From NCBI GenBank assembly GCA_012728015.1, contig JAAYFY010000037.1, positions 62,001 to 126,000 on the forward strand: 64,000 nt of DNA, read 5' to 3'. Numbering within the stretch: the stretch's first letter is position 1; each line of letters begins with the position of its first letter. The notes below the pieces were generated by a model. That model had not been told where the DNA came from, ran no database searches, and was given only the letters and a program-made list of their open reading frames with translations. Of this stretch, positions 1 through 64,000 are shown piece after piece. A program made the position numbers and the translations under genes. The stretch is from Clostridiaceae bacterium (GTDB lineage Bacteria > Bacillota > Clostridia > DSM-8532).

Positions 1-1
1 C

Positions 2-577
2 CGCATCAAGCAGTTTGATAATGACATTTCCCAGGATTTCCGAAACCATCTGAACAGCCTGCTGGCCGAGGGAATGAAAGGCCTGGTCATCGATCTCCGG
101 GATAATCCCGGGGGGGATTACAATGAGGTTGTGAAGATCTGCGACATGCTGCTCCCCAGCGGGCTGATCGTCTATGTGGAGGACAGGTACGGCAACAGGC
201 GGGAAGAGTTTTCAGACAGCAATTTTGTCGATATTCCCATGAGCGTCCTGATAAACGGTTACAGCGCCAGCGCTTCCGAGATTATGTCGGCGGCGCTGAA
301 GGACTACCAAAAGGCAGTCCTTGTGGGGACAAAAACCTTTGGTAAGGGCCTGGTCCAGCAAATTGACGTGCGATTCCCCAATGGCGCGGGATTAAAATAT
401 ACCATTGCCAAGTATTTAACCCCCTCCGGCCTGAGTATCCAGGATGTGGGCGTTGAACCGGATATAGAGATCATGCTGGACGCGGAATTCAGAAACACAT
501 CCATAGACGATATCCCCATCGAAAAGGACAACCAGCTTCAGGCCGCCATTTCCGAGGTCAGGAAGAAGACGCAATGA
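2..577 (+). CDS. S41-family carboxy-terminal processing peptidase, 5'-truncated
   Basis: The reading frame is open from base 2, so the N-terminus (probably signal peptide and PDZ domain) lies outside the window. The visible 191 residues cover the C-terminal part of an S41 serine protease core: a DLRDNPGG segment, the SASASE stretch holding the nucleophilic serine (about nt 263-280), and the TFGKG loop with the catalytic lysine (about nt 335-349). Ser and Lys are 25 residues apart, as expected for CtpA/CtpB/Prc enzymes. These are exported proteases that trim protein C-termini at the cell surface; CtpB acts in sporulation signalling in Bacillus. The spore gene that follows would fit such a role but does not prove it. 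Confidence 0.9.
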   Translation, partial: RIKQFDNDISQDFRNHLNSLLAEGMKGLVIDLRDNPGGDYNEVVKICDMLLPSGLIVYVEDRYGNRREEFSDSNFVDIPMSVLINGYSASASEIMSAALKDYQKAVLVGTKTFGKGLVQQIDVRFPNGAGLKYTIAKYLTPSGLSIQDVGVEPDIEIMLDAEFRNTSIDDIPIEKDNQLQAAISEVRKKTQ

Positions 578-604
578 ATCCTGCATATATTGGGTGACGG
601 GTTT

Positions 605-634
605 GAATACCCTTGGGTATGGCAGGCCATAATA
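605..634 (+). promoter_or_regulatory. Putative sigma-G type promoter of the SASP gene
   Basis: GAATA (605-609) and CATAATA (628-634) are separated by 18 nt. This matches the forespore sigma-G pattern gnATR-N18-CATnnTA. The predicted start lies just ahead of the GGGGTG ribosome site at 641-646, so the start codon at 653 is favoured over an in-frame start at 590. Confidence 0.55.
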
Positions 635-652
635 CCCCATGGGGTGATAGAA

Positions 653-811
653 ATGACAAAGAAAGACGAGCAGCTCAAACTTGAGATAGCGAAGGAGCTG
701 GGCTTGTACGACAAGATCAGGGAACATGGATGGAAAAGCCTGAGCCCGAAAGAAACAGGCCGTATCGGAGGCATATTGTCCAGAAAGAAGAGATCGACGC
801 AGGCAGGGTGA
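653..811 (+). CDS. Alpha/beta-type small acid-soluble spore protein
   Basis: A 52-residue basic protein with the two SASP landmarks: an EIAKELGL segment near the N-terminus and a GRIGG segment near the C-terminus, ending in a Lys/Arg-rich tail. These proteins coat and protect DNA in the dormant spore and are made in the forespore. Members of this short clostridial type carry an inserted HGW...LSPKETGRIGG region like the one seen here. The frame extends upstream to 590, but ATG 653 sits behind GGGGTG and a sigma-G-like promoter, and the residues encoded before it do not look like the family. The methyltransferase gene starts 1 nt after the stop. Confidence 0.82.
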   Translation: MTKKDEQLKLEIAKELGLYDKIREHGWKSLSPKETGRIGGILSRKKRSTQAG

Positions 812-812
812 T

Positions 813-1574
813 ATGATGTACCAGGAATTGGCTGAGGTATACGACAGGCTGACGCGGGATATTGATTACGGGAAATGGGCTGATTATCTGGAATCAGCCT
901 TTCTTAAATTCGGGAATAAACCCCGGTTGGTTCTGGAGCTGGCCTGTGGTACAGGCAGCCTGTCCATAGAAATGGCCAAAAGGGGATACGAGATGATCGG
1001 GCTGGATATATCCTGCGATATGCTGTCCAGGGCGAAAGAAAAGTCCTTGGGGTACGGGCTTGACATCCTTTTCATCAACCAGGACATGCGCAGCCTTGAG
1101 CTTTACGGTACTGTTGACGCTGTGGTGTGCATGCTGGATTCAATCAATTATATCACCGAGAAATCGGACCTGGAACGCGTTTTTCGGCTTGTCAGCATGT
1201 ATCTGAACCCGGACGGGCTGTTTATCTTTGATATCAACAGTGAGTATAAGCTGTCGTGCTTTTTGGCAGAGAACACATTTTTCGAACTTGATGATGCCAT
1301 ATCATGGATATGGCACAATACATATGACCCGTCCAGCAAGCTCTGCGTCTTTGAACTGACCTTCTTCCGGAAGACCCATAATGGTTTGTACGCGCGGTTT
1401 GATGAAACGCATATTGAGCGCGCCTGGTCCGACGAAGAGATTACCTATGCCCTTAACAGGGCAGATATGAAACTCCTCGGCAGGTTCGGCCATCTGAGCT
1501 TCGATCCCCCGTCCTCTAACGAGGAGAGAATTTTTTATGTGGCCAGGAAAGAATCTCCTTACAAACAGGCATGA
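813..1574 (+). CDS. Class I SAM-dependent methyltransferase
   Basis: A 253-residue protein. Motif I (LELACGTGS, residues 41-49) and the acidic end of strand beta2 (GLDIS) show a Rossmann-type S-adenosylmethionine site. The N-terminus (YQELAEVYDRLTRDIDY) is typical of small stand-alone Firmicute methyltransferases found near nusB or ribosome-associated genes. Substrate unknown. The start could be either of two adjacent ATG codons (813, 816). It follows the SASP gene by 1 nt, so the two may be co-transcribed in spores. Confidence 0.8.
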   Translation: MMYQELAEVYDRLTRDIDYGKWADYLESAFLKFGNKPRLVLELACGTGSLSIEMAKRGYEMIGLDISCDMLSRAKEKSLGYGLDILFINQDMRSLELYGTVDAVVCMLDSINYITEKSDLERVFRLVSMYLNPDGLFIFDINSEYKLSCFLAENTFFELDDAISWIWHNTYDPSSKLCVFELTFFRKTHNGLYARFDETHIERAWSDEEITYALNRADMKLLGRFGHLSFDPPSSNEERIFYVARKESPYKQA

Positions 1575-1585
1575 TATGCTATAAT
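1558..1585 (+). promoter_or_regulatory. Possible sigma-A promoter for the nusB-xseAB-ispA operon
   Basis: CTTACA (1558-1563), 16 nt spacer, perfect TATAAT (1580-1585). The -35 matches 4 of 6 consensus bases. It overlaps the end of the methyltransferase gene and lies about 80 nt before nusB. Confidence 0.45.
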
Positions 1586-1666
1586 ATCCCTGAGGTTTTC
1601 CGCGGGGGAGCCGCGGCCCGGATCACTTCATATTAGGAAATAATATGGGTGTTGGAGGAAACAGTA

Positions 1667-2101
1667 TTGGGAAGACGACTAGCACGAGAACACGCTATGA
1701 AATTGCTTTATCAGGCACAGATCCGGAAGGACGACCTTGATGACCAGGTGCAGACCTATATGGAAGAAGAGATGATCCCGGAATCGCCGGAACGCGAATA
1801 CATCGAGGATGTTGTCCGGGGCGCAGTTGAAAAGCAGGATGAGATAGACAGCATCATCTCGCGGCATGCAAAGGGCTGGTCCATTTCCAGGATGCCCAAG
1901 GTGGATCTGGCCATAATGCGTCTTTGTATATACGAGTTACGCTACCGGAGGGACATTCCCGTTAACGTATCCATTAACGAGGCTGTGGAACTGGCGAAAA
2001 AATACAGTGGGGAGCAATCCAAAACCTTTGTGAACGGTGTTTTGGGAAAGGTATGGAATGAACTCTCCCAGGAAGCCAAGGAGCCCAATGAACATGAATA
2101 G
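1667..2101 (+). CDS. nusB: Transcription antitermination factor NusB
   Basis: A 144-residue all-helical protein beginning MGRRLAREHAMKLLYQ, the hallmark NusB N-terminus. It ends with the conserved VNGVLGKV segment. NusB binds boxA RNA with NusE (S10) and promotes antitermination and processing of rRNA transcripts. I chose the TTG start at 1667 because GGAGGAA (1654-1660) lies 6 nt upstream; a GTG start at 1649 would place that ribosome site inside the gene. xseA overlaps its 3' end. nusB next to xseA is common in Clostridia and Bacilli. Confidence 0.94.
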   Translation: MGRRLAREHAMKLLYQAQIRKDDLDDQVQTYMEEEMIPESPEREYIEDVVRGAVEKQDEIDSIISRHAKGWSISRMPKVDLAIMRLCIYELRYRRDIPVNVSINEAVELAKKYSGEQSKTFVNGVLGKVWNELSQEAKEPNEHE

Positions 2102-3314
2102 CCTTACGGTAAGAGAGCTTACAGCGTATATTAAGCAGCTCGTCGACAGCGACATGCTGCTTTCAAACCTGTGTGTCACCGGGGAAATATCGAACTTCAA
2201 GCATCACAGTTCAGGCCATATGTATTTTTCCTTAAAGGACCAGGATGCAGTCATAAGGTGTGTCATGTTCAGGACATACAATGCCCGTATGAGATTCATG
2301 CCCGAAGAGGGTATGAAGGTCATAGTAAGAGGATATGTTTCGGTGTATGCCCCAGGCGGCACTTACCAGCTTTATGCGGAAGACATGCAGCCTGACGGGA
2401 CAGGGAGCCTTTACCTGGCCTTTGAGCAGCTGAAACAAAAGCTGGAGGCGCTCGGTTGGTTCGCCCAGGAAAGGAAGAAGCCAATTCCCCGGTTGCCCCG
2501 CGCCATCGGAATTGTCACCTCTCCCACCGGAGCCGTAATCCGTGACATGCTGAATATCCTGCAAAGAAGGTATCCCAATATCCGGGTGGTCATTTACCCT
2601 TCGGCCGTCCAGGGAATAGAGGCCCCGGCGCAGCTTATCAGGGGGATCAGGTATTTCAACGAGGCAAAGAATGTAGATGTCATCATAATCGGCAGGGGCG
2701 GAGGATCCATCGAGGATTTGTGGCCTTTTAACGATGAAGGGCTGGCCCGGGCCATCTATGAGTCAAGCGTACCGGTCATCTCCGCCGTGGGCCATGAGAC
2801 CGATTTTTCCATATCGGATTTCGTAGCCGACCTTAGGGCGCCCACACCTTCCGCTGCTGCCGAGCTTGTGGTTCCCGAAAAGACAGTCCTGAAAGAGCGG
2901 CTGATGATGTATGAAAAGAGCCTGACAAGCAGTCTTCTGTTGAAGCTGAAGCGGGAAAGGGAGAGGATAGCGGGCCTGTCATCGGCAAGGAGCCTTACCA
3001 GGCCTTTTGAGAGGGTGGACACACTAAGGCAGCAGCTGGACGGCAAACTTCGGGGACTGGCCCTGATAGGAAGGTCGCAGCTGGAACGGCACCGGTCCGC
3101 CCTGGGCAGCCTGGCGGGAAGGCTGGATGCGCTGAGCCCTCTTACGGTATTGTCCCGCGGGTATGCCATTGTCCAGAAAGAGGACGGCAGCGTTGTCAAG
3201 TCCATCAGGGTGATGAAACCGGGCGACAGGATAACGGTCAGGGTGGCGGACGGCCGGTTCGGAGCGCTGTTCGAGGAGGCGCTGGAGGCTTTCCCCGACA
3301 GGATGGGGCAATGA
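2088..3314 (+). CDS. xseA: Exodeoxyribonuclease VII large subunit
   Basis: A 408-residue protein with an N-terminal OB-fold nucleic-acid binding region (about residues 5-100), the catalytic core with the IVTSPTGAVIRDML and VGHETDFSISDFVADLRAPTPSAAAE-type signatures (the latter about residues 240-266), a long charged coiled-coil, and a C-terminal YAIVQKEDG segment. With XseB it forms the nuclease that degrades single-stranded DNA. The ATG at 2088 follows AAGGAG (2078-2083) and overlaps nusB by 14 nt; ATG 2094 is an alternative. Confidence 0.95.
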   Translation: MNMNSLTVRELTAYIKQLVDSDMLLSNLCVTGEISNFKHHSSGHMYFSLKDQDAVIRCVMFRTYNARMRFMPEEGMKVIVRGYVSVYAPGGTYQLYAEDMQPDGTGSLYLAFEQLKQKLEALGWFAQERKKPIPRLPRAIGIVTSPTGAVIRDMLNILQRRYPNIRVVIYPSAVQGIEAPAQLIRGIRYFNEAKNVDVIIIGRGGGSIEDLWPFNDEGLARAIYESSVPVISAVGHETDFSISDFVADLRAPTPSAAAELVVPEKTVLKERLMMYEKSLTSSLLLKLKRERERIAGLSSARSLTRPFERVDTLRQQLDGKLRGLALIGRSQLERHRSALGSLAGRLDALSPLTVLSRGYAIVQKEDGSVVKSIRVMKPGDRITVRVADGRFGALFEEALEAFPDRMGQ

Positions 3315-3336
3315 TATGAGAAATGAGGTATGGTGA

Positions 3337-3591
3337 ATGGCAGAGATGCTAAGTGGACAGGAAAAGAAGGAACTCACATATGAAGAGGCCGCAAATGAGT
3401 TGGAAAAAGCGATTGCCCTGCTTGAAAAGGGGGATCTATCCCTGGAGCAGTCCATACAGGTCTTTGAAAAGGCCATAGGGCTGGTGCGCCTGTGCAATAT
3501 GAAGCTTGATGAGGTTGAAAAGAAGATTACCATGCTGGTTGAGGGAAAGGATGGAGTCAGGGAAACCGAGTTTGAGCCTGACGGCGGATAA
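3337..3591 (+). CDS. xseB: Exodeoxyribonuclease VII small subunit
   Basis: An 84-residue two-helix protein with the XseB pattern: YEEAANELEKAIALLEKGDLSLEQS followed by a second helix with LVRLCNMKLDEVEKKI. Several small subunits bind the coiled-coil of each XseA chain. The stop codon overlaps the ispA start by one base (TAATG at 3589-3593), implying translational coupling. Confidence 0.93.
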   Translation: MAEMLSGQEKKELTYEEAANELEKAIALLEKGDLSLEQSIQVFEKAIGLVRLCNMKLDEVEKKITMLVEGKDGVRETEFEPDGG

Positions 3592-4478
3592 TGAACTATA
3601 TTCAGGAATACAACCGGTACAGGAACCTGGTTGAGGAATGGATCAAAAATCGCGTTAAGGTCCCCGACCTCCCTGAAAAAAGCCTTTTCGAAGCCATGAG
3701 ATACAGCCTCACGGCAGGAGGAAAGAGGCTGCGCCCTGTCCTGTCGCTGGCGGTCTGTGACATGCTTGGAGGCGACATGGAAGGTGTCATGCCCTTTGCC
3801 TGCGCCATAGAGCTGATACATACCTATTCTTTGATACATGATGATCTGCCCTGTATGGACAACGATGATTTCAGGAGGGGGAAGCCCACTAATCACAAGG
3901 TTTTTGGCGAAGCCAAAGCCATTCTTGCCGGTGACGCGCTTCTCAACACAGCCTGTGAGCTCATGCTGGACGCGGTGCTTGATGACAGGGATGAGCCCCT
4001 CAATAAAGCTGCTGCGGCGCGTATAATCATGGAAGCAGCGGGAGCCTCGGGCATGGTTGCCGGCCAGGTAATAGACCTGGAGTCCGAGGACGCGCCTGTT
4101 TCCCTGGATGTCCTTTGCCGTATGCACAGACTGAAAACGGGCGCGTTGATCCGGGCCAGCATCCTTTCATCAGCCAGGTTATGTCGGGCTGATGAAAGGA
4201 CTTGGGAGGCGCTGGATCGCTATGGACAGCACATTGGTATGGCCTTTCAGATAAAGGACGACCTTCTGGATTTGGAGGGAGACGCCGCGGTAACAGGAAA
4301 GAGCACCGGCAGCGACGAAAAGAACCAAAAATCAACATTTGTAACTGTGCTGGGAGCAAAAAGGGCGAAGGAACTGCTTGAAGAAACCGTGCAAGAGGCA
4401 GTCAAAGCCCTTGATAACCTGCAGAACGCCGGTTTTTTAGCCAGGACTGCAGCTTATATAGCCGAAAGGGAAGGATAA
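3591..4478 (+). CDS. ispA: Polyprenyl (farnesyl/geranylgeranyl) diphosphate synthase
   Basis: A 295-residue trans-prenyltransferase. The first aspartate-rich motif is DDLPCMD (residues 84-90) and the second is DDLLD near residue 220; both bind Mg-diphosphate. TAGGKRLRP and GQ-V-IDLES segments are also typical. It condenses isopentenyl diphosphate with allylic diphosphates in the cytoplasm, supplying quinone and undecaprenyl precursors. It belongs with dxs downstream in the same isoprenoid gene cluster, an order seen in OLE RNA loci. Confidence 0.93.
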   Translation: MNYIQEYNRYRNLVEEWIKNRVKVPDLPEKSLFEAMRYSLTAGGKRLRPVLSLAVCDMLGGDMEGVMPFACAIELIHTYSLIHDDLPCMDNDDFRRGKPTNHKVFGEAKAILAGDALLNTACELMLDAVLDDRDEPLNKAAAARIIMEAAGASGMVAGQVIDLESEDAPVSLDVLCRMHRLKTGALIRASILSSARLCRADERTWEALDRYGQHIGMAFQIKDDLLDLEGDAAVTGKSTGSDEKNQKSTFVTVLGAKRAKELLEETVQEAVKALDNLQNAGFLARTAAYIAEREG

Positions 4479-4519
4479 TGCTGTTCCTTCAAAATAACGG
4501 CGGTTAGATTTCAGGAGAG

Positions 4520-4963
4520 ATGCAAGTGACATTTATTAAGGAGATCATCAGCAACAAGGCCTTAACACTTCCTGTTCTGTCATGGTTTTTGGCCCAGTTT
4601 TATAAATTCCTGCAATGCCTTGTGGTAAACAGGAAAATTGACTTTATGAAGTTTGTAAGTTCGGGGGGAATGCCCAGTTCACACAGCGCCATTTCGGTGT
4701 GCCTGGCCGCCGTCATGGGGATCCAGTATGGCTTTGGATCAGGTGTTTTTGCCCTTTCGGCTGTATTTGCCCTGGTTGTCATGTCCGATGCCGCCGGAGT
4801 GAGAAGAGCCGCGGGCAAACAGGCGGCCCTGCTCAACAAGCTGGCCAATTCCACCAGGGAATTCAGGGCTGAAAAAGACCTGAAGGAGCTTATAGGGCAT
4901 ACACCGGTGGAAGTATTGGCAGGAGCCGCGCTGGGCATCCTGGTGGCGTTGGTCTTTGCATAA
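4520..4963 (+). CDS. Divergent PAP2-family membrane protein (DUF212/YuiD-like)
   Basis: A 147-residue protein with four or so hydrophobic segments and the PAP2-like core: FVSSGGMPSSHSA (about residues 46-58) and the later GHTPVEV (about residues 127-133). PAP2 proteins are acid phosphatases; the divergent group is thought to act on lipid phosphates in the membrane, but its substrate is not established. It lies between ispA and the OLE RNA. The -35 of the OLE promoter overlaps its stop codon. Confidence 0.85.
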   Translation: MQVTFIKEIISNKALTLPVLSWFLAQFYKFLQCLVVNRKIDFMKFVSSGGMPSSHSAISVCLAAVMGIQYGFGSGVFALSAVFALVVMSDAAGVRRAAGKQAALLNKLANSTREFRAEKDLKELIGHTPVEVLAGAALGILVALVFA

Positions 4964-4984
4964 CACCTCGATTTGTTGTATAAT
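4956..4984 (+). promoter_or_regulatory. Sigma-A promoter of the OLE RNA
   Basis: TTGCAT (4956-4961), 17 nt spacer, TATAAT (4979-4984). The predicted transcription start near 4991 falls a few bases before the closing stem of the OLE RNA at 5000. The -35 overlaps the stop codon of the preceding gene, so the RNA can be made apart from the upstream operon. Confidence 0.75.
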
Positions 4985-4999
4985 AATCATAGAGATCAT

Positions 5000-5612
5000 C
5001 AGGATGGCGCAGTATCCTAGTCAGTACTGCCTGATCCGAAGACGGGCCTAAAAATCCGTTAAAGGGCATATCGATGAAGTTCCTTGTGCCGGCTTGTTAC
5101 GCCCAGTGATGGGTCGGTGCTGGGAGTTAAGGTTCAGGGGCAGCCTGCAATGGCATGCGGGTGCGGACCCCTTTACCGCGGAGACCCTCATTCGTGGAAG
5201 ACAGATTGCCTGCGTCAAGCAGTAAACATCTTGACTACGATGGGGGATTGGAACCTGTTTTGCGGTATCACTGTTGATGCTGTGGACAGTGTAGCCTGCC
5301 TTGAGTGCGGACTGGAGGATAGTGGATCAGATGTTTATGTGCTGGCCGGCACATGAGCATTATCGCTGCTTGAAACCTTCTGTGCAAAAGAGGCTAGGAC
5401 CAGGTAAGACTCCCGGGGAAAACCCCTAGGCTGTTGTTATCCAGGTATTTCGGGGATTGTGGTGTGTACTTAGTGGCAATCAGGCTTTGAGACGGGCAAC
5501 CTCTCAACAGCGGGATTAAAGGGAAACCGCCAGAACGGCGACGTTTTGGTACCCTCTGGGGAAAACCTGCCTGACCTAAGACGCAAAATTTACTCGGAGT
5601 ACTGCCATCCTG
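5000..5612 (+). ncRNA. ole: OLE RNA (ornate large extremophilic RNA)
   Basis: A 613-nt stretch without a credible gene, closed by a long terminal stem. The 5' arm (5000-5014, CAGGATGG then CAGTA with a CG bulge) pairs with the 3' arm (5600-5612, TACTG then CCATCCTG). The length matches the ~610 nt known for OLE RNA. The setting matches too: xseA-xseB-ispA upstream, then a multi-span basic membrane protein (OapA), dxs and tlyA downstream. In Alkalihalobacillus halodurans OLE forms a membrane ribonucleoprotein with OapA and is linked to stress such as short-chain alcohols, cold and Mg2+. I identify it from size, closing stem and gene order; a covariance-model search was not possible. The largest internal frame (5084-5356) looks spurious. 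Confidence 0.88.
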
Positions 5613-5723
5613 ATTTTTATTGATTGTTACCGGCAAGGGAAACGTAGCATCGTTTCTCTTTCCTGTTGATTATTGTCCGAAAGCAGGATTTTATTGGGCA
5701 AAACAGATACTGAAAAGAAATAT

Positions 5724-6341
5724 ATGAAAAAGCTGGATAAATATAAGAAGACCTCCAGGCAGAACATTCCCGTCAAAAGGAAGGCCGGATTTGAAAAAAG
5801 GCATGTTCTATGGGGGATTTTTATTACCTGCGTTTCTTTTGTATTGTCCATGCTGGTCCTCTTCGCGTCAACCAGTCTTTTGGAAGCGGTCCGGCCGGCC
5901 TTTGCCTTTATTGTGGTGCTGGTGATAATCACCGCGGGAGTTGTGTTTGATGTCATCGGCATTGCGGTTACGGCAGCAGATGAAACTCCTTTTCATTCCA
6001 TGGCATCCAAGAGAATAAGGGGAGCCAGGCAATCCCTGATCCTGTTGCGCAATGCCCCGCGGGTATCCAGCTTCTGCAATGATGTGATAGGCGACATATG
6101 CGGTGTGGTAAGCGGGGTAGCGGCGGCTTCCATCGTTTACAGGATATTTACCGCCAGCGGCTATATCTCGCTTATAGAAACCGTAACGGGAGCATTGATA
6201 GCCGCGGTTACAGTGGGCGGGAAGGCGTTTGCGAAGAATATCGGCATTAACAATGCAAACTATATCGTTTACTGGGTGGGCAGAATACTGTCGTGCTTTA
6301 GTTTTGGAAAGAGAAAAAAAGGTCAGAGGTGTTCTGGTTGA
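5724..6341 (+). CDS. oapA: OLE-associated membrane protein OapA
   Basis: A 205-residue basic membrane protein directly after the OLE RNA. There are about four hydrophobic segments arranged as two hairpins, a Lys/Arg-rich N-terminus and C-terminus, and a DVIGD (DxxxD) motif before the second pair, which fits the acidic pair reported as important in A. halodurans OapA. The family binds OLE RNA and holds it at the cytoplasmic membrane. The start is uncertain: ATG 5724 has a weak purine-rich site, while TTG 5694 (behind AGCAGGA) or TTG 5673 are also in frame. Identity rests on position and topology. Confidence 0.82.
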   Translation: MKKLDKYKKTSRQNIPVKRKAGFEKRHVLWGIFITCVSFVLSMLVLFASTSLLEAVRPAFAFIVVLVIITAGVVFDVIGIAVTAADETPFHSMASKRIRGARQSLILLRNAPRVSSFCNDVIGDICGVVSGVAAASIVYRIFTASGYISLIETVTGALIAAVTVGGKAFAKNIGINNANYIVYWVGRILSCFSFGKRKKGQRCSG

Positions 6342-8269
6342 GCCGGAATCATCATACCATTGATATATTGAGCAGAATTTCCGGGCCTGAAGATCTGAAG
6401 GGACTTAGCATCCGGGAACTGGACGCCCTGGGCGGTGAAATCCGGGAATGTCTAATCAGTACCGTTTCAAACACCGGAGGGCACATAGCCTCCAATCTCG
6501 GTGTCGTGGAACTGACCCTGGCTCTTCACCGTGTTTTTGATACTCCCAGGGACAGGATCATATGGGATGTGGGGCACCAGACCTATGTCCATAAGATCCT
6601 GACAGGAAGGAAGGAAAGGCTTAATACCCTCAGGCAGATGGGCGGCCTTTCGGGATTCCCAAAGTCAGAAGAGAGCGAATTCGATGCCTTCAACACGGGT
6701 CACAGTTCCACCTCCATATCGGCTGCCCTTGGCATGGCCAGGGCCCGAGACCTGGTGGGCGAGGATTACTATGTGGCAGCCGTTATAGGTGATGGCGCGC
6801 TAACGGGGGGCATGGCCTTCGAAGCTCTTAACGACGCTGGAAATGCCAGAACCAATCTTTTGATCATCCTCAACGACAACGGCATGTCCATAGCCCGTAA
6901 TGTGGGCGGGCTTTCCCGCTACCTGAGCCGGCTTCGCACGAGGCCCCTCTACTACAAAACAAGGGAATCCATCCAATCGCTGATCGACCGTAAACTCCCC
7001 AAGTCCGGCAAGCATGTGCGCAGGTTTCTCCACCGCATCAAGGCCGCCATGAAGAGTATCCTGGTACCCTCCATGTTCTTTGAGGACCTGGGCTTCAGGT
7101 ATTTCGGCCCCATCGACGGGCATAATCTCCGGGAGTTGATCACGGTCCTCGAGCATGCCAGGACCATGAAGGGGCCTGTCCTGGTCCATGTATGCACCCT
7201 GAAGGGGAAGGGATATAAATACGCGGAGGAAAAGCCCAACGTCTTTCACGGTATCGCGCCTTTCGAGGTCGAAACAGGCGAGTTGAGGACCAACGGCGGC
7301 GAAAGCTATTCAGAGGTCTTTGGCAGAAAGATATGTGAGCTTGCCCAAAACAATCCGGATATCGCGGCTATTACCGCCGCCATGCCCGACGGGACCGGGC
7401 TTAACCAGTTCATGGAATCCTTCCCCAAACGTTTCTTTGACGTGGGGATTGCCGAGCAGCATGCGGTAACTTTTGCCGCCGGCCTGGCCAAGGGAGGCGT
7501 AAGGCCTGTTGTGGCAGTATACTCCACCTTTCTCCAGCGCGCGTATGACCAGATGCTCCATGATGTCGCCCTGCAGAACCTCCATGTAGTATTTGCCATA
7601 GACCGGGCCGGAGTGGTCGGGGAAGATGGCGAGACCCACCAGGGCATATATGATATTGCCTATATCAAGACCATGCCAAACTTCACTTTTATGGCGCCGG
7701 CATCCCCCAGGGAACTGGAAATGATGCTGGAATATGCGGTCTTGGAGCACAGGGGTCCCATTGCGGTCCGGTATCCCCGCGGGGCAGGCAGCGAGATAGA
7801 TGCCCTGCGGCAGCCCATAGAGTATGGAAAGGGATTAATCGCCAGACCAGGAACAGATGTTACCATAATTGCCGTTGGCAGCTTTCTTGGCAGGGCGCTT
7901 AAGACCGCGGCCCTTCTTGAGGCCGAAGGAGTAAGCTGCGAGGTTATCAATCCCCGGTTTATAAAACCCATGGACGTAAAGCTTCTCAAGCAGTCCATAG
8001 GCAAAACCGGACGGGTTGTGGTTATGGAGGATGGCATCGTAAGCGGCGGTTTCGGCAGCAGTGTCCTGGAACTCATAAGCCAGGAGAGCATCCCTGCCCG
8101 AACCCTGCTTCTTGGACTTCCTGACGAGGTGATACCCCACGGATCCAGGGAACTGATCTACAGGAAATACGGGCTGGATCCTCATTCCATCAAAAACCGG
8201 ATACTGGGTTTTATCGGCGTATCCGGCAAAAAGGGGGGCCGGTCATGGGCAAGGAACGCCTCGATTTGA
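6338..8269 (+). CDS. dxs: 1-deoxy-D-xylulose-5-phosphate synthase
   Basis: A 643-residue thiamine diphosphate enzyme. It shows GHIASNLGVVELTLALH, the ThDP-binding GDGALTGG...NDNGMSI region, the central EDLGFRYFGPIDGH signature, and the pyrimidine domain EQHAVTFAAGLA. It condenses pyruvate with glyceraldehyde 3-phosphate, the first step of the MEP isoprenoid pathway, and so feeds the ispA product upstream. I chose TTG 6338: AGAGGTG (6325-6331) is 6 nt upstream, and the TTGA overlaps the oapA stop, implying coupling. Confidence 0.96.
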   Translation: MSRNHHTIDILSRISGPEDLKGLSIRELDALGGEIRECLISTVSNTGGHIASNLGVVELTLALHRVFDTPRDRIIWDVGHQTYVHKILTGRKERLNTLRQMGGLSGFPKSEESEFDAFNTGHSSTSISAALGMARARDLVGEDYYVAAVIGDGALTGGMAFEALNDAGNARTNLLIILNDNGMSIARNVGGLSRYLSRLRTRPLYYKTRESIQSLIDRKLPKSGKHVRRFLHRIKAAMKSILVPSMFFEDLGFRYFGPIDGHNLRELITVLEHARTMKGPVLVHVCTLKGKGYKYAEEKPNVFHGIAPFEVETGELRTNGGESYSEVFGRKICELAQNNPDIAAITAAMPDGTGLNQFMESFPKRFFDVGIAEQHAVTFAAGLAKGGVRPVVAVYSTFLQRAYDQMLHDVALQNLHVVFAIDRAGVVGEDGETHQGIYDIAYIKTMPNFTFMAPASPRELEMMLEYAVLEHRGPIAVRYPRGAGSEIDALRQPIEYGKGLIARPGTDVTIIAVGSFLGRALKTAALLEAEGVSCEVINPRFIKPMDVKLLKQSIGKTGRVVVMEDGIVSGGFGSSVLELISQESIPARTLLLGLPDEVIPHGSRELIYRKYGLDPHSIKNRILGFIGVSGKKGGRSWARNASI

Positions 8270-9045
8270 TCCTGGTGAAAAAGAGGTTGTTTGAGAGCAG
8301 GGAAAAAGCCAGGCGCGCCATTATGGCCGGAATGGTTTTTGTGGACGGTGAGCGTGTCGACAAGGCCGGTTTCCTGTGCGATCCGGACTCATCAATAACA
8401 GTAAAGAATGATCCCGTTCCCTATGTGAGCAGGGGCGGGCTGAAGCTGGACAAAGCCCTCAGGGTTTTTAACATAAGCCTGGACGGCCTTGTCTGTGTGG
8501 ATGTGGGCGCGTCTACAGGCGGGTTTACCGATGTAATGCTTAAAAACGGAGCCAGGAAGGTATACGCCGTGGACGTAGGCTACGGGCAGCTTGCCTGGTC
8601 CCTTCGCAATGACCCGAGGGTTGTCTGCATGGAAAGGACCAATTTTCGTTATGTAAAACCCGAAGATATCGGTGAACCTGTGGATTTTGGAGCGGCAGAC
8701 GTTTCCTTCATCTCTTTGAGGCTTATTCTGCCTCCTCTTAAGGCCGTTCTGAAAGAGGGCGCCTGGACCGTTTGTCTCATCAAGCCCCAATTTGAGGCTG
8801 GCCGTGAGAAGGTGGGGAAGAAGGGCGTGGTCAGGGACCCTGCGGTCCATGAAGAGGTCATAGCCGGGATCATCGCTTCAGCCAGGTCTATGGGATTTAC
8901 GGCAGAAGACTTGTCCTGGTCCCCGGTCAAAGGTCCCGAAGGCAATATCGAATACCTGCTTTACCTGTCCAACAGTCAAACCCGCAATGAACCGGAGATC
9001 AACATCAAGGAAACCGTCGCCGCCGCGCATAAAGAACTGGACTGA
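8245..9045 (+). CDS. tlyA: TlyA-family 2'-O-ribose rRNA methyltransferase
   Basis: A 266-residue protein with an N-terminal S4 RNA-binding domain (KERLDLILVKKRLFESREKARRAI, residues 3-27) and a FtsJ/RrmJ-like methyltransferase domain with motif I VDVGASTGGFTDVML. TlyA proteins methylate 16S and/or 23S rRNA; older annotations call them hemolysins. The ATG overlaps the end of dxs by 25 nt behind a GGGGGG-rich site. dxs-tlyA order is standard in Firmicutes. Confidence 0.93.
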   Translation: MGKERLDLILVKKRLFESREKARRAIMAGMVFVDGERVDKAGFLCDPDSSITVKNDPVPYVSRGGLKLDKALRVFNISLDGLVCVDVGASTGGFTDVMLKNGARKVYAVDVGYGQLAWSLRNDPRVVCMERTNFRYVKPEDIGEPVDFGAADVSFISLRLILPPLKAVLKEGAWTVCLIKPQFEAGREKVGKKGVVRDPAVHEEVIAGIIASARSMGFTAEDLSWSPVKGPEGNIEYLLYLSNSQTRNEPEINIKETVAAAHKELD

Positions 9046-9568
9046 CATAAACACCTTACTGCTGTAATTATGTGTCATTGCGAACCGAGCAAATTCCTAT
9101 CTTGTCATTGCGGGCAAGTGACAACGAGCGCGGCAATCTCTATTACGTTTCGTGAGTTAATGCGTCTTGTAGCCGTGCTGTTCAGTCTCTCCTTCAGTCC
9201 TCGTCGCAGGAAGTTGTACATGCTCATGCTTGATCTCGCAGGGCCGCCGGCAACGTCGCGTCCTTGCGACTGCCGGCTAAAAACAACATCCGGTTGTTTT
9301 TCCCCGCTCGATTCTGCGCATTTCGCATACAACTTCAACTGCTCCTGCGGAGTCATTCGAGACAGAAACAGCACGTCTTTACATAAGTCTTTGCGTACCT
9401 TTTACATGCTATTGGTGTCATTGCGAGGAGCGAAGCGAGTTCAGCCGACCCTCATTCGAGTGGTTGATGCTTCGCAGCCGTGCAGCACAGCGGCCGGGCT
9501 TTACGGGATTCCTGCAAACACTTTGATTCCATATTTCCGCACAGTCTGCCGTCCCCTGCCTTAGATTA
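9046..9568 (+). repeat. Gene-free gap with degraded TCATTGCG-type repeat units
   Basis: No convincing gene lies here, between the convergent tlyA and ABC permease genes. TCATTGCG units occur at about 9075, 9104 and 9418, and the last continues into GAGGAGCGAAGCGAG. This is the edge sequence of a dispersed repeat family common in anaerobes. Between them are a GC-rich hairpin (GCCGGCA...TGCCGGC, about 9246-9277) and a small stem with A/T flanks (9279-9301). The block looks like an old, partly scrambled repeat insertion. The frame at 9070-9564 is Cys- and Arg-rich and repeat-derived, so I do not call it. Confidence 0.5.
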
Positions 9569-10780
9569 TCAGCTGCGGAACAGGTACTTCTCGTTCCTGA
9601 ACATGGAGGCGGCTGCCAAAAGGGACAAGGCCACATATACCAGCGAGGTTACCACCGCCAGGATGAGCCCGGTATAATTGGTCAGTCCGCCCAACACCAG
9701 CTTGAAGGCCGAGATGGTGTTAAGTACAGGGATCAGGTACATATACAGTTGGATATCGTTGGGCATGATCATCATGGTGGAATAGGCCGGGATGATCACC
9801 ACGAACATCAGAAGGGACAGGTAGGTCTGCCCTTCCTTAAAGGACCTGGCGTAGGTGCTGATGGCCAGCTGCAGTCCGGAAAAAGTCATTCCAAGAAGGA
9901 GGGTCACTATAACGCACAAGACCGCCGAGCCGTAGTCCAGGCTGAAACCGCCGATCTGCCCCATGCCCATGGTAATGGATCTGGGATTGATCAGGAAGGC
10001 AAGAAGTATCCCTGCCAGGGTCGAAATAACGCTGGCGAAGCTGAAAACATTGATTGTCAGGTATTTCCCGATAAGGATGGACATCCTGCTGGGACGGGTG
10101 GTCAGCAGCGGTTCAAAGGTCATGCGCTCCTTCTCTCCCGCGACAAGGTCTGTCGCTGCCGGTATTCCTCCCACTGCCACCAGCATGGCGATGATCATGG
10201 GAAGCAGCATCATCAGCATCATATTTCCATCCCCGGTTTTTGAAATATTCTCTGTTTCCACCACGACCGGGGTCAGTAGTTCCGGATTGATGCCCAAGGC
10301 TTCAAGGCGCTGTTCTGCGATTATACCATTCAGCTTGTTTATGGCCGATCTCAGGGCGCCTACCGCGCCGCCCGAACGGGACAGTGAATTGTCATAGTAG
10401 ATTTTCAGCGTAAATGGCTCGGAGTTTTCCAATTTATCCTCAAAATCCCTGTCCAGGGATACCACCAGCTTGGCCTTTTTGCTGTTGATGGCCTCCCAGG
10501 GATCTTCCACCGGATCAACAACTGTGATCTCATCATCCTGCGCTTCCAGGCTCTCTTTCAGAAAATTCTGGGCGGCAGGACTATAACTGTCCTCTGAAAG
10601 GGCCACCGTAATATTGGTTGTCATTTCCTCGCTCATCCTCGCCGTACCGCCTCCTACAAGGAGGAATATGACAGGCATAAGGAATATGGGGACAACAATG
10701 CTGGAAAACAGCGTTTTGCGGTCGCGCACGATATCCTTCAGTTCCTTTTTAAAAACAGTCATGATATGCTTCCATTTCAT
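9569..10780 (-). CDS. ABC-2 type exporter permease, NatB-like
   Basis: A 403-residue membrane protein with the NatB layout: a cytoplasmic N-terminus (FKKELKDIVRDRKTLFSSIVVP), one span, a large extracytoplasmic domain (about residues 50-175), then five or six spans with the GGIPAATDLVAGEKERMTFE loop typical of Na+ exporter permeases. It should pair with the ATPase just upstream; the two genes overlap at ATGA (10777-10780). Family members export sodium or other small molecules, but the substrate here is not shown by sequence. Confidence 0.87.
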   Translation of the reverse strand: MKWKHIMTVFKKELKDIVRDRKTLFSSIVVPIFLMPVIFLLVGGGTARMSEEMTTNITVALSEDSYSPAAQNFLKESLEAQDDEITVVDPVEDPWEAINSKKAKLVVSLDRDFEDKLENSEPFTLKIYYDNSLSRSGGAVGALRSAINKLNGIIAEQRLEALGINPELLTPVVVETENISKTGDGNMMLMMLLPMIIAMLVAVGGIPAATDLVAGEKERMTFEPLLTTRPSRMSILIGKYLTINVFSFASVISTLAGILLAFLINPRSITMGMGQIGGFSLDYGSAVLCVIVTLLLGMTFSGLQLAISTYARSFKEGQTYLSLLMFVVIIPAYSTMMIMPNDIQLYMYLIPVLNTISAFKLVLGGLTNYTGLILAVVTSLVYVALSLLAAASMFRNEKYLFRS

Positions 10781-11502
10781 CTGCCATCACCTGCCAACCT
10801 TACAAACAACTCTTCCAGGCTTTGAGTTCGGTACTTCTGAAAAAGCTGGTTTGTTGTACCTGTATCCGCCAGGACGCCCTTATGGATTACGGCAATCCTG
10901 TCACAGAGCTTTTCAACTTCACTCATGGTATGGCTGGAAAAGAGTATGGTTTTTCCTTCTTCCTTCTGATTCATCAGGAAGGTCTGGACTTCCCGCATAG
11001 CCCCCACGTCCAGGCCTGAGGTGGGTTCATCCAGGAGGAGCACATCGGGGTTGTGGACGATAGCCCTGGCAAAAGAGGCTTTCTGGCGCATACCCTTGGA
11101 CAGTTTCCCTGCCCTTTTGTTCAGAAAGTCATTCATCCCGAATGCGTCCGCAAGCTTCTGGATGCGTTTTTTTATCTCCTTGACAGGCATATCGTTCAGT
11201 TCCCCAAAGTACTGTATGTTTTCATAAACGGTGAGCCGGTCGTACAGGCCGCTTTCACCGCCGAAGAGGATGCCTACCCTGCCTCTTACCTCTTCCGGTG
11301 ATTCAATTATATCGATCCCTGCAAGCCGGGCTGTTCCCGAAGTAGGTTTGAGCATGGTTGCAAGCATCCTCAGGGTAGTGGTCTTGCCGGCGCCGTTCTC
11401 TCCAAGAAGGCCGAATATCTCCCCTTTCCGGACCGTGAAGGACAGATTATTGACGGCTGTGACATTCCCGAACTTCTTAGTAAGCCCGATCAGTTCAATC
11501 AT
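10777..11502 (-). CDS. ABC transporter ATP-binding protein, NatA-like
   Basis: A 241-residue ABC ATPase: Walker A GENGAGKTT (about residues 34-42), signature LSKGMRQK, Walker B VLLLDEPTSGLD, and H-switch SSHTMSE. It energises the NatB-like permease. ATG 11502 lies behind GGGAGGAG at optimal spacing; an upstream in-frame start at 11523 would skip this site. Confidence 0.92.
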   Translation of the reverse strand: MIELIGLTKKFGNVTAVNNLSFTVRKGEIFGLLGENGAGKTTTLRMLATMLKPTSGTARLAGIDIIESPEEVRGRVGILFGGESGLYDRLTVYENIQYFGELNDMPVKEIKKRIQKLADAFGMNDFLNKRAGKLSKGMRQKASFARAIVHNPDVLLLDEPTSGLDVGAMREVQTFLMNQKEEGKTILFSSHTMSEVEKLCDRIAVIHKGVLADTGTTNQLFQKYRTQSLEELFVRLAGDGR

Positions 11503-11538
11503 GGTTCTCCTCCCGTGCAGCAAGAACGTCTGTCATCT

Positions 11539-11568
11539 ATAATACAACAATTATTACTGGAAAAACAA
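11539..11568 (-). promoter_or_regulatory. Possible sigma-A promoter of the NatAB-like operon
   Basis: On the minus strand, TTGTTT (11568-11563), 18 nt, TATTAT (11544-11539), about 35 nt before the ATPase start. Confidence 0.45.
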
Positions 11569-11693
11569 ACCTATTTCCTGTCTTTATTATCCAGCGGCGG
11601 CGCATAAAAAAAGCCGTATGATCGGCACTTCAAGCACGTTATGCTCATCCCGCCACAGTTGGCTGTTGGATTGGCGGGCTTGTTTTACCAAAA

Positions 11694-12302
11694 CTAATAT
11701 TTGTCCGGCATGTTTTTTTTCAGGTCTTCGATAGTTTCGTATTTTTTCAGGGACTTTACAATAATTCTGCTGGGGTTTATGTAGATAACGGGATCATCAA
11801 ATTCACCGGCATTTGTGTTGACTTCCAGGTCTGACGCCTCCTTTTCGAAATCAAAAGGAGGGCTGTATTCATCGATACCCTTGCTGGCATCAAGGCGCAC
11901 CCATTTATGGATTTCCTCGATGTAAACCGCGTTGTACCCATGAACCACCAGGCGGCCGTCAGGGTCATCCTTATCCTTTCTGACCTGGTAGCACAGCCCG
12001 CAGGGAATCCCCGCGGCACGCATGAGTGCAGCAAGCAGGTGAGCCTGTGCGTAGCATATGCCGTGTCCTTTTTCCAGTACTTCGGATGCCTTAATTGTGA
12101 TACTTGTTGCGTTGATCTGAAAAGAATGAAATATGTGATCCCTTACAAATTCGTAAATTGCCTGCGCCCTGGAAATATTGTCCCGGAGTCCTTCTGTGAT
12201 TTGCTCGGCTGTTTCCTCAATAAGCGTGTCATCATGATCGATAATGTCGTCGCATCTTAAATAATCGTCCAGATCCTGCCTTTCAGGCAATGGGTCGGGC
12301 AT
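11694..12302 (-). CDS. Transglutaminase-like cysteine protease-fold protein
   Basis: A 202-residue soluble protein with the transglutaminase-core triad: Cys83 in GHGICYAQA, His121 in VVHGYNAVY and Asp138 in VRLDASKG. Bacterial members are proteases or peptide-processing enzymes and most lack true cross-linking activity. No signal peptide is seen, so it is probably cytoplasmic. I chose ATG 12302 because AAGGAG lies 9 nt upstream; the frame extends to 12407 without support. It is monocistronic. Confidence 0.82.
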   Translation of the reverse strand: MPDPLPERQDLDDYLRCDDIIDHDDTLIEETAEQITEGLRDNISRAQAIYEFVRDHIFHSFQINATSITIKASEVLEKGHGICYAQAHLLAALMRAAGIPCGLCYQVRKDKDDPDGRLVVHGYNAVYIEEIHKWVRLDASKGIDEYSPPFDFEKEASDLEVNTNAGEFDDPVIYINPSRIIVKSLKKYETIEDLKKNMPDKY

Positions 12303-12428
12303 CTTTTCCATCTCCTTGAATAATAAGAATCGGAGGTAAAGCCATCGCGCCGCGCTGACTTGTCCTTCCTTAAATAGTATGCTACCAAACTTCCGGGTAT
12401 GTTGCAAGCGATTATGGGATAACAGGCT

Positions 12429-12457
12429 TTCCCATCAGGAAAATTAAGTGTTATAAT
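12429..12457 (+). promoter_or_regulatory. Possible sigma-A promoter of the CPBP protease gene
   Basis: TTCCCA (12429-12434), 17 nt, perfect TATAAT (12452-12457), 36 nt before the ATG at 12493. Confidence 0.5.
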
Positions 12458-12492
12458 GATTGGTAAATGGTTAACAGGTGTGAGGTAACAGA

Positions 12493-13533
12493 ATGGAAAG
12501 GGAAGAGATGGAAGGACTTGAACAAAAACTGCCCGATACCAGGGATTCCGGGCTTATGTATACCATAGCCGCAATCCTGTTTGTCTTTGTCGGCAGCCGC
12601 CTTGCCAGGCTGGGCATGCCAACGGGCCTGTATATCATCGTGTCCGAGGTCCTGATAATCGCGCTTCCCCCCATTGTGCTGGCGAGGATGAAGCGTCTTA
12701 GCATAGTCCCCACCTTTTGCCTCAAAAAGCCCAGGGCTGTCGAGATTCTCCTTACAGTCATGATCAGCCCGGTGATGATCATTGCGGGTGCCTGCGCGGG
12801 CTTAATTGCCCTTATCACCATAAAGAATACCTTTGGATCGCTTCAGCTTAACACCGGGGTAACATCGGTAATGAGCGGCGGAGGCGTTCTATGGTCGTTG
12901 TTCCTCATAGCTGTTGTTCCGGCGGTTTGTGAGGAACTGCTTTTCCGGGGATTGATCCAGAGAGGCCTTGAGAGGATGGGAGCCGGGTGGTCCATCTTTC
13001 TGAGCGGTCTTCTCTTTGGCCTGTTCCATTTCGATTTTCAGAGGTTTGCCGCCCAGACGCTCATCGGCGTTATCGCCGCTTACCTGGTTTACCGTACCGG
13101 TTCAATCATCAACGGCATGATACTTCACTTCCTTAACAACGGCCTGATCACCCTGCTGGTGCATTCGAGCACGTCCGGCATTCAACAACCGAATCCTATG
13201 CCCCAGCCGTCGGTTGATCCGTTCTCAAGCCCTGAATTTTTGAAGCTGGCAGAGCGGTACGGCATGTCGCTGTCAGAGCTCCTGAACAGCATGATTATAC
13301 CGATTGCCATAATCTTTGTTGTATGCCTGGTGGTCATATTTGGCCTCCTTCTTGTGGTACGTTCGGTCACCAGGAATAGGGTGGAACTGCCAGTGCGGGA
13401 TGAGAAGGCTGGCAGAGGACTGCTTCTGGGCATTCCCGGCGTGGCTTTGGTCTTGATGGTGTACACGGCTATAGGACTTGAGTTGCTTAAGAACCCGGCA
13501 GGACCCCAAATCCTCCGCTTTCTGGGATTGTGA
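12493..13533 (+). CDS. CPBP-family intramembrane glutamic endopeptidase
   Basis: A 346-residue polytopic membrane protein carrying the Abi/CPBP (Rce1-like) motifs: EELLFRG (Glu147-Glu148), FGLFHFD (His179) and ILHFLNN (His212, Asn216). Rce1-type enzymes cleave within the membrane using a glutamate and histidines. Extra hydrophobic segments follow the core, after a Pro-rich loop around residue 230. Roles of bacterial members range from peptide maturation and immunity to release of anti-sigma factors; none can be assigned here. Start supported by GAGGTAACAG upstream. Confidence 0.88.
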   Translation: MEREEMEGLEQKLPDTRDSGLMYTIAAILFVFVGSRLARLGMPTGLYIIVSEVLIIALPPIVLARMKRLSIVPTFCLKKPRAVEILLTVMISPVMIIAGACAGLIALITIKNTFGSLQLNTGVTSVMSGGGVLWSLFLIAVVPAVCEELLFRGLIQRGLERMGAGWSIFLSGLLFGLFHFDFQRFAAQTLIGVIAAYLVYRTGSIINGMILHFLNNGLITLLVHSSTSGIQQPNPMPQPSVDPFSSPEFLKLAERYGMSLSELLNSMIIPIAIIFVVCLVVIFGLLLVVRSVTRNRVELPVRDEKAGRGLLLGIPGVALVLMVYTAIGLELLKNPAGPQILRFLGL

Positions 13534-13912
13534 CAGGAATTCCCGGGTTTACGGAAGGAGACGGGTTTAACCTGGCTGATCAGCGGCAATAATAGATGCA
13601 ATCGGAATTGAGGGCGAAATAAGCCGATGTTCTTTCTTCTGAGTTCATATACCACCGGGTTTTCTTCACAGGTGTCCGCCAACCTTCTGGAACTGGCTGT
13701 AAAAATCAAGGTATGGAGGCTCTGTAACCTGCGGTGATAAAGGGTTTCCATAGACGGCGCAAGCTTGGAGCTTTCCTGCGGAACGTTCGCCGGGGGCAGG
13801 CATGGGCTAAAGAAGTAATAGAAGAAAACCCGTATTATATGGTATAATATCATGAAAACTTATTCACAAGGCTTTGGCCATATACTCGGAACGGAGGGAA
13901 GATAACGGATTA
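13534..13912 (+). other. 379-nt gap without an evident gene
   Basis: No convincing frame or known RNA was recognised. A GGCG...CGCC inverted repeat spans about 13757-13792, and a TATAAT stands at about 13843 without a good -35. It probably holds the promoter of the rsfS-leuS cluster. Confidence 0.4.
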
Positions 13913-14275
13913 ATGGATAGTGAGACTATTATTAAACTGGTGATTGAGGCATTGCATGAGAAGAAGGCCCAGGATGTGAAGGCCATTGACATCAGCGAAC
14001 TGACTACTATAGCGGAGTATTTCATCGTTTGCAGCGGTACATCCACTACACATATCAAGACGCTTGCTGACCATGTAGAGGATAAACTGGGTGAAAGGAA
14101 CGCGCGATGCCTGCGCCGGGAGGGCTATAACAGCGCCCGCTGGATTCTGATGGACTACGGCGATATCGTAGTTCACATCTTTCTTGAAGAAGACAGGGAA
14201 TTCTACGGACTTGAGCGGCTCTGGCAGGATGGAAGGCCCGTTCCCCTGGATGAAATCCAGGAGGCCAAGGCCTGA
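13913..14275 (+). CDS. rsfS: Ribosomal silencing factor RsfS
   Basis: A 120-residue protein with the RsfS/YbeB signature: KKAQDVKAIDISELTTIAEYFIVCSGTS and GYNSARWILMDYGDIVVHIF. RsfS binds ribosomal protein L14 and blocks subunit joining under starvation. ATG 13913 gives the usual N-terminus but lies about 14 nt from GGAGGG (13893-13898); an in-frame TTG at 13874 precedes that site and is less likely. Confidence 0.92.
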   Translation: MDSETIIKLVIEALHEKKAQDVKAIDISELTTIAEYFIVCSGTSTTHIKTLADHVEDKLGERNARCLRREGYNSARWILMDYGDIVVHIFLEEDREFYGLERLWQDGRPVPLDEIQEAKA

Positions 14276-14372
14276 AAAAGCCAGAACCCTTATATCATTA
14301 TCAGCGGGAGCCCCGCGATTCAGAAGGAATCCCGGAGAGCAATGAAAATTTTAAGCTTGGGAGGCTTATTCA

Positions 14373-16814
14373 ATGGCATACTCAGTAGACATAGATAGAA
14401 AATGGCAGAAAAAATGGGAAGAAACACGCATTTACCGCTTTGATAAGAAAAATCTTGAAAAGAAGCTATACTGTCTCGAGATGTTTTCCTATCCCTCGGG
14501 TGCCAAGCTCCATGCCGGTCATTGGTACAATTTCGGCCTTACCGATTCGTGGGCCCGGATTAAGCGGATGCAGGGGTATAACGTATTCCATCCCCAAGGC
14601 TTCGATGCTTTCGGGCTTCCGGCTGAAAACTATGCCATTAAGACCGGTATACACCCGAAAGATTCCACCCTGAAGAACATAGCCACCATGGAAGAACAGC
14701 TAAGACAGATGGGCGCTACCTTCGACTGGGATTATGAAGTAGTCACCTGTCTGCCCGAGTACTATAGATGGACACAGTGGATTTTCCTCCAGCTTTATAA
14801 GCATGGCCTGGCATACAGGAAGAACGCGCCTGTGAACTGGTGCCCGAGCTGCAAGACCGTCCTGGCAAACGAGCAGGTTGTGGATGGCTGCTGCGAGCGC
14901 TGCAGTTCCGAAGTAACCAGGAAGAACCTGACCCAATGGTTTTTCAGAATCACGAAATATGCCCAGGAACTTTTAGACTGCCTGCCGGACCTGGACTGGC
15001 CCGAGAAGACGAAAAAGATCCAGACCAACTGGATCGGACGATCCGAGGGCGCCGAGATTGAGTTTAAGGTAGCTGGCAGCGACCTGTCCTTCAGGGTGTT
15101 TACCACCAGGGCCGACACCCTTTATGGCGTGACCTATGTGGTCCTGGCCCCCGAACACGAGCTTGTGGACAAAATAACCACCGAAGACTGCCGCCAGGCC
15201 GTTGAGGAGTACAAAAAGGCTGTAGCGAAGGTTTCGGAGATCGACCGTATGTCCACGGTGAGGGAGAAGACCGGGGTTTTCACCGGGGCTTACGCTGTCC
15301 ATCCCCTCACCGGGGAAAAGGTACAGATCTGGATTGCTGATTATGTCCTTGCCGGGTACGGTACAGGCTGTGTTATGGCAGTACCGGCCCATGACGAGCG
15401 GGATTATGAGTTTGCTCAGAAATACAGCCTGGAGATCAGGCGTGTCATAAAGGGAGCGGAGGGTGTTGACGATGCCCTTCCTTTCGTTGAAGACGGTTTC
15501 CTTACCGGGAGTATGGAATTTGACGGTCTTTCTTCCGAGGAAGCCAGGGCTGCCATCGTAAAGAATCTGGAGAGTGTCAACGCGGGCGAGCCGAAGGTTA
15601 CATACCGGCTCCGTGACTGGCTGGTTTCCAGGCAGCGTTACTGGGGAACGCCAATTCCCATTATCTATTGCGATAAATGCGGCACAGTGCCTGTTCCCGA
15701 GGACCAGCTTCCGGTAGAGCTTCCCTACAATGTGGTTTTCACACCCGACGGGGAATCCCCGCTTGCCAAGTGCGAGGAATTCATCAATACTACATGCCCG
15801 GACTGCGGCGGTCCCGCAAAAAGGGATTCGGATACCCTTGACACCTTTGTATGCTCATCCTGGTACTTCTTGAGGTATCCGGACAACAAAAACGACAGGG
15901 AACCCTTCAACCGCGAACTGATTAACAAAATGCTGCCCGTGGACAAGTACGTGGGCGGAGCCGAGCATGCCGCCATGCACCTGTTGTACGCGCGGTTCTT
16001 TACCAAGGCGCTCAGGGACATGGGCTGCCTGGACTTTGACGAACCCTTCCTGTCCCTGGTCCACCAGGGAGTAATACTGGGCGCTGATGGGCAGAAGATG
16101 TCCAAGTCCAGGGGCAACACTGTCTCACCCGACGAATACATTGAAAGGTACGGCTCGGACGTGTTCCGCATGTACCTGGCCTTCGGATTCAACTATGTGG
16201 AAGGCGGACCATGGAGTGATGAAGGGATCAAGGCCATGGACCGGTTTGTCGCCAGGGTCGAGAGGCTGGTCACCAATTTCGCCCGGGAAAAGGGAACCCC
16301 GGGAAGCGACCGGTTCGGCCCGGATGAGAAGGAACTTAATTATGTCAGGCATTATGCCATCAAGTGCGCCACAGAAGACACCGAGGTCTTCCAGTTCAAT
16401 ACGGCCATAGCACGCATAATGGAGCTGATCAATGCCCTCTATAAATACGGCGCGCTGGAAAACCGGAACATGAAGCTGATGGAAGACGCGCTAAAGGACG
16501 CCATCCTGCTGATATCCCCGTTCGCTCCGCATTTTGCCGAAGAGATGTGGCAGACCCTGGGATACGACTATTCAATATTCAATCAGTCCTGGCCGATCCA
16601 TGACGAAAAGGCCCTGGTCCGGGATGAGATAGAGATGGCTGTCCAGATAAACGGCCAGGTGAAATTCAGGATCAATGTACCCCGGGATGCCGACGACAAG
16701 CAGGTTGAGGAGGCCGCGCTGGCCGATGAAAGGGCCCCGGGATATATTGGCGGAAGGAGCATAGTGAAGGTAATCGTGGTTAAGGGCAGGCTCATCAATA
16801 TCGTGGTTAAATAG
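14373..16814 (+). CDS. leuS: Leucyl-tRNA synthetase
   Basis: An 813-residue class I synthetase. The HIGH-type motif is [12 protein letters not shown], the KMSKS loop is QKMSKSRGN, and the Zn-ribbon ([12 protein letters not shown]...CERC) and CP1 editing domain are present. It charges tRNA-Leu and edits mischarged products. No T-box motif was found in the 97-nt leader. A GGAG site precedes ATG 14373. Confidence 0.97.
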
Positions 16815-16874
16815 TGCTGCCAATCATAAAAATATCTTCTGACGGAGTTTGCAAGAACCTGATCCGCCCTGCCG

Positions 16875-16905
16875 TTGATGCCGGGCGGATTTGCGTAACA
16901 TGCCG
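16875..16905 (+). terminator. Weak hairpin downstream of leuS
   Basis: GATCCGCCC and GGGCGGATT form an inverted repeat around a 13-nt loop, within about 16858-16892. It is followed by only a few T residues, so termination is likely partial. Confidence 0.3.
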
Positions 16906-16919
16906 GTATATAAATAAAA

Positions 16920-17351
16920 ATGCGTGGTGATAGTTTGCTTAATGAAAACACCGATGAGATAAGGTTGCTGCAGCCTGCCGTGCTGGCTTTCGTCGGGGAT
17001 GCCGTATTCAATCTTTTTGTCAGGGAAAGGCTTGTGAGAAATAAACGCGCATCCTCCCACAGGCTCCATATTGACGCCACTATGTATGTCAAGGCGGCCT
17101 CCCAGTCCAGGATAGCCAGGGAGATCCAGAAGGATTTCAACGAGGATGAGGCCTTTATCTTCAGGAGGGGACGGAACGCAAAATCCACAACCGTCCCCAA
17201 GAATGCCGATTTGCACGACTATCATTACGCCACCGGTCTTGAAGCTGTTATGGGCTACCTATACCTGACCAACCAGAGGGAAAGGCTGGAAAGTATTCTG
17301 GAACGTGCGGCTTCCATCATAGAAAGCGGTGAAACGGAGAATCATCCATGA
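16920..17351 (+). CDS. mrnC: Mini-ribonuclease III
   Basis: A 143-residue RNase III catalytic domain without the dsRNA-binding domain. The catalytic segment AFVGDAVFNLFVRERL is near residue 22; a KAASQSRIA segment and the YHYATGLEAVMGYLYL C-terminus match Mini-III. It matures 23S rRNA ends as a dimer. The stop overlaps the following SpoU methylase start by 4 nt (ATGA), a pairing widely conserved in Firmicutes. Confidence 0.92.
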   Translation: MRGDSLLNENTDEIRLLQPAVLAFVGDAVFNLFVRERLVRNKRASSHRLHIDATMYVKAASQSRIAREIQKDFNEDEAFIFRRGRNAKSTTVPKNADLHDYHYATGLEAVMGYLYLTNQRERLESILERAASIIESGETENHP

Positions 17352-18211
17352 GTAAAAGGAAAAAGAAACCCGACAAAGGGCCTGCCCCGAAGAATGCGCA
17401 GGCTTTCGCCAAAAGACCGTACCCTACCAGGGATTCGTATCGAGTTGCGGCGGAGGAAGCCGGCCAGGACAGGGAGGACAGGATTGAAGGGAAAAACCCC
17501 GCTCTGGAGGCTTTAAGATCGGGCCGCCCAGTCAACAAGGTCTTTATCGAAAAAGACAACCCGGACCCTATCCTTGCCCGGATCGCGTCCTTAGCCAGGG
17601 GAAAAGACATTCCCGTTCAGTATGTGGATAGAAAGAAGCTGGACATGATGTCTTCTGCCAGGATCCATCAGGGAGTTATCCTTGACGCTGCAATCAAGGA
17701 ATATGTCCTGGTCGATGATATCCTAAAAATCGCATCCGAGCGCGGGGAAGACCCGTTCATCGTCATATTGGACGGCATCACCGACACGAATAATTTCGGT
17801 TCCATCATAAGAAGCGCAGAGTGCGCCGGGGCCCATGGCATCATCATCCCGAAACGGCGCTCGGCGACCCTTAACGCCACGGTGGCGAAAGTTGCCGCCG
17901 GCGCGCAGGAATTTATGGCCATCGCCAGGGTGACAAACCTTGCCCAGGTTGTCCGCGAGCTGAAGAAGAAGGGCATATGGATAGCCGGAGCCGACCCCGA
18001 CGGGGAAAAGGCCTATTATGAAGCCGGGCTGAAAGGCTCCATAGGCCTTGTCATCGGAAGCGAAGGGGAGGGAATCAGCCGGGTCATCAGGGAGGAATGC
18101 GACTTTTTGGTGAAGATCCCCATGAAGGGAAACATATCATCCCTGAACGCCGGTGTCGCGGCAGCCCTGATCATGTTTGAAATATCAAGGCACAGGGATG
18201 CTCACGGCTGA
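17348..18211 (+). CDS. rlmB: TrmH-family 23S rRNA 2'-O-methyltransferase (RlmB-like)
   Basis: A 287-residue SPOUT enzyme. A basic N-terminal tail (residues 1-45) precedes a substrate-binding domain starting at GKNPALEALRSGRPVNKV. The knotted catalytic domain has DGITDTNNFGSIIRSAECAG, VIGSEGEGISR and IPMKGNISSLNAGVAAAL. RlmB methylates G2251 (E. coli numbering) in 23S rRNA. It overlaps mrnC by 4 nt. Confidence 0.93.
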   Translation: MSKRKKKPDKGPAPKNAQAFAKRPYPTRDSYRVAAEEAGQDREDRIEGKNPALEALRSGRPVNKVFIEKDNPDPILARIASLARGKDIPVQYVDRKKLDMMSSARIHQGVILDAAIKEYVLVDDILKIASERGEDPFIVILDGITDTNNFGSIIRSAECAGAHGIIIPKRRSATLNATVAKVAAGAQEFMAIARVTNLAQVVRELKKKGIWIAGADPDGEKAYYEAGLKGSIGLVIGSEGEGISRVIREECDFLVKIPMKGNISSLNAGVAAALIMFEISRHRDAHG

Positions 18212-18233
18212 TTCATCCTTAGGCCGCCATGTT

Positions 18234-18791
18234 CTAATAAACGAATTTGAAGCCCAGTTGTTTTTCCAATTCGTCGGTCTTCCAGCCGAAGTTATAAACA
18301 AAGGGTTTATCGGAGCTGTCCAGTATCAGGACAATGGGCGGCTCTTTATCGGTGAATATAACGTATATTCTGTCGACCGAGGCGTTGATATACTGGCTCT
18401 GTACCTTCAGGGCGGGGTTTACCGGGATCTTTACGATATAACCTTTGTCGGGAAACGGCTGGATCTTGGCATACATTCCTGTGATGCTGCCGATGATCTT
18501 TCTGGCCTGTTCCTGTATCATCGGTGTGGCCTTCATCCTCTTGACCACCTTCCCCTTGCCTATGTCAAAGATCTGTACCTCATCGCTGCTTTCAGAAGCG
18601 GGGGCAGTTTCTTCCAGGATCTCGCCTGACGCGGCCACATCCCTGCAGCGCAGCATGTTAACCAGTTCAAAGTAATTCTCGGTATCCTGGTTTCCAAAAA
18701 TCTGATAAATGCCAAAGGAAACGAGGAACACTGCCAGTACGGCTGCCGCGAAAAATTTCAGTTTTCTTTTGCTGATGCTGATAATGATCAT
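18234..18791 (-). CDS. Membrane-anchored protein of unknown function
   Basis: A 185-residue protein I do not recognise. A basic N-terminus is followed by one hydrophobic span (about residues 12-29), then an extracytoplasmic part of about 150 residues with a Ser/Glu-rich stretch (ETAPASESSDE) and mainly beta-type sequence. ATG 18791 is preceded by GGGTGG; a GTG at 18800 is the alternative. It is convergent with rlmB and alone on its strand. Confidence 0.65.
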   Translation of the reverse strand: MIIISISKRKLKFFAAAVLAVFLVSFGIYQIFGNQDTENYFELVNMLRCRDVAASGEILEETAPASESSDEVQIFDIGKGKVVKRMKATPMIQEQARKIIGSITGMYAKIQPFPDKGYIVKIPVNPALKVQSQYINASVDRIYVIFTDKEPPIVLILDSSDKPFVYNFGWKTDELEKQLGFKFVY

Positions 18792-19080
18792 ATACACCAC
18801 CCATAAATCATATCAGGAAGACGGCTTGTATTATGACAGTTATTTATGCGGGTAAAATCATAGTCCTTTTCCCGGACGGGGATAATTTGCCTTATGGCCG
18901 GAGCCCCATGGAACATGATCACGTTTGTGCGATATTAATGGATATTATGGTAAAATGGTGTGGGCTGGCACAGCACGGTGCGCTAAAGCCGGCATACGGC
19001 TGTAAAAGCGCGGAAGGTGCCAGGCCTGTAAGCCATATGCGAAAGACAGGGCCAATTCAGATAAACGGGAGGTTATCCGG

Positions 19081-19374
19081 ATGGAAGCGGACAGGAAACT
19101 AGTCAGAAAAATTGCGGCTTTGGCCATGCTAGGGCTTAGCGGCGAGGAAGAGGCCGAGTTTGCCAGGGACCTGAACATTATTATGGGTTATATGAACAGG
19201 CTGGCAGAAACCAATACAGATGGCTTTGAACCCATGGAGCATGTAGTCCCTTTGATTAACGTGCTTCGGCAGGACATCCCGGAAGGGTTCGGCGATAGGA
19301 ATGGTTTAATTGGATGCGCGGCCGATGTCAGGGACGACTGCTATGTTGTCCCCAGCGTGGTGGATGACTTATGA
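19081..19374 (+). CDS. gatC: Asp/Glu-tRNA amidotransferase subunit C
   Basis: A 97-residue protein starting with the GatC pattern VRKIAALAMLGLSGEEEAEFARDLNIIM. It includes EPMEHVVPL and ends in VPSVVDDL. GatC stabilises the GatA-GatB complex that makes Gln-tRNA(Gln) and Asn-tRNA(Asn) by transamidation. GGGAGG lies upstream. It overlaps gatA by 4 nt. Confidence 0.95.
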   Translation: MEADRKLVRKIAALAMLGLSGEEEAEFARDLNIIMGYMNRLAETNTDGFEPMEHVVPLINVLRQDIPEGFGDRNGLIGCAADVRDDCYVVPSVVDDL

Positions 19375-20852
19375 GTATACAGGATTTGACCATTAAGGAA
19401 GCCAGTGAGCTTTTAAGGCGCAGAAAAGTCAGCTCCAGGGAGCTTACCGAATCAGCACTGGATAGGATCCGACGGGAGAACGGCAGGATCAATGCCTTTA
19501 TAACGGTCTGTGACGATTTGGCCCTGAGCCAGGCCGACGCCGCGGATAAACGGCTTGCAGGCGGGGATGGGGCATCACCCCTTTGCGGCGTGCCCATGGG
19601 TATCAAGGACAGCATCTGCACCAGGGGTGTGAGGACCACCTGTGCCTCAAGGATGCTGGAACAGTTCGTCCCGCCATATAACGCCACAGCAGTTGAAAGC
19701 CTTTTGGCAAGCGGGTCGGTTCTGCTGGGGAAACTCAACATGGACGAGTTTGGCATGGGTAGTTCCTCGGAGTTTTCCATCTTCGGAAGTGTTAAAAACC
19801 CATGGGACACCGGGCGCGTGGCCGGCGGGTCCAGCGGGGGCCCGGCGGCTGCGGTAGCCTCCGGCCTCTGCTGCTTTGCCCTGGGCTCAGATACTGGCGG
19901 TTCCATACGCCAGCCCGCTTCCTTCTGCGGGGTAGTGGGGCTAAAGCCTACCCATGGCCTCATATCCCGGTACGGTCTTGTGGCCTATGCCCCATCGCTG
20001 GACCAGATCGGTCCCATCACCAGTGATGTGACCGACTGCGCCCTTGTGCTGGACGCTATAGCCGGACATGATCCCAGGGACCCAACCTCGGCAAACAGGG
20101 AAGGGGAGGATTATTCCCAGGGGCTTAATCGGGATAAACTGCCGATAAGGGTGGGACTGCCCAGGGAGTATTTTGGCCCGGAGCTGAATAAAGACGTAAA
20201 AAACGCTGTATTCAAGGCTGTTTCCATGCTGGAAGAGGCGGGATCAAGTACAGGAGAAGTTTCGTTCCCGTCCACCGAGCACGCGATATCGGCCTTTTAC
20301 CTGATTTCTTCAGCTGAGGCCAGCACAAGCCTTGGCCGGTATGACGGCATACGGTTTGGCTATAGGAAAACCGGGGCAAAAGATCTGGAGGAGCTGTACC
20401 AGTTGTCCCGAAGTGAGGGGTTCGGCCGGGAGGTCAAGCGAAGGATACTATTTGGAACCCATGCCTTAAGCGCGGTTTACAGGGATAAACTCTACAACAA
20501 GGCCTTAAGGATCAGGAGAATGATCGCCCGGGATTTTTCAGAAGCCTTTGAGTCATTCGATGTTATCGTGGCGCCCGCCTATCCCGAAACGGCCTTCAGG
20601 ATGGGAGAGAAGACAGGGAACCCGCTTAAGATGTACCTGGGTGATATATATAACGTAGGGGCCAACCTGGCAGGACTTCCGGCCCTGGTCGTGCCCTGCG
20701 GCCTTGACCGCAGGGGCCTTCCCATCGGGATCCAGCTTATCGGGAAGCCCTTTTCTGAAAAACTCCTGCTGCGCGCGGGCTATGCCATTGAGAAGAGGGT
20801 TGGCAGGCTGAGGCCGCCCCGGGCAGGGGAAGAAAGCTCGGAAGGGGGATGA
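19371..20852 (+). CDS. gatA: Asp/Glu-tRNA amidotransferase subunit A
   Basis: A 493-residue amidase-signature enzyme with the Ser-cisSer-Lys triad: GIKDS (Lys), GGSSGGPAAAVASG (cis-Ser) and DTGGSIRQPASFCG (Ser nucleophile). It releases ammonia from glutamine for GatB. Translationally coupled to gatC (ATGA overlap) and 6 nt before gatB. Confidence 0.97.
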   Translation: MSIQDLTIKEASELLRRRKVSSRELTESALDRIRRENGRINAFITVCDDLALSQADAADKRLAGGDGASPLCGVPMGIKDSICTRGVRTTCASRMLEQFVPPYNATAVESLLASGSVLLGKLNMDEFGMGSSSEFSIFGSVKNPWDTGRVAGGSSGGPAAAVASGLCCFALGSDTGGSIRQPASFCGVVGLKPTHGLISRYGLVAYAPSLDQIGPITSDVTDCALVLDAIAGHDPRDPTSANREGEDYSQGLNRDKLPIRVGLPREYFGPELNKDVKNAVFKAVSMLEEAGSSTGEVSFPSTEHAISAFYLISSAEASTSLGRYDGIRFGYRKTGAKDLEELYQLSRSEGFGREVKRRILFGTHALSAVYRDKLYNKALRIRRMIARDFSEAFESFDVIVAPAYPETAFRMGEKTGNPLKMYLGDIYNVGANLAGLPALVVPCGLDRRGLPIGIQLIGKPFSEKLLLRAGYAIEKRVGRLRPPRAGEESSEGG

Positions 20853-20858
20853 CCTTTT

Positions 20859-22286
20859 ATGGAATATGAGGTAGTGATCGGGCTTGAGATACATGCGGAA
20901 CTGAAGACCGCAACCAAAATGTTCTGCGGATGTAAAAATGAATTCGGGGCAAAGCCCAATACCCTGGTTTGCCCGGTATGCCTGGGCATGCCCGGAGCTC
21001 TCCCGGTAATGAACATGGCCGCGGTGGAATATGCCGTACGGGCAGGGCTTGCCATGAACTGCAAAATATCCTCCTTCAGCAAGATGGACAGGAAGAACTA
21101 TTTCTATCCCGACCTTCCCAAGGCATACCAGATATCGCAATATGATCTTCCCCTGTGTACCGACGGACATGTGGAAATAGATGTGAACGGGAAGTACAAA
21201 AGGATCGGCATAGAGCGGATCCATCTGGAGGAAGACGCGGGGAAGCTGATCCATGACGCCATAGACCATGGATCATTGGTGGATTATAATCGCTGCGGTG
21301 TACCCCTGATTGAGATCGTCAGCCGCCCGGATATAAGCTCACCCGAAGATGCGAGGATCTTCCTGGAAACTGTTAAGACAATACTGGAATATACCGGGGT
21401 TTCAGACTGCAAGATGCAGGAAGGGTCACTCCGGGCTGATGTAAACCTCTCGGTCAGAAGGCCCGGAGAACCCATGGGAACGCGCACCGAGATGAAGAAT
21501 ATCAACTCGCTCCATGCGGTGCAGCGCGCTGCCCAGGCTGAGGCCAAGAGGCAGGCCGCCGTCATAAGGAGCGGAGGCCGCGTCATCCAGGAGACCAGGA
21601 GGTGGGATGACGCCCGCAAAGAGAGCTTTCCCTTGAGGAGCAAGGAAGAAGCCATGGATTACCGCTTTATGCCCGAACCCGACCTTGTTCCCTTGGTGAT
21701 CGGGCAGGAATGGCTTGAAGAGATAAGAAGGAGCATTCCCGAACTGGCGCTGTCAAGGGTCAAACGTTATATCGACGACCTTGGTATTCCCCGGTATGAT
21801 GCCCATCTGATAACACAGTCAAGGTTTCTGGCAGATATGTTTGAAACCGCCGCTGCCGCCTGTGGCAACCCGAAGCTGGTGAGCAACTGGATAATGACCG
21901 ATATTCTGCGGCGCATAAACGAAGATAAGGATTTTCTGGCCGCGTCAGGCCTTGACGGCCAGAACCTCGGCAGGGTCATGCTCCTTTTGGACAAGGGCGA
22001 GATAACGCCGAATTCGGCAAAGGAAATACTGGACATCCTTGCACGGGAGGGCGGGGATCCGGATGCCATCACTGAGAAGAAGGGTATGAGGGTACAGAGA
22101 GACCAGAACCTGATTGCCCGGGCAGTGGAAGAAGTCATAGCGCAAAACCCAAAGGCCGCGGCCGATTACAGGGCCGGGAAGGAGAAATCCTTCAGCTTCC
22201 TTATGGGGAAGGCCATGGCCGCCCTCAAGGGCAGGGCCGACCCGGTACAAGTCCGCGAACTTTTGCTCCGGCGCCTTAAAGAGTGA
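20859..22286 (+). CDS. gatB: Asp/Glu-tRNA amidotransferase subunit B
   Basis: A 475-residue protein with the GatB core (EVVIGLEIHAELKTATKMFC, VCLGMPGALPVMN, HLEEDAGKL), Zn-binding cysteines near the start, and the C-terminal YqeY-like tRNA-binding domain. It phosphorylates the misacylated Asp or Glu and transfers ammonia to it. The neighbouring operon supplies all three subunits. Confidence 0.97.
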   Translation: MEYEVVIGLEIHAELKTATKMFCGCKNEFGAKPNTLVCPVCLGMPGALPVMNMAAVEYAVRAGLAMNCKISSFSKMDRKNYFYPDLPKAYQISQYDLPLCTDGHVEIDVNGKYKRIGIERIHLEEDAGKLIHDAIDHGSLVDYNRCGVPLIEIVSRPDISSPEDARIFLETVKTILEYTGVSDCKMQEGSLRADVNLSVRRPGEPMGTRTEMKNINSLHAVQRAAQAEAKRQAAVIRSGGRVIQETRRWDDARKESFPLRSKEEAMDYRFMPEPDLVPLVIGQEWLEEIRRSIPELALSRVKRYIDDLGIPRYDAHLITQSRFLADMFETAAAACGNPKLVSNWIMTDILRRINEDKDFLAASGLDGQNLGRVMLLLDKGEITPNSAKEILDILAREGGDPDAITEKKGMRVQRDQNLIARAVEEVIAQNPKAAADYRAGKEKSFSFLMGKAMAALKGRADPVQVRELLLRRLKE

Positions 22287-22364
22287 GGAGAGAGCCCAAA
22301 CTCCATTATGAAGGGCTTTGCCAGGATTGCCGCGCTCCGCATCGCCCGCCTTGACAGCAGGAAA

Positions 22365-22392
22365 TGAACCTGTGAGGCCGCAGCACGTCTAA
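22365..22392 (+). promoter_or_regulatory. ECF-sigma type promoter of the serpin gene
   Basis: TGAACC (22365-22370), 15 nt spacer, CGTCTAA (22386-22392), giving a predicted start about 37 nt before the serpin ATG. The AAC-N16-CGTC geometry is the classical ECF sigma pattern. The same arrangement precedes the alpha-2-macroglobulin gene (58846-58872, minus strand). Confidence 0.65.
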
Positions 22393-22434
22393 CCTTTATG
22401 AGAGAATACTGGAAATGTATAGGAGGAATATGTT

Positions 22435-23697
22435 ATGGATCAATACTTGGAGACCGCCGTAAAAAAAGGCGCAAAAATGGTTCTGGCCGCTGTCCTTATC
22501 ATGGCATTCCTTCTTGCGGGATGCGCGACGGGAAGAAGCGCATATGCTTTTTTACCATCAGATGTGACCCATATCCCGTTGGATGACTCCATCATCATGG
22601 ATATCAACGATCTGGGTCTTAACACCTTAAGGCTTATCAATGAGGACGATACCGAAGGCAGGAACATGATCATATCCCCCGTAAGCCTTTCAACCGCGCT
22701 TTCTATCCTGAACAACGGCGCCGCCGGCACCACACGCGATGAGATCAACGGCCTGATCAACACCCGGGGAGTTACCCAGGACGGGTGCAACGGCAAATAC
22801 AGGGACCTTATCAGCAGCTTCTACAACAGGAAAGACGTTACGATACTCCCGGCCAACTCCCTGTGGGTGAACAAGGAATATCGTGTTAAGGAGAGCTTCA
22901 TTGAACTTGCCAGGGCCTGGTACGATGCAGAAGTGTTTTCCCTCAACGTCAAGTCCCCTTCGGCGGTAAACCAGGTCAACAAGTGGATATCAGACAAGAC
23001 AAAGGATTTTATCACAAATCCCGTCAGCGGTATAGACCCCGATACCATAATGCTCATAGTCAATACCTTGTACTTCAAGGGGGCCTGGATCGATGAATTC
23101 AACAAAGAATGCACCGAAAAGGAGGACTTTACTCTGGGCACGGGAGAGACCGTGCAGGCTGACATGATGAACGGCCAGTTCAGGGTTCCCTATTATAACG
23201 CGGGGGACTTCAAGGCCGCAAAACTCCACTACGAGGGCGGAGTATCCATGCTCCTCCTGCGTCCGGAAGGCGATGTCAATGAGCTTGTGGAAAGTCTTTC
23301 GGCGGATATGCTCCTTGATATAAACGACAGGCTCAAACCCTTCAAAACCAATCTCAAGGTGCCCAAATTAAGCTACGGTTTCAGGGACGAAATGAGCGGA
23401 TACCTGAAAAAGCTGGGGATGGTTGATGCCTTTAGCGGTTCGGCCGACTTCAGCGGGATGGTGGAAGACACTGAAGCCCGGGTAAACCGCGTGCTTCATG
23501 AATGCAGGATAGAGCTGGATGAGGAAGGTACCATCGCTGCTGCCGCAACAGTTATAGAAAAGACCGGCGTGAGCGCCATGACCGAACCTGAGGAAATCAT
23601 GGACTTCTACCTGGATAAGCCCTTTGTGTTTGCCATTATGGACAACCAGACCGGTGCGGTCTTTTTCCTGGGTAAGGTCGAAAACCCGGCCCAGTAA
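22435..23697 (+). CDS. Serpin-family protease inhibitor, lipoprotein
   Basis: A 420-residue protein with a lipoprotein signal (lipobox LAGC, Cys30) and a full serpin fold: NMIISPVSLSTALSILNNGAAGTT, NTLYFKGAWIDEF, LKVPKLSYGF and the C-terminal KPFVFAIMDNQTGAVFFLGKV. The reactive-loop hinge is of inhibitory type, EEGTIAAAAT (residues 363-372). Counting the usual 17 residues from P17 places the scissile bond at Val379-Ser380, which would suit an elastase-like enzyme. It would trap proteases outside the cell at the membrane surface. ATG 22435 follows AGGAGG. It has its own ECF-type promoter and terminator, so it is monocistronic. Confidence 0.93.
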   Translation: MDQYLETAVKKGAKMVLAAVLIMAFLLAGCATGRSAYAFLPSDVTHIPLDDSIIMDINDLGLNTLRLINEDDTEGRNMIISPVSLSTALSILNNGAAGTTRDEINGLINTRGVTQDGCNGKYRDLISSFYNRKDVTILPANSLWVNKEYRVKESFIELARAWYDAEVFSLNVKSPSAVNQVNKWISDKTKDFITNPVSGIDPDTIMLIVNTLYFKGAWIDEFNKECTEKEDFTLGTGETVQADMMNGQFRVPYYNAGDFKAAKLHYEGGVSMLLLRPEGDVNELVESLSADMLLDINDRLKPFKTNLKVPKLSYGFRDEMSGYLKKLGMVDAFSGSADFSGMVEDTEARVNRVLHECRIELDEEGTIAAAATVIEKTGVSAMTEPEEIMDFYLDKPFVFAIMDNQTGAVFFLGKVENPAQ

Positions 23698-23719
23698 TTG
23701 ATGCTTCCTGAAAAGACCG

Positions 23720-23755
23720 ACAGCGCGGCAGCCGTGATGGTGCCGCGCTGTTTTA
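23720..23755 (+). terminator. Rho-independent terminator of the serpin gene
   Basis: ACAGCGCGGCA (23720-23730) and TGCCGCGCTGT (23741-23751) form a perfect 11-bp stem with a 10-nt loop, followed by TTT. Confidence 0.8.
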
Positions 23756-23779
23756 GGGAATTGGAGGGATCGCTGCAGC

Positions 23780-24001
23780 TCAGGCCGTGTTTTTTGAGCC
23801 CAGGATCTCATAGAGCTTAATTGCTCCAAACACTAATATGGCTCCTATGGCAAGCGCGATGGCAAGCTTGATCAATGATTTTAAGAGAAACCCCAAGACG
23901 CTGAGAACGGCGAGGCCTCCCACGACGAGAATGGCGTACCCGAGGACGGGGCCGAACTTCTTTACAACAGTGTTTTTAAACTCCACCAGGGTGTTTAGCA
24001 T
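23780..24001 (-). CDS. Small membrane protein of unknown function
   Basis: A 73-residue protein with a short amphipathic N-terminus and two adjacent hydrophobic segments (about residues 18-40 and 43-64) containing GxxxG-like glycines. I do not recognise a family. AAGGAGGT eight nt before ATG 24001 is a near-perfect ribosome site, which supports a real gene. It is the next minus-strand gene beyond the dapL terminator. Confidence 0.65.
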   Translation of the reverse strand: MLNTLVEFKNTVVKKFGPVLGYAILVVGGLAVLSVLGFLLKSLIKLAIALAIGAILVFGAIKLYEILGSKNTA

Positions 24002-24088
24002 ATGCCTGGACCTCCTTGTGTTCCTTATGCGCTTCCATTATATGCTCTGAGATTTACAATTACCTGTGAGATTCCTTATAAGCGAATT

Positions 24089-24126
24089 AAAAAACAGTTA
24101 AAATGGATTCATCCATTCTAACTGTT
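24089..24126 (-). terminator. Rho-independent terminator of dapF-dapL
   Basis: A 15-bp inverted repeat (24094-24108 with 24111-24125, one G-T pair) gives, on the minus strand, a tight hairpin ending in six T residues (24094-24089). Confidence 0.87.
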
Positions 24127-24150
24127 CTTGTTTGCCGATTTTTTCTTAAC

Positions 24151-25380
24151 TCAGCCCCTGCGCAGCCTTTCTGCAGCCTCCGCAGTCTTTTCAGGGCTTC
24201 CGAAACCGGTCAGCCTGAAATACCCCTCACCCATGTTACCAAAGCCTGAACCCGGGGTTCCGACTATATGGTAACGGTCAAGAAGGTGATCGAAAAACTC
24301 CCAGGAGGTCATCCCGCCGGGAACCTTGAGCCAGACATAGGGGGAGTTTTCCCCGCCCCATACCCTGAAGCCTTTTTCTTCAAATACCTTGCGGATGGTC
24401 TTTGCGTTTTCAAGGTAGATATCTATGATCCTGTTGATCTGTTCCTGCCCTTCGGGTGTATAAAGGGCTGCTGCCGCCTTCTGTACAATGTAGGGTACAC
24501 CGTTGAACTTTGTTGTCTGGCGCCTGAGCCACATGGAGTGAAGTTTCAGGGGTTTATCACCGGTGGAAACGGTCACTTCAAGTGTTTTGGGCACCACGGT
24601 ATAAGCACACCTCAAGCCCGTGAAACCGGCTGTCTTTGAAAAGCTCCTGAACTCGACAGCAACCTTTCTCGCGTCAGGGATTTCGTAGATGCTGTGGGGG
24701 ATGCCGTCATCCCGGATGAAACGCTCATAGGCGGCATCAAAAAGGATAAGGGCCTTGTTTTCCAGGGCGTAATCCACCCACTTCTTCAGTTCATCCCTGG
24801 TCAGTACTACGCCCGACGGGTTGTTGGGCAGGCAAAGGTACACTATGTCCAGGGACTCGTCGGGGATTTGGGGTTTGAAATCATTTTCCTCAAGGCAGTC
24901 CAGGTAGCGGATATTCTCATAGCCATCGCCCGAAGGCCTGCCCGAATGCCCTGCCAGAACATTGCTGTCAAGATAAACCGGGTAAACGGGATTGGAAATG
25001 CCTATTATATTACCTTCCCCGAACAGGTCTGTGAAGTTTGCGGTGTCGCTCTTGGCGCCATCACTGACGAAGATTTCATCCGGTTCAATATCACAGCCGC
25101 GGGCCCTGTAATCATGCTCGGCTATGGCCTCCCTCAAAAAGTCGTATCCCTGTTCCGGTCCGTATCCCCTGAATGTTTCGGCCCTGGCCATTTCATCAAC
25201 GGCCTCGTGAAGGGCACGGATCGCCGCCTGAGGGAGGGGCTGTGTGACATCGCCTATGCCAAGCCGTATGATATCGGCAGACGGGTTGGCAGCCTTGTAA
25301 TCATTGACCCTCCTGGCAATTTCTACAAATAAATATGTTTCCTTGACATTTCCGAAATTGCTGTTGATTAACACGACCAT
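24151..25380 (-). CDS. dapL: LL-diaminopimelate aminotransferase
   Basis: A 409-residue fold-type I PLP enzyme. RLGIGDVTQPLP near the N-terminus is a family signature, and the PLP lysine lies in SFSKTAGFTGLRCAYT. It converts tetrahydrodipicolinate directly to LL-diaminopimelate, skipping the acyl steps of lysine and cell-wall precursor synthesis; this route is common in Clostridia. It follows dapF by 12 nt, which supplies the next step. A GGAGG site precedes the ATG. Confidence 0.96.
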   Translation of the reverse strand: MVVLINSNFGNVKETYLFVEIARRVNDYKAANPSADIIRLGIGDVTQPLPQAAIRALHEAVDEMARAETFRGYGPEQGYDFLREAIAEHDYRARGCDIEPDEIFVSDGAKSDTANFTDLFGEGNIIGISNPVYPVYLDSNVLAGHSGRPSGDGYENIRYLDCLEENDFKPQIPDESLDIVYLCLPNNPSGVVLTRDELKKWVDYALENKALILFDAAYERFIRDDGIPHSIYEIPDARKVAVEFRSFSKTAGFTGLRCAYTVVPKTLEVTVSTGDKPLKLHSMWLRRQTTKFNGVPYIVQKAAAALYTPEGQEQINRIIDIYLENAKTIRKVFEEKGFRVWGGENSPYVWLKVPGGMTSWEFFDHLLDRYHIVGTPGSGFGNMGEGYFRLTGFGSPEKTAEAAERLRRG

Positions 25381-25392
25381 AAACCTCCATGT

Positions 25393-26229
25393 TCAAATAT
25401 CGATTTCACCGTCAAATACATGGGCGGCTGGGCCTGTCATATACAGGCCGTCCTCCTGCCAGTCTACCTCCAGGGTTCCGCCCAAAAGCCGGACCTCGGC
25501 TTTCCTGTCTATCATACCAAGACGCATCAGGGCCGCCGCCGAAGCGCAAGCCCCGGTTCCGCAGGCCAGGGTTTCACCGCTTCCGCGTTCATAGACCCGC
25601 ATCTTGATGGATGTCCTGGATACAAGCTGTACGAATTCCACATTTACCGATTCGGGGAATATGGAATTCTTCTGGACCTCAGTTCCATAGTATTCCACCG
25701 GGAAGCTGTCGGTATCATCCACGATGGTTACCGCATGTGGGTTCCCCATAGACACGCAATAGAAGTCAAAGCTCCTGTCATGGACAGCCAGCGTTACAGG
25801 GAACCTCTTTTCCGGAAGATCGGGGATATCGTCCCAGTCAGAAAAACGCGGGACACCCATCCACACCCGAACCTTTTCAATTTTGTTGTCCTTTCCCGGA
25901 TAAAGCACCAGTTTGCGGATTCCCGCCAGGGTCTCCACTGTTACTTCAGTTTTATCTGTCAGGCCCATGTCGTACACGTATTTCCCTACGCAGCGGATGC
26001 CGTTTCCGCACATCTTCCCCTCGGAGCCGTCGGCATTGAACATCCTCATGCGAAAATCGGCGGTCTGGGAGGGAAGGATGAGGATAAGGCCATCACTGCC
26101 GATCCCGAAGTGCCTGTCGCTTATCTTTACGGCAACCGAGGCAGGATCATCCATCCTTTCGGTAAAACCGTTGACATAAACATAGTCATTACCTATGCCA
26201 TGCATTTTGGAAAAACGCATATTCATCAT
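25393..26229 (-). CDS. dapF: Diaminopimelate epimerase
   Basis: A 278-residue enzyme with the two catalytic cysteines in MCGNGIRC and ACGTGACAS, and the N-terminal FSKMHGIGNDYVYVNG signature. It interconverts LL- and meso-diaminopimelate for lysine and peptidoglycan. It forms a two-gene operon with dapL behind a strong sigma-A promoter. Confidence 0.96.
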   Translation of the reverse strand: MMNMRFSKMHGIGNDYVYVNGFTERMDDPASVAVKISDRHFGIGSDGLILILPSQTADFRMRMFNADGSEGKMCGNGIRCVGKYVYDMGLTDKTEVTVETLAGIRKLVLYPGKDNKIEKVRVWMGVPRFSDWDDIPDLPEKRFPVTLAVHDRSFDFYCVSMGNPHAVTIVDDTDSFPVEYYGTEVQKNSIFPESVNVEFVQLVSRTSIKMRVYERGSGETLACGTGACASAAALMRLGMIDRKAEVRLLGGTLEVDWQEDGLYMTGPAAHVFDGEIDI

Positions 26230-26320
26230 TTCCTTTCGGTTCCGGGAGAGTTCATGTTTATTGGAAAGTCAGGCGGCATGCGCATGAAGACACGCCTGCC
26301 GCACCGATGTTTATTTCAAG

Positions 26321-26350
26321 ATTATATACCATCAAGACCCCGTTATGCAA
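26321..26350 (-). promoter_or_regulatory. Sigma-A promoter of dapF-dapL
   Basis: On the minus strand, TTGCAT (26350-26345), 18 nt, TATAAT (26326-26321). The transcript would have a leader of about 85 nt containing a CAGGCG...CGCCTG hairpin and an ATGCGCAT palindrome. Confidence 0.65.
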
Positions 26351-26381
26351 GTTCTGTTCCCGCATCCTTCATAGATACGGC

Positions 26382-27716
26382 TCAATAATTTGCCAGATAC
26401 TTCCGAATCTCCCATGGATGCACCTCGTTCTTGTATTCATCCCATTCATCCAGTTTCGCCTGGATAAACCGTGAGGTGGCATGCTGTCCCAGGGTATCGG
26501 TGATAAGCCTGTCTTCCTGGAGGGCTGTCAGGGCGTCGTACAGGTTTTCGGGCAGGGTTCCTATTCCTGCCGTCCGGCGTTCCTCTTCCGACAACTGGTA
26601 GATATTTCTCTCTATCGGGGGCGGTGGGGTAAGGCCTCTCCTTATTCCATCCAGTCCTGCGGCCAGGATGACGGCAAAGGTAAGATAAGGGTTGCATGAT
26701 GGATCCGGACTTCTGAGCTCAATCCTGGTCGCTTCGCCCTGGGCGGTGGGGATGCGGATCAGGGGACTGCGGTTCCTGGTTGCCCAGGTAATATACACCG
26801 GTGCCTCGTACCCCGGCACCAGGCGTTTGTATGAATTGACAACGGGGTTGGAAATGGCTGTTATGGCCTTGATATGCTCCATAATGCCCGCCATGAAGCA
26901 GTAAGCCTCCCGTGAAAGGCCGCGCTCGTCATTGCCGTCCCAGAACACGTTTTCCCCGTTCCTTGAAAGGGACATGTTGATATGCATGCCGCTTCCGGCC
27001 ATGTCGGTGAAGGGCTTCGGCATAAAGGTGGCATGGAGGCCATGGCTCTTGACCACCTTTTTGACTATTATCTTGAATGTCATCAGGTTATCGGCCGACC
27101 TTAAGGCCTCATCATACCTGAAATCAACCTCGTGCTGACCGTTTGCGGTTTCATGGTGCGAGGCATGCACGTCAAAATCCATTTTCTCAAGGGTGAGGCA
27201 TATATCCCGTCTGGCGTCCTCGCCCAGGTCCATCGGGCTTAAGTCGAAATACCCTCCCTTGTCGTGGGTCATAGTGGTGGGTTTTCCGGTTTCATCGGTA
27301 TGGAACAAAAAGAATTCGCATTCCGGACCTATGTTGAAAGTGTAACCCATATCAGCCGCCTGTTTGAGGGCGCGCTTCAGGATATACCTTGGGTCTCCCT
27401 CGAAAGGCGTCCGGTCCGGGCAGTATACGTCACATATCAGTCTGGCTTCCCGGCTGCCGTTGAAATGCCAGGGGAAGACTTTAAAGGTATCCGGATCGGG
27501 ATAAAGGAACATGTCGGATTCCTCGATCCGGGCAAATCCGTCAATAGAAGAGCCATCAAACATGAACCTGTTCTCCAGGGCGTCTTGCAGATGGTTCACG
27601 GTAATAGCCACGTTTTTTGTCATGCCAAAAAGATCGGTAAACTGCAGTCGGACGAATTCGACTTTGCTATCCTTTGCCAGGCTTAAAACATCCTGTATGC
27701 CCAACTTCTTTTTCAT
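26382..27716 (-). CDS. glnA: Glutamine synthetase, type I
   Basis: A 444-residue GSI-alpha enzyme. MFDGSSIDGFARIEESDM, NIGPECEFFLF, GSGMHINMSL and the ATP-binding KPFTDMAGSGMH region are all present. The adenylylation tyrosine region of GSI-beta enzymes is absent, as in other Firmicutes that control GS by feedback inhibition. It makes glutamine from glutamate and ammonia and serves the Gat pathway indirectly. AGGAGTGAT precedes the start. Monocistronic. Confidence 0.96.
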   Translation of the reverse strand: MKKKLGIQDVLSLAKDSKVEFVRLQFTDLFGMTKNVAITVNHLQDALENRFMFDGSSIDGFARIEESDMFLYPDPDTFKVFPWHFNGSREARLICDVYCPDRTPFEGDPRYILKRALKQAADMGYTFNIGPECEFFLFHTDETGKPTTMTHDKGGYFDLSPMDLGEDARRDICLTLEKMDFDVHASHHETANGQHEVDFRYDEALRSADNLMTFKIIVKKVVKSHGLHATFMPKPFTDMAGSGMHINMSLSRNGENVFWDGNDERGLSREAYCFMAGIMEHIKAITAISNPVVNSYKRLVPGYEAPVYITWATRNRSPLIRIPTAQGEATRIELRSPDPSCNPYLTFAVILAAGLDGIRRGLTPPPPIERNIYQLSEEERRTAGIGTLPENLYDALTALQEDRLITDTLGQHATSRFIQAKLDEWDEYKNEVHPWEIRKYLANY

Positions 27717-28215
27717 TCATGTATCACTCCTGACAACTAAAATAAAGCGATGAATTCAAGGGTTCGCAGACAGACCAAATAGTCTCAGGTCAGTTAATTC
27801 GCTCTCCGGTTTGCATGCCCTGGCATAAGCCCGGTGGTTCATTCCTGAATAGTATAACATTTTTATCCTTCATTGCCCACCGCTTTTCGCTGTCCTGGAG
27901 TATAAAAATTTACAAATACTGATATATGAAAAATTAATATACTTTTAGTATAATGTATAATGTATATAATAGACATTTGCCGCCTGAAGAAATCAGTTTT
28001 CAGTGGTATGGGCAAAGCCGTTTTTAAGCCTGGATCAAAGCTTTTTTATGTATCTTTTTCAGGCAGGCTATGCTATCATTAATAAATTGGGAGCACCTAA
28101 TCATGCATGCCCTGTTAAAAAAAGGCCTGTGGTCCGCCATTGTTCCATGCGGGTCCGGGCTTTACCGTGGTGGCTGCATAAGACATCAGTCATGACTGTT
28201 ATTGGAGTGATAGAT
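27717..28215 (+). promoter_or_regulatory. 499-nt divergent control region between glnA and rnfC
   Basis: No credible gene is seen; the rnfC frame runs through 28003-28215, but the residues it encodes do not fit RnfC. An AT-rich core at about 27903-27985 carries repeated TATAAT-like boxes (three within about 27950-27970), suited to an rnf promoter. No riboswitch was recognised in the rest. Confidence 0.45.
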
Positions 28216-29517
28216 ATGAAACTTTTCAAAGGAGGCGTGCATCCTCCTCAGCGGAAAAACACCGCCGAGATGGCAACCGTGGCTATGGGGGTCCCATCTG
28301 TGGTCATCATACCTATGGTCCAGCACCTGGGCGCACCTTGCCAGCCTAAGGTTAAAAGGGGAGATACCGTTAAGGTAGGCCAGCCCATCGGGGATTCCGA
28401 TGCCTACGTTTCGGCCCCTATCCATTCCAGCGTTTCGGGTACGGTGACCAAGGCCGAACCCTTGGTATTGACTGGCGGCAAACCGGTTATGTGTGTTGAG
28501 ATCAAGCCTGACGGGCTGCAGGAGGTATTTGAGGGAGTAAAACCTCCCGTGGTGGACAGCAGGGAGAGCTTCCTTGCCGCGATCCGGGCTTCCGGGCTCA
28601 CCGGGCTTGGAGGGGCGGGTTTCCCTGCCCATGTCAAGCTCAACCCGCCCAAGGATGCCAAGGTGGACACCCTGGTCATCAATGCCGCGGAATGCGAACC
28701 TTACATAACCTCTGATTACCGGGAGTGCATAGAGAACACCCATGGTATTATTGAAGGCATCCTTCAAGTCCTGAAATGGACAGGTATAGAAAAAGCGATG
28801 ATCGGTATCGAAAACAACAAGCCTGAGGCGGTAAAAGTATTGTCTCAGGCTGTTTCCGGTATACCATCCATAACGGTTCATTCCCTTCCGACCCGGTACC
28901 CGCAGGGAGCTGAGAAAACCCTGATCTATGCCCTGACGGGAAGACAGGTTCCTTCCGGAAAGCTGCCCGCCGATGTTGGGTGTATTGTCATGAACGTGGT
29001 TTCGGTCGCTTTTGTGGCATCCTACCTGAAAACCGGCATGCCACTGATAAAGAAGAGGGTCACCATCGACGGGTCGGCCGTGCAAAACCCAGGGAATGTT
29101 GAAGTGCTGATCGGAACGCCGATTAAGGAAGTATTTGATTTCTGCGGCGGTTTCAAATCCGAACCTAAAAAAGTGATTATGGGAGGTCCCATGATGGGAG
29201 TTTCCCTGTTTTCTCTGGATCTTCCGGTGCTTAAGCTCAACAATGCCCTGCTGGCTTTTGATGAGGATGAAAGCAGGATTCCCGGGGAAACGGCCTGCAT
29301 TCGCTGTGCAAGCTGTGTTCGCGCATGTCCCATGGGCCTTCTTCCCTATGAGCTTGACAGGCTGGTGAACGCTAAAAAGTTCGAGGAAGCGCAGAAGCTC
29401 CATATCCTGGACTGCGTTGAATGCGGCTGCTGTGTCTATGCCTGTCCGGCGAAGCGGCTGATGGTCCAGTCCATACGTATCGGCAAGGATTACCTGCGAA
29501 GGAACGCAAAGAAGTAA
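28216..29517 (+). CDS. rnfC: Rnf electron-transport complex subunit C
   Basis: A 433-residue peripheral subunit starting MKLFKGGVHPPQRKN, the family N-terminus. A lipoyl-like/flavin-NADH binding region (GLGGAGFPAHVKL) is followed by two ferredoxin clusters, CIRCASCVRACP and CVECGCCVYACP. It passes electrons between ferredoxin and NAD+ in the ion-pumping Rnf complex. I chose ATG 28216, behind GGAGTGAT, over a 71-codon upstream extension. Confidence 0.95.
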   Translation: MKLFKGGVHPPQRKNTAEMATVAMGVPSVVIIPMVQHLGAPCQPKVKRGDTVKVGQPIGDSDAYVSAPIHSSVSGTVTKAEPLVLTGGKPVMCVEIKPDGLQEVFEGVKPPVVDSRESFLAAIRASGLTGLGGAGFPAHVKLNPPKDAKVDTLVINAAECEPYITSDYRECIENTHGIIEGILQVLKWTGIEKAMIGIENNKPEAVKVLSQAVSGIPSITVHSLPTRYPQGAEKTLIYALTGRQVPSGKLPADVGCIVMNVVSVAFVASYLKTGMPLIKKRVTIDGSAVQNPGNVEVLIGTPIKEVFDFCGGFKSEPKKVIMGGPMMGVSLFSLDLPVLKLNNALLAFDEDESRIPGETACIRCASCVRACPMGLLPYELDRLVNAKKFEEAQKLHILDCVECGCCVYACPAKRLMVQSIRIGKDYLRRNAKK

Positions 29518-29532
29518 AGGGGTGGGGATGAA

Positions 29533-30489
29533 TTGGAAAACAGGTTGTCAATGAGTTCGTCGCCGCATATCAGGGGTGATGTCTCCACTTCCAGGATCAT
29601 GCTGGATGTACTGATTGCCCTGGTGCCGGCTTCGCTGGCCGGAGTGTACTTTTTCGGGCTTCATGCGGCCCTGACCATAATAATATGCATTGTTTCATGC
29701 GTTTTATTCGAGTATTTGTCGAGGAAGTTTTTATTTAAGCGCGGCAACACCATTTCAGATCTCAGCGCTGCTGTGACCGGGCTGCTTCTCGCGCTTAACC
29801 TTCCGCCGGCTCTTCCAAAATGGATGGCTATTGTGGGCTGTTTCTTCGCCATAGTTGTCATAAAACAGCTCTTCGGGGGTATCGGGCAGAACTTCATCAA
29901 TCCTGCCCTTGGCGCCCGGGTAATCCTGCTGGTGGCATACGGCACAAGGATGACACAGTGGACGGCGCCCCGCGGATTTAACGGGGCCGACGCTGTTACC
30001 GCGGCTACCCCACTGGGTATCCTGAAAGAGGGCGGGGAGCTTCCCGGCTACCTGGGTATGTTCCTGGGCAATATCGGTGGTTCCCTGGGTGAAACCTCGG
30101 CCCTTGCGTTGATTATCGGCGGAATCTACCTCCTGGTCCGTAAGGTCATAACCTGGGAGATCCCGGTTATATACATAGGCACGGTAGCCCTTCTGTCATG
30201 GGTGCTGGGGCCGGAAGGCATATTTACCGGCGATCCCCTGTTCCATATACTGGCAGGAGGGTTGATGATCGGCGCCATCTTCATGGCAACCGACTATACC
30301 ACAAGCCCCATGACGAGAAAAGGCGCGATCATCTTTGCCTTCGGATGCGGGCTTCTGACGGTATTGTTCAGATTGTATACCAATATGCCCGAAGGCGTAT
30401 CCTATGCCATACTGCTGATGAACACGGCGGTTCCGCTCATCGACCGGCACACGGTGCCGAAACGTTTCGGAGGTGGTGCCAATGCTTAA
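29533..30489 (+). CDS. rnfD: Rnf complex subunit D
   Basis: A 318-residue membrane subunit related to NqrB. The segment ADAVTAATPLG matches the covalent flavin-attachment site (threonine of the S/A-x-A-T pattern). FINPALGARV and the late FMATDYTTSPMT loop are also conserved. The TTG start at 29533 follows GGGGTGGGG. It overlaps rnfG by 8 nt. Confidence 0.94.
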   Translation: MENRLSMSSSPHIRGDVSTSRIMLDVLIALVPASLAGVYFFGLHAALTIIICIVSCVLFEYLSRKFLFKRGNTISDLSAAVTGLLLALNLPPALPKWMAIVGCFFAIVVIKQLFGGIGQNFINPALGARVILLVAYGTRMTQWTAPRGFNGADAVTAATPLGILKEGGELPGYLGMFLGNIGGSLGETSALALIIGGIYLLVRKVITWEIPVIYIGTVALLSWVLGPEGIFTGDPLFHILAGGLMIGAIFMATDYTTSPMTRKGAIIFAFGCGLLTVLFRLYTNMPEGVSYAILLMNTAVPLIDRHTVPKRFGGGANA

Positions 30490-31072
30490 GGAGATAGTAA
30501 AACCGGCCGTCGTCCTGTTTTTGGTATGTGCCATTATCACAGGCGCGCTGGCTTTCGTCAACGGGATTACCAAGCCCATTATCGATGAAGGCCAGGAAGC
30601 CGCGCTCCGGGAATCCCTATCGGTTGTCCTGCCAGGAGCCGGTCAGTTCTCCGAGGCTATGGACCGTGATTCGCTGACCGACCAGGGATATCAGCCGGGC
30701 GAGAGGATCAAAAACCTCTACACTTCCACCAATGGCGGCGAAATAGTTGGATGTGTCGTGGAAGTGGCTTCGAAAGGGTATGGAGGTAATATAGTAATGC
30801 TCGTCGGCATCGATAAAAGCCTTTCAATAACCGGTGTGGCCATATTATCCCACAATGAAACACCGGGGCTTGGTTCCAAGGCCGACGGCGAATATATGGA
30901 ACGGTACCTCGGGAGGATTCCCGAGAACCTGTACCGTGTTGTAAAGACCAAACCAGCACGGGACGGCGACATTGAGGCCCTGGCAAGCGCGACCATAACC
31001 AGCCGGGCCATAGCGAACGGTATTTCCGAGGCGGCTGATCTGGTCCGCGATTATATAAGGGGGGAAGAATAA
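30482..31072 (+). CDS. rnfG: Rnf complex subunit G
   Basis: A 196-residue protein with one N-terminal span and an FMN-binding domain; the flavinylation site is in ALASATITSRA. The threonine would carry FMN outside the membrane. ATG 30482 follows GGAGGTGG; an in-frame start 9 nt earlier is less likely. It sits in rnfCDGEAB order. Confidence 0.93.
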   Translation: MLKEIVKPAVVLFLVCAIITGALAFVNGITKPIIDEGQEAALRESLSVVLPGAGQFSEAMDRDSLTDQGYQPGERIKNLYTSTNGGEIVGCVVEVASKGYGGNIVMLVGIDKSLSITGVAILSHNETPGLGSKADGEYMERYLGRIPENLYRVVKTKPARDGDIEALASATITSRAIANGISEAADLVRDYIRGEE

Positions 31073-31073
31073 A

Positions 31074-31745
31074 ATGGCAGGGAAACCAAAGGCATTGAGC
31101 GTATTAACCAACGGATTTCTCAAGGAAAACCCGACCTTGAGGCTGCTTTTGGGCATGTGCCCGTCCCTTGCGGTTACAACCCTGGCCGTGAACGGTATTG
31201 GTATGGGTGTTGCCGCAACGGTAGTGCTCATCGGCTCCAATGTGGTTATATCTTTGATAAGAAAAATCGTTCCCGACAAGGTGCGTATACCGGTTTTCAT
31301 AACAGTCATCGCAGGTTTTGTGACTATTGTCAAGATGCTGATGGAGGCCTATTTCCCCGATCTGAACAAGCAGTTGGGAATCTTTATTCCGCTCATCGTT
31401 GTGAACTGCATCATCCTGGCCAGGGCAGAGATGTTTGCCAGCAGGAACGGCCCCCTTCTCTCCGCCCTTGACGGCCTTGGAATGGGTATTGGATTTACCT
31501 GCGCCCTGTTTATTATCGGGTCGGTCCGGGAAATTCTGGGTTCCGGTACCTGGATGGGAATGACACTGACTGCCGATCTCTTCGACCCGGCCACCATTAT
31601 GATCCTGCCTCCTGGCGGATTTATGGTCATGGGTACTCTCATTGCCCTTGTTAACAGGCTTTCCAGGAAGAAGGAAAAGGCCAGGAGCGAAGAGGCGGCA
31701 GGGGGATGCGCCGTGGGCTGTCCCGGATGTGAAAAAGCTACTTGA
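31074..31745 (+). CDS. rnfE: Rnf complex subunit E
   Basis: A 223-residue, six-span membrane subunit beginning with the typical LTNGFLKENPTLRLLLGMCPSLAVTT. Together with RnfA it forms the inner-membrane core and iron-sulfur site. The C-terminus ends in a small Cys cluster, CAVGCPGC, beyond the family core. One nt separates it from rnfG. Confidence 0.94.
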   Translation: MAGKPKALSVLTNGFLKENPTLRLLLGMCPSLAVTTLAVNGIGMGVAATVVLIGSNVVISLIRKIVPDKVRIPVFITVIAGFVTIVKMLMEAYFPDLNKQLGIFIPLIVVNCIILARAEMFASRNGPLLSALDGLGMGIGFTCALFIIGSVREILGSGTWMGMTLTADLFDPATIMILPPGGFMVMGTLIALVNRLSRKKEKARSEEAAGGCAVGCPGCEKAT

Positions 31746-31780
31746 GCCATTAGGGACGCTGCAGAAAGGAATGGTTGATT

Positions 31781-32365
31781 ATGAAAGAGCTTTTTGCCAT
31801 ATTGATAGGGGCAATGTTGATAGAAAACTTTGTGCTGTCCAAGTTTTTGGGGATCTGTCCCTTCCTGGGCGTATCCCAGAAGACAAGCACAGCCCTGGGA
31901 ATGAGCGGAGCGGTGGTTTTCGTCAATACATTGGCTTCGCTGGTCACCTACCTGGTCAATGATCTTCTGCTGAAGCCCAATGGTCTGGAGTATCTGCAAA
32001 CCATCGCCTTCATCCTGGTCATCGCCGCGTTGGTACAGTTTGTGGAGATTGTGCTGAAAAAGCTTGTTCCGCCGCTCTACAAGGCCCTTGGCATATATCT
32101 GCCGCTGATCACCACCAACTGCGCGATATTGGGATCAGCCCTGATCAATGTGGATCCCGCAAGGGATTACAGCCTCCTGGAAGCCGTTTTCTTCGGGTTC
32201 TCCGCCGCGCTCGGCTTTTCCATGGCCCTGGTCCTGTTTTCAGGCATCAGGGAAAGGCTGGAAACAAGCGATATCCCGGAATCCTTCAAGGGCATGCCCA
32301 TAGCGCTGATAGCTGCATCCCTTGTTTCGGTCGCTTTTGTTGGTTTTGCGGGATTGGTGATTTAG
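31781..32365 (+). CDS. rnfA: Rnf complex subunit A
   Basis: A 194-residue six-span protein with ENFVLSKFLGICPFLGVS and PLITTNCAILG, each bearing the conserved cysteine that helps hold the RnfA-RnfE cluster. ATG 31781 is preferred; a TTG two codons upstream is also in frame. Confidence 0.95.
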   Translation: MKELFAILIGAMLIENFVLSKFLGICPFLGVSQKTSTALGMSGAVVFVNTLASLVTYLVNDLLLKPNGLEYLQTIAFILVIAALVQFVEIVLKKLVPPLYKALGIYLPLITTNCAILGSALINVDPARDYSLLEAVFFGFSAALGFSMALVLFSGIRERLETSDIPESFKGMPIALIAASLVSVAFVGFAGLVI

Positions 32366-32387
32366 CGGGAAGGAGGTCTTAAGGATT

Positions 32388-33218
32388 ATGGATATAATCA
32401 TACCGGTTGCCGTGATATCGGGCCTTGGTTTGTTTTTTGGTATAGGACTTGCTTATGCCTCAAAGGTTTTTGCCGTGAAAACCGATGAAAAAATGGAGAA
32501 AGTAAAGGAACTGCTCCCGGGAGCCAATTGCGGCGCATGCGGATACACAGGTTGTGATGGACTTGCCGAAGCTATCGTGAAGGATGGGATTTCCCCCAGC
32601 AAATGTCCCGTAAACAGCAAGGAAGGCACTAATGCCATCGCGGAATTTTTAGGCATCGACGAGGGGGAGGTATCCCAGATGGTTGCCCGGGTCATCTGCC
32701 AGGGTACCTGGAGAAACGCCGGCAAGAAGTATGAGTACCAGGGCATCCAGGACTGCCATGCGGCAAATCAGTTGGCCGGAGGTATGTCCCAGTGCTTTTA
32801 CGGCTGCATAGGCCTGGGTTCATGCCAGCATGCATGTCCCTTCGGCGCCATAGAAGTGATAAACGGGCTGGCAAAGGTTAATCCCGACAAATGCACGGGC
32901 TGTGGAATTTGTGTAGCCCAGTGCCCCAAGGGTATTATCAAGCTGGTTCCTGTGCTTACAGGGTATACCGTCCTGTGCGCCAATCATGAGAAGGGCGGCA
33001 TTGCCAAGAGGAACTGCAAGGTTTCCTGCATTGGCTGCATGAAGTGCCAGAAGGTCTGCCCGAATGATGCTATAAAGGTTAAGGAATATCTTGCTGAGAT
33101 AGATTATACAAAGTGCGTCAATTGCGGCAAATGTGCCGAGGTGTGTCCCCAGTCCTGCATTCATGACGCCATGCACGAACGTCTGCCGTATGAGCCGCAG
33201 GATGAACTTACAGGGTGA
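32388..33218 (+). CDS. rnfB: Rnf complex subunit B, polyferredoxin
   Basis: A 276-residue protein: one N-terminal span, a CGACGYTGC-type four-cysteine domain (residues about 46-70), then several ferredoxin clusters (CTGCGICVAQCP, CIGCMKCQKVCP, CVNCGKCAEVCP). It takes electrons from reduced ferredoxin into the complex. It is the last gene of the operon and is followed by a terminator. Confidence 0.95.
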   Translation: MDIIIPVAVISGLGLFFGIGLAYASKVFAVKTDEKMEKVKELLPGANCGACGYTGCDGLAEAIVKDGISPSKCPVNSKEGTNAIAEFLGIDEGEVSQMVARVICQGTWRNAGKKYEYQGIQDCHAANQLAGGMSQCFYGCIGLGSCQHACPFGAIEVINGLAKVNPDKCTGCGICVAQCPKGIIKLVPVLTGYTVLCANHEKGGIAKRNCKVSCIGCMKCQKVCPNDAIKVKEYLAEIDYTKCVNCGKCAEVCPQSCIHDAMHERLPYEPQDELTG

Positions 33219-33286
33219 ACCCAATGCTGCCCGGGCTGATTAAGGTCAGCAGTTGATACCGCTATGCGGGATGGGCTTGATATCAC

Positions 33287-33329
33287 GAGGCTGTCAGCCG
33301 GTTTAAGGCTGTCGGCCTCTTGCTGTTTT
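33287..33329 (+). terminator. Rho-independent terminator of the rnf operon
   Basis: A 13-bp stem (33287-33299 with 33307-33319; one mismatch, one G-T pair) and a 7-nt loop, followed by TTGCTGTTTT. Confidence 0.7.
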
Positions 33330-33455
33330 GGCCGTGCTTGGCCCGTCAGGCAAGGCTTTGTGGAATCCCCGTTCCGGCCAGGTTTTGGTATAATGGGAAT
33401 GCTATCAGACAATCGCCCCGGAATTCCCGTATATAATAAGGTTAGGGGAAAAGCT

Positions 33456-33980
33456 ATGCAGGATTATGAGATTGTCAGGCTCTGCCTCCAGGGCAGGACA
33501 GAATTCTTTGAGAGATTGGTCGACCGGTACCAGAAGCTTGTTTATTCGTTGGCCATGACCAGACTGAAGGACCCGTATCTTGCCGAGGATGCTGCCCAGG
33601 AAGCCTTCGTGAAAGCTTACAGGCATCTTGCTTCTTATAATCCGGAATATAAGTTCTCAACCTGGATTGCCCGTATAACAGCAAATACCTGCACTGATCT
33701 CTTGAGAAAAAGAAAGGGTTTTTACCCTGTTGACAGTGCCCCCGAAGCGACCGATCCTGAAGGCACGCCCGAGCAGCATGTGATAACCAGGGAGACCAAA
33801 AAAAGGCTTGAAACCCTCATAGACGGCCTTAGCCCCAAGTATAAACAGCCGCTGATGCTTTACCATATATCAGGAATGAAATATGACGAGATAGCGGAAT
33901 ATTTGAAAGTCCCTATGAGCATAGTAAAAAACCGGATATACAGGGCAAGAAAAATGCTGAGGGAGGCAATGGAGGATTGA
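33456..33980 (+). CDS. ECF RNA polymerase sigma factor
   Basis: A 174-residue group 4 sigma factor: region 2 (DRYQKLVYSLAMTRLKDPYLAEDAAQEAFVKAYR... FSTWIARITANTCTDLLRKRK) and region 4 (KYKQPLMLYHISGMKYDEIAEYLKVPMSIVKNRIYRARK). It resembles SigW-type factors. ATG 33456 follows AGGGGA; the frame is open further upstream without support. The next gene, 4 nt away, encodes its likely ZAS anti-sigma factor. Its regulon is unknown; it is an alternative candidate for the ECF-type promoters at 22365 and 58846. Confidence 0.92.
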   Translation: MQDYEIVRLCLQGRTEFFERLVDRYQKLVYSLAMTRLKDPYLAEDAAQEAFVKAYRHLASYNPEYKFSTWIARITANTCTDLLRKRKGFYPVDSAPEATDPEGTPEQHVITRETKKRLETLIDGLSPKYKQPLMLYHISGMKYDEIAEYLKVPMSIVKNRIYRARKMLREAMED

Positions 33981-33984
33981 TGCC

Positions 33985-34533
33985 ATGAAGAAATGCATAA
34001 CCCCCAGGGGCTATAACCGGATTCTTGAAGATATGCCGGACCCGCGATTCCTTTCAAGGCTCGAAGCCCACTGCAGGGATTGCGAAAAATGCGCCCGGGA
34101 GATGGAATCATGGAAGGAATTAAAGGATATGCTCGGCAGCGCATCTGGTATAGCCATGCCTGACGGTTTTAAGAAAAAGGTTATGTCCCGTATTGACGGC
34201 GAAAGGATCCTTCCCGCTCAGCCAGCCGGCGGCTCAAGGCGTTTTCTGGCGGCTGCCATGGTCTTTATGGCTGCACTTTACAGTATCTTCCGCCCGTACC
34301 TGCGGCCCCTGCTCTCCGGTATGGTTTCCCGCCTTTTTCAATCGCTGTCGGTCTTGTTTTATAACTTCTTAAGCTCCATAGGGATTGATCCCGGCGTGTT
34401 TATCAGGTTACTTGGCAATACCATGGCCAACCTCCCCAGGATATTTCCTTTCTTCATGGCTGGCACGGCACTGACAACAGTAGTCTTTCTCCTTTTGATA
34501 CTGAGAGGAAGAGCGGCACGCCAGTCGGGCTGA
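33985..34533 (+). CDS. Zinc-binding (ZAS) anti-sigma factor, membrane-bound
   Basis: A 182-residue protein with an N-terminal H-x3-C-x2-C motif (HCRDCEKC, about residues 29-36), the ZAS hallmark. A span at about residues 80-95 and further hydrophobic segments to about residue 174 place the sigma-binding domain in the cytoplasm. It presumably holds the upstream ECF sigma at the membrane until a signal releases it. Confidence 0.85.
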   Translation: MKKCITPRGYNRILEDMPDPRFLSRLEAHCRDCEKCAREMESWKELKDMLGSASGIAMPDGFKKKVMSRIDGERILPAQPAGGSRRFLAAAMVFMAALYSIFRPYLRPLLSGMVSRLFQSLSVLFYNFLSSIGIDPGVFIRLLGNTMANLPRIFPFFMAGTALTTVVFLLLILRGRAARQSG

Positions 34534-34622
34534 AGGCCATATATGGACTTTTATTTTTTGGTGTCCTATTATATAATAAGTATTGCAGTTTACTTGGAAA
34601 CAGGCGGGAGGAAGTATATACC

Positions 34623-34886
34623 ATGGTAGAAAGAGAAGTCACTATATCGAGCAAAACCGGTCTCGAGTCCAAGATGGCAGCCAAGTTGATACAAAAAGCA
34701 TCTGAATACGAGTCAAACATATGGATCCAGAAAAATGAACGAAAGGCCAACGCAAAAAGCCTGCTGGGACTTCTTTCCCTGGGAATCAGTCCCGGAGACA
34801 GAATAACCATCATAACCGATGGCCGGGACGAGGAAAAGGCCCTCAATGATTTGGAGGCATTCGCGAAAAATGGAATGACCGAATAG
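34623..34886 (+). CDS. HPr-like phosphocarrier protein lacking His15
   Basis: An 87-residue HPr fold. The active-site loop reads TGLESKMAA where HPr has TGLHARPAA, so Glu replaces the phosphorylated His15, and Arg17 and Pro18 are also lost. The regulatory Ser46 is kept (NAKSLLGLLSLG). It cannot relay PEP phosphate as HPr does. The pattern recalls Crh of Bacillus (Gln15, Ser46), a regulator in carbon catabolite control, but the Glu is unusual. A strong terminator follows, so it is a single-gene unit. Confidence 0.85.
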   Translation: MVEREVTISSKTGLESKMAAKLIQKASEYESNIWIQKNERKANAKSLLGLLSLGISPGDRITIITDGRDEEKALNDLEAFAKNGMTE

Positions 34887-34891
34887 AAAAT

Positions 34892-34926
34892 AACAAAACC
34901 GTCGGCTTACGGCCGGCGGTTTTGTT
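34892..34926 (+). terminator. Rho-independent terminator after the HPr-like gene
   Basis: AACAAAACCGTCGG and CCGGCGGTTTTGTT (34892-34905 with 34912-34926) form a long hairpin with an A-rich foot and T-rich exit, able to act in both directions. Confidence 0.87.
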
Positions 34927-34960
34927 AAACAGGAACACAGATCAGGAAATGAGGCGGCGA

Positions 34961-36790
34961 ATGAAACCAACTATTAAGGAAACACTGAGAAACCTTCCCG
35001 ATTCACCGGGAGTCTATATCATGCGGGATAATGACAATAAGGTCATCTATGTGGGGAAAGCCAAGGCCCTGAAGAACAGGGTAAGGTTCTATTTCCGGAA
35101 CAGTCAGGACATGGACGCGAAAACCGCGGCATTGGTGTCCAATGTTAAGTTTCTGGAGTATATAGTAACCCATACCGAGGAAGAGGCCTTTATCCTTGAA
35201 AACACGCTGATCAAGAAATACAGGCCGAAATACAATATCATGCTCAAGGACGACAAATCCTATCCGCTTATCCGCATCAGCGTCCAGGAGGATTATCCCC
35301 GTATAGATGTTGTCAGGAAGATCCAGAAGGACGGTGCCAGGTACTTTGGAACCTATGTGAGCGCGGGTGCTGTCAGGGAGAGCCTGGATCTTTTAAGGAG
35401 GCTCTTTCCCATCAGGACCTGCAAAAGGAACATATCCCCCGGGAAAAAGCAGAGGCCATGCCTTTACTTCCATATCGGGTTGTGTTCCGCTCCCTGCAGC
35501 GGCAACATCTCAAAGCAGGATTATGATGTTTTGGTGCAGAATATCTGCGCCTTTCTGGAGGGCAGGCAGGATGAAGTTGTCAGAAAGCTTGAGGAAGAGA
35601 TGCGCCGTTATGCCGACGAGCTGAAGTTCGAAAAGGCCGCGGCCATACGCGACCGCCTGAAAAGCGTGAACGAGATTCTGAAAAAACAGGTGGTCTATTC
35701 CACCAAAGCCGAGGAGAGGGATGTCATCGGGCTGTTCTTTGATGATTGGAACTGCGCGGCCAGCGTATTATCCATCAGATCGGGCCGGCTTATTGGCAAG
35801 CGTTCCTTTGTACTGGAGGGGATGGGAGCATCCACGAGGGGATCGGTAATGGATTCGTTCGTCCTGCAGTATTATGATGCCAACCCGGAGATACCAAGAG
35901 AAATTGCCCTGCAGTACCAACCCGAATCCGCCGAACTCCTGGCGGAGATCCTGTCAAAAAAGCGCGGCGGGAAAGTGACCATACTGGTGCCCAAAAGGGG
36001 TGTTAAGGCTGAGTTGGTGAATATGGCCGAGCAGAATGCCAGGGAAGAGCTGGAACTGTATAAGAAGATGGTGCTGGCCGGAAACGCCCGGTCACAGGAG
36101 GCACTGGTGAGGCTGAAGACAGCACTTGGGCTCCCAAGAGTCCCATCGGTGATCGAGGCCTATGACGTCTCCAACACAGGAGATACCGAGATTGTGGCTT
36201 CCATGGTGGTTTTCAGGGAAGGCCGCGCTGAACGCAGCCTTTACAGGCGTTTTAAGATGAAGGCTATCACCTCGCAGAATGATTATGCCAGTATGCAGGA
36301 AACCCTGCTGAGGAGGTTCGGCCGATACCTGGGCGGTTCAGATGACGAAACGTTTGGGACACTTCCCGATCTGCTGCTGGTGGATGGGGGAGCCGCCCAT
36401 GTGAACGCGGCCAGGGAGGTTCTGGCCGACCTGGAGATTGAGGTGCCTGTGTGGGGGATGGCAAAGGACGACAGGCACCGATCCCACCGGCTGGTGGACG
36501 GACAGACCGATATAGATCTTCGCAGTGACCGCGGGATGCTGAGGCTTATCGCTTCCATTCAGAACGAGGCCCACAGGTATGCCATTGAGTATAACAGGTA
36601 TCTGCGAAGAAAGCGCCATCAGCAATCAGCGCTGGATCAAATCCCGGGGATCGGGGAGGTCAAAAAGAAAGCCCTGTTGCGGGCTTTTGGTTCAGTGAAG
36701 AGGATCAGGGAGGCGAGCATTGAGGATATAAGCGCGGTTAAGGGGATTGGCCCTAAGCTTGCCGCTGTCATAAAGGAAAGGCTCCGATAA
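34961..36790 (+). CDS. uvrC: Excinuclease ABC subunit C
   Basis: A 609-residue nucleotide-excision repair nuclease: N-terminal GIY-YIG domain (PGVYIMRDNDNKVIYVGKA), UvrB-binding UVR motif (YADELKFEKAAAIRDRLKS), the RNase H-like second nuclease domain (IEAYDVSNTGDTEIVASMVVF, LLVDGGAAHV), and a C-terminal helix-hairpin-helix pair. I prefer ATG 34961, behind GAGGCG; in-frame starts at 34949 and 34922 exist, the last within the terminator. Confidence 0.95.
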   Translation: MKPTIKETLRNLPDSPGVYIMRDNDNKVIYVGKAKALKNRVRFYFRNSQDMDAKTAALVSNVKFLEYIVTHTEEEAFILENTLIKKYRPKYNIMLKDDKSYPLIRISVQEDYPRIDVVRKIQKDGARYFGTYVSAGAVRESLDLLRRLFPIRTCKRNISPGKKQRPCLYFHIGLCSAPCSGNISKQDYDVLVQNICAFLEGRQDEVVRKLEEEMRRYADELKFEKAAAIRDRLKSVNEILKKQVVYSTKAEERDVIGLFFDDWNCAASVLSIRSGRLIGKRSFVLEGMGASTRGSVMDSFVLQYYDANPEIPREIALQYQPESAELLAEILSKKRGGKVTILVPKRGVKAELVNMAEQNAREELELYKKMVLAGNARSQEALVRLKTALGLPRVPSVIEAYDVSNTGDTEIVASMVVFREGRAERSLYRRFKMKAITSQNDYASMQETLLRRFGRYLGGSDDETFGTLPDLLLVDGGAAHVNAAREVLADLEIEVPVWGMAKDDRHRSHRLVDGQTDIDLRSDRGMLRLIASIQNEAHRYAIEYNRYLRRKRHQQSALDQIPGIGEVKKKALLRAFGSVKRIREASIEDISAVKGIGPKLAAVIKERLR

Positions 36791-36861
36791 GAAGGAACAG
36801 GTTATTATTCGAGGCATGTCGCAGTATGATAGGGTAGAATCTTTTTCTGCGAGCCGGACCA

Positions 36862-37737
36862 ATGATTCTTGGCATGATTCTGCCCCGGGAAAACAACCCG
36901 GGGGGAGAAACCGGAAAAGTGACGCGCCGTATACTGCCTGCCATGTCAATTACACCCCTGTACATCGGCATTAAAAGGATTCAGCTGCACCCCGGTATCA
37001 GCCTTGTTGTCTGCAGCATTCCATACCCCTGCGGCTGCGCCGGGGGGCATGAAAGGCCAGGCAGAAGGCTGAAACGAAGGCTGGACAGGATACTGGCCGA
37101 GGAGGGAGTCCTCTCGGTCATTGAGCATCCGGCTGTTAAAAACCTGTATGGTTCCCATAAGGCCAGATATGAATCCTGCCTGATTGATATTGCCGTTTCG
37201 CGCTTTACTGAGCTTTTAGGCATGGCGTATCGGGGAACGGGCCTGGGCCGCATTGAAGTAACCATCACAGGCAGCCAGCGCTGCCTGGAATATGCCATCA
37301 CGCGATTGGTACCCTTGGTTAAAACCATCAATGTGCTTATCCCGGATGGGTTCCAGGAACCCGGCAAGGCTGAGGAGGCCTTCGACGAGACCGGGATTCC
37401 TGTCCACATCACCACCGATCCGGAGGTTTTGAGAAGGACCCCTTTGTGGATACGGTTTCCCAACGATCCGGAAAGCTTTGACAGCCTGCCCGCTGTCTAT
37501 CATGGCAGAATTGTTGATTTGGGGGCCCTCAAGGTTATTGACACCAGGGCAAAAAGGATTTACGATATATGCCTGGAGCTTCCTGAAGACTTGCTGGGTG
37601 AAGCGGGGCCATTGCCCGACCAGTTGAGATACAGAAGGCTTCCCGGCTTCATCGCGGCAAACTGTGCCAATGCCTGGGGTGAAAGCGCCGCCGAAGCTTC
37701 CATCAGGCTGAATATGCGGCTGTATCTTAAGCCTTGA
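36862..37737 (+). CDS. Protein of unknown function
   Basis: A 291-residue soluble protein I do not recognise. It is rich in Arg and hydrophobic beta/alpha segments. A Cys-rich stretch lies near residues 52-60 (SIPYPCGCAGG), and the C-terminal half contains a GRIVDLGALKVIDTRAKRIYD segment. The start is unsure: 36862 has a weak site and an ATG at 36943 would give 264 residues. The frame is long, and its codon use looks like its neighbours', so it is probably real. It lies alone between uvrC and the greA promoter. Confidence 0.6.
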   Translation: MILGMILPRENNPGGETGKVTRRILPAMSITPLYIGIKRIQLHPGISLVVCSIPYPCGCAGGHERPGRRLKRRLDRILAEEGVLSVIEHPAVKNLYGSHKARYESCLIDIAVSRFTELLGMAYRGTGLGRIEVTITGSQRCLEYAITRLVPLVKTINVLIPDGFQEPGKAEEAFDETGIPVHITTDPEVLRRTPLWIRFPNDPESFDSLPAVYHGRIVDLGALKVIDTRAKRIYDICLELPEDLLGEAGPLPDQLRYRRLPGFIAANCANAWGESAAEASIRLNMRLYLKP

Positions 37738-37762
37738 CACTGGTTGCGGCGTACTCTATAAT
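37734..37762 (+). promoter_or_regulatory. Consensus sigma-A promoter of greA
   Basis: TTGACA (37734-37739), exactly 17 nt, TATAAT (37757-37762). Both boxes are perfect. The -35 overlaps the stop codon of the preceding gene. Confidence 0.88.
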
Positions 37763-37828
37763 GAAACGTAATGCCAAAAGGGTATATAAGAAAGTGGGGC
37801 CATGCAATACCAAAAAGGGGAGAAAAAG

Positions 37829-38305
37829 ATGGATCGTAAAGAAGTCCTTCTTACCTATGAAGGTCTGAAAAAACTTGAGGAGGAACTCGAATATCTTAAG
37901 GGGGAAAAGCGCAAGGAGATTGCTGAGAGAATTAAAGCGGCACTGAGCTTTGGAGATATAAACGAGAACTCGGAGTACGATGAAGCGAAGAATGAACAGG
38001 CGATGAACGAGGCACGCATAGTTGAACTGGAAACACTGCTGAAGCAGGCAACCGTCATCGACGAGGATGAGGTGGACACCCAGACCGTCAACCTCGGTAC
38101 CCGCGTTAGAATTATGGAGGCCAAATCGAAGCAGGAGTTTGTGTATCACATCGTGGGTTCGGCCGAAGCCGATCCCATCTCATTCAAGATATCCAACGAA
38201 TCTCCTGTGGGCAGGGCGCTTTTGGGGCACAAGGCGGGAGATACCGTTGAGGTGGATGTGCCTGGAGGAAAGCTAAAATACAAGATTATTGACATCCATA
38301 AGTAA
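37829..38305 (+). CDS. greA: Transcription elongation factor GreA
   Basis: A 158-residue protein with the N-terminal coiled coil ([24 protein letters not shown]), the acidic tip with [16 protein letters not shown], and the C-terminal FKBP-like domain ([19 protein letters not shown]). It rescues backtracked RNA polymerase. ATG 37829 follows AGGGGAGAAAAAG; a start 27 nt upstream lacks support. Confidence 0.96.
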
Positions 38306-38321
38306 GAAAGCCTAAAGCCTA

Positions 38322-38350
38322 TTGTTTGTCATGTTGTAATCATGTATAAT
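38322..38350 (+). promoter_or_regulatory. Possible sigma-A promoter upstream of lysS
   Basis: TTGTTT, 17 nt, TATAAT (38345-38350). Its start would be just ahead of the hairpin at 38369, so the hairpin may act as an attenuator or simply end greA transcripts. Confidence 0.4.
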
Positions 38351-38368
38351 ATTACTTTGATACGAAGC

Positions 38369-38404
38369 ACAGTTTACATAATAAATGTAAGCTGTTTTCT
38401 TTTA
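38369..38404 (+). terminator. Terminator-like hairpin between greA and lysS
   Basis: ACAGTTTACAT pairs with ATGTAAGCTGT (one G-T pair, short A/T loop) and is followed by a T-rich run (TTTCTTTTA). Confidence 0.65.
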
Positions 38405-38506
38405 TGGCCTTCTTTGAGTCTCCGATTACCGAATCCGCGGGATAAGAAGACGAGGCTGCGCAGCTAAGGCTATCGCTGCTGAATATGCACATCCAGGAGG
38501 AACCAT

Positions 38507-40000
38507 ATGTCTGATATTATTGAAAACGCTGCTGAGATGCAGGATATCAACGAAATAATGAGAGTCAGGAGAGAGAAGCTCATTGAGCTTCAGGCGTCAG
38601 GCGCGGACCCTTTCCGAATAGTCAGATACGATGTTACCCACAGGACAACCGACATAGTTTCCCGGTTCGAAGCCCATGAAGGGAAAAGGGTTTCGGTCGC
38701 CGGCCGCCTTATGAGCAAGAGGGATATGGGTAAGTCATCTTTCTGCGATATTCAGGACAGGGATGGCAGGATACAGTTATATGCGCGTATCAATGAACTG
38801 GGGGAAGAAAAATATGCCAGCTTCAAGAAGCTGGATATCGGGGATCTTTTAGGTGTAACAGGAACGGTTTTTAAGACGCGCATGGGCGAGGTTTCCATCA
38901 AGCTGGATGACTATGTGCTGCTGGCTAAATCCTTAAGGCCACTGCCCGAGAAGTTCCATGGTCTCAGGGATACTGATACAAGGTACAGGCAGCGATGCCT
39001 GGACCTCATCGTGAACCCTGAAGTAAAGAAGACCTTCATAACACGGAGCAGGATAATTTCGGCTATAAGAAGGTATATGGACGACCATGGTTTTCTTGAA
39101 GTGGAAACCCCTATCCTGAACACCATTGCGGGAGGTGCCGCCGCGCGGCCGTTCATCACCCATCACAACACCCTGGATATCGACTTGTACTTGCGGATAG
39201 CGCCGGAACTGTTTCTCAAGAGGCTTATCGTAGGAGGTCTTGAAAGGGTTTATGAGCTGGGGCGCATGTTCAGAAACGAGGGAATGGGTGTCAAGCACAA
39301 TCCCGAATTCACCATGATGGAAGTCTATCAGGCATATACCGATTATCATGGTATGATGGAATTGGCGGAGGATCTGATCTCCACCGTGGCCCGTGAAGTT
39401 ACAGGCACCATGAAGGTGGTTTACCAGGGACAGGAGATAGACCTGACCCCGCCATGGAAGAGGATAACCATGCAGGAAGCGGTGCTGATGTACGCGGGTG
39501 TGGATTTCAGCAAGATTGCCGACGACGGGGAAGTGCGCGCCGTCGCCAGGGAGAAGGGGATCCAGCTGGAGGGCAGCCCGACCAGGGGAGAGGTAATGAG
39601 CCTTCTGTTCGAAGAGTTCGCGGAGCCTAATCTGATCCAGCCCACCTTTGTCATAGACTATCCGGTGGAAATATCTTCGCTGGCCAAAAGAAAACCCGAT
39701 AACCCAGCACTGACCGAAAGGTTTGAAATATTCATCACAGGAAGGGAGTTCGGAAATGCCTACTCAGAGCTGAATGATCCGCTGGATCAGAGAGAGCGGT
39801 TTATGGAACAGCTCAGGAAGAGGGAAGCAGGGGATGAGGAAGCCGTAATGATGGACGAAGACTTCCTCACTGCCCTGGAACACGGCCTCCCGCCCACAGC
39901 CGGCCTTGGAATAGGGATTGACAGGCTGGTCATGCTCCTGACCGACTCCTACTCCATAAGGGATGTGCTGCTTTTCCCGACTATGAAACCGAAGGAATGA
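38507..40000 (+). CDS. lysS: Lysyl-tRNA synthetase, class II
   Basis: A 497-residue class IIb synthetase: N-terminal OB-fold anticodon domain ([23 protein letters not shown]), motif 2 ([23 protein letters not shown]) and motif 3 ([16 protein letters not shown]). It charges tRNA-Lys. AGGAGG precedes the ATG. It is followed after 10 nt by the J-like membrane protein gene. Confidence 0.96.
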
Positions 40001-40010
40001 TGATTTTCAT

Positions 40011-40874
40011 ATGGACAGGAAGAGGGCATTGGAAATCCTGGGTCTGCGTGAAGACGCGACTGAAGAGATTATTGTAAAAAGATACAATGTACTGTTCAAG
40101 AAATTCAGGTATACTGATACCAGTGACCTGGGATACACCCGTGAAGAGCTTGATGAAGCCTACAGGCTGCTGATGGGATTTGAGTACCGGGATCCGGTAG
40201 AAGAGAGGAGAAAAAAGGCCCGGCAGCAAAAGCCCAATCCGGTTCTCAAGGCTCTTGGCATCGACCATGACAAGCTGTCTAATTTTATATATTATTATAA
40301 ATGGACGATTATAATCGGTGCCCTTGTCCTGGCGTTTGTAATCTGGATAGCCTCAAGCTTAGCCAACCGTGTTGATCCGGATTTCAAACTGGTCATCGCC
40401 GGTGAAATTTATGTTGAGGATATAGAGGCTTTTGAAAGTGCCCTCAGTACCGTGATCAGCACTGAAGAGCCCCAGGCCCAGCACGTTCTCATCAGTGACA
40501 GGATGGATCCCACGGCCCTGCCAGCTTACGAGCAGAAACTTTCGCTGGAAATCATGGTCGGGGAAAATGACGTCTTTATCCTTGACATGGCCCTGTACAA
40601 CAGGCTGGCGTCTATCGGCGTCTTTGTGCCTTTGGATGACAGGCTGGATGAACTGGGAGGCGCGCCCTATGACGAAAGCCTGGTTGTCGCGGTTCAGAGA
40701 GAGGATGAAGTGAGTTATCCGCCCAGGCTGTATGGTGTGGATGTGACCGGAAGCCGTATACTGGCGGAGCAGGGCATTATCGGAGACAGAATGATCGCTG
40801 TGATGCCGGTAAACCAAAAACATTCCGAAAAAGCTGTTGAATATATAAAAACACTGGTGGAATCTGTCCACTAG
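40011..40874 (+). CDS. Membrane protein with J-like N-terminus, function unknown
   Basis: A 287-residue protein. Residues 1-58 resemble a J domain (RALEILGLREDATEEIIVKRY, then EELDEAYRLLMGF) but lack the HPD motif needed to stimulate DnaK. One span (about residues 98-117) follows, then an extracytoplasmic domain of about 170 residues of mixed alpha/beta type, with a VFILDMALYNRLASIGVFVPLDD segment reminiscent of periplasmic-binding folds. No function can be assigned. It precedes the STAS-led cluster by 22 nt and may be co-transcribed with lysS. Confidence 0.7.
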   Translation: MDRKRALEILGLREDATEEIIVKRYNVLFKKFRYTDTSDLGYTREELDEAYRLLMGFEYRDPVEERRKKARQQKPNPVLKALGIDHDKLSNFIYYYKWTIIIGALVLAFVIWIASSLANRVDPDFKLVIAGEIYVEDIEAFESALSTVISTEEPQAQHVLISDRMDPTALPAYEQKLSLEIMVGENDVFILDMALYNRLASIGVFVPLDDRLDELGGAPYDESLVVAVQREDEVSYPPRLYGVDVTGSRILAEQGIIGDRMIAVMPVNQKHSEKAVEYIKTLVESVH

Positions 40875-40896
40875 TACTTTATGAGGAGGGGGACTT

Positions 40897-41214
40897 ATGT
40901 TTGAATTGGTTGTGGGCAGCAGTGAGGACAGCGGAAAGGTAATACTGCTTCGCGGTGAAATTGACATCTATTCAGCTCCGGACTTCAAGGATAGCCTGTT
41001 TCAGGCAATGGGGGATTGCAGTGAGGATATTGTTCTGGATTGCTCCGAGTTAAGCTACATAGACAGTATGGGGCTTGGTATTATGGTAGCCGCCTTGAAG
41101 CGCGCAAGGCAGAATGACCGCAATATAAGGATCAGGAATCCCAAACCCAATGTAAAAAAACTGTTCAGGATCACGGGGCTTGATAAAGTTTTCATTGTGG
41201 AGGAATTGAAATGA
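40897..41214 (+). CDS. STAS-domain anti-anti-sigma factor
   Basis: A 105-residue STAS domain (RGEIDIYSAPDFKDSL, then DCSELSYIDSMGLGIMVAALK). Ser57 in IDSMG is at the position phosphorylated in SpoIIAA/RsbV. When unphosphorylated such proteins bind the anti-sigma kinase and free the sigma factor. It overlaps the next gene by 4 nt (ATGA). Confidence 0.9.
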   Translation: MFELVVGSSEDSGKVILLRGEIDIYSAPDFKDSLFQAMGDCSEDIVLDCSELSYIDSMGLGIMVAALKRARQNDRNIRIRNPKPNVKKLFRITGLDKVFIVEELK

Positions 41215-41597
41215 AACCATCGGATACGGTATCAGTCCTTATCCCTCCAAAGGCCGAGTACGTCAGTATTGTCCGGCTGACCGCCTCCGGCGTAGCCAGC
41301 AGGATGGGATTCGATATAGACGATATAGAAGATATCAAGGTATCCATCTCGGAAGCCATCAACAGGATGATAGACAAAGGTACCTCTCCGGATGGTATCA
41401 AAATTGATTTCCATCTGTACAGCGATGTTATCAGGATTGACTTCAGGCTTTCAGGCAGTTCACCCAAGGATATTTTTGAAAGCGAAAGAGATGGCTTTGC
41501 TTTTGAAATTATCCGTGCCTTAATGGATGAGGTGATACTGAACCCGGATGACCATGTGCTGTTATCCATGACAAAAAGGCTTGAAAGGGCTGTCTGA
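41211..41597 (+). CDS. RsbW/SpoIIAB-like anti-sigma protein with degenerate ATP site
   Basis: A 128-residue GHKL-fold protein. The N-terminal half (PPKAEYVSIVRLTASGVASRMGFDIDDIEDIKVSISEA) is typical of RsbW. The nucleotide motifs are not: the N-box reads SEAINRMID without the usual Asn/His spacing, no DxGxG box is seen, and the lid reads DGFAFEII instead of a Gly-rich loop. It may still bind a sigma factor but probably does not phosphorylate the STAS protein. The sigma gene follows at once. Confidence 0.78.
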   Translation: MKPSDTVSVLIPPKAEYVSIVRLTASGVASRMGFDIDDIEDIKVSISEAINRMIDKGTSPDGIKIDFHLYSDVIRIDFRLSGSSPKDIFESERDGFAFEIIRALMDEVILNPDDHVLLSMTKRLERAV

Positions 41598-41598
41598 G

Positions 41599-42357
41599 AT
41601 GAGCAAAAAACAGGAATCCTCTGAAAACATCGAGCGTACAGAAAAAGAGCTGTTTGAGGCCTACCGCGAAAACCGTGATTTGGCCACCCGAAATGAGATT
41701 ATCTCCCGATACATGTATCTTGCCGATATCATCACCAAGAAATTCGCCAACAGGGGTGTTGATAGTGATGATATCTATCAGGTTGCCTGCGTGGCGCTGA
41801 TCAATGCTGTTGAACGTTTCGATCCCGACGCCGAAGTGAAGTTTGTCAGCTTTGCCACGCCCACCATCATTGGTGAAATCAAGCGGTATTTCCGGGATAA
41901 GGCCTCGGTCATACGCATACCCCGGCGCATATATGAGGTCTACCAGAAAGTGAACCAGGCCCGCGAATACCTGATGCAGAGGCTTAAACGGGCGCCCAGG
42001 ATAGATGAGATCGCCGACTATCTTAAAATGAAGGAAGAAACTATCCTTGAGATCATTGAGTCCTGGAATGTCTATAATATCCAGTCCTTTGACCAGACAG
42101 TTTTTGAAGAGGACGACCTGGAACTGCATGAGACTGTGGGGCAGGACGATGAAACCTTTGAAAGGATCAATAACCGCGATTTTCTTGAAAAGGCCATGGA
42201 GAATTTCAACCAGGCTGAGAAACTTTTTATAAAGCTTCGGTTCTTTGAGAATAAAACACAAAAGGATATCGCGAAACACTTCAATGTATCCCAGATGTAC
42301 ATATCGCGCCTGGAGAAAAGAACTCTCGAAAAATTCCGCTATATTTTAAAGAAGTGA
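41599..42357 (+). CDS. SigB/SigF/SigG-subfamily RNA polymerase sigma factor
   Basis: A 252-residue group 3 sigma factor: region 2 (YRENRDLATRNEIISRYMYLADIITKKF, DIYQVACVALINAVERFDPD, FVSFATPTIIGEIKRYFRDK), region 3 (IPRRIYEVYQKV) and region 4 (FFENKTQKDIAKHFNVSQMYISRLEKR). It is embedded with STAS and anti-sigma genes, so partner switching should control it. It may be a stress sigma (SigB-like) rather than the spore SigF or SigG, but sequence alone does not settle this. ATG 41599 is chosen over TTG 41581. Confidence 0.9.
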   Translation: MSKKQESSENIERTEKELFEAYRENRDLATRNEIISRYMYLADIITKKFANRGVDSDDIYQVACVALINAVERFDPDAEVKFVSFATPTIIGEIKRYFRDKASVIRIPRRIYEVYQKVNQAREYLMQRLKRAPRIDEIADYLKMKEETILEIIESWNVYNIQSFDQTVFEEDDLELHETVGQDDETFERINNRDFLEKAMENFNQAEKLFIKLRFFENKTQKDIAKHFNVSQMYISRLEKRTLEKFRYILKK

Positions 42358-42436
42358 AAAGTGGGTAAATATATTAGAGAGTTTTCAGATTCAGAGTGTA
42401 ATCCTGTTTGCTCCCCGAGCGGAGGAATATTTAGGT

Positions 42437-42889
42437 ATGAGTGTCAAGCAAAAAGAAGGTATAAAAATATATAGCGAAATGATAAGCAGCGATGCCTTTG
42501 AGGTATGCCGGCAGGTTAAGGTTATACTGGGCAGGCTTGAGAGGGTTCCAGGCATCGATGCGGATCAGCAGTTTGATATAAGGGTGATTCTGAGCGAACT
42601 TCTTCAGAACGCCATCAGGCACGGAAACGCCAATGACAGCAATAAAAAGGTGCTCATTGATGTCTGGTATCATGATGACAGCCGTATTCTATCCATATGT
42701 GTGACCGACCAGGGACAGGGCTTTGATGTAAAGCGCATCATAGAATGCAGGGAAAAATCCGGTTGCGATGCCTTGGCCATGGATGAGTCAGGCAGAGGAT
42801 TATACATCGTTCAGAGCCTTTGCGATGACATACAGTTCAACCCCGTGGGCAATGCCATAACGGTCAGAATGTGGTTGGATTCTCACTGA
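42437..42889 (+). CDS. GHKL-type serine kinase/anti-sigma regulatory protein (RsbW-like)
   Basis: A 150-residue protein with intact ATP motifs: N-box SELLQNAIRHGN (Asn58), G1 DQGQGFD (91-97) and G2 GRGLYIV (119-125). It is thus the catalytically competent counterpart of the degenerate protein two genes upstream and may be the kinase for the STAS protein. It is followed by a terminator that ends the cluster. Confidence 0.85.
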   Translation: MSVKQKEGIKIYSEMISSDAFEVCRQVKVILGRLERVPGIDADQQFDIRVILSELLQNAIRHGNANDSNKKVLIDVWYHDDSRILSICVTDQGQGFDVKRIIECREKSGCDALAMDESGRGLYIVQSLCDDIQFNPVGNAITVRMWLDSH

Positions 42890-42906
42890 AATAACTTTCT
42901 GAAGCG

Positions 42907-42958
42907 AAGGGACGGTTCTTTGGCCTCCAGGGAGCTGGAGGACCGTTCCTTGTTTCTT
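42907..42958 (+). terminator. Terminator of the STAS-sigma cluster
   Basis: An extended hairpin with two stems, GGGACGGTTC...GACCGTTCC and CCTCCAG...CTGGAGG, followed by TTGTTTCTTT. The GGGACGGT edge is shared with other repeats at 51902 and 52838. Confidence 0.7.
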
Positions 42959-43061
42959 TCCAGCCTTTTATATTTCGGACGAAGGTAAGGGAAGGACAAA
43001 CCCGGATCTGTTCATGCCCCGGGTTTTGTGGTACAATGAAGGCGAGGAGTTGGTATAAAAG

Positions 43062-45407
43062 ATGATGAAATGCTCTATTTGCAGAGAAAATGTCGCTGTG
43101 GTATTTATCACGCGAGTTATAGATGGAAAAGCCGAACCCATGGGTTTATGTATATCCTGTGCGCAGAAACAGGGTTTTGCCCCGCTGCAGCAGATGATAA
43201 GCCAAACCGGAATGACCCAGGAGGATCTCGAGAACCTTAATGAGCAAATGACCGCTTTTTTAGGTGATATGAATATAGATGAGTTCATACAATCCCTTCC
43301 GGCCAGCGCGGACGACAGGCAGGATTCCGACGATGAAAACAAGAATTCCATGCTCCGTTTCATGAACACTGTATTTCCCGGGTTTGGTCCCGGGAACCCC
43401 AAGGATTCGGGCAAGCCGGGGAAACGCGACCCGGTTTCTGAAAAAACCGCCAGGCCTCCGCAGCAGAAACCTGTGAAAAACCCGAGGAAGAACCTGAATA
43501 CCTTCGGCACCAATCTCAATGAAAGGGCGAGGTCGGGTACCATCGACAGGATTGTCGGCCGGGAAAAGGAGATTGAAAGGACTATCCAGATCCTGAACCG
43601 CAGAACCAAGAATAACCCGGTCATTCTCGGCGAGCCCGGCGTGGGCAAGACAGCCATAGCCGAGGGGCTTGCCCTGCGGATCGTTGAAAACAGGGTGCCC
43701 AGAAAGCTTGCCGATAAGGAGATCTATCTGTTGGATCTTGCGGGCATAGTTGCCGGAACCCAGTTCAGAGGCCAGTTCGAAGCAAGGATGAAGGCCATCC
43801 TTGATGAGGCCAGGGAACAGCAGAATGTGATACTCGTAATAGATGAGATCCATAATATCGTTGGGGCGGGAGAGGCCGAAGGGGGCGCCATGAATGCCGC
43901 CAACATCCTGAAACCCGCCCTGGCCCGCGGCGATATACAGATTATCGGCGCCACAACGCTGGAGGACTACAGGAAGCACATAGAGAAAGACAGCGCGCTG
44001 GAAAGAAGGTTTCAGCCCATTATTGTGGAAGAGCCCTCCACGGAGGAGTCCATCGAGATCCTAAAAGGGGTGAGGGAGTACTATGAAGACTTCCATCAGG
44101 TAAGATATCCCGATGAGGTGATTGAATTCGCGGTCAGGATGTCTGCACGCTATATACATGACAGGTTCCTGCCCGATAAAGCCATTGATGTTATAGACGA
44201 GGCCGGTTCTCGGGTCAACCTTAAGAATGAAGGGGCCCTTGAACTGGATAATCTGCGGGCCCAGCTTAAGTCCATCCAGGAGAAAAAGGAACAGGCGGCT
44301 CTCCATGATGACTACCAGCTCGCGGCTAGCTACAAGGTGGAGGAATGCCGGCTTATCGAACGCATCAAAGAGGCCGAGCGCGAGGCAGGCACTTTGGATG
44401 TGACCATGGATGATATCGCCCATGTCATCGAGTCATGGACGGGTATCCCTGTGCAGCGCATAACCGAGGGTGAGGCGCAAAAGCTGCTGAAACTTGAGGA
44501 ACGCCTGCATCAGCGTGTGGTAGGACAGGATGAGGCGGTATCCAGCCTTGCCCGCGCCATCAGGAGAACCCGGTCGGATTTCAGGAGCAAGAAGAAGCCA
44601 ACCAGCTTTATCTTCGTCGGGCCGACCGGAGTGGGAAAGACCGAGTTGGCCAAGACCCTTGCAAACGAGCTCTTTGGAAGCGACGACGCCATGATCAGGC
44701 TGGATATGTCGGAGTATATGGAGAAGCACACGGTTTCCAAACTGATCGGCGCGCCTCCCGGGTATGTGGGGTACGACCAGGGCGGCCAGCTGACCGAAAA
44801 GGTCCGCAGGAAGCCCTACTCGGTGCTGCTTCTGGATGAGATTGAAAAAGCCCATCCCGACGTATTCAACATACTCCTCCAGATCATGGAGGACGGTCGC
44901 CTGACCGATAGCATGGGCAGGACCGTGAACTTTGAGAATACCCTGCTGATAATGACCTCCAACGCAGGCACCGGTTTTAAGGCCGGGAGCATCGGCTTTA
45001 ACCAGGAGGGATATGACGTCCTCAAAGAAAGGGTTGATAAGGCGGTCAAGGAAACCTTCAGACCCGAGTTCTTGAACCGCGTGGATGAAATAGTGGTGTT
45101 TGAAAGGTTAACCAGGGACCAGCTCAGGCAGATCGCGGATATCATGCTCAGGGAAGTGGAGAAGGATGTACGCGATAAGGGCATGCACATAACCTTCAGC
45201 GACGAGGTGAAGGAGTTCCTGATCGATAAAGGCTTTGATCCCAAGTATGGAGCCCGTCCGTTAAGGAAAACCATCCAGCGCCATATTGAGGACGAAATGG
45301 CCGAAATGTTCCTGGCGGGCAGGATCGGGGAAGGCAGCGGAATTGAGGTCTCAATGGACGGCAACAAAGTCAGGTTCTCAGTTTCCAGCCTGCCGGAAAA
45401 GGCATAG
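43062..45407 (+). CDS. clpE: ClpE-like AAA+ ATPase of the Clp protease
   Basis: A 781-residue Hsp100 protein. Instead of a Clp-N repeat, the N-terminus carries a CxxC...CxxC zinc domain (CSIC at 4-7, CISC about residues 29-32), as in ClpE and McsA. Two AAA+ modules follow, with Walker A GEPGVGKTA and GPTGVGKTE, and a UVR-containing middle region (about residues 400-430). It unfolds damaged proteins for ClpP. No CtsR-type operator was recognised. It starts at either of two adjacent ATGs. Confidence 0.93.
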   Translation: MMKCSICRENVAVVFITRVIDGKAEPMGLCISCAQKQGFAPLQQMISQTGMTQEDLENLNEQMTAFLGDMNIDEFIQSLPASADDRQDSDDENKNSMLRFMNTVFPGFGPGNPKDSGKPGKRDPVSEKTARPPQQKPVKNPRKNLNTFGTNLNERARSGTIDRIVGREKEIERTIQILNRRTKNNPVILGEPGVGKTAIAEGLALRIVENRVPRKLADKEIYLLDLAGIVAGTQFRGQFEARMKAILDEAREQQNVILVIDEIHNIVGAGEAEGGAMNAANILKPALARGDIQIIGATTLEDYRKHIEKDSALERRFQPIIVEEPSTEESIEILKGVREYYEDFHQVRYPDEVIEFAVRMSARYIHDRFLPDKAIDVIDEAGSRVNLKNEGALELDNLRAQLKSIQEKKEQAALHDDYQLAASYKVEECRLIERIKEAEREAGTLDVTMDDIAHVIESWTGIPVQRITEGEAQKLLKLEERLHQRVVGQDEAVSSLARAIRRTRSDFRSKKKPTSFIFVGPTGVGKTELAKTLANELFGSDDAMIRLDMSEYMEKHTVSKLIGAPPGYVGYDQGGQLTEKVRRKPYSVLLLDEIEKAHPDVFNILLQIMEDGRLTDSMGRTVNFENTLLIMTSNAGTGFKAGSIGFNQEGYDVLKERVDKAVKETFRPEFLNRVDEIVVFERLTRDQLRQIADIMLREVEKDVRDKGMHITFSDEVKEFLIDKGFDPKYGARPLRKTIQRHIEDEMAEMFLAGRIGEGSGIEVSMDGNKVRFSVSSLPEKA

Positions 45408-45458
45408 ATCGGCCCGCGCAACGACGGTTCATTGCTTACAATTCATCAAGACCGAATA

Positions 45459-45514
45459 AAAACCCCGCGCTTATGAAATCATAAAACCAGATTTCAGAGC
45501 GCGGGGTGTTTTTT
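45459..45514 (+). terminator. Rho-independent terminator after clpE
   Basis: AACCCCGCGCT (about 45461-45471) pairs with AGCGCGGGGT (45498-45507) across a 26-nt loop and runs into TTTTTT (45509-45514). Its 3' arm supplies the GGGGTG ribosome site of the next small gene. Confidence 0.72.
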
Positions 45515-45688
45515 ATGGAAAGAACAGCGAGAAAGCCCAGGATAAACGTATTGTTCATAGTACTTGTCCTTCTTCTGGCTGCCGCCCTGGCGGTCGGCAT
45601 CTGGTTCCTCATAGGGTCAGGAAGAGGCAGGGAGCCAAACAGGGGTACCTATGTCCTAGTCGGGCATAACGAGGTGAAGGGCGCATGA
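45515..45688 (+). CDS. Small single-span membrane protein upstream of spoVAC
   Basis: A 57-residue protein: a basic N-terminus (MERTARKPRINV), one span (about residues 13-33) and a short polar tail. I know no family. Support for a real gene: its stop overlaps the spoVAC start (ATGA at 45685-45688), and GGGGTG lies 8 nt before ATG 45515. The ribosome site is within the preceding terminator. Confidence 0.55.
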   Translation: MERTARKPRINVLFIVLVLLLAAALAVGIWFLIGSGRGREPNRGTYVLVGHNEVKGA

Positions 45689-46137
45689 GCAAAAAGATCA
45701 CACCACACGAATACCGGCATCTGGTGGAAAAAACCATGCCTTCATCCAGGGTGCTGCGCAATGTCCTGGCTGCCTTTGTCACAGGCGGACTGATATGCGC
45801 CGTGGCCCAGGTCTTCTTCATGGGCCTGAAAAGTATGGGTGTTGATGAGGAAACCGCTTTTATGCTGACCACCGTGATCATGATATTCCTGGGCGCTGTG
45901 CTGACAGGCCTGAACATCTACGACAAGATAGGTAAGTTCGGAGGCGCTGGAGCGTCCATACCGGTGACCGGCTTTTCCAATTCCATAGTGTCCCCGGCCA
46001 TGGAGTACAAAAGAGAGGGGTATGTGATGGGCGTGGGGGCAAAAATGTTCCTGATCGCCGGGCCGGTCCTGGTCTATGGTATCTTCGCCTCGGTAGTGGC
46101 AGGGTTGATCTACTATGTATGGACCCAGGTAATGTAA
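45685..46137 (+). CDS. spoVAC: Stage V sporulation protein AC
   Basis: A 150-residue membrane protein with SpoVAC features: YRHLVEKTMPSSRVLRNVLAAFVTGGLICAV at the start, then GKFGGAGASIPVTGFSNSIVSPAMEYKREGYVMGVGAKMF. SpoVAC forms a mechanosensitive pore in the spore inner membrane for dipicolinic acid transport. Forespore expression (sigma-G) is expected, but I could not find a convincing promoter. Confidence 0.95.
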   Translation: MSKKITPHEYRHLVEKTMPSSRVLRNVLAAFVTGGLICAVAQVFFMGLKSMGVDEETAFMLTTVIMIFLGAVLTGLNIYDKIGKFGGAGASIPVTGFSNSIVSPAMEYKREGYVMGVGAKMFLIAGPVLVYGIFASVVAGLIYYVWTQVM

Positions 46138-46242
46138 GGGGCACCGTGCTGTCGTTTATAGACCCGGGCCATGTTCTGTCGTTTGTTGATCCGGACAAGG
46201 TGTTGGCCCCATAAAAACTCTGAAAAGGACTGATGCGGCTCC

Positions 46243-47256
46243 ATGAGCACGAGAACAGGAAAACAGACAATTGTACTTGGGAGTCCTCCCGTTGTTATCG
46301 GTGGTGCGGCCATCGTAGGGAAAAAGGAAGGGGATGGACCGCTGGCCAGGTTTTTTGACCAGATCATCGATGATGAATACTTCGGTGAGAAAAGCTTTGA
46401 GAAGGCAGAGAGCAGGCTCCTTCGGGACACCCTGGTAAAAACCCTTGAGAAATGCGGGAAATCAGCCAGCAATGTCCATTTCATAATTTCAGGCGACCTT
46501 CAGAACCAGTGCACGGCGGCAAGCTATGCCTTCCGCGATGTCCAGGTCCCCTTTTTGGGGATCTACGGCGCATGTTCCACCATGGCTGAATCCCTTGCCA
46601 TAGGCGCGGTCCTCATCGATGCCGGCGCCGCCGAGATGACTGCATGCATTACATCCAGCCACTTTTGCTCAGCCGAAAAGCAGTTCCGTTATCCGCTGGA
46701 GTTCGGTTCCCAAAGGACCCCCACCGCCCAGTGGACTGTTACAGGGGCAGGCTGCATCCTCCTGGAAAAGCAGGGGAACGGTCCCGGGATAACCCACCTG
46801 ACATGCGGAACCGTTATTGACATGGGAATAAAGGATGCCAACAACATGGGAGGCGCAATGGCGCCGGCGGCCTGTGACACCATCCTCAGGCACCTGGAGG
46901 ACACAGGAAGAAGCCTGGATTACTATGATCTCGTCCTCACCGGTGACCTGGGCAGCTTCGGACGCTCCATGCTGGTAAAGCTTCTGAGGGACAACGGGGT
47001 TGATCCCGGCGACAGGTATAATGACTGCGGCTGCATGATTTTCGACCTGGAAAGGCAGGATGTGGTATGCGGCGGCAGCGGATGCGGTTGCAGCGCTGCG
47101 GTGCTGTCAACCTATGTCCTGGAACTCATGAACCAAAGGAAGCTCAACAAGGTCCTGTTTGTTGCCACAGGAGCCCTCCTGAGCCCTACATGGATCCAGC
47201 AGGGGGACAGCATACCAAGCATAGCCCATGCGGTCAGCCTGGAAAATACCCCATGA
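46243..47256 (+). CDS. spoVAD: Stage V sporulation protein AD
   Basis: A 337-residue thiolase/KAS III-like protein. VFLG-type GSPPVVIGGAAIVGKKEGDGPLA, GVYGACSTMAE (nucleophile-region Cys) and the YNDCGCMIFD segment are typical. SpoVAD binds dipicolinic acid and is not known to be an enzyme. It lies between spoVAC and spoVAE as in the usual spoVA set. Confidence 0.95.
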   Translation: MSTRTGKQTIVLGSPPVVIGGAAIVGKKEGDGPLARFFDQIIDDEYFGEKSFEKAESRLLRDTLVKTLEKCGKSASNVHFIISGDLQNQCTAASYAFRDVQVPFLGIYGACSTMAESLAIGAVLIDAGAAEMTACITSSHFCSAEKQFRYPLEFGSQRTPTAQWTVTGAGCILLEKQGNGPGITHLTCGTVIDMGIKDANNMGGAMAPAACDTILRHLEDTGRSLDYYDLVLTGDLGSFGRSMLVKLLRDNGVDPGDRYNDCGCMIFDLERQDVVCGGSGCGCSAAVLSTYVLELMNQRKLNKVLFVATGALLSPTWIQQGDSIPSIAHAVSLENTP

Positions 47257-47296
47257 CAGCCGACCGTTACTTGTGTATATTATAAGGAGGCCATAA

Positions 47297-47653
47297 ATGA
47301 CCGATATAGTTAAAGCATTCATAACCGGCGGGATAATATGCGTTATAGCGCAGCTTTTAACCGATTATACCGGCATAACGCCTGCCAGGATAATGGTGCT
47401 GTTTGTTGTGACAGGGGTTGTCCTAGGGATCCTGGGGATCTACCCGGCAATCGTGGAATTTGGCGGCGCCGGGGCGACCATCCCCCTTACGGGTTTTGGC
47501 AACACCCTGGCAAAAGGCGTTATAAAAGCGGTGAATGAAACCGGGCTTGCAGGCGTTCTGACGGGTGGTGTCAAGGCCGCGTCTGCGGGGATAAGCTCAG
47601 CCATAACCTTTGGTTACATTATGGCCATCGTATCCAAGCCAAAACTTAAGTGA
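47297..47653 (+). CDS. spoVAE: Stage V sporulation protein AE
   Basis: A 118-residue protein with four hydrophobic segments and the conserved FGGAGATIPLTGFGNTLAKGVIKAV motif, related to SpoVAC. It is part of the dipicolinic acid channel of spores. AAGGAGG stands upstream. Confidence 0.95.
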   Translation: MTDIVKAFITGGIICVIAQLLTDYTGITPARIMVLFVVTGVVLGILGIYPAIVEFGGAGATIPLTGFGNTLAKGVIKAVNETGLAGVLTGGVKAASAGISSAITFGYIMAIVSKPKLK

Positions 47654-47677
47654 TCAGACTGAACAGGGGGACTTTAA

Positions 47678-49027
47678 ATGAACGAGAGACAAAAGAGGTC
47701 AAACAGAAAAAACAGGCAGGACGTGAGATACAGGCGGGCAGCGATTCTTCTGGCCGTTCTGACATTGGTTGTCGGTGTTGCCCTTGCCTTTTTCTATATC
47801 CAGGGAAAAAACAAGCCGGGAGCAGAGCAGACCCCTTCTCCCAGCCCGACCCAACCGGCCCAGACTGAAACAGGTACACCCGCTCCCGAACCTACCCAGA
47901 CGGGAACACCTGAACCCACACCCACACCTGAGCCGACCCCTGAGTCCACACCGGACCCAAATCAGGATATGAGGAGCACCCGGAAGAGCGATATCAAGGT
48001 CAAGGCTCTATACCTCAACCCCAAAAGCGTCAGGAGCGACCTGGACCATTATATAGACCTGGCCAACAGGACCGAGATCAACGCCTTTGTCATAGACATT
48101 AAGAGGGATGAGGGGATCATATCCTACGATTCGGACATACCCCTTGTGAACGCCGCCAATGGGGATACCCCCGACTTTGATATCCGGGAGGTCACAAAAA
48201 AGCTCCACGACAATGGTATCATAGCCATCGCCAGGCTGGTTACCTTCAAGGACACAACCATCACAAAATACAAGCCGGAACTTGCCATAAAGACAGTAGA
48301 CGGCGGAATACTGGAGACCCCCGAATCCGGCGGCTTCAGATCGCACTGGCTTGATCCCACCAACAGGGAAACCTGGGACTATATCCTCAGCATCGTCCAG
48401 GAAGCGGTTGAATTCGGTTTTGACGAGATCCAGTTCGATTATATCCGCTTCCCCGAAACCACCCTGTATAAAAACTATGTGATCGACCTGGAAGAAGGCA
48501 GGGGGCGACATGAGGTCATAGAGGAATTCATCCGTTATATACGCCACAATCTTCCTTATGATACCGTTATCAGCGCCGACATCTTCGGCATGCCCCTTAT
48601 AAGTTCCAGAGATTACGGCGAGATAGGCCAGACCCTGGAGTCCATCGGCTGGAGCCTGGACTATATCTGCCCCATGGTATACCCATCCCATTACGCCAAC
48701 AGCTCGAAAGGCACCATGGGAAACGGTGTCGGGCAAACCATCAACGGCATCAGGTTCACCCATCCCGATCTGAAACCCTACGAGGTGGTCTACAACACCC
48801 TGATCGTCGGGAAGAACCGGATCACCAGTGTTGAGGGCTACAACCTTAAGGTGCGTCCCTATATCCAGGGCTTCACGGCCTCGTACCTGCCGTCGGGGTA
48901 TTACATGAAGTATGGGGTGGAGGAATACCGCGCCCAGATCCAGGCGGTGTATGACGCGGGCTACGATGAGTGGATATTCTGGAACTCCCGCAATGAATAC
49001 GTGGAAGAGGCCTTTCTGCCCGAGTAA
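47678..49027 (+). CDS. DUF4015 putative glycoside hydrolase, membrane-anchored
   Basis: A 449-residue protein: one N-terminal span (about residues 21-41), a Pro/Thr/Glu-rich linker of PxP repeats (about residues 50-95), then a TIM-barrel-like DUF4015 domain (VKALYLNPKSVRS, INAFVIDIKRDEG, FDEIQFDYIRFPE, VISADIFGMPL, LDYICPMVYPSHY, YDEWIFWNSRNEY). The acidic residues after the strands fit a GH13/GH18-related hydrolase, but no activity is proven. The domain would lie outside the cell, and a role in spore or cell wall is plausible. Confidence 0.85.
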   Translation: MNERQKRSNRKNRQDVRYRRAAILLAVLTLVVGVALAFFYIQGKNKPGAEQTPSPSPTQPAQTETGTPAPEPTQTGTPEPTPTPEPTPESTPDPNQDMRSTRKSDIKVKALYLNPKSVRSDLDHYIDLANRTEINAFVIDIKRDEGIISYDSDIPLVNAANGDTPDFDIREVTKKLHDNGIIAIARLVTFKDTTITKYKPELAIKTVDGGILETPESGGFRSHWLDPTNRETWDYILSIVQEAVEFGFDEIQFDYIRFPETTLYKNYVIDLEEGRGRHEVIEEFIRYIRHNLPYDTVISADIFGMPLISSRDYGEIGQTLESIGWSLDYICPMVYPSHYANSSKGTMGNGVGQTINGIRFTHPDLKPYEVVYNTLIVGKNRITSVEGYNLKVRPYIQGFTASYLPSGYYMKYGVEEYRAQIQAVYDAGYDEWIFWNSRNEYVEEAFLPE

Positions 49028-49041
49028 CGAATAAGCAATGT

Positions 49042-49070
49042 TTGTTCACGGGTCATCCATGCTGTATAAT
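49042..49070 (+). promoter_or_regulatory. Sigma-A promoter of uppP
   Basis: TTGTTC (49042-49047), 17 nt, TATAAT (49065-49070), 61 nt before ATG 49132. A GGGGGATATCCCCC palindrome (49090-49103) lies in the leader. Confidence 0.6.
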
Positions 49071-49131
49071 CTTCATAGGATTTTCCATGGGGGGATATCC
49101 CCCGAAACATTTTTTTGGAGGATTATGACTC

Positions 49132-49941
49132 ATGACCATATTTGAGGCTGTCGTGCTGGGCATCATCCAGGGACTTACCGAATTCCTTCCGGTGAGCAGT
49201 TCGGGCCATCTTGTCCTGTTCCAGAAGCTGTTCGGAATAGGCGGCGAAATGGCCCTTACCTTCGATGTGGCCCTGCATGTGGGGACATTGCTGGCCGTTT
49301 TTGCGGTCTATTGGATAAAGGTCTGGGATATGATAAAGCATCCCTTGTCCAGGCTGCCCCTATACCTCGTCCTGGGGACCGTCCCCACTGCCATAATCGG
49401 GTTCCTGTTCAAGGATGCCATTGAAGGTTATTATGCCAGCGGATCCCTTTTGGGACCCGGATTTATTTTCACAGGCCTGGTGCTCCTGGGCGCTGAAAGG
49501 ATCGGGAATGGCAGAAAGGATATAAAGGAAATGAAGCCCACCGACGCGCTGCTCATTGGAACGGGCCAGGGCCTGGCGCTGCTGCCCGGCATTTCTCGCT
49601 CGGGCACGACGATTTCCTCGGGCCTTGCCCTTGGGCTAGAAAGAGGATTTGCGGCGGATTATGCATTCTTGCTGAGCATCCCGGCAATACTGGGAGGAGC
49701 CTTCCTGGATGTGCTAGATGTGCTGAAGGGCGAAACCGTCGCCATAGAAAGCATCGGGATAATCCAGCTTGTTGCGGGGGTAGCGGCTGCCGCGGCCACG
49801 GGCTTTCTGGCAATCAAGGTAATGCTGTCGGCGGTCAGGAAGATGAAGCTCAGGTATTTTGCCTGGTATGTTCTGGTCTTGGGGATACTGGTTATCACAG
49901 CCCGGATCTTCTTCAGAGAGCAGTTTCCGTGGCTGGGTTAG
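49132..49941 (+). CDS. uppP: Undecaprenyl-diphosphatase
   Basis: A 269-residue, eight-span BacA/UppP protein with GLTEFLPVSSSGHL (residues 14-27) and the PGISRSGTTIS loop, which form the active site. It recycles undecaprenyl diphosphate for wall synthesis and gives bacitracin resistance. A GGAGG site precedes the start. tsaD follows after 12 nt. Confidence 0.96.
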   Translation: MTIFEAVVLGIIQGLTEFLPVSSSGHLVLFQKLFGIGGEMALTFDVALHVGTLLAVFAVYWIKVWDMIKHPLSRLPLYLVLGTVPTAIIGFLFKDAIEGYYASGSLLGPGFIFTGLVLLGAERIGNGRKDIKEMKPTDALLIGTGQGLALLPGISRSGTTISSGLALGLERGFAADYAFLLSIPAILGGAFLDVLDVLKGETVAIESIGIIQLVAGVAAAAATGFLAIKVMLSAVRKMKLRYFAWYVLVLGILVITARIFFREQFPWLG

Positions 49942-49953
49942 GGTGGTGGCGGC

Positions 49954-50976
49954 ATGAAGGATATACTGATTTTAGGAATAGAGACAAGCTGCGATGAAAC
50001 GGCGGCTTCGGTGGTGGCAAACGGCAGGAAGGTGCTTTCCAATATCATCTCTTCCCAGGTGGATCTCCACGCCGAATACGGGGGGGTGGTTCCCGAGATC
50101 GCTTCCCGCAGGCATGTGGAGTTGATCCTGCCCGTTATCGACAATGCTTTGAAAGAAGCTGGAGTGACCCTTGACCAGGTGGACGCCATTGCCGTGACCC
50201 ACGGCCCCGGGCTGGTGGGAGCTCTCCTGGTGGGCGTCTCCGCCGCAAAGGCAATTGCTTTTTCACTGGGCAAGCCGCTGGTGAGCGTAAACCATATTGA
50301 AGGTCATATCGCGGCAAACTACATATCCCATCCCGACCTGGAACCTGGGTATCTATGCCTGGTGGTATCGGGCGGACACAGCCATATTGTGCATGTGGAA
50401 TCCTACACCGAATTCAGGATCATGGGAAGAACCCGCGATGACGCTGCGGGGGAGGCCTTCGACAAGATCGCCAGGGTATTGGGGCTGGGATATCCCGGCG
50501 GACCGGCCATAGAGAAGGCGGCAAAGGCGGGAAACCAGGAAGCCTTCGATTTCCCGAGGGTTAATTTTTCCGATGTCCCTTATGATTTCAGTTTCAGCGG
50601 CCTTAAAACAGCGGTGATCAATACGGTGCACCAGCTGAGGATAAAAGGGGAGCCGCTCCCGGTGGAGGATATCAGCGCCTCTTTCCAGAAGGCTGTAACC
50701 GATGTCCTTGTGGATCATACCGTATCTGCGGCAAGAGAGATAAAGACCGACACAATCTGCATAGCGGGCGGCGTAGCCGCAAATTCTCTGCTGCGGGAGA
50801 GCATGACCGAAAGAGCTTCGGAAATGAATATTCGGGTTCTGTATCCCAGTATGATACTATGCACCGATAATGCCGCCATGATTGCCAGCGCGGGCTACTA
50901 TTCTTTTAGAAACGGGCGCACTGCAGACTGGCGGTTGAATGCCATCCCGTCCTTGAAGATCGGAGAATCCGGCTGA
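49954..50976 (+). CDS. tsaD: tRNA N6-adenosine threonylcarbamoyltransferase
   Basis: A 340-residue ASKHA-fold protein: [15 protein letters not shown] at the start, the metal-binding HIEGHIAAN and the [11 protein letters not shown] segment. With TsaB/E it makes t6A37 in ANN-reading tRNAs. Confidence 0.96.
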
Positions 50977-51015
50977 ACGGTGGCCAGATTTCAACAGGTT
51001 TCAACCTGTGAATTC

Positions 51016-51088
51016 TGTGGAAATAGTCATAAAAAAGGCCTGTATTGCCCGTCCTGCCTGTGGATAACCCTGTGGATATTGTGGAAAA
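51016..51088 (+). promoter_or_regulatory. Cluster of four DnaA-box-like sites
   Basis: TGTGGAAAT (51016), TGTGGATAA (51059), TGTGGATAT (51071) and TGTGGAAAA (51080) are all in the same orientation. The second and fourth match the DnaA consensus TTWTNCACA (complement) exactly; the others have one change. They fall in a gene-free stretch between tsaD and the convergent transglycosylase gene. Confidence 0.5.
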
Positions 51089-51144
51089 GGGCTTGCTGAG
51101 CGGGTCTTGGCGTGTATAAATATACGTACATAAAAACGCATAAT

Positions 51145-51172
51145 TAAAGCGCTGTTATTTCAGCGCTTTATA
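51145..51172 (-). terminator. Terminator hairpin overlapping the transglycosylase stop codon
   Basis: AAAGCGCTG and CAGCGCTTT form a 9-bp stem at about 51147-51170. On the minus strand the TAA stop lies in its loop and AT-rich sequence follows. Confidence 0.6.
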
Positions 51173-51808
51173 CATGTCGTAATACTTGAGTACAAGTTCC
51201 ACATACTTCTGGGTTTGTTCATATGGCGGGATGCCCCCGTATTTTTTTACAGCGTTGGGGCCGGCGTTATAGGCGGCAAGGGCGAGTTTCCAGTCATCAT
51301 CAAACTCCTTTAATTGATAGTGTAAATACTGCACCCCACCGCGGATGTTTTCCTCGATATTGTACGGGTCCGAAACTCCCAATCCTTCGGCTGTAAACGG
51401 CATTAGCTGCATTAAACCCATGGCTCCCGAAGTGGACAGGGCAAAGGGCTGGAAGCTGGATTCCACCTTCATTACGGCCCGGATGAGCACGGGATCAACA
51501 CTGAATTGCTCCGAGTATTTCTCGATGGCGGCATCGATCCTGGGCATCAATTCCTGGATTTCAGCCTGTGACAGCCGGGGATATACCGATTCATACGATC
51601 CTGACACCAGCGGGTATTTTGTGCCTGAAGTTTTTTGCGGGCTCTCCAGCTGGGCGGCATCGATGAGCGGCGCGGTTTTGGCCGCCTCAGAGCCCAGGGA
51701 GCTTTCCAGGAGCGACTGGAAGGAGCTTTGGGAAGACTTTTTAAAGCGGACAGGCAGCCTGCTTTCAATTTCGGCTATCTTTTGTGCCAGAATATCCGAT
51801 ACCTTCAT
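51155..51808 (-). CDS. Lytic transglycosylase (SLT domain)
   Basis: A 217-residue protein with a C-terminal SLT domain: VMKVESSFQPFALSTSGAMGLMQLMP (catalytic Glu in VESSF), then ALAAYNAGPNAVKKYGG. The N-terminal ~80 residues are low-complexity and Ser-rich. No clear signal peptide is visible, so export is unclear. It should cleave peptidoglycan between MurNAc and GlcNAc. ATG 51808 is preferred over TTG 51823. Confidence 0.9.
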   Translation of the reverse strand: MKVSDILAQKIAEIESRLPVRFKKSSQSSFQSLLESSLGSEAAKTAPLIDAAQLESPQKTSGTKYPLVSGSYESVYPRLSQAEIQELMPRIDAAIEKYSEQFSVDPVLIRAVMKVESSFQPFALSTSGAMGLMQLMPFTAEGLGVSDPYNIEENIRGGVQYLHYQLKEFDDDWKLALAAYNAGPNAVKKYGGIPPYEQTQKYVELVLKYYDMYKALK

Positions 51809-51901
51809 TTCCAATACCCGCAAACCATTTTTTCTTCCGAGCCATTCGACATTCTTCTCTTTATTATATCGGAAAAAAGGCCACGGCTGTCAACTCCCTC
51901 G

Positions 51902-51928
51902 CCACGGGACGGTCCCTGCGGTTTTTGT
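51902..51928 (+). repeat. GGGACGGTCCC palindromic repeat, short copy
   Basis: CCACGGGACGGTCCCTGCGG followed by TTTTTGTG. The same core recurs at 52838-52890 and partly at 42907. Confidence 0.6.
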
Positions 51929-52122
51929 GACGCGCTTCTTGCATTTTCCTTACCCATGCAGATTTTTACGCCTCGAAAAGGAAGTGTTTATTACGGCGAA
52001 ACGCATGACCAGGCTTATGCGATAAATCATCGATAATGCTTGCCATGGGAAATCCGGCCGGCTGAATTGAAAATTCGGATTATGAGAATAATTAAAACAA
52101 AAGGATAACAGGCGGTGGTTGC

Positions 52123-52818
52123 ATGAAACCGGAAACCGATCAGATAATAAAAAGGACAGGATTTATACAGCGTTTATTGCCGCACGCGGTACGCATCGCG
52201 GCTGTTATACTTATGTTCTGTATAGCTTATGGCGGCTTTACCCATAAGAAAATAGCCGATAATATTGTAAGGCTCCATATCATTGCCAACAGCGACAATG
52301 AGGCAGACCAGGACCTGAAGTTCAAGGTCAGGGATGCTATTATTGCCCATATGCAAGAGAAGTACCCCGGAGACGCGTCCCGGGATGATGTCGAAAAATA
52401 CCTTCAAAACAGCCTTGGCGAGATCCGGAGGATCACCGAGGATGTACTGAGGGATAATGGTTCAAGTTCAGAGGCAACGGTACGGTATGGCGAATTCCCG
52501 TTCCCCACCAGGGCGTATGGGAATATCACGTTGCCCGCGGGTGTCTACAAGTCTGTGCGGGTTGAGTTGGGAAACGCCAAGGGCCAAAACTGGTGGTGTG
52601 TCATGTTCCCACCGCTTTGTATAGCCGATGACAATACCATGCGGATGTCAGAAGAATCCCGGGAGCAGCTAAAGGAAACCCTGGGAGAGGAAGGCTACAG
52701 GCTTATAACCGACGTAAGCGACGCCAATAATAAGGAGGTCCAGGTCAAATTCCGAATTGTGGAATGGGTCCAGAATTCCAGGCTTAGACTGGCGGAACTG
52801 ATTTCAAGGCTGTTTTAG
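52123..52818 (+). CDS. spoIIR: Stage II sporulation protein R
   Basis: A 231-residue secreted protein: one N-terminal span (about residues 22-38), then IADNIVRLHIIANSDNEADQDLKFKVRDAII, the FPFPTRAYGNITLPAGVYKSVRVELGNAKGQNWWCVMFPPLCI signature and a VQVKFRIVEW tail. SpoIIR is made in the forespore under sigma-F and triggers SpoIIGA to activate sigma-E in the mother cell. No clear sigma-F promoter could be assigned. Confidence 0.95.
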   Translation: MKPETDQIIKRTGFIQRLLPHAVRIAAVILMFCIAYGGFTHKKIADNIVRLHIIANSDNEADQDLKFKVRDAIIAHMQEKYPGDASRDDVEKYLQNSLGEIRRITEDVLRDNGSSSEATVRYGEFPFPTRAYGNITLPAGVYKSVRVELGNAKGQNWWCVMFPPLCIADDNTMRMSEESREQLKETLGEEGYRLITDVSDANNKEVQVKFRIVEWVQNSRLRLAELISRLF

Positions 52819-52837
52819 GGATGCCACTGGGGGAATA

Positions 52838-52890
52838 CCACGGGGACGGTCACTACAGTCAACACCACAGGGACCGTCCCTCTGGTTTTA
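52838..52890 (+). repeat. GGGACGGTC inverted-repeat element
   Basis: GGGGACGGTC (about 52842-52851) and GACCGTCCC (52872-52880) are inverted copies flanking a short spacer that contains ACACCACAGG, followed by TTTTA. Its shape is that of a small dispersed palindromic repeat that can fold as a terminator. Confidence 0.6.
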
Positions 52891-53035
52891 CTCAAGTTTT
52901 ATCTGTCTTGAGATAAACACCCGGATTGGTTACTATATAAAGGAAGAACATATGATGATTCTTTTGGCTCGCTTTCATCATCTGCCTGAAGAATCCGGGA
53001 TTTGGCCGCTGGGTCCGGGGCGGAGGAGGTACCGC

Positions 53036-53719
53036 ATGGAGATCAAAATGCTTTATGAGGATAACCATTTGCTCGTGGCTGTTAAGCCACCGGGAGTCCC
53101 GGTTCAGGCCGACTCAAGCGGCGCCGGTGATTTGCTCAATTACCTCAAGGACTACATAAAGAAGAAATACAATAAGCCCGGAAACGTCTATCTTGGCCTG
53201 GTCCACAGGCTCGACAGGAACGCGGGGGGCGTCATGGTCTTTGCCAGGACCTCTAAAGCCGCATCCCGGCTATCGGACCAGGTCAGGCGGCGCCTTGCCG
53301 AGAAGACCTACCTGGCCGTTGTTCATGGCTGCCCGGATAACAAGCAGGGACACCTGGTCCATTATCTTATCAAGGACAGGAAAAACAACAGGGTTTCGGT
53401 CGTAGACGCGGATACGCCTGGATCCAGAGAGGCCGTGCTGGATTATGAGGTCCTGGAAAGCCGGGAAGGCCTGAGCCTGGTGAAAGTGGAGCTTGAAACG
53501 GGAAGATCGCATCAGGTCCGTGTCCAGATGGCGGAATTGGGTACCCCGCTTTATGGGGATGTCAAATACCGCGGCCTGGGGGAGAGGAACAGGAACGACC
53601 TGGCGCTCTGGTCGTGGCGTATGGAGGTTGAGCATCCGGTTAAGAAAGAGAAGATGGTTTTCACCGCGCCCCCGCCCGGCTCTCATCCCTGGAGCCTTTT
53701 TAATATCCCGTCTTGTTAA
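53036..53719 (+). CDS. RluA-family RNA pseudouridine synthase
   Basis: A 227-residue catalytic domain without an S4 domain. The catalytic Asp lies in LVHRLDRNAGGVMVFART; ETGRSHQVRVQMAELGTPLYGDVKY matches the conserved C-terminal motif. It isomerises uridines in rRNA or tRNA; the exact site is not evident. ATG 53036 follows GGAGGAGGT, so the 28-codon upstream extension is unlikely. Confidence 0.92.
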   Translation: MEIKMLYEDNHLLVAVKPPGVPVQADSSGAGDLLNYLKDYIKKKYNKPGNVYLGLVHRLDRNAGGVMVFARTSKAASRLSDQVRRRLAEKTYLAVVHGCPDNKQGHLVHYLIKDRKNNRVSVVDADTPGSREAVLDYEVLESREGLSLVKVELETGRSHQVRVQMAELGTPLYGDVKYRGLGERNRNDLALWSWRMEVEHPVKKEKMVFTAPPPGSHPWSLFNIPSC

Positions 53720-53743
53720 ACTGTAGCTCTTCGCCGCAATGCA

Positions 53744-53769
53744 GTAAAAAGAGCCGGCAGAGCCGGCTC
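53744..53769 (-). terminator. Rho-independent terminator of the macroglobulin gene
   Basis: GAGCCGGC (53751-53758) and GCCGGCTC (53762-53769) form a perfect stem; on the minus strand it is followed by TTTTTA. Confidence 0.85.
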
Positions 53770-53794
53770 ATCCGAAAGGGAATCAGGTTAGACA

Positions 53795-56700
53795 TCAGGG
53801 CAGAATTCTTATCACGGTGCTATCGTTGACAGTCAGGCTGGATTTTACTATGGAACCCTGCGCCACTGTGCCTTCGGCCGTGTATTCACCGGGCGCGGCA
53901 ACCCTTGCGTAGTATGTCAGCGGCTTGTAATTGTGAGTCTTATCATACCACTTGCCTACCACAAAGGTTACCTTCTGGCCGTCGATATTCCTGTAGAACC
54001 ATCCGAAATCCCTTGTAATGCCATAAGACCAGGGATTTGAAATGGGCTTCAGTCCGGAGGGCGCATAATCCGAAATCTCATATATGTTATCGATGGCCGC
54101 GTCTTTGATGGTGTAATCTATCTGGACCTTCACGATGTCATTGGGCTTGAAAGTGGTGGTCTCCTCACCTGTGATGGCGTTGAAGTACCTCCTTGTTATT
54201 GTCACATTGCTGTCGCTTTCCGCGATCCGGCCCAGCGGCGCCTTATAAATGGACATAATGGAAGCGTTGCCCTGGACCCGGGTTACCTTGAATTCTCCGG
54301 CCTTAACCGAAGGAATCCTGATAAGTTCGCACCCTCCATTCTCAAGCTTCACCTGGAAACTTCTGCCGTCGTAGGTAAAATCAAATTCCACCGAGTCACC
54401 GGCAGCCGCTTTAAGCCTCTCCGACAGGTAGATCAGCTGCTCAACGCCTGTATATACATTTTTGGAATACCTGCTGGTGACATAAGCGTGCATCTTGTCG
54501 GATTCTTCAAGACCCAGCCCGGCGGTGAAGGCGGCCAGCAGTGCGGTCTGTTCCAGGCTGGTGTCGGTATCCCCATTCTTCACCCGTACGCGGATGTAGG
54601 GATCCACGATCTCAAGGTGGCCCTTGATACGGGTGTTATATATCTCCATGGCTATGCCTGTTTCGCCCAGCATACGGTAAGCCATGCCCACGAACATGTA
54701 ATCGGTCAGTGAAAGGTTCTCGGTATTCAGCGCTGTTTCCAGTTCGGCAAGTACAGGTTCACCCAGGGCCACAAGGCCGTAAAGAGCCGGCGCGTTAATG
54801 GTTTCATCGGTAAGAAGAGCGTTATAGAAATATAACTTAAGTGAAGTTGTGTCAGTCACTTCGGCAAGCCAGGGTGTCAGAAGGGCCGACATCCTGATAT
54901 CACTCGTGGAGTAGGGCAGGATACCGTATCCTCCGTCCGGGTTCCTGTAGCTCGGGGCATCGGGATCGAAGGATTCATAAAGGAAATCCTGGTCGTCCAG
55001 GAGCTCGTTCAGAAGCTTCCGGGCATGATATGCCGTGAGCTTCTGGTCCAGCCTGTGGCCGTAACCCCAAGCCAGACCGTGGAGCCCGGCGATGAGCCTG
55101 CCGCGTCCCTTATCCGTGATGATAATCGTGGTCAGACCGCTGTCGCCGGCATCCACCTTAACGCCCGGCACCAGTTCCTTGCTAGACGATGCTTCCATAA
55201 TGCGATAGGTGTCGTAAACCCGTATTGTCCTTTTGATACCGTCGGCAAAGCCGCTTTTGCTCCTGGCGTAGATCTCCAGGTCGTAAGTGCCTTCCGGCAG
55301 CCTGGGAAGCGGAACATTCACCCGCTGGAAGGCTTTTGCCGAGGCGGTCAGTACATAGTTGTCAAGTTCTTTGCAGCGGATTTCAAAATGTACGTCTTCG
55401 CCTTCCTCAAGCTCCTGTCCGTATGCTGTCAGCCCGATATAGGGCTTATCGCCAGAAAGATAGGTAAGGCTCATGGCATCGTTGATGAAGAATGGCATGG
55501 ACACCCTGGTTGAGGCGATTTCCGATCCCGCGTGCAAATCGTTGGAAATAGCAGCGGCTGTCAACTTGAAAGAGGTAACGCTGTCGGGAAGGGTGAAGGT
55601 CAGTTTCCCCTTTCCGTTCTCATCCAGCCGGACAGTTTCAAAACAGGCCGTGTCCCTGAAGTCTGAGCGAAGGGCAACTCCGTCAGAAATACTTCCGTCC
55701 ATATAGGCTTCAGGAGCGGCCGACGGTGCCGGCACCGGCGCTGCGTCTGCCTTTTGCACCGCCGTATCGGCAGCTTCACCTACCACACCGAAACCCTCCT
55801 CTGCTCTGGCAGGGTATATGGGGTTGTTTCTGCGGCTGGTGCTGTACCGGGTGATACCGCTTCCTATCCAGGAGTAAAGCTGCTTTAGGGGATCTATATA
55901 CTGCTCCGAGAGCTTAAGAAGGGCTTCATCTATAAGGGAGATGTTCACCATGGCCTCAACCGGATTGCCATTGAGATCCGATGCCGTGATGGTAACTGTG
56001 CAGGATTCGCCGGGTTTATAGCTCTCCTTGTCGGTTTCAACTTTTATCGTGAGTTTCTTTTCCTCGTAATCATAGGCGACAGTACAACCTGAGCGGATGT
56101 AGGCGGTACCGGTAAACATGACCCCGTCCACATAGTAGTTGGGAGATAAGGCAGCGTCAAAAGGTTTGCTGTATACAGGCTGATCCTTTACCTCGGCTCC
56201 CAGGATGCCGTTTCTGGCTTCTACAAAGAGGGTCCTGTAACCGGATACAGGCTCCTCACCCTTGTAGAATTCAAGGTTCACCAGTTCCCCTGAAATGTAG
56301 CGTTCCTTTTCGGATTTCAGATAATAGTAATTATCGCTGGTTGAAGGGTAATAGGGCGTTGAACGGTCATAGAGGTTTATATTGTACTTTAGCCCTCTGT
56401 CCTTTTGGTCCCGGGAAGTTATTTCGGCTATATAATAGCCTTCCAAATCCTTATCCACAGGGAATGCAAAGCTTGCGCGGCCGTCGGCGTCGGTGATCAG
56501 CGTACTGTTGGTGACCGCTGTCTTCCTCTCCCGGTATTCGTAACGCTTGCGGACAACTTTATTTATAAAATCATAATCCTCACCGATCTCTATCTTATCC
56601 CAGGTAATCCTGTAAACCCTTACTTCGGCGCTGTGCCCGGGAACCACCCGGCCCAGATGCTTATCATTGGACGGGTCTTCATCGTTCAATGTATCGAGTT

Positions 56701-58798
56701 CCACCTGGTGGGCAATAACCGACACGGTGGCGTTCCCGTCCTTGATTTCACCACTGGCAACCAGTTCGGTATGATTTGCGAATACCCGGAAATTGTGGTA
56801 CTGATATATTTCCCCGATCTCAGGGAGCGTGGTGGAAACGCTGAAGCTGAAATAGTTGGCCCCCTGCATTCCCGCGTGATACTCAGGGATGTATTCCACT
56901 GTCAGAATGCCGTTCTGATCAGTTACACCCTCCCCGGCTTTATGGTTCATGTACCCGTTGATACTGTACCTTATGGGAACATTGGAAACAGGAGTGCCGT
57001 CGAAGAAAGTGGCGCTTACTGTGAAACTGATCTTCTCGCCGGCAAACACCGCCTTTTTATCGGAGTTGATGGCCAGTTGATATTGAGGCTTTACATAGTT
57101 ATCCACCTGTACATACGTGGAAGCCAGGATTTTACTGCCGGACCTGACAACCAGGCTGTATGAGCCGGGATCCAGTATGGGAAGCTGAAGCTCGCCGCTG
57201 AAAAAGCCGTCCTTAACATCCAGGGCGAGAGTTGCCATGGGCTTACCCATTACGAAAGGAAGAAAGCTCCGGACGAAGCTGTCGTACATGGGACTGAAAT
57301 ATCCGCCTTCCGAAAGCTCTATTGTGACCTTGTCCGGAGAGGTGTCATCTATCCTGCTTTTTACAAAGCCCCAGAACTGAACCAGGTCGTCAGGCTTGTA
57401 GAGGTTGCGGTCGGTCTGAAGATAGTGCCAGTTAAGGCCCTGGCTGTCATACTCATTTTGGTAGAGCACATAGAGATAGCCTGCGTTCAGAAGGGAGACC
57501 CTGCCATCGGAGGTGGTGATCTTGTAGAAATCCATCCTGGTCAAATCCTTGCCCGCCGAAGTTCCCTCAAGCCTGGCAAGTCCTTTTCGGTCGGTTCTTG
57601 CTGTCCTGCCTGTTTCGGTGTCTTTAATAACGGCCGATACAGAAGGCTCTCCGGTAACCAGGTTATTTACCCAGAACAGGCCTCCTGAACTGTCTTCCAT
57701 GAAGAATGCCGCTGTATCTGACGATTGGATGAAGGCCTGTGCCGACAGGTCTTCACAAGTCAGCTCTATGATATAGAATCCGTGGGGAAGGCTTTCGGGA
57801 AGCATAATGTACCTGGAGTCCCAGGAATCCAGGTTGTAGTATTGGGTGAACTCCATCACCTTCTCCAGGGAGGAAACATCAGTTTTCAGCCTGCTGTAGG
57901 AATACCAGGCCCAGGACGGCACCCTATCCCTTTCCCTTATGGCATTAATCAGGGCATCCTCGTTTGGGAAGCGGTAGACAGATGCCTTCACCGGCACGTC
58001 CTTCTGTCCCCTCATGCCGGTAAGATAGATATAGAATGGTATGACGGGCTGTTCCCGGGTTGAAAAATCGAACCAGATATCAGAAATCCCAAGACTGCCG
58101 GGGGAGGGGTCTGCCGTCAAAGAGCTGTCAGAGCTGGTTTCAAATGAAAATGTATAGTCCTCCTCAAGGGCAAGGGCACCTTTTGCCGCTCTGAGCCCTT
58201 TTTTGACCGTAACCGTATAGATGGTCCCCGGTTCCAGCTTTTTGGGGACAAAACAACGGGCGTATCCGTGTTCCTCAAACCTGCCTTCAACTTTGGGGGA
58301 TATCTCGAAGTATTTCTCGATATCCTCCACGTCGTTATATGTGAAATAGATCTCTATTCCCGTATCGACAGGAACACTGGACGACATGTCCTGCGGAAGG
58401 CTGCCGACAACCGCGAACTCCCTCGCTGTCTGGAAGGCAAAGCTCACAGTTGATCGGTCAGGCGTCTTTATATCAATTACATAAAGCCTGCCTTTTTCCA
58501 GTTTTTCCGCGGGCTTGATCAGGAACCTTCCATCAGGCAGTTCGGATATTTCGGGTGCCGCGTGTCCCCGTATACAAAGGTTTTCCTTTAAATAATCCAG
58601 TGAAACGGGGTTCTGGGATGTGAGGTAAAACTCGGTGTCCAGGGCAATTCCTGAATCGTCGTATTTCGACGCTGTTATCGAAAAGCCACCCTTATAGATA
58701 TCCGCCCTGGCCTCAACACTTCCCCATGGGTTGGAAACCCATAACACTGAAACGCTTATTGCCAGGATCAGGATCACGGCTGCCAGTTTGTTCCGCAT
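53795..58798 (-). CDS. Alpha-2-macroglobulin-like secreted protein, no thioester motif
   Basis: A 1667-residue exported protein. The signal peptide has a hydrophobic core at residues 5-21 and an AxA-type site (EARA/D) near residue 32. Macroglobulin-type beta domains follow, with the family motif TDRNLYKPDDLVQFWG (about residue 466). An Ala/Pro-rich flexible stretch near residues 1010-1025 (KADAAPVPAPSAAPEA), in the bait-like position, precedes the A2M domain (FRDTACFETVRLDENGKG..., about residue 1050). Where thioester members have CxEQ, it reads HRLDQ (about residue 1246), so no covalent trap is expected. C-terminal beta domains finish the protein. I chose ATG 58798, behind AGGAGGTGG; the frame extends to 58882. 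An ECF-type promoter lies just upstream. Confidence 0.88.
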   Translation of the reverse strand: MRNKLAAVILILAISVSVLWVSNPWGSVEARADIYKGGFSITASKYDDSGIALDTEFYLTSQNPVSLDYLKENLCIRGHAAPEISELPDGRFLIKPAEKLEKGRLYVIDIKTPDRSTVSFAFQTAREFAVVGSLPQDMSSSVPVDTGIEIYFTYNDVEDIEKYFEISPKVEGRFEEHGYARCFVPKKLEPGTIYTVTVKKGLRAAKGALALEEDYTFSFETSSDSSLTADPSPGSLGISDIWFDFSTREQPVIPFYIYLTGMRGQKDVPVKASVYRFPNEDALINAIRERDRVPSWAWYSYSRLKTDVSSLEKVMEFTQYYNLDSWDSRYIMLPESLPHGFYIIELTCEDLSAQAFIQSSDTAAFFMEDSSGGLFWVNNLVTGEPSVSAVIKDTETGRTARTDRKGLARLEGTSAGKDLTRMDFYKITTSDGRVSLLNAGYLYVLYQNEYDSQGLNWHYLQTDRNLYKPDDLVQFWGFVKSRIDDTSPDKVTIELSEGGYFSPMYDSFVRSFLPFVMGKPMATLALDVKDGFFSGELQLPILDPGSYSLVVRSGSKILASTYVQVDNYVKPQYQLAINSDKKAVFAGEKISFTVSATFFDGTPVSNVPIRYSINGYMNHKAGEGVTDQNGILTVEYIPEYHAGMQGANYFSFSVSTTLPEIGEIYQYHNFRVFANHTELVASGEIKDGNATVSVIAHQVELDTLNDEDPSNDKHLGRVVPGHSAEVRVYRITWDKIEIGEDYDFINKVVRKRYEYRERKTAVTNSTLITDADGRASFAFPVDKDLEGYYIAEITSRDQKDRGLKYNINLYDRSTPYYPSTSDNYYYLKSEKERYISGELVNLEFYKGEEPVSGYRTLFVEARNGILGAEVKDQPVYSKPFDAALSPNYYVDGVMFTGTAYIRSGCTVAYDYEEKKLTIKVETDKESYKPGESCTVTITASDLNGNPVEAMVNISLIDEALLKLSEQYIDPLKQLYSWIGSGITRYSTSRRNNPIYPARAEEGFGVVGEAADTAVQKADAAPVPAPSAAPEAYMDGSISDGVALRSDFRDTACFETVRLDENGKGKLTFTLPDSVTSFKLTAAAISNDLHAGSEIASTRVSMPFFINDAMSLTYLSGDKPYIGLTAYGQELEEGEDVHFEIRCKELDNYVLTASAKAFQRVNVPLPRLPEGTYDLEIYARSKSGFADGIKRTIRVYDTYRIMEASSSKELVPGVKVDAGDSGLTTIIITDKGRGRLIAGLHGLAWGYGHRLDQKLTAYHARKLLNELLDDQDFLYESFDPDAPSYRNPDGGYGILPYSTSDIRMSALLTPWLAEVTDTTSLKLYFYNALLTDETINAPALYGLVALGEPVLAELETALNTENLSLTDYMFVGMAYRMLGETGIAMEIYNTRIKGHLEIVDPYIRVRVKNGDTDTSLEQTALLAAFTAGLGLEESDKMHAYVTSRYSKNVYTGVEQLIYLSERLKAAAGDSVEFDFTYDGRSFQVKLENGGCELIRIPSVKAGEFKVTRVQGNASIMSIYKAPLGRIAESDSNVTITRRYFNAITGEETTTFKPNDIVKVQIDYTIKDAAIDNIYEISDYAPSGLKPISNPWSYGITRDFGWFYRNIDGQKVTFVVGKWYDKTHNYKPLTYYARVAAPGEYTAEGTVAQGSIVKSSLTVNDSTVIRILP

Positions 58799-58845
58799 GA
58801 TTCTCCACCTCCTGTAAAAACTGTTGGGATATACCTCATATATAT

Positions 58846-58872
58846 TAGACGGTAATGCCATCATTTGGTTTG
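58846..58872 (-). promoter_or_regulatory. ECF-sigma type promoter of the macroglobulin gene
   Basis: On the minus strand, CAAACC (58872-58867), 15 nt spacer, CGTCTA (58851-58846) continuing as CGTCTAATA. The predicted start is about 40 nt before ATG 58798. It matches the spacing and -10 of the serpin promoter at 22365-22392, and AAAC-N16-CGTC is a classical ECF pattern. Confidence 0.68.
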
Positions 58873-58915
58873 TTTTTTTCATTGGGAGCGGAACAAAGCG
58901 GGGCGCGGCAATCTG

Positions 58916-61900
58916 TTAATCAGCAAAGTTCAAGCCGTCGAATACATCCCGGGCCTGCAGCCCGGTGCCCCCGATGAACATGTAGTCGTATACCTCCAGC
59001 CAGCCATTGCGGCCATCGGGTGTCTGGAACAGGCACCATCTCTGGTTGTCACTGCCCACAAAATAGACGCTTTCTCCCTGGTTCAGCACAAAGGAAACAT
59101 CACTGCTGCCGGGCGATACGGTAAACGGCAGGGATTCAATTTTCAGCTTCAGCGGGCCCGCATCCCTGTACCCGATTTTCTCATAAAACGCGCTGGGTAC
59201 CTCAACCAGCTTATGCTGCATGTTCAGGCGGTATTCCCTGGTAAAGAACCAGGTCTCAAAAATATCTCCCCGGGTCAGGGAGCGTACGGAGCCATCGCCC
59301 CTCACGGCATCGGTGTTCCCGCACAGACCCTGTACCTTGCCCATGAGGACGAGCTTTTCACCGTCATAATAGTAGAATGTGCTCATAAAGCCGCCGCTGT
59401 TACCATGTTCCTCAATAACTATTTCATAATAGGAATCCAACAGGTCTATATCTACCAGCTTGTACTGGGACTGTACTCCAAATCCATGGCCATCAGCCTT
59501 GCTTTGGTTCACGGTCAGGGTGTATCTGCTGCCATCGGTGGTAAAACTTATCCTGTCCTGGATACCGTCACCATTGATATCAAGATTGCCCGCTTCTTCA
59601 GGAGGAGATACTGCTGTTCCGCTGCCGGGAAGGTATATATCCTGTTCCCTGACCCAGCCGGACATGCCGCTTAAAAGCGCGACATGAAGGAACCCGTTCT
59701 CAGCTTCCCCCGTCAGGTTTACGAAGGCGTCGGTTCCGGTTCTGGCCATATAGTCGGTGAAATCCGATACGTGGCTGGAATTCGGATCCGGTTCGCTGTA
59801 AACGGTACTCCTGCTCTTTAAATAAGCCTGGTTGAAATAGACTCGGTCAAAGTCGGTTGTATAGCTGTTATTACTGATCCAGCCCGTAATTCCGAAGTTG
59901 CTGTCAGTGGTGTCGGGAATGACATAACTCTTGTCTTCTCCCTTAATAATGACGCGGATCAGGTTCCCCTTGTCCAGGGATATCTTGGACAGCCTGACCT
60001 TGTCGGCGGTTATAATACCTGCGGGCAGGCTGTAACGGTCATAAAAATGTATGTTCTCGGCGCGTATCCAGAAGGAATTGCGCGTATCGTAATAGCTGAC
60101 CATGCCCGATACTTTCTGGGCCAGGCACCAGCCGTTAACCACCCTGGTATTATAGATTATGATCTCATTCTCCTTAATCTCACCTATATCGGTATAGTTG
60201 TCCCCGGGGCCGTTCTTTACCTTGCAGGCGGTTTTCACATAGGACTCCACCTTGCTTCCGGTGGCCTTGTCGGTTTCATATATTGTCTCTTTCCCATTGT
60301 CCTGGGGAGGCCTCTGGACAGGCGGGATGGAGCTTGACGAGCCTGGTTCATCGGTGTTAAGGACAGGCTCTTTATCGACAGAGCGATAGATCTCCTTTAC
60401 CTCGCCAGTCAGGACATTTATGGTATAGATCGACAATTCACCAGCCTGGGGCTCTTCTTCGTCAACCATGCGGACAAAAGCGATATTCTCTTCGTCAACC
60501 CAGCTCGTATGACGGGGCGCCAGCGTGCTGTATCCAGGTATGTGGGGCGTGGTCACGCTGCCCTCTGAAACTATTAGGAAAGATCGGTCATTATCGAACA
60601 TGACCCGCGCGCCCGAAGGCGTGGTCATGCACCAGGGAAGCAGATCGGTCTTCATTTCTCTGCTTGTGTTAAAGACTTTGAGGTTTGCGGTCCGCATGTT
60701 CATTGTCCCGGAATATCCGTTCCTCATCCTGAACACAAGATGGCTGCCCACAAGGCGGTAATCGGTGATATATGTGTCCAGGAGCCCCCCGTTTCCGGCC
60801 GCGAAGCCGGGATCAATGGCGACATCCTGGTCACTTCCGATAACATGTTTCATAATCACGCCATTTAAGACATACCAGACCGTACTCGAATCGGGATTGA
60901 TATAAAAGGGTTCGTGCCGGACAGTTTCAGACTTCCATGCGTTGTCGCCCGCATAGGCTGTCATCACCATATCCCCCGTGAAGACTCCTACTCCGCCGTT
61001 GCCGGTGACGTAAAGGCTTCTTACAGGGGCATTTGATTCCATCTCCTCCAGCCTCAGGGTCTGCATATCTAGCAGAAATATGGTGCCTGCTTTGTTCCTG
61101 GCGGCATACACCAGGTAATTGCCGCCAGGCGCCCAGGCATGAACCACCTGATCCATGCCCAGCTCGGACAAACGGTAGAAACTTCGGTCCGATACGTTGA
61201 AAAGGTAAACTCCCTGGCCTTCGGATGTTCCATCCTCCCTGGCGGAAATGCCGGCGACCAGGAACTCTCCTGTCGGTGAAAAGCTGAACTGTGCTTCAGG
61301 GGATTCACCGCCCCCTCCCAGGCCAAAACTGTCCAGGTCAATCAACTGGTAAAATTCGCCGTTACTCCAGCAGGCTGCGATGTGGCTGTTCCGCATTACA
61401 ATCCTGTTTCCATTGGCATGAACCACCTGCCAGGAAGCGTCACCCATTTCATTGAGCCTGGCAACAAGCTCATCGCCCGATAAAAGGCCGCCAGCGGCCG
61501 TGAATGTAATGGAAGTACCGGTGTTTTCAGCAGAGGGAATGTCTGCGCTGGCCGGCTGTTCTTCTTTGTCGAAGATGGTCATAACTGAATCCCAAAAGGG
61601 TTTTGAAATACTCGGGATAATCAATAAGCACAGAAGGATTATCCCTAGGGCAATGGAGGCTGCGGTGGGCCATATTCTCCGCAGTGAGTTGGGGCTGATA
61701 AGCAGCTTCCAAAAGCCAGGAGCGGGGCAGCCATTACTCTCAATCAGGCTCATAATGGAGTCAACAGGCACCAGGCCGCAGGAGACCTCCTTTTTTATTT
61801 TGCCTGCAAGCCGACCGGCAGCCCCGGGCGGCAGGCTTGCCCCAAAAACATGCTCAATAATGTATTTCCGTGCCCTGACCATCCTCATCCTGACAGAGCT

Positions 61901-62347
61901 CACTGAAAGTCCGAATATACGACCTATTTCCCGGAGATGTAAGCCGTTGTGATAATGCAGGATGAACATGGATCGAGCTTCATCATGGATGGGATCGAGA
62001 AGGGAGTTTAAGGATTCATCCTCCTCAGGTTCTCTGTCCGGAAGCAGAAACTCCGGGATATCAGGATGGAAAGCAACAGGCTGGGGATGCCTGCGCTTAT
62101 GGCTCAGAGCCATACCGGTTGCCACCTTATAGAACCAGGTGGAAAATGCCCACCGGTCATTGTACCGGTACAGGCTGCGGTATACATTAAGAAAGATCTC
62201 ATGTGCAAGATCCCGGGACTGGGAAGCGGGAATTCCCATTTTTATCAGGAACCCGTAAAGCCCGGGATAGTAAGATGTTATAAGTTCTCTGAAGGCCTCG
62301 GTTTCACCCTCAAGTACCTTTTTTGCAAGCAGCCTGTCATTGATCAT
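58916..62347 (-). CDS. Membrane-anchored ECF sigma factor fused to extracytoplasmic sensor domains
   Basis: A 1143-residue single polypeptide. Residues about 10-85 are sigma region 2 (EAFRELITSYYPGLYGFLIKMG, RDLAHEIFLNVYRSLYRYNDRWAFSTWFYKVATG). Residues 118-165 are region 4 (DEARSMFILHYHNGLHLREIGRIFGLSVSSVRMRMVRARK). A single span lies at about 228-247. The outer part has propeller-like repeats (about 330-640, with FSFSPTGEFLVAG and AWAPGGNYLVYAAR units), SH3-like segments (near 690-760, 840-920 and the C-terminus) and an NLDINGDGIQDR calcium-type motif. ATG 62347 follows GGGGAG. The frame is continuous, with no join artefact visible. The macroglobulin gene follows 118 nt later. Confidence 0.87.
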   Translation of the reverse strand: MINDRLLAKKVLEGETEAFRELITSYYPGLYGFLIKMGIPASQSRDLAHEIFLNVYRSLYRYNDRWAFSTWFYKVATGMALSHKRRHPQPVAFHPDIPEFLLPDREPEEDESLNSLLDPIHDEARSMFILHYHNGLHLREIGRIFGLSVSSVRMRMVRARKYIIEHVFGASLPPGAAGRLAGKIKKEVSCGLVPVDSIMSLIESNGCPAPGFWKLLISPNSLRRIWPTAASIALGIILLCLLIIPSISKPFWDSVMTIFDKEEQPASADIPSAENTGTSITFTAAGGLLSGDELVARLNEMGDASWQVVHANGNRIVMRNSHIAACWSNGEFYQLIDLDSFGLGGGGESPEAQFSFSPTGEFLVAGISAREDGTSEGQGVYLFNVSDRSFYRLSELGMDQVVHAWAPGGNYLVYAARNKAGTIFLLDMQTLRLEEMESNAPVRSLYVTGNGGVGVFTGDMVMTAYAGDNAWKSETVRHEPFYINPDSSTVWYVLNGVIMKHVIGSDQDVAIDPGFAAGNGGLLDTYITDYRLVGSHLVFRMRNGYSGTMNMRTANLKVFNTSREMKTDLLPWCMTTPSGARVMFDNDRSFLIVSEGSVTTPHIPGYSTLAPRHTSWVDEENIAFVRMVDEEEPQAGELSIYTINVLTGEVKEIYRSVDKEPVLNTDEPGSSSSIPPVQRPPQDNGKETIYETDKATGSKVESYVKTACKVKNGPGDNYTDIGEIKENEIIIYNTRVVNGWCLAQKVSGMVSYYDTRNSFWIRAENIHFYDRYSLPAGIITADKVRLSKISLDKGNLIRVIIKGEDKSYVIPDTTDSNFGITGWISNNSYTTDFDRVYFNQAYLKSRSTVYSEPDPNSSHVSDFTDYMARTGTDAFVNLTGEAENGFLHVALLSGMSGWVREQDIYLPGSGTAVSPPEEAGNLDINGDGIQDRISFTTDGSRYTLTVNQSKADGHGFGVQSQYKLVDIDLLDSYYEIVIEEHGNSGGFMSTFYYYDGEKLVLMGKVQGLCGNTDAVRGDGSVRSLTRGDIFETWFFTREYRLNMQHKLVEVPSAFYEKIGYRDAGPLKLKIESLPFTVSPGSSDVSFVLNQGESVYFVGSDNQRWCLFQTPDGRNGWLEVYDYMFIGGTGLQARDVFDGLNFAD

Positions 62348-62515
62348 TCTATCATACTCCCCATTTCTGTTGGTGGTTGCAGCTTCTGCCGAACCGGGAG
62401 CAATACCGCCTGGTGTATTGTTCCCATGCAAGTCCAGGCATTCAGGCAAGGATGCGAAACAAAGAAATGTTTAACAGGCCTTGACGCCGTTTTCTGAATT
62501 TATTGCCGCAATTCC

Positions 62516-62545
62516 ATTATAATATTCATTGGGAGCCCCAGACAA
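62516..62545 (-). promoter_or_regulatory. Possible sigma-A promoter of the sigma-fusion gene
   Basis: On the minus strand, TTGTCT (62545-62540), 18 nt, TATAAT (62521-62516). The leader would be about 160 nt. Confidence 0.5.
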
Positions 62546-62581
62546 GGCGTATAATGGATTTGTGCGACATTGTCCTGTGCC

Positions 62582-62610
62582 TTGCCTTTTTCGGTAAGAT
62601 ACTGTATCAT
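62582..62610 (+). promoter_or_regulatory. Possible sigma-A promoter of the radical SAM gene
   Basis: TTGCCT (62582-62587), 17 nt, TATCAT (62605-62610), about 50 nt before the micro-ORF. Confidence 0.5.
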
Positions 62611-62659
62611 AAAAGTGTTCTGCGGAAACAATAAATGGTAAATTATTCGGAGGAAGGGG

Positions 62660-62686
62660 ATGCGTAGCCGCATCCTTTATAAATGA
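62660..62686 (+). CDS. Eight-codon leader ORF coupled to the radical SAM gene
   Basis: GGAGG (62649-62653) is 6 nt before ATG 62660, which opens an 8-codon frame (MRSRILYK). Its TGA (62684-62686) overlaps the downstream ATG as ATGA (62683-62686). The segment also folds as GGATGCG...CGCATCC. The radical SAM start has no other good ribosome site, so translation is probably coupled. Expression is not proven. Confidence 0.5.
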   Translation: MRSRILYK

Positions 62687-64000
62687 TGAGGGTTAAACTT
62701 GACGACGCACTGCTTTTGCAGGTTGAAAAACCTGCCAAATATATAGGCAACGAATGGAATATGGTAAAAAAGAACCCCGAAAGCGTGGCGGTTCGTTTTG
62801 CTTTTGCCTTTCCTGATGATTATGAGATCGGCATGTCCCATATGGGTATGAAAATCCTCTATCACATCCTCAACAAAAGGGAGGACACCTACTGCGAAAG
62901 GGTTTTCGCGCCGTGGGTCGATATGGAGCGACTCATGCGGGGAAAAGGCCTGCCCCTTTATACCCTTGAAACCTACACTCCCATTTCCGAGTTTGATATT
63001 ATAGGCTTTACCCTGCAGTACGAAATGAGCTATACAAATATCCTCAACATGCTGGACCTGGGCGGGGTTCCGGTTCTGGCAAAGGACAGGGAGAAAAGCC
63101 ACCCGTTTGTCTGCGCGGGCGGACCATGCGCGGTCAATCCCGAACCCCTTGCCGATTTTATTGATTTCTTTGTCATAGGCGAAGGTGAAGAAGTGATCCA
63201 GGAGATCATTGACGGGTACAAGGCCTGGAAAGCCTCAGGGCAGGACAGGACCGCATTTCTGGAACGTGTCGCCGCCATAGAAGGGGTATATGTTCCTTCC
63301 TTGTATGAAGTCTTATACTATGAGGATGGAACCATCATGGACATCATGCCGAAATCCGGGAATGTTCCTGACACAGTTAGAAGGCGCATTGTCGCCGACC
63401 TGGACAAGGCGAGTTTCCCGGATGATATCATTGTTCCCTACGTCGAAACCGTTCACGACAGGATTATGCTGGAACTGTTCCGCGGCTGCATCCGGGGCTG
63501 CAGGTTTTGCCAGGCCGGTTTTATCTACAGGCCTGTCAGGGAAAGGTCTCCGGAAAAGCTCAATGAGCTGGCCAGAAGTTCGGTCAGGAAAACGGGCTAT
63601 GATGAGATATCACTGGTTTCGCTGAGTTCCAGCGATTACTCAGCCCTGCCCGAATTCTGCGAGAAATTACTCGAGTTTTCCGAGAAAGAGCGTGTAAACC
63701 TGTCCCTGCCGTCCCTAAGGGTGGACAATTTCTCCCTGGGTCTTATGGAACGGGCTTCCAAAGTCCGCAAAAGCGGACTTACCTTTGCGCCGGAAGCAGG
63801 GACTCAAAGGCTCAGGGATGTCATCAACAAAGGCATAACCGACGAGGACCTGAAAGCATCGGTACAGCTGGCTGTTGCGGGCGGATGGAATTCTGTAAAG
63901 CTTTATTTCATGATTGGCCTTCCCACAGAAACCATGGAGGATGTGGAAGGAATCGCCGATTTGGGGTTCAGCCTGATCGAATCATGCAGGGGCATTGCCG
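62683..64000 (+). CDS. B12-binding radical SAM protein (TIGR03960-like), 3'-truncated
   Basis: The frame is open to the end of the window (439 residues visible). An N-terminal cobalamin-binding-like region (VEKPAKYIGNEWNMV, FAFPDDYEIGMSHMG, FVIGEGEEV) is followed by the radical SAM cluster FRGCIRGCRFCQAG (three cysteines, CxxxCxxC). GYDEISLVSLSSSDYS, LPSLRVDNFS, TFAPEAGTQRLRDVINKGI and FMIGLPTET also match the family. In Clostridia this gene usually precedes rplU-rpmA or rng genes, outside this window. Function unknown. ATG 62683 or 62686 may be used. Confidence 0.9.
   Translation, partial: MMRVKLDDALLLQVEKPAKYIGNEWNMVKKNPESVAVRFAFAFPDDYEIGMSHMGMKILYHILNKREDTYCERVFAPWVDMERLMRGKGLPLYTLETYTPISEFDIIGFTLQYEMSYTNILNMLDLGGVPVLAKDREKSHPFVCAGGPCAVNPEPLADFIDFFVIGEGEEVIQEIIDGYKAWKASGQDRTAFLERVAAIEGVYVPSLYEVLYYEDGTIMDIMPKSGNVPDTVRRRIVADLDKASFPDDIIVPYVETVHDRIMLELFRGCIRGCRFCQAGFIYRPVRERSPEKLNELARSSVRKTGYDEISLVSLSSSDYSALPEFCEKLLEFSEKERVNLSLPSLRVDNFSLGLMERASKVRKSGLTFAPEAGTQRLRDVINKGITDEDLKASVQLAVAGGWNSVKLYFMIGLPTETMEDVEGIADLGFSLIESCRGIA

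Follow-up and report, generated by a model that had tools for sequence, protein, structure and literature searches.

A conserved ECF-type promoter points to a protease-inhibitor regulon in a clostridial lineage

Introduction

Serpins and macroglobulins, proteins of an immune type, are puzzling when they occur in bacteria, where their natural role is unclear. Here we analyse a stretch of 64,000 nucleotides (hereafter the window) from a Clostridiaceae bacterium of genus g1, in which a serpin gene and a macroglobulin gene are preceded by similar ECF-type promoter motifs. In the open literature that we searched, no ECF regulon holding both a serpin and a macroglobulin is described.

The closest described systems are the autoregulated regulons of SigW/SigM type in Firmicutes, each built on an ECF sigma factor and a membrane anti-sigma factor. 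The motifs studied here share with them AAC in the -35 box and CGT(C) in the -10 box, which are the canonical ECF boxes (PMC8103513). The likeness extends to an ECF gene that has these boxes ahead of its own start and is followed by a gene for a one-helix membrane protein, and to targets of the cell envelope. Among the inhibitors, the macroglobulin resembles the type II protein MagD of Pseudomonas aeruginosa, which likewise has no CxEQ motif, has a bait-region domain, is extracytoplasmic and, although it has no thioester, still traps a protease (PMC5764988). A third predicted inhibitor, found outside the window, resembles Clostridium thermocellum Chte0880 and other SLH-IPI (BsuPI) proteins in its signal peptide, SLH domain and BsuPI domain (PMC3901451). 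The standing of BsuPI as a true inhibitor is disputed; it was dropped from MEROPS, and whether it is an inhibitor or a competing substrate is unclear (PMC3901451).

Results

Two predicted ECF-type promoters in the window

The predicted promoter of the macroglobulin gene lies on the minus strand at 58845..58870, with the -35 box AACC at 58870-58867, a spacer of 15 nt and the -10 box CGTCTAA at 58851-58845. Read on that strand from 58870 to 58845 it is AACCAAATGATGGCATTACCGTCTAA, 46 nt ahead of the ATG at 58798. The predicted promoter of the serpin gene lies on the plus strand at 22367..22392, follows the pattern (TG)AACC-N15-CGTCTAA, reads AACCTGTGAGGCCGCAGCACGTCTAA and stands 42 nt ahead of the ATG at 22435. 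These are the only two matches of AACC-N14..17-CGTCTA in the window, where 0.21 were expected and at least two occurred in 1 of 100 shuffles; for AACC-N15/16-CGTCTAA an iid estimate gives 0.06 expected matches (P=0.0017). Five further strings in the window fit AACC-N16-CGTC, and none of them continues with TAA. Counted from AAC, both sites read AAC-N16-CGTC and the orthologous sites have N16 or N17, in agreement with the 16-17 nt between AAC and CGT in ECF promoters. The first-pass annotation had described AACC-N15-CGTCTAA before both genes, had found no third such site in the window and had called the sites ECF promoters; the sites and their uniqueness are confirmed, and boxes, spacing and orthologous position all fit the predicted promoter type.

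Conservation at orthologous positions

That annotation had also proposed a genome-wide search for the motif, which failed by raw counts in the congeners and succeeded by orthologous position. AACC-N15/16-CGTCTA has 11 matches in the bacterium's own genome against 6 for the reversed control, and four congeners show no excess (5 against 8, 7 against 7, 7 against 14 and 4 against 19). We therefore dropped genome-wide counts as evidence and used orthologous positions instead. More than half of the congener sites (13/23) precede the macroglobulin gene (4), the serpin gene (3), a gene for an SLH-BsuPI protein (4), a walR-like gene (1) or a DUF4349 gene (1).

The macroglobulin promoter, AACC-N15/16-CGTCTAAT, is found in 5/5 genomes of genus g1 and in 7/7 surveyed genomes of the sister genus g2, and the strict form AACC-CGTCTAA precedes the gene in 5/5 congeners and 7/7 sister-genus genomes. 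Further GTDB loci of the clade, where they include enough upstream DNA, keep it as well, except for L270, a relative 39% identical. The serpin promoter is kept in all four congeners that have the serpin gene, and sister-genus serpins have AACT in place of AACC. In alignments of the leaders the two boxes form conserved islands, and the rest has diverged.

We surveyed loci from many genera for GAAC-N16/17-CGTC or AACC-N15/16-CGTC within 260 nt upstream, with an opposite-strand and a mirror control. An ECF-type promoter precedes 23/24 macroglobulin genes (0/24 in both controls) and 20/29 serpin genes (0/29 in both controls). We infer from this conservation that transcription starts from both sites in the window.

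Predicted targets are inhibitors of unrelated folds

The macroglobulin gene (53795..58798, minus strand) encodes a predicted exported alpha-2-macroglobulin-like protease trap with an N-terminal hydrophobic segment and A2M_BRD, A2M and MG domains. It has no CxEQ thioester, the site reading RLDQ, and this places it among the type II bacterial macroglobulins. The predicted exported serpin (22435..23697, plus strand) matches Pfam Serpin over its full length (7e-95), consistent with a serpin fold. With its lipobox-like LLAGC it looks like a lipoprotein, and its hinge, EEGTIAAAAT, reads as one of the inhibitory type.

Outside the window, a promoter site at G000:C39:11423-11447 and its counterparts in 5/5 congeners precede the gene of an exported protein that combines an SLH domain with a BsuPI proteinase-inhibitor domain (PF12690, 82.7 bits, cut-off 22.9), which looks as if it attaches to the cell wall through SLH. 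In the sister genus a BsuPI gene occurs in just one of the genomes searched, G011, and has GAACT-CGTCTATT ahead of it. A GAACC-CGTCAAA variant precedes genes for PrcB_C-domain proteins in the single genomes G022 and G002, and also a DUF4349 gene in G000. Together, the macroglobulin, the serpin and the SLH-BsuPI protein, three unrelated inhibitor classes, consistently stand behind a common promoter, joined by PrcB proteins in single genomes.

Recurrent targets of other kinds are a walR-like response regulator gene, with the motif 148-575 nt away, and in g2 a gene for a DUF4015 putative glycosidase. The DUF4015 protein, a membrane-anchored putative glycosyl hydrolase, is found repeatedly behind the motif in the sister genus (L165, L170, L172, L178), and in G016, G020 and G022 the motif before DUF4015 and the macroglobulin gene are no more than about 5-15 kb apart.

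ECF-C71 is the better candidate sigma factor

A 179-aa ECF sigma factor, ECF-C71, is encoded at G000:C71:47393-47929, unlinked to the macroglobulin and serpin loci, and its gene is followed by that of a one-helix protein in which a Pfam search found no recognised anti-sigma domain. Within g1 and g2 ECF-C71 largely occurs alongside the promoters, whereas more distant genera keep related promoters without it: orthologues occur in 4/5 genomes of g1 and 13/14 of g2, and were not found in G003 (a 90% complete assembly in which the promoters are kept) or G029 (81% complete). As a check on true loss in G003 we considered the gene flanking ECF-C71, which is absent from G003 and also from G004.

AACC-N15/16-CGTC precedes the gene of each of the 18 ECF-C71 orthologues checked, as it would an autoregulated gene. 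The -10 box there is CGTCAAA in 17 and CGTCATA in one, compared with CGTCTAA at the inhibitor genes. Both forms interchange at orthologous genes, namely at the DUF4349 genes (G000, L283, against G003 and G022, L045 and L162) and at the sister-genus serpin (G020, L073, against G011, G023 and G024, L071, L076 and L082), so one sigma factor probably reads both. Judged by its sequence and distribution, ECF-C71 is a better candidate for the shared promoters than the sigma-like protein encoded beside the macroglobulin gene, and it is most likely the factor that reads them in g1, the genus Thermoclostridium of T. caenicola, and in the sister genus.

In many g1 and g2 genomes a GAAGGAG...CTCCTTC complementarity spans the Shine-Dalgarno sequence and first codons of the ECF-C71 mRNA (G000:C71, L190:1497-1560). 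A conserved RNA hairpin over this ribosome-binding site was set aside as weak, with folding z-scores of only -0.1 to -2.1.

Other ECF and sigma genes

The same observations could arise if the sites were generic and read by several overlapping ECF factors (ECF-C71, the tethered protein described below, family B and others), in which case they would belong to a broad envelope-stress response and there would be no dedicated regulon. We take this as a real possibility, though one that we would not favour. It would account for the walR-like, DUF4349 and DUF4015 genes among the targets and for genera outside the range of ECF-C71: more distant genera without ECF-C71 have related GGAAC-CGTC promoters before macroglobulin and serpin genes, so another ECF factor must serve them. 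Family-B ECF genes of genus g7 (L199, L200, L204) carry GAACC/GAACT-CGTCAAAA upstream, which also suits shared reading; L200 has in addition a AAACGTTT-CGTATT element near its start, and these elements suggest cross-regulation between ECF factors. Against generic sites, the inhibitors are the most consistently conserved targets, and the remaining ECF families that we examined in the genus have elements that can be told apart, or none at all. The ECF factors of families A, B, C, D and E, and those confined to G003, have no AACC/CGTC(T/A)AA upstream and were rejected as readers of the motif. Upstream of the family-B gene stands CAAC-CGTATTA, and upstream of the family-D gene the partly similar GGTAAC-CGTCAAT, seen in only two genomes with near-identical DNA.

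The window itself holds a family-C ECF gene (33456..33980, plus strand) with a sigma-A-like TATAAT upstream, followed by a gene for a one-helix protein with an HxxxCxxC-like motif (33985-34533, plus strand). The pair (33456-34533) sits between the serpin and macroglobulin genes, and family C is not a preferred candidate because it has no regulon motif of its own. A further sigma factor with regions 2-4 is encoded at 41581-42357 (plus strand), before an HATPase_c_2 anti-sigma-kinase-like gene at 42437-42889; the pair (41211-42889, plus strand) resembles a SigB-type partner-switching module and is distinct from a SigF-like gene on contig C21.

The tethered sigma-like protein

Next to the macroglobulin gene, a gene at 58916..62347 (minus strand) encodes a tethered ECF sigma-like protein, whose ORF holds sigma regions 2 and 4 (residues 35-205, approximately), a single hydrophobic segment (258-286) and a large C-terminal part that matches SH3_3 weakly. 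This protein might read the shared promoters, perhaps freed by extracytoplasmic proteolysis, so that protease attack would induce the inhibitors. Its gene is adjacent to that of the macroglobulin on the same strand, with synteny kept in all five congeners; its one-helix, sensor-like architecture would suit such induction; and it is present in G003, where no ECF-C71 was found. We nevertheless consider this reading unlikely, and rejected the protein as reader of the motif. A search of 61 genomes found no fused orthologue outside g1, yet the seven surveyed sister-genus genomes, and further GTDB loci of that clade with enough upstream DNA, keep the promoter before the macroglobulin gene, where other genes are found upstream and the tethered sigma is missing. 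The promoter of the tethered sigma gene itself is sigma-A-like (62516..62545, minus strand; TTGTCT at 62545-62540, N18, TATAAT at 62521-62516), is conserved in 5/5 genomes of g1 and contains no AACC/CGTCTAA element, so that no sign of autoregulation is seen there. The region 2.4 Asn shared by every other aligned ECF factor is replaced in the tethered protein by G, S or other residues, and SVRMRM takes the place of TVKSRL in its recognition helix. These region 2.4 and 4.2 recognition residues vary between species (MAYDRF and SARMRM in T. caenicola). Nothing beyond adjacency ties the protein to the shared promoter; its residues suggest a sigma factor that may have degenerated or taken on another role, though it may still serve other promoters.

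An AACC-N16-CGTC string at 62701-62724 (minus strand), kept in most congeners, lies antisense within the first part of a gene that diverges from the tethered sigma gene. The divergent gene is radical-SAM-like by eye, and we attribute the conservation of the string to coding constraint.

The first-pass annotation had joined the two inhibitors in one envelope regulon, an idea that our data support and that the SLH-BsuPI and PrcB-domain proteins would widen; its proposal that the tethered sigma controls this regulon is not supported, in view of the sister genus, the sigma-A-like promoter and the lost region 2.4 Asn.

As to mere chance likeness of two motifs in intergenic DNA, the motifs are short and degenerate and raw genome counts are not enriched in the congeners, but this explanation is next to impossible given conservation at orthologous positions with zero matches in both controls, the islands in the alignments and the promoter before the macroglobulin gene in 7/7 sister-genus genomes.

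Discussion

Our main reading, to which we give a probability of about 0.65, is that both sites truly work as promoters and belong to a single ECF regulon concerned mainly with controlling proteases outside the cytoplasm, with ECF-C71 most likely as its sigma factor. An ECF-controlled protease-inhibitor regulon is well supported by this comparative evidence, and cells of this heat-loving clostridial lineage probably turn on inhibitors of several kinds together, as one shield against proteases.

We picture the regulon working as follows. Envelope damage would inactivate a membrane anti-sigma factor, for which the one-helix protein encoded downstream of ECF-C71 is the candidate, and so free the ECF factor. 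The freed factor would recognise AACC(-35)-N15/16-CGTC[T/A]AA(-10) and transcribe its own operon plus scattered inhibitor genes. The macroglobulin trap, the exported serpin and the SLH-attached BsuPI-type inhibitor would each form a transcription unit of their own, and the factor would also transcribe walR-like and DUF4349 genes, together with PrcB-domain genes in single genomes. The sites of action of the products would be the membrane, the extracytoplasmic space and the S-layer. Induction may be triggered by proteolysis or by other damage to the envelope; since the targets are protease inhibitors, proteolytic attack is the obvious guess. Tentatively, we go one step further and suggest a dedicated anti-proteolysis response, in which the ECF/anti-sigma pair would sense proteolytic damage to the envelope and induce the macroglobulin, the lipoprotein serpin, the S-layer BsuPI protein and the PrcB proteins. 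If so, it would parallel, in bacteria, the inhibitor arm of the acute-phase response in animals, and it would be conserved through a clostridial lineage.

The conserved common promoter suggests that serpin, macroglobulin and BsuPI protein act jointly as one inducible surface defence, and it names a candidate sigma factor for the inhibitor genes. It is also independent functional evidence placing BsuPI among protease inhibitors, and so bears on the dispute over its status (PMC3901451).

Set against known systems, the proposed regulon differs in its parts and in their combination. Chte0880-type proteins have three repeats, whereas the protein described here has one SLH match and one BsuPI match and is tied to an inhibitor regulon (PMC3901451). 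The P. aeruginosa mag genes form a six-gene operon, whereas the macroglobulin gene here is a single Gram-positive gene with an ECF-type promoter, predicted to be co-controlled with a serpin and a BsuPI protein (PMC5764988). Compared with regulons of SigW/SigM type, the most conserved targets here are three unrelated classes of protease inhibitor. ECF regulons as such are known; what appears to be new, judged by the open literature that we searched, is one whose most conserved targets are protease inhibitors of unrelated folds.
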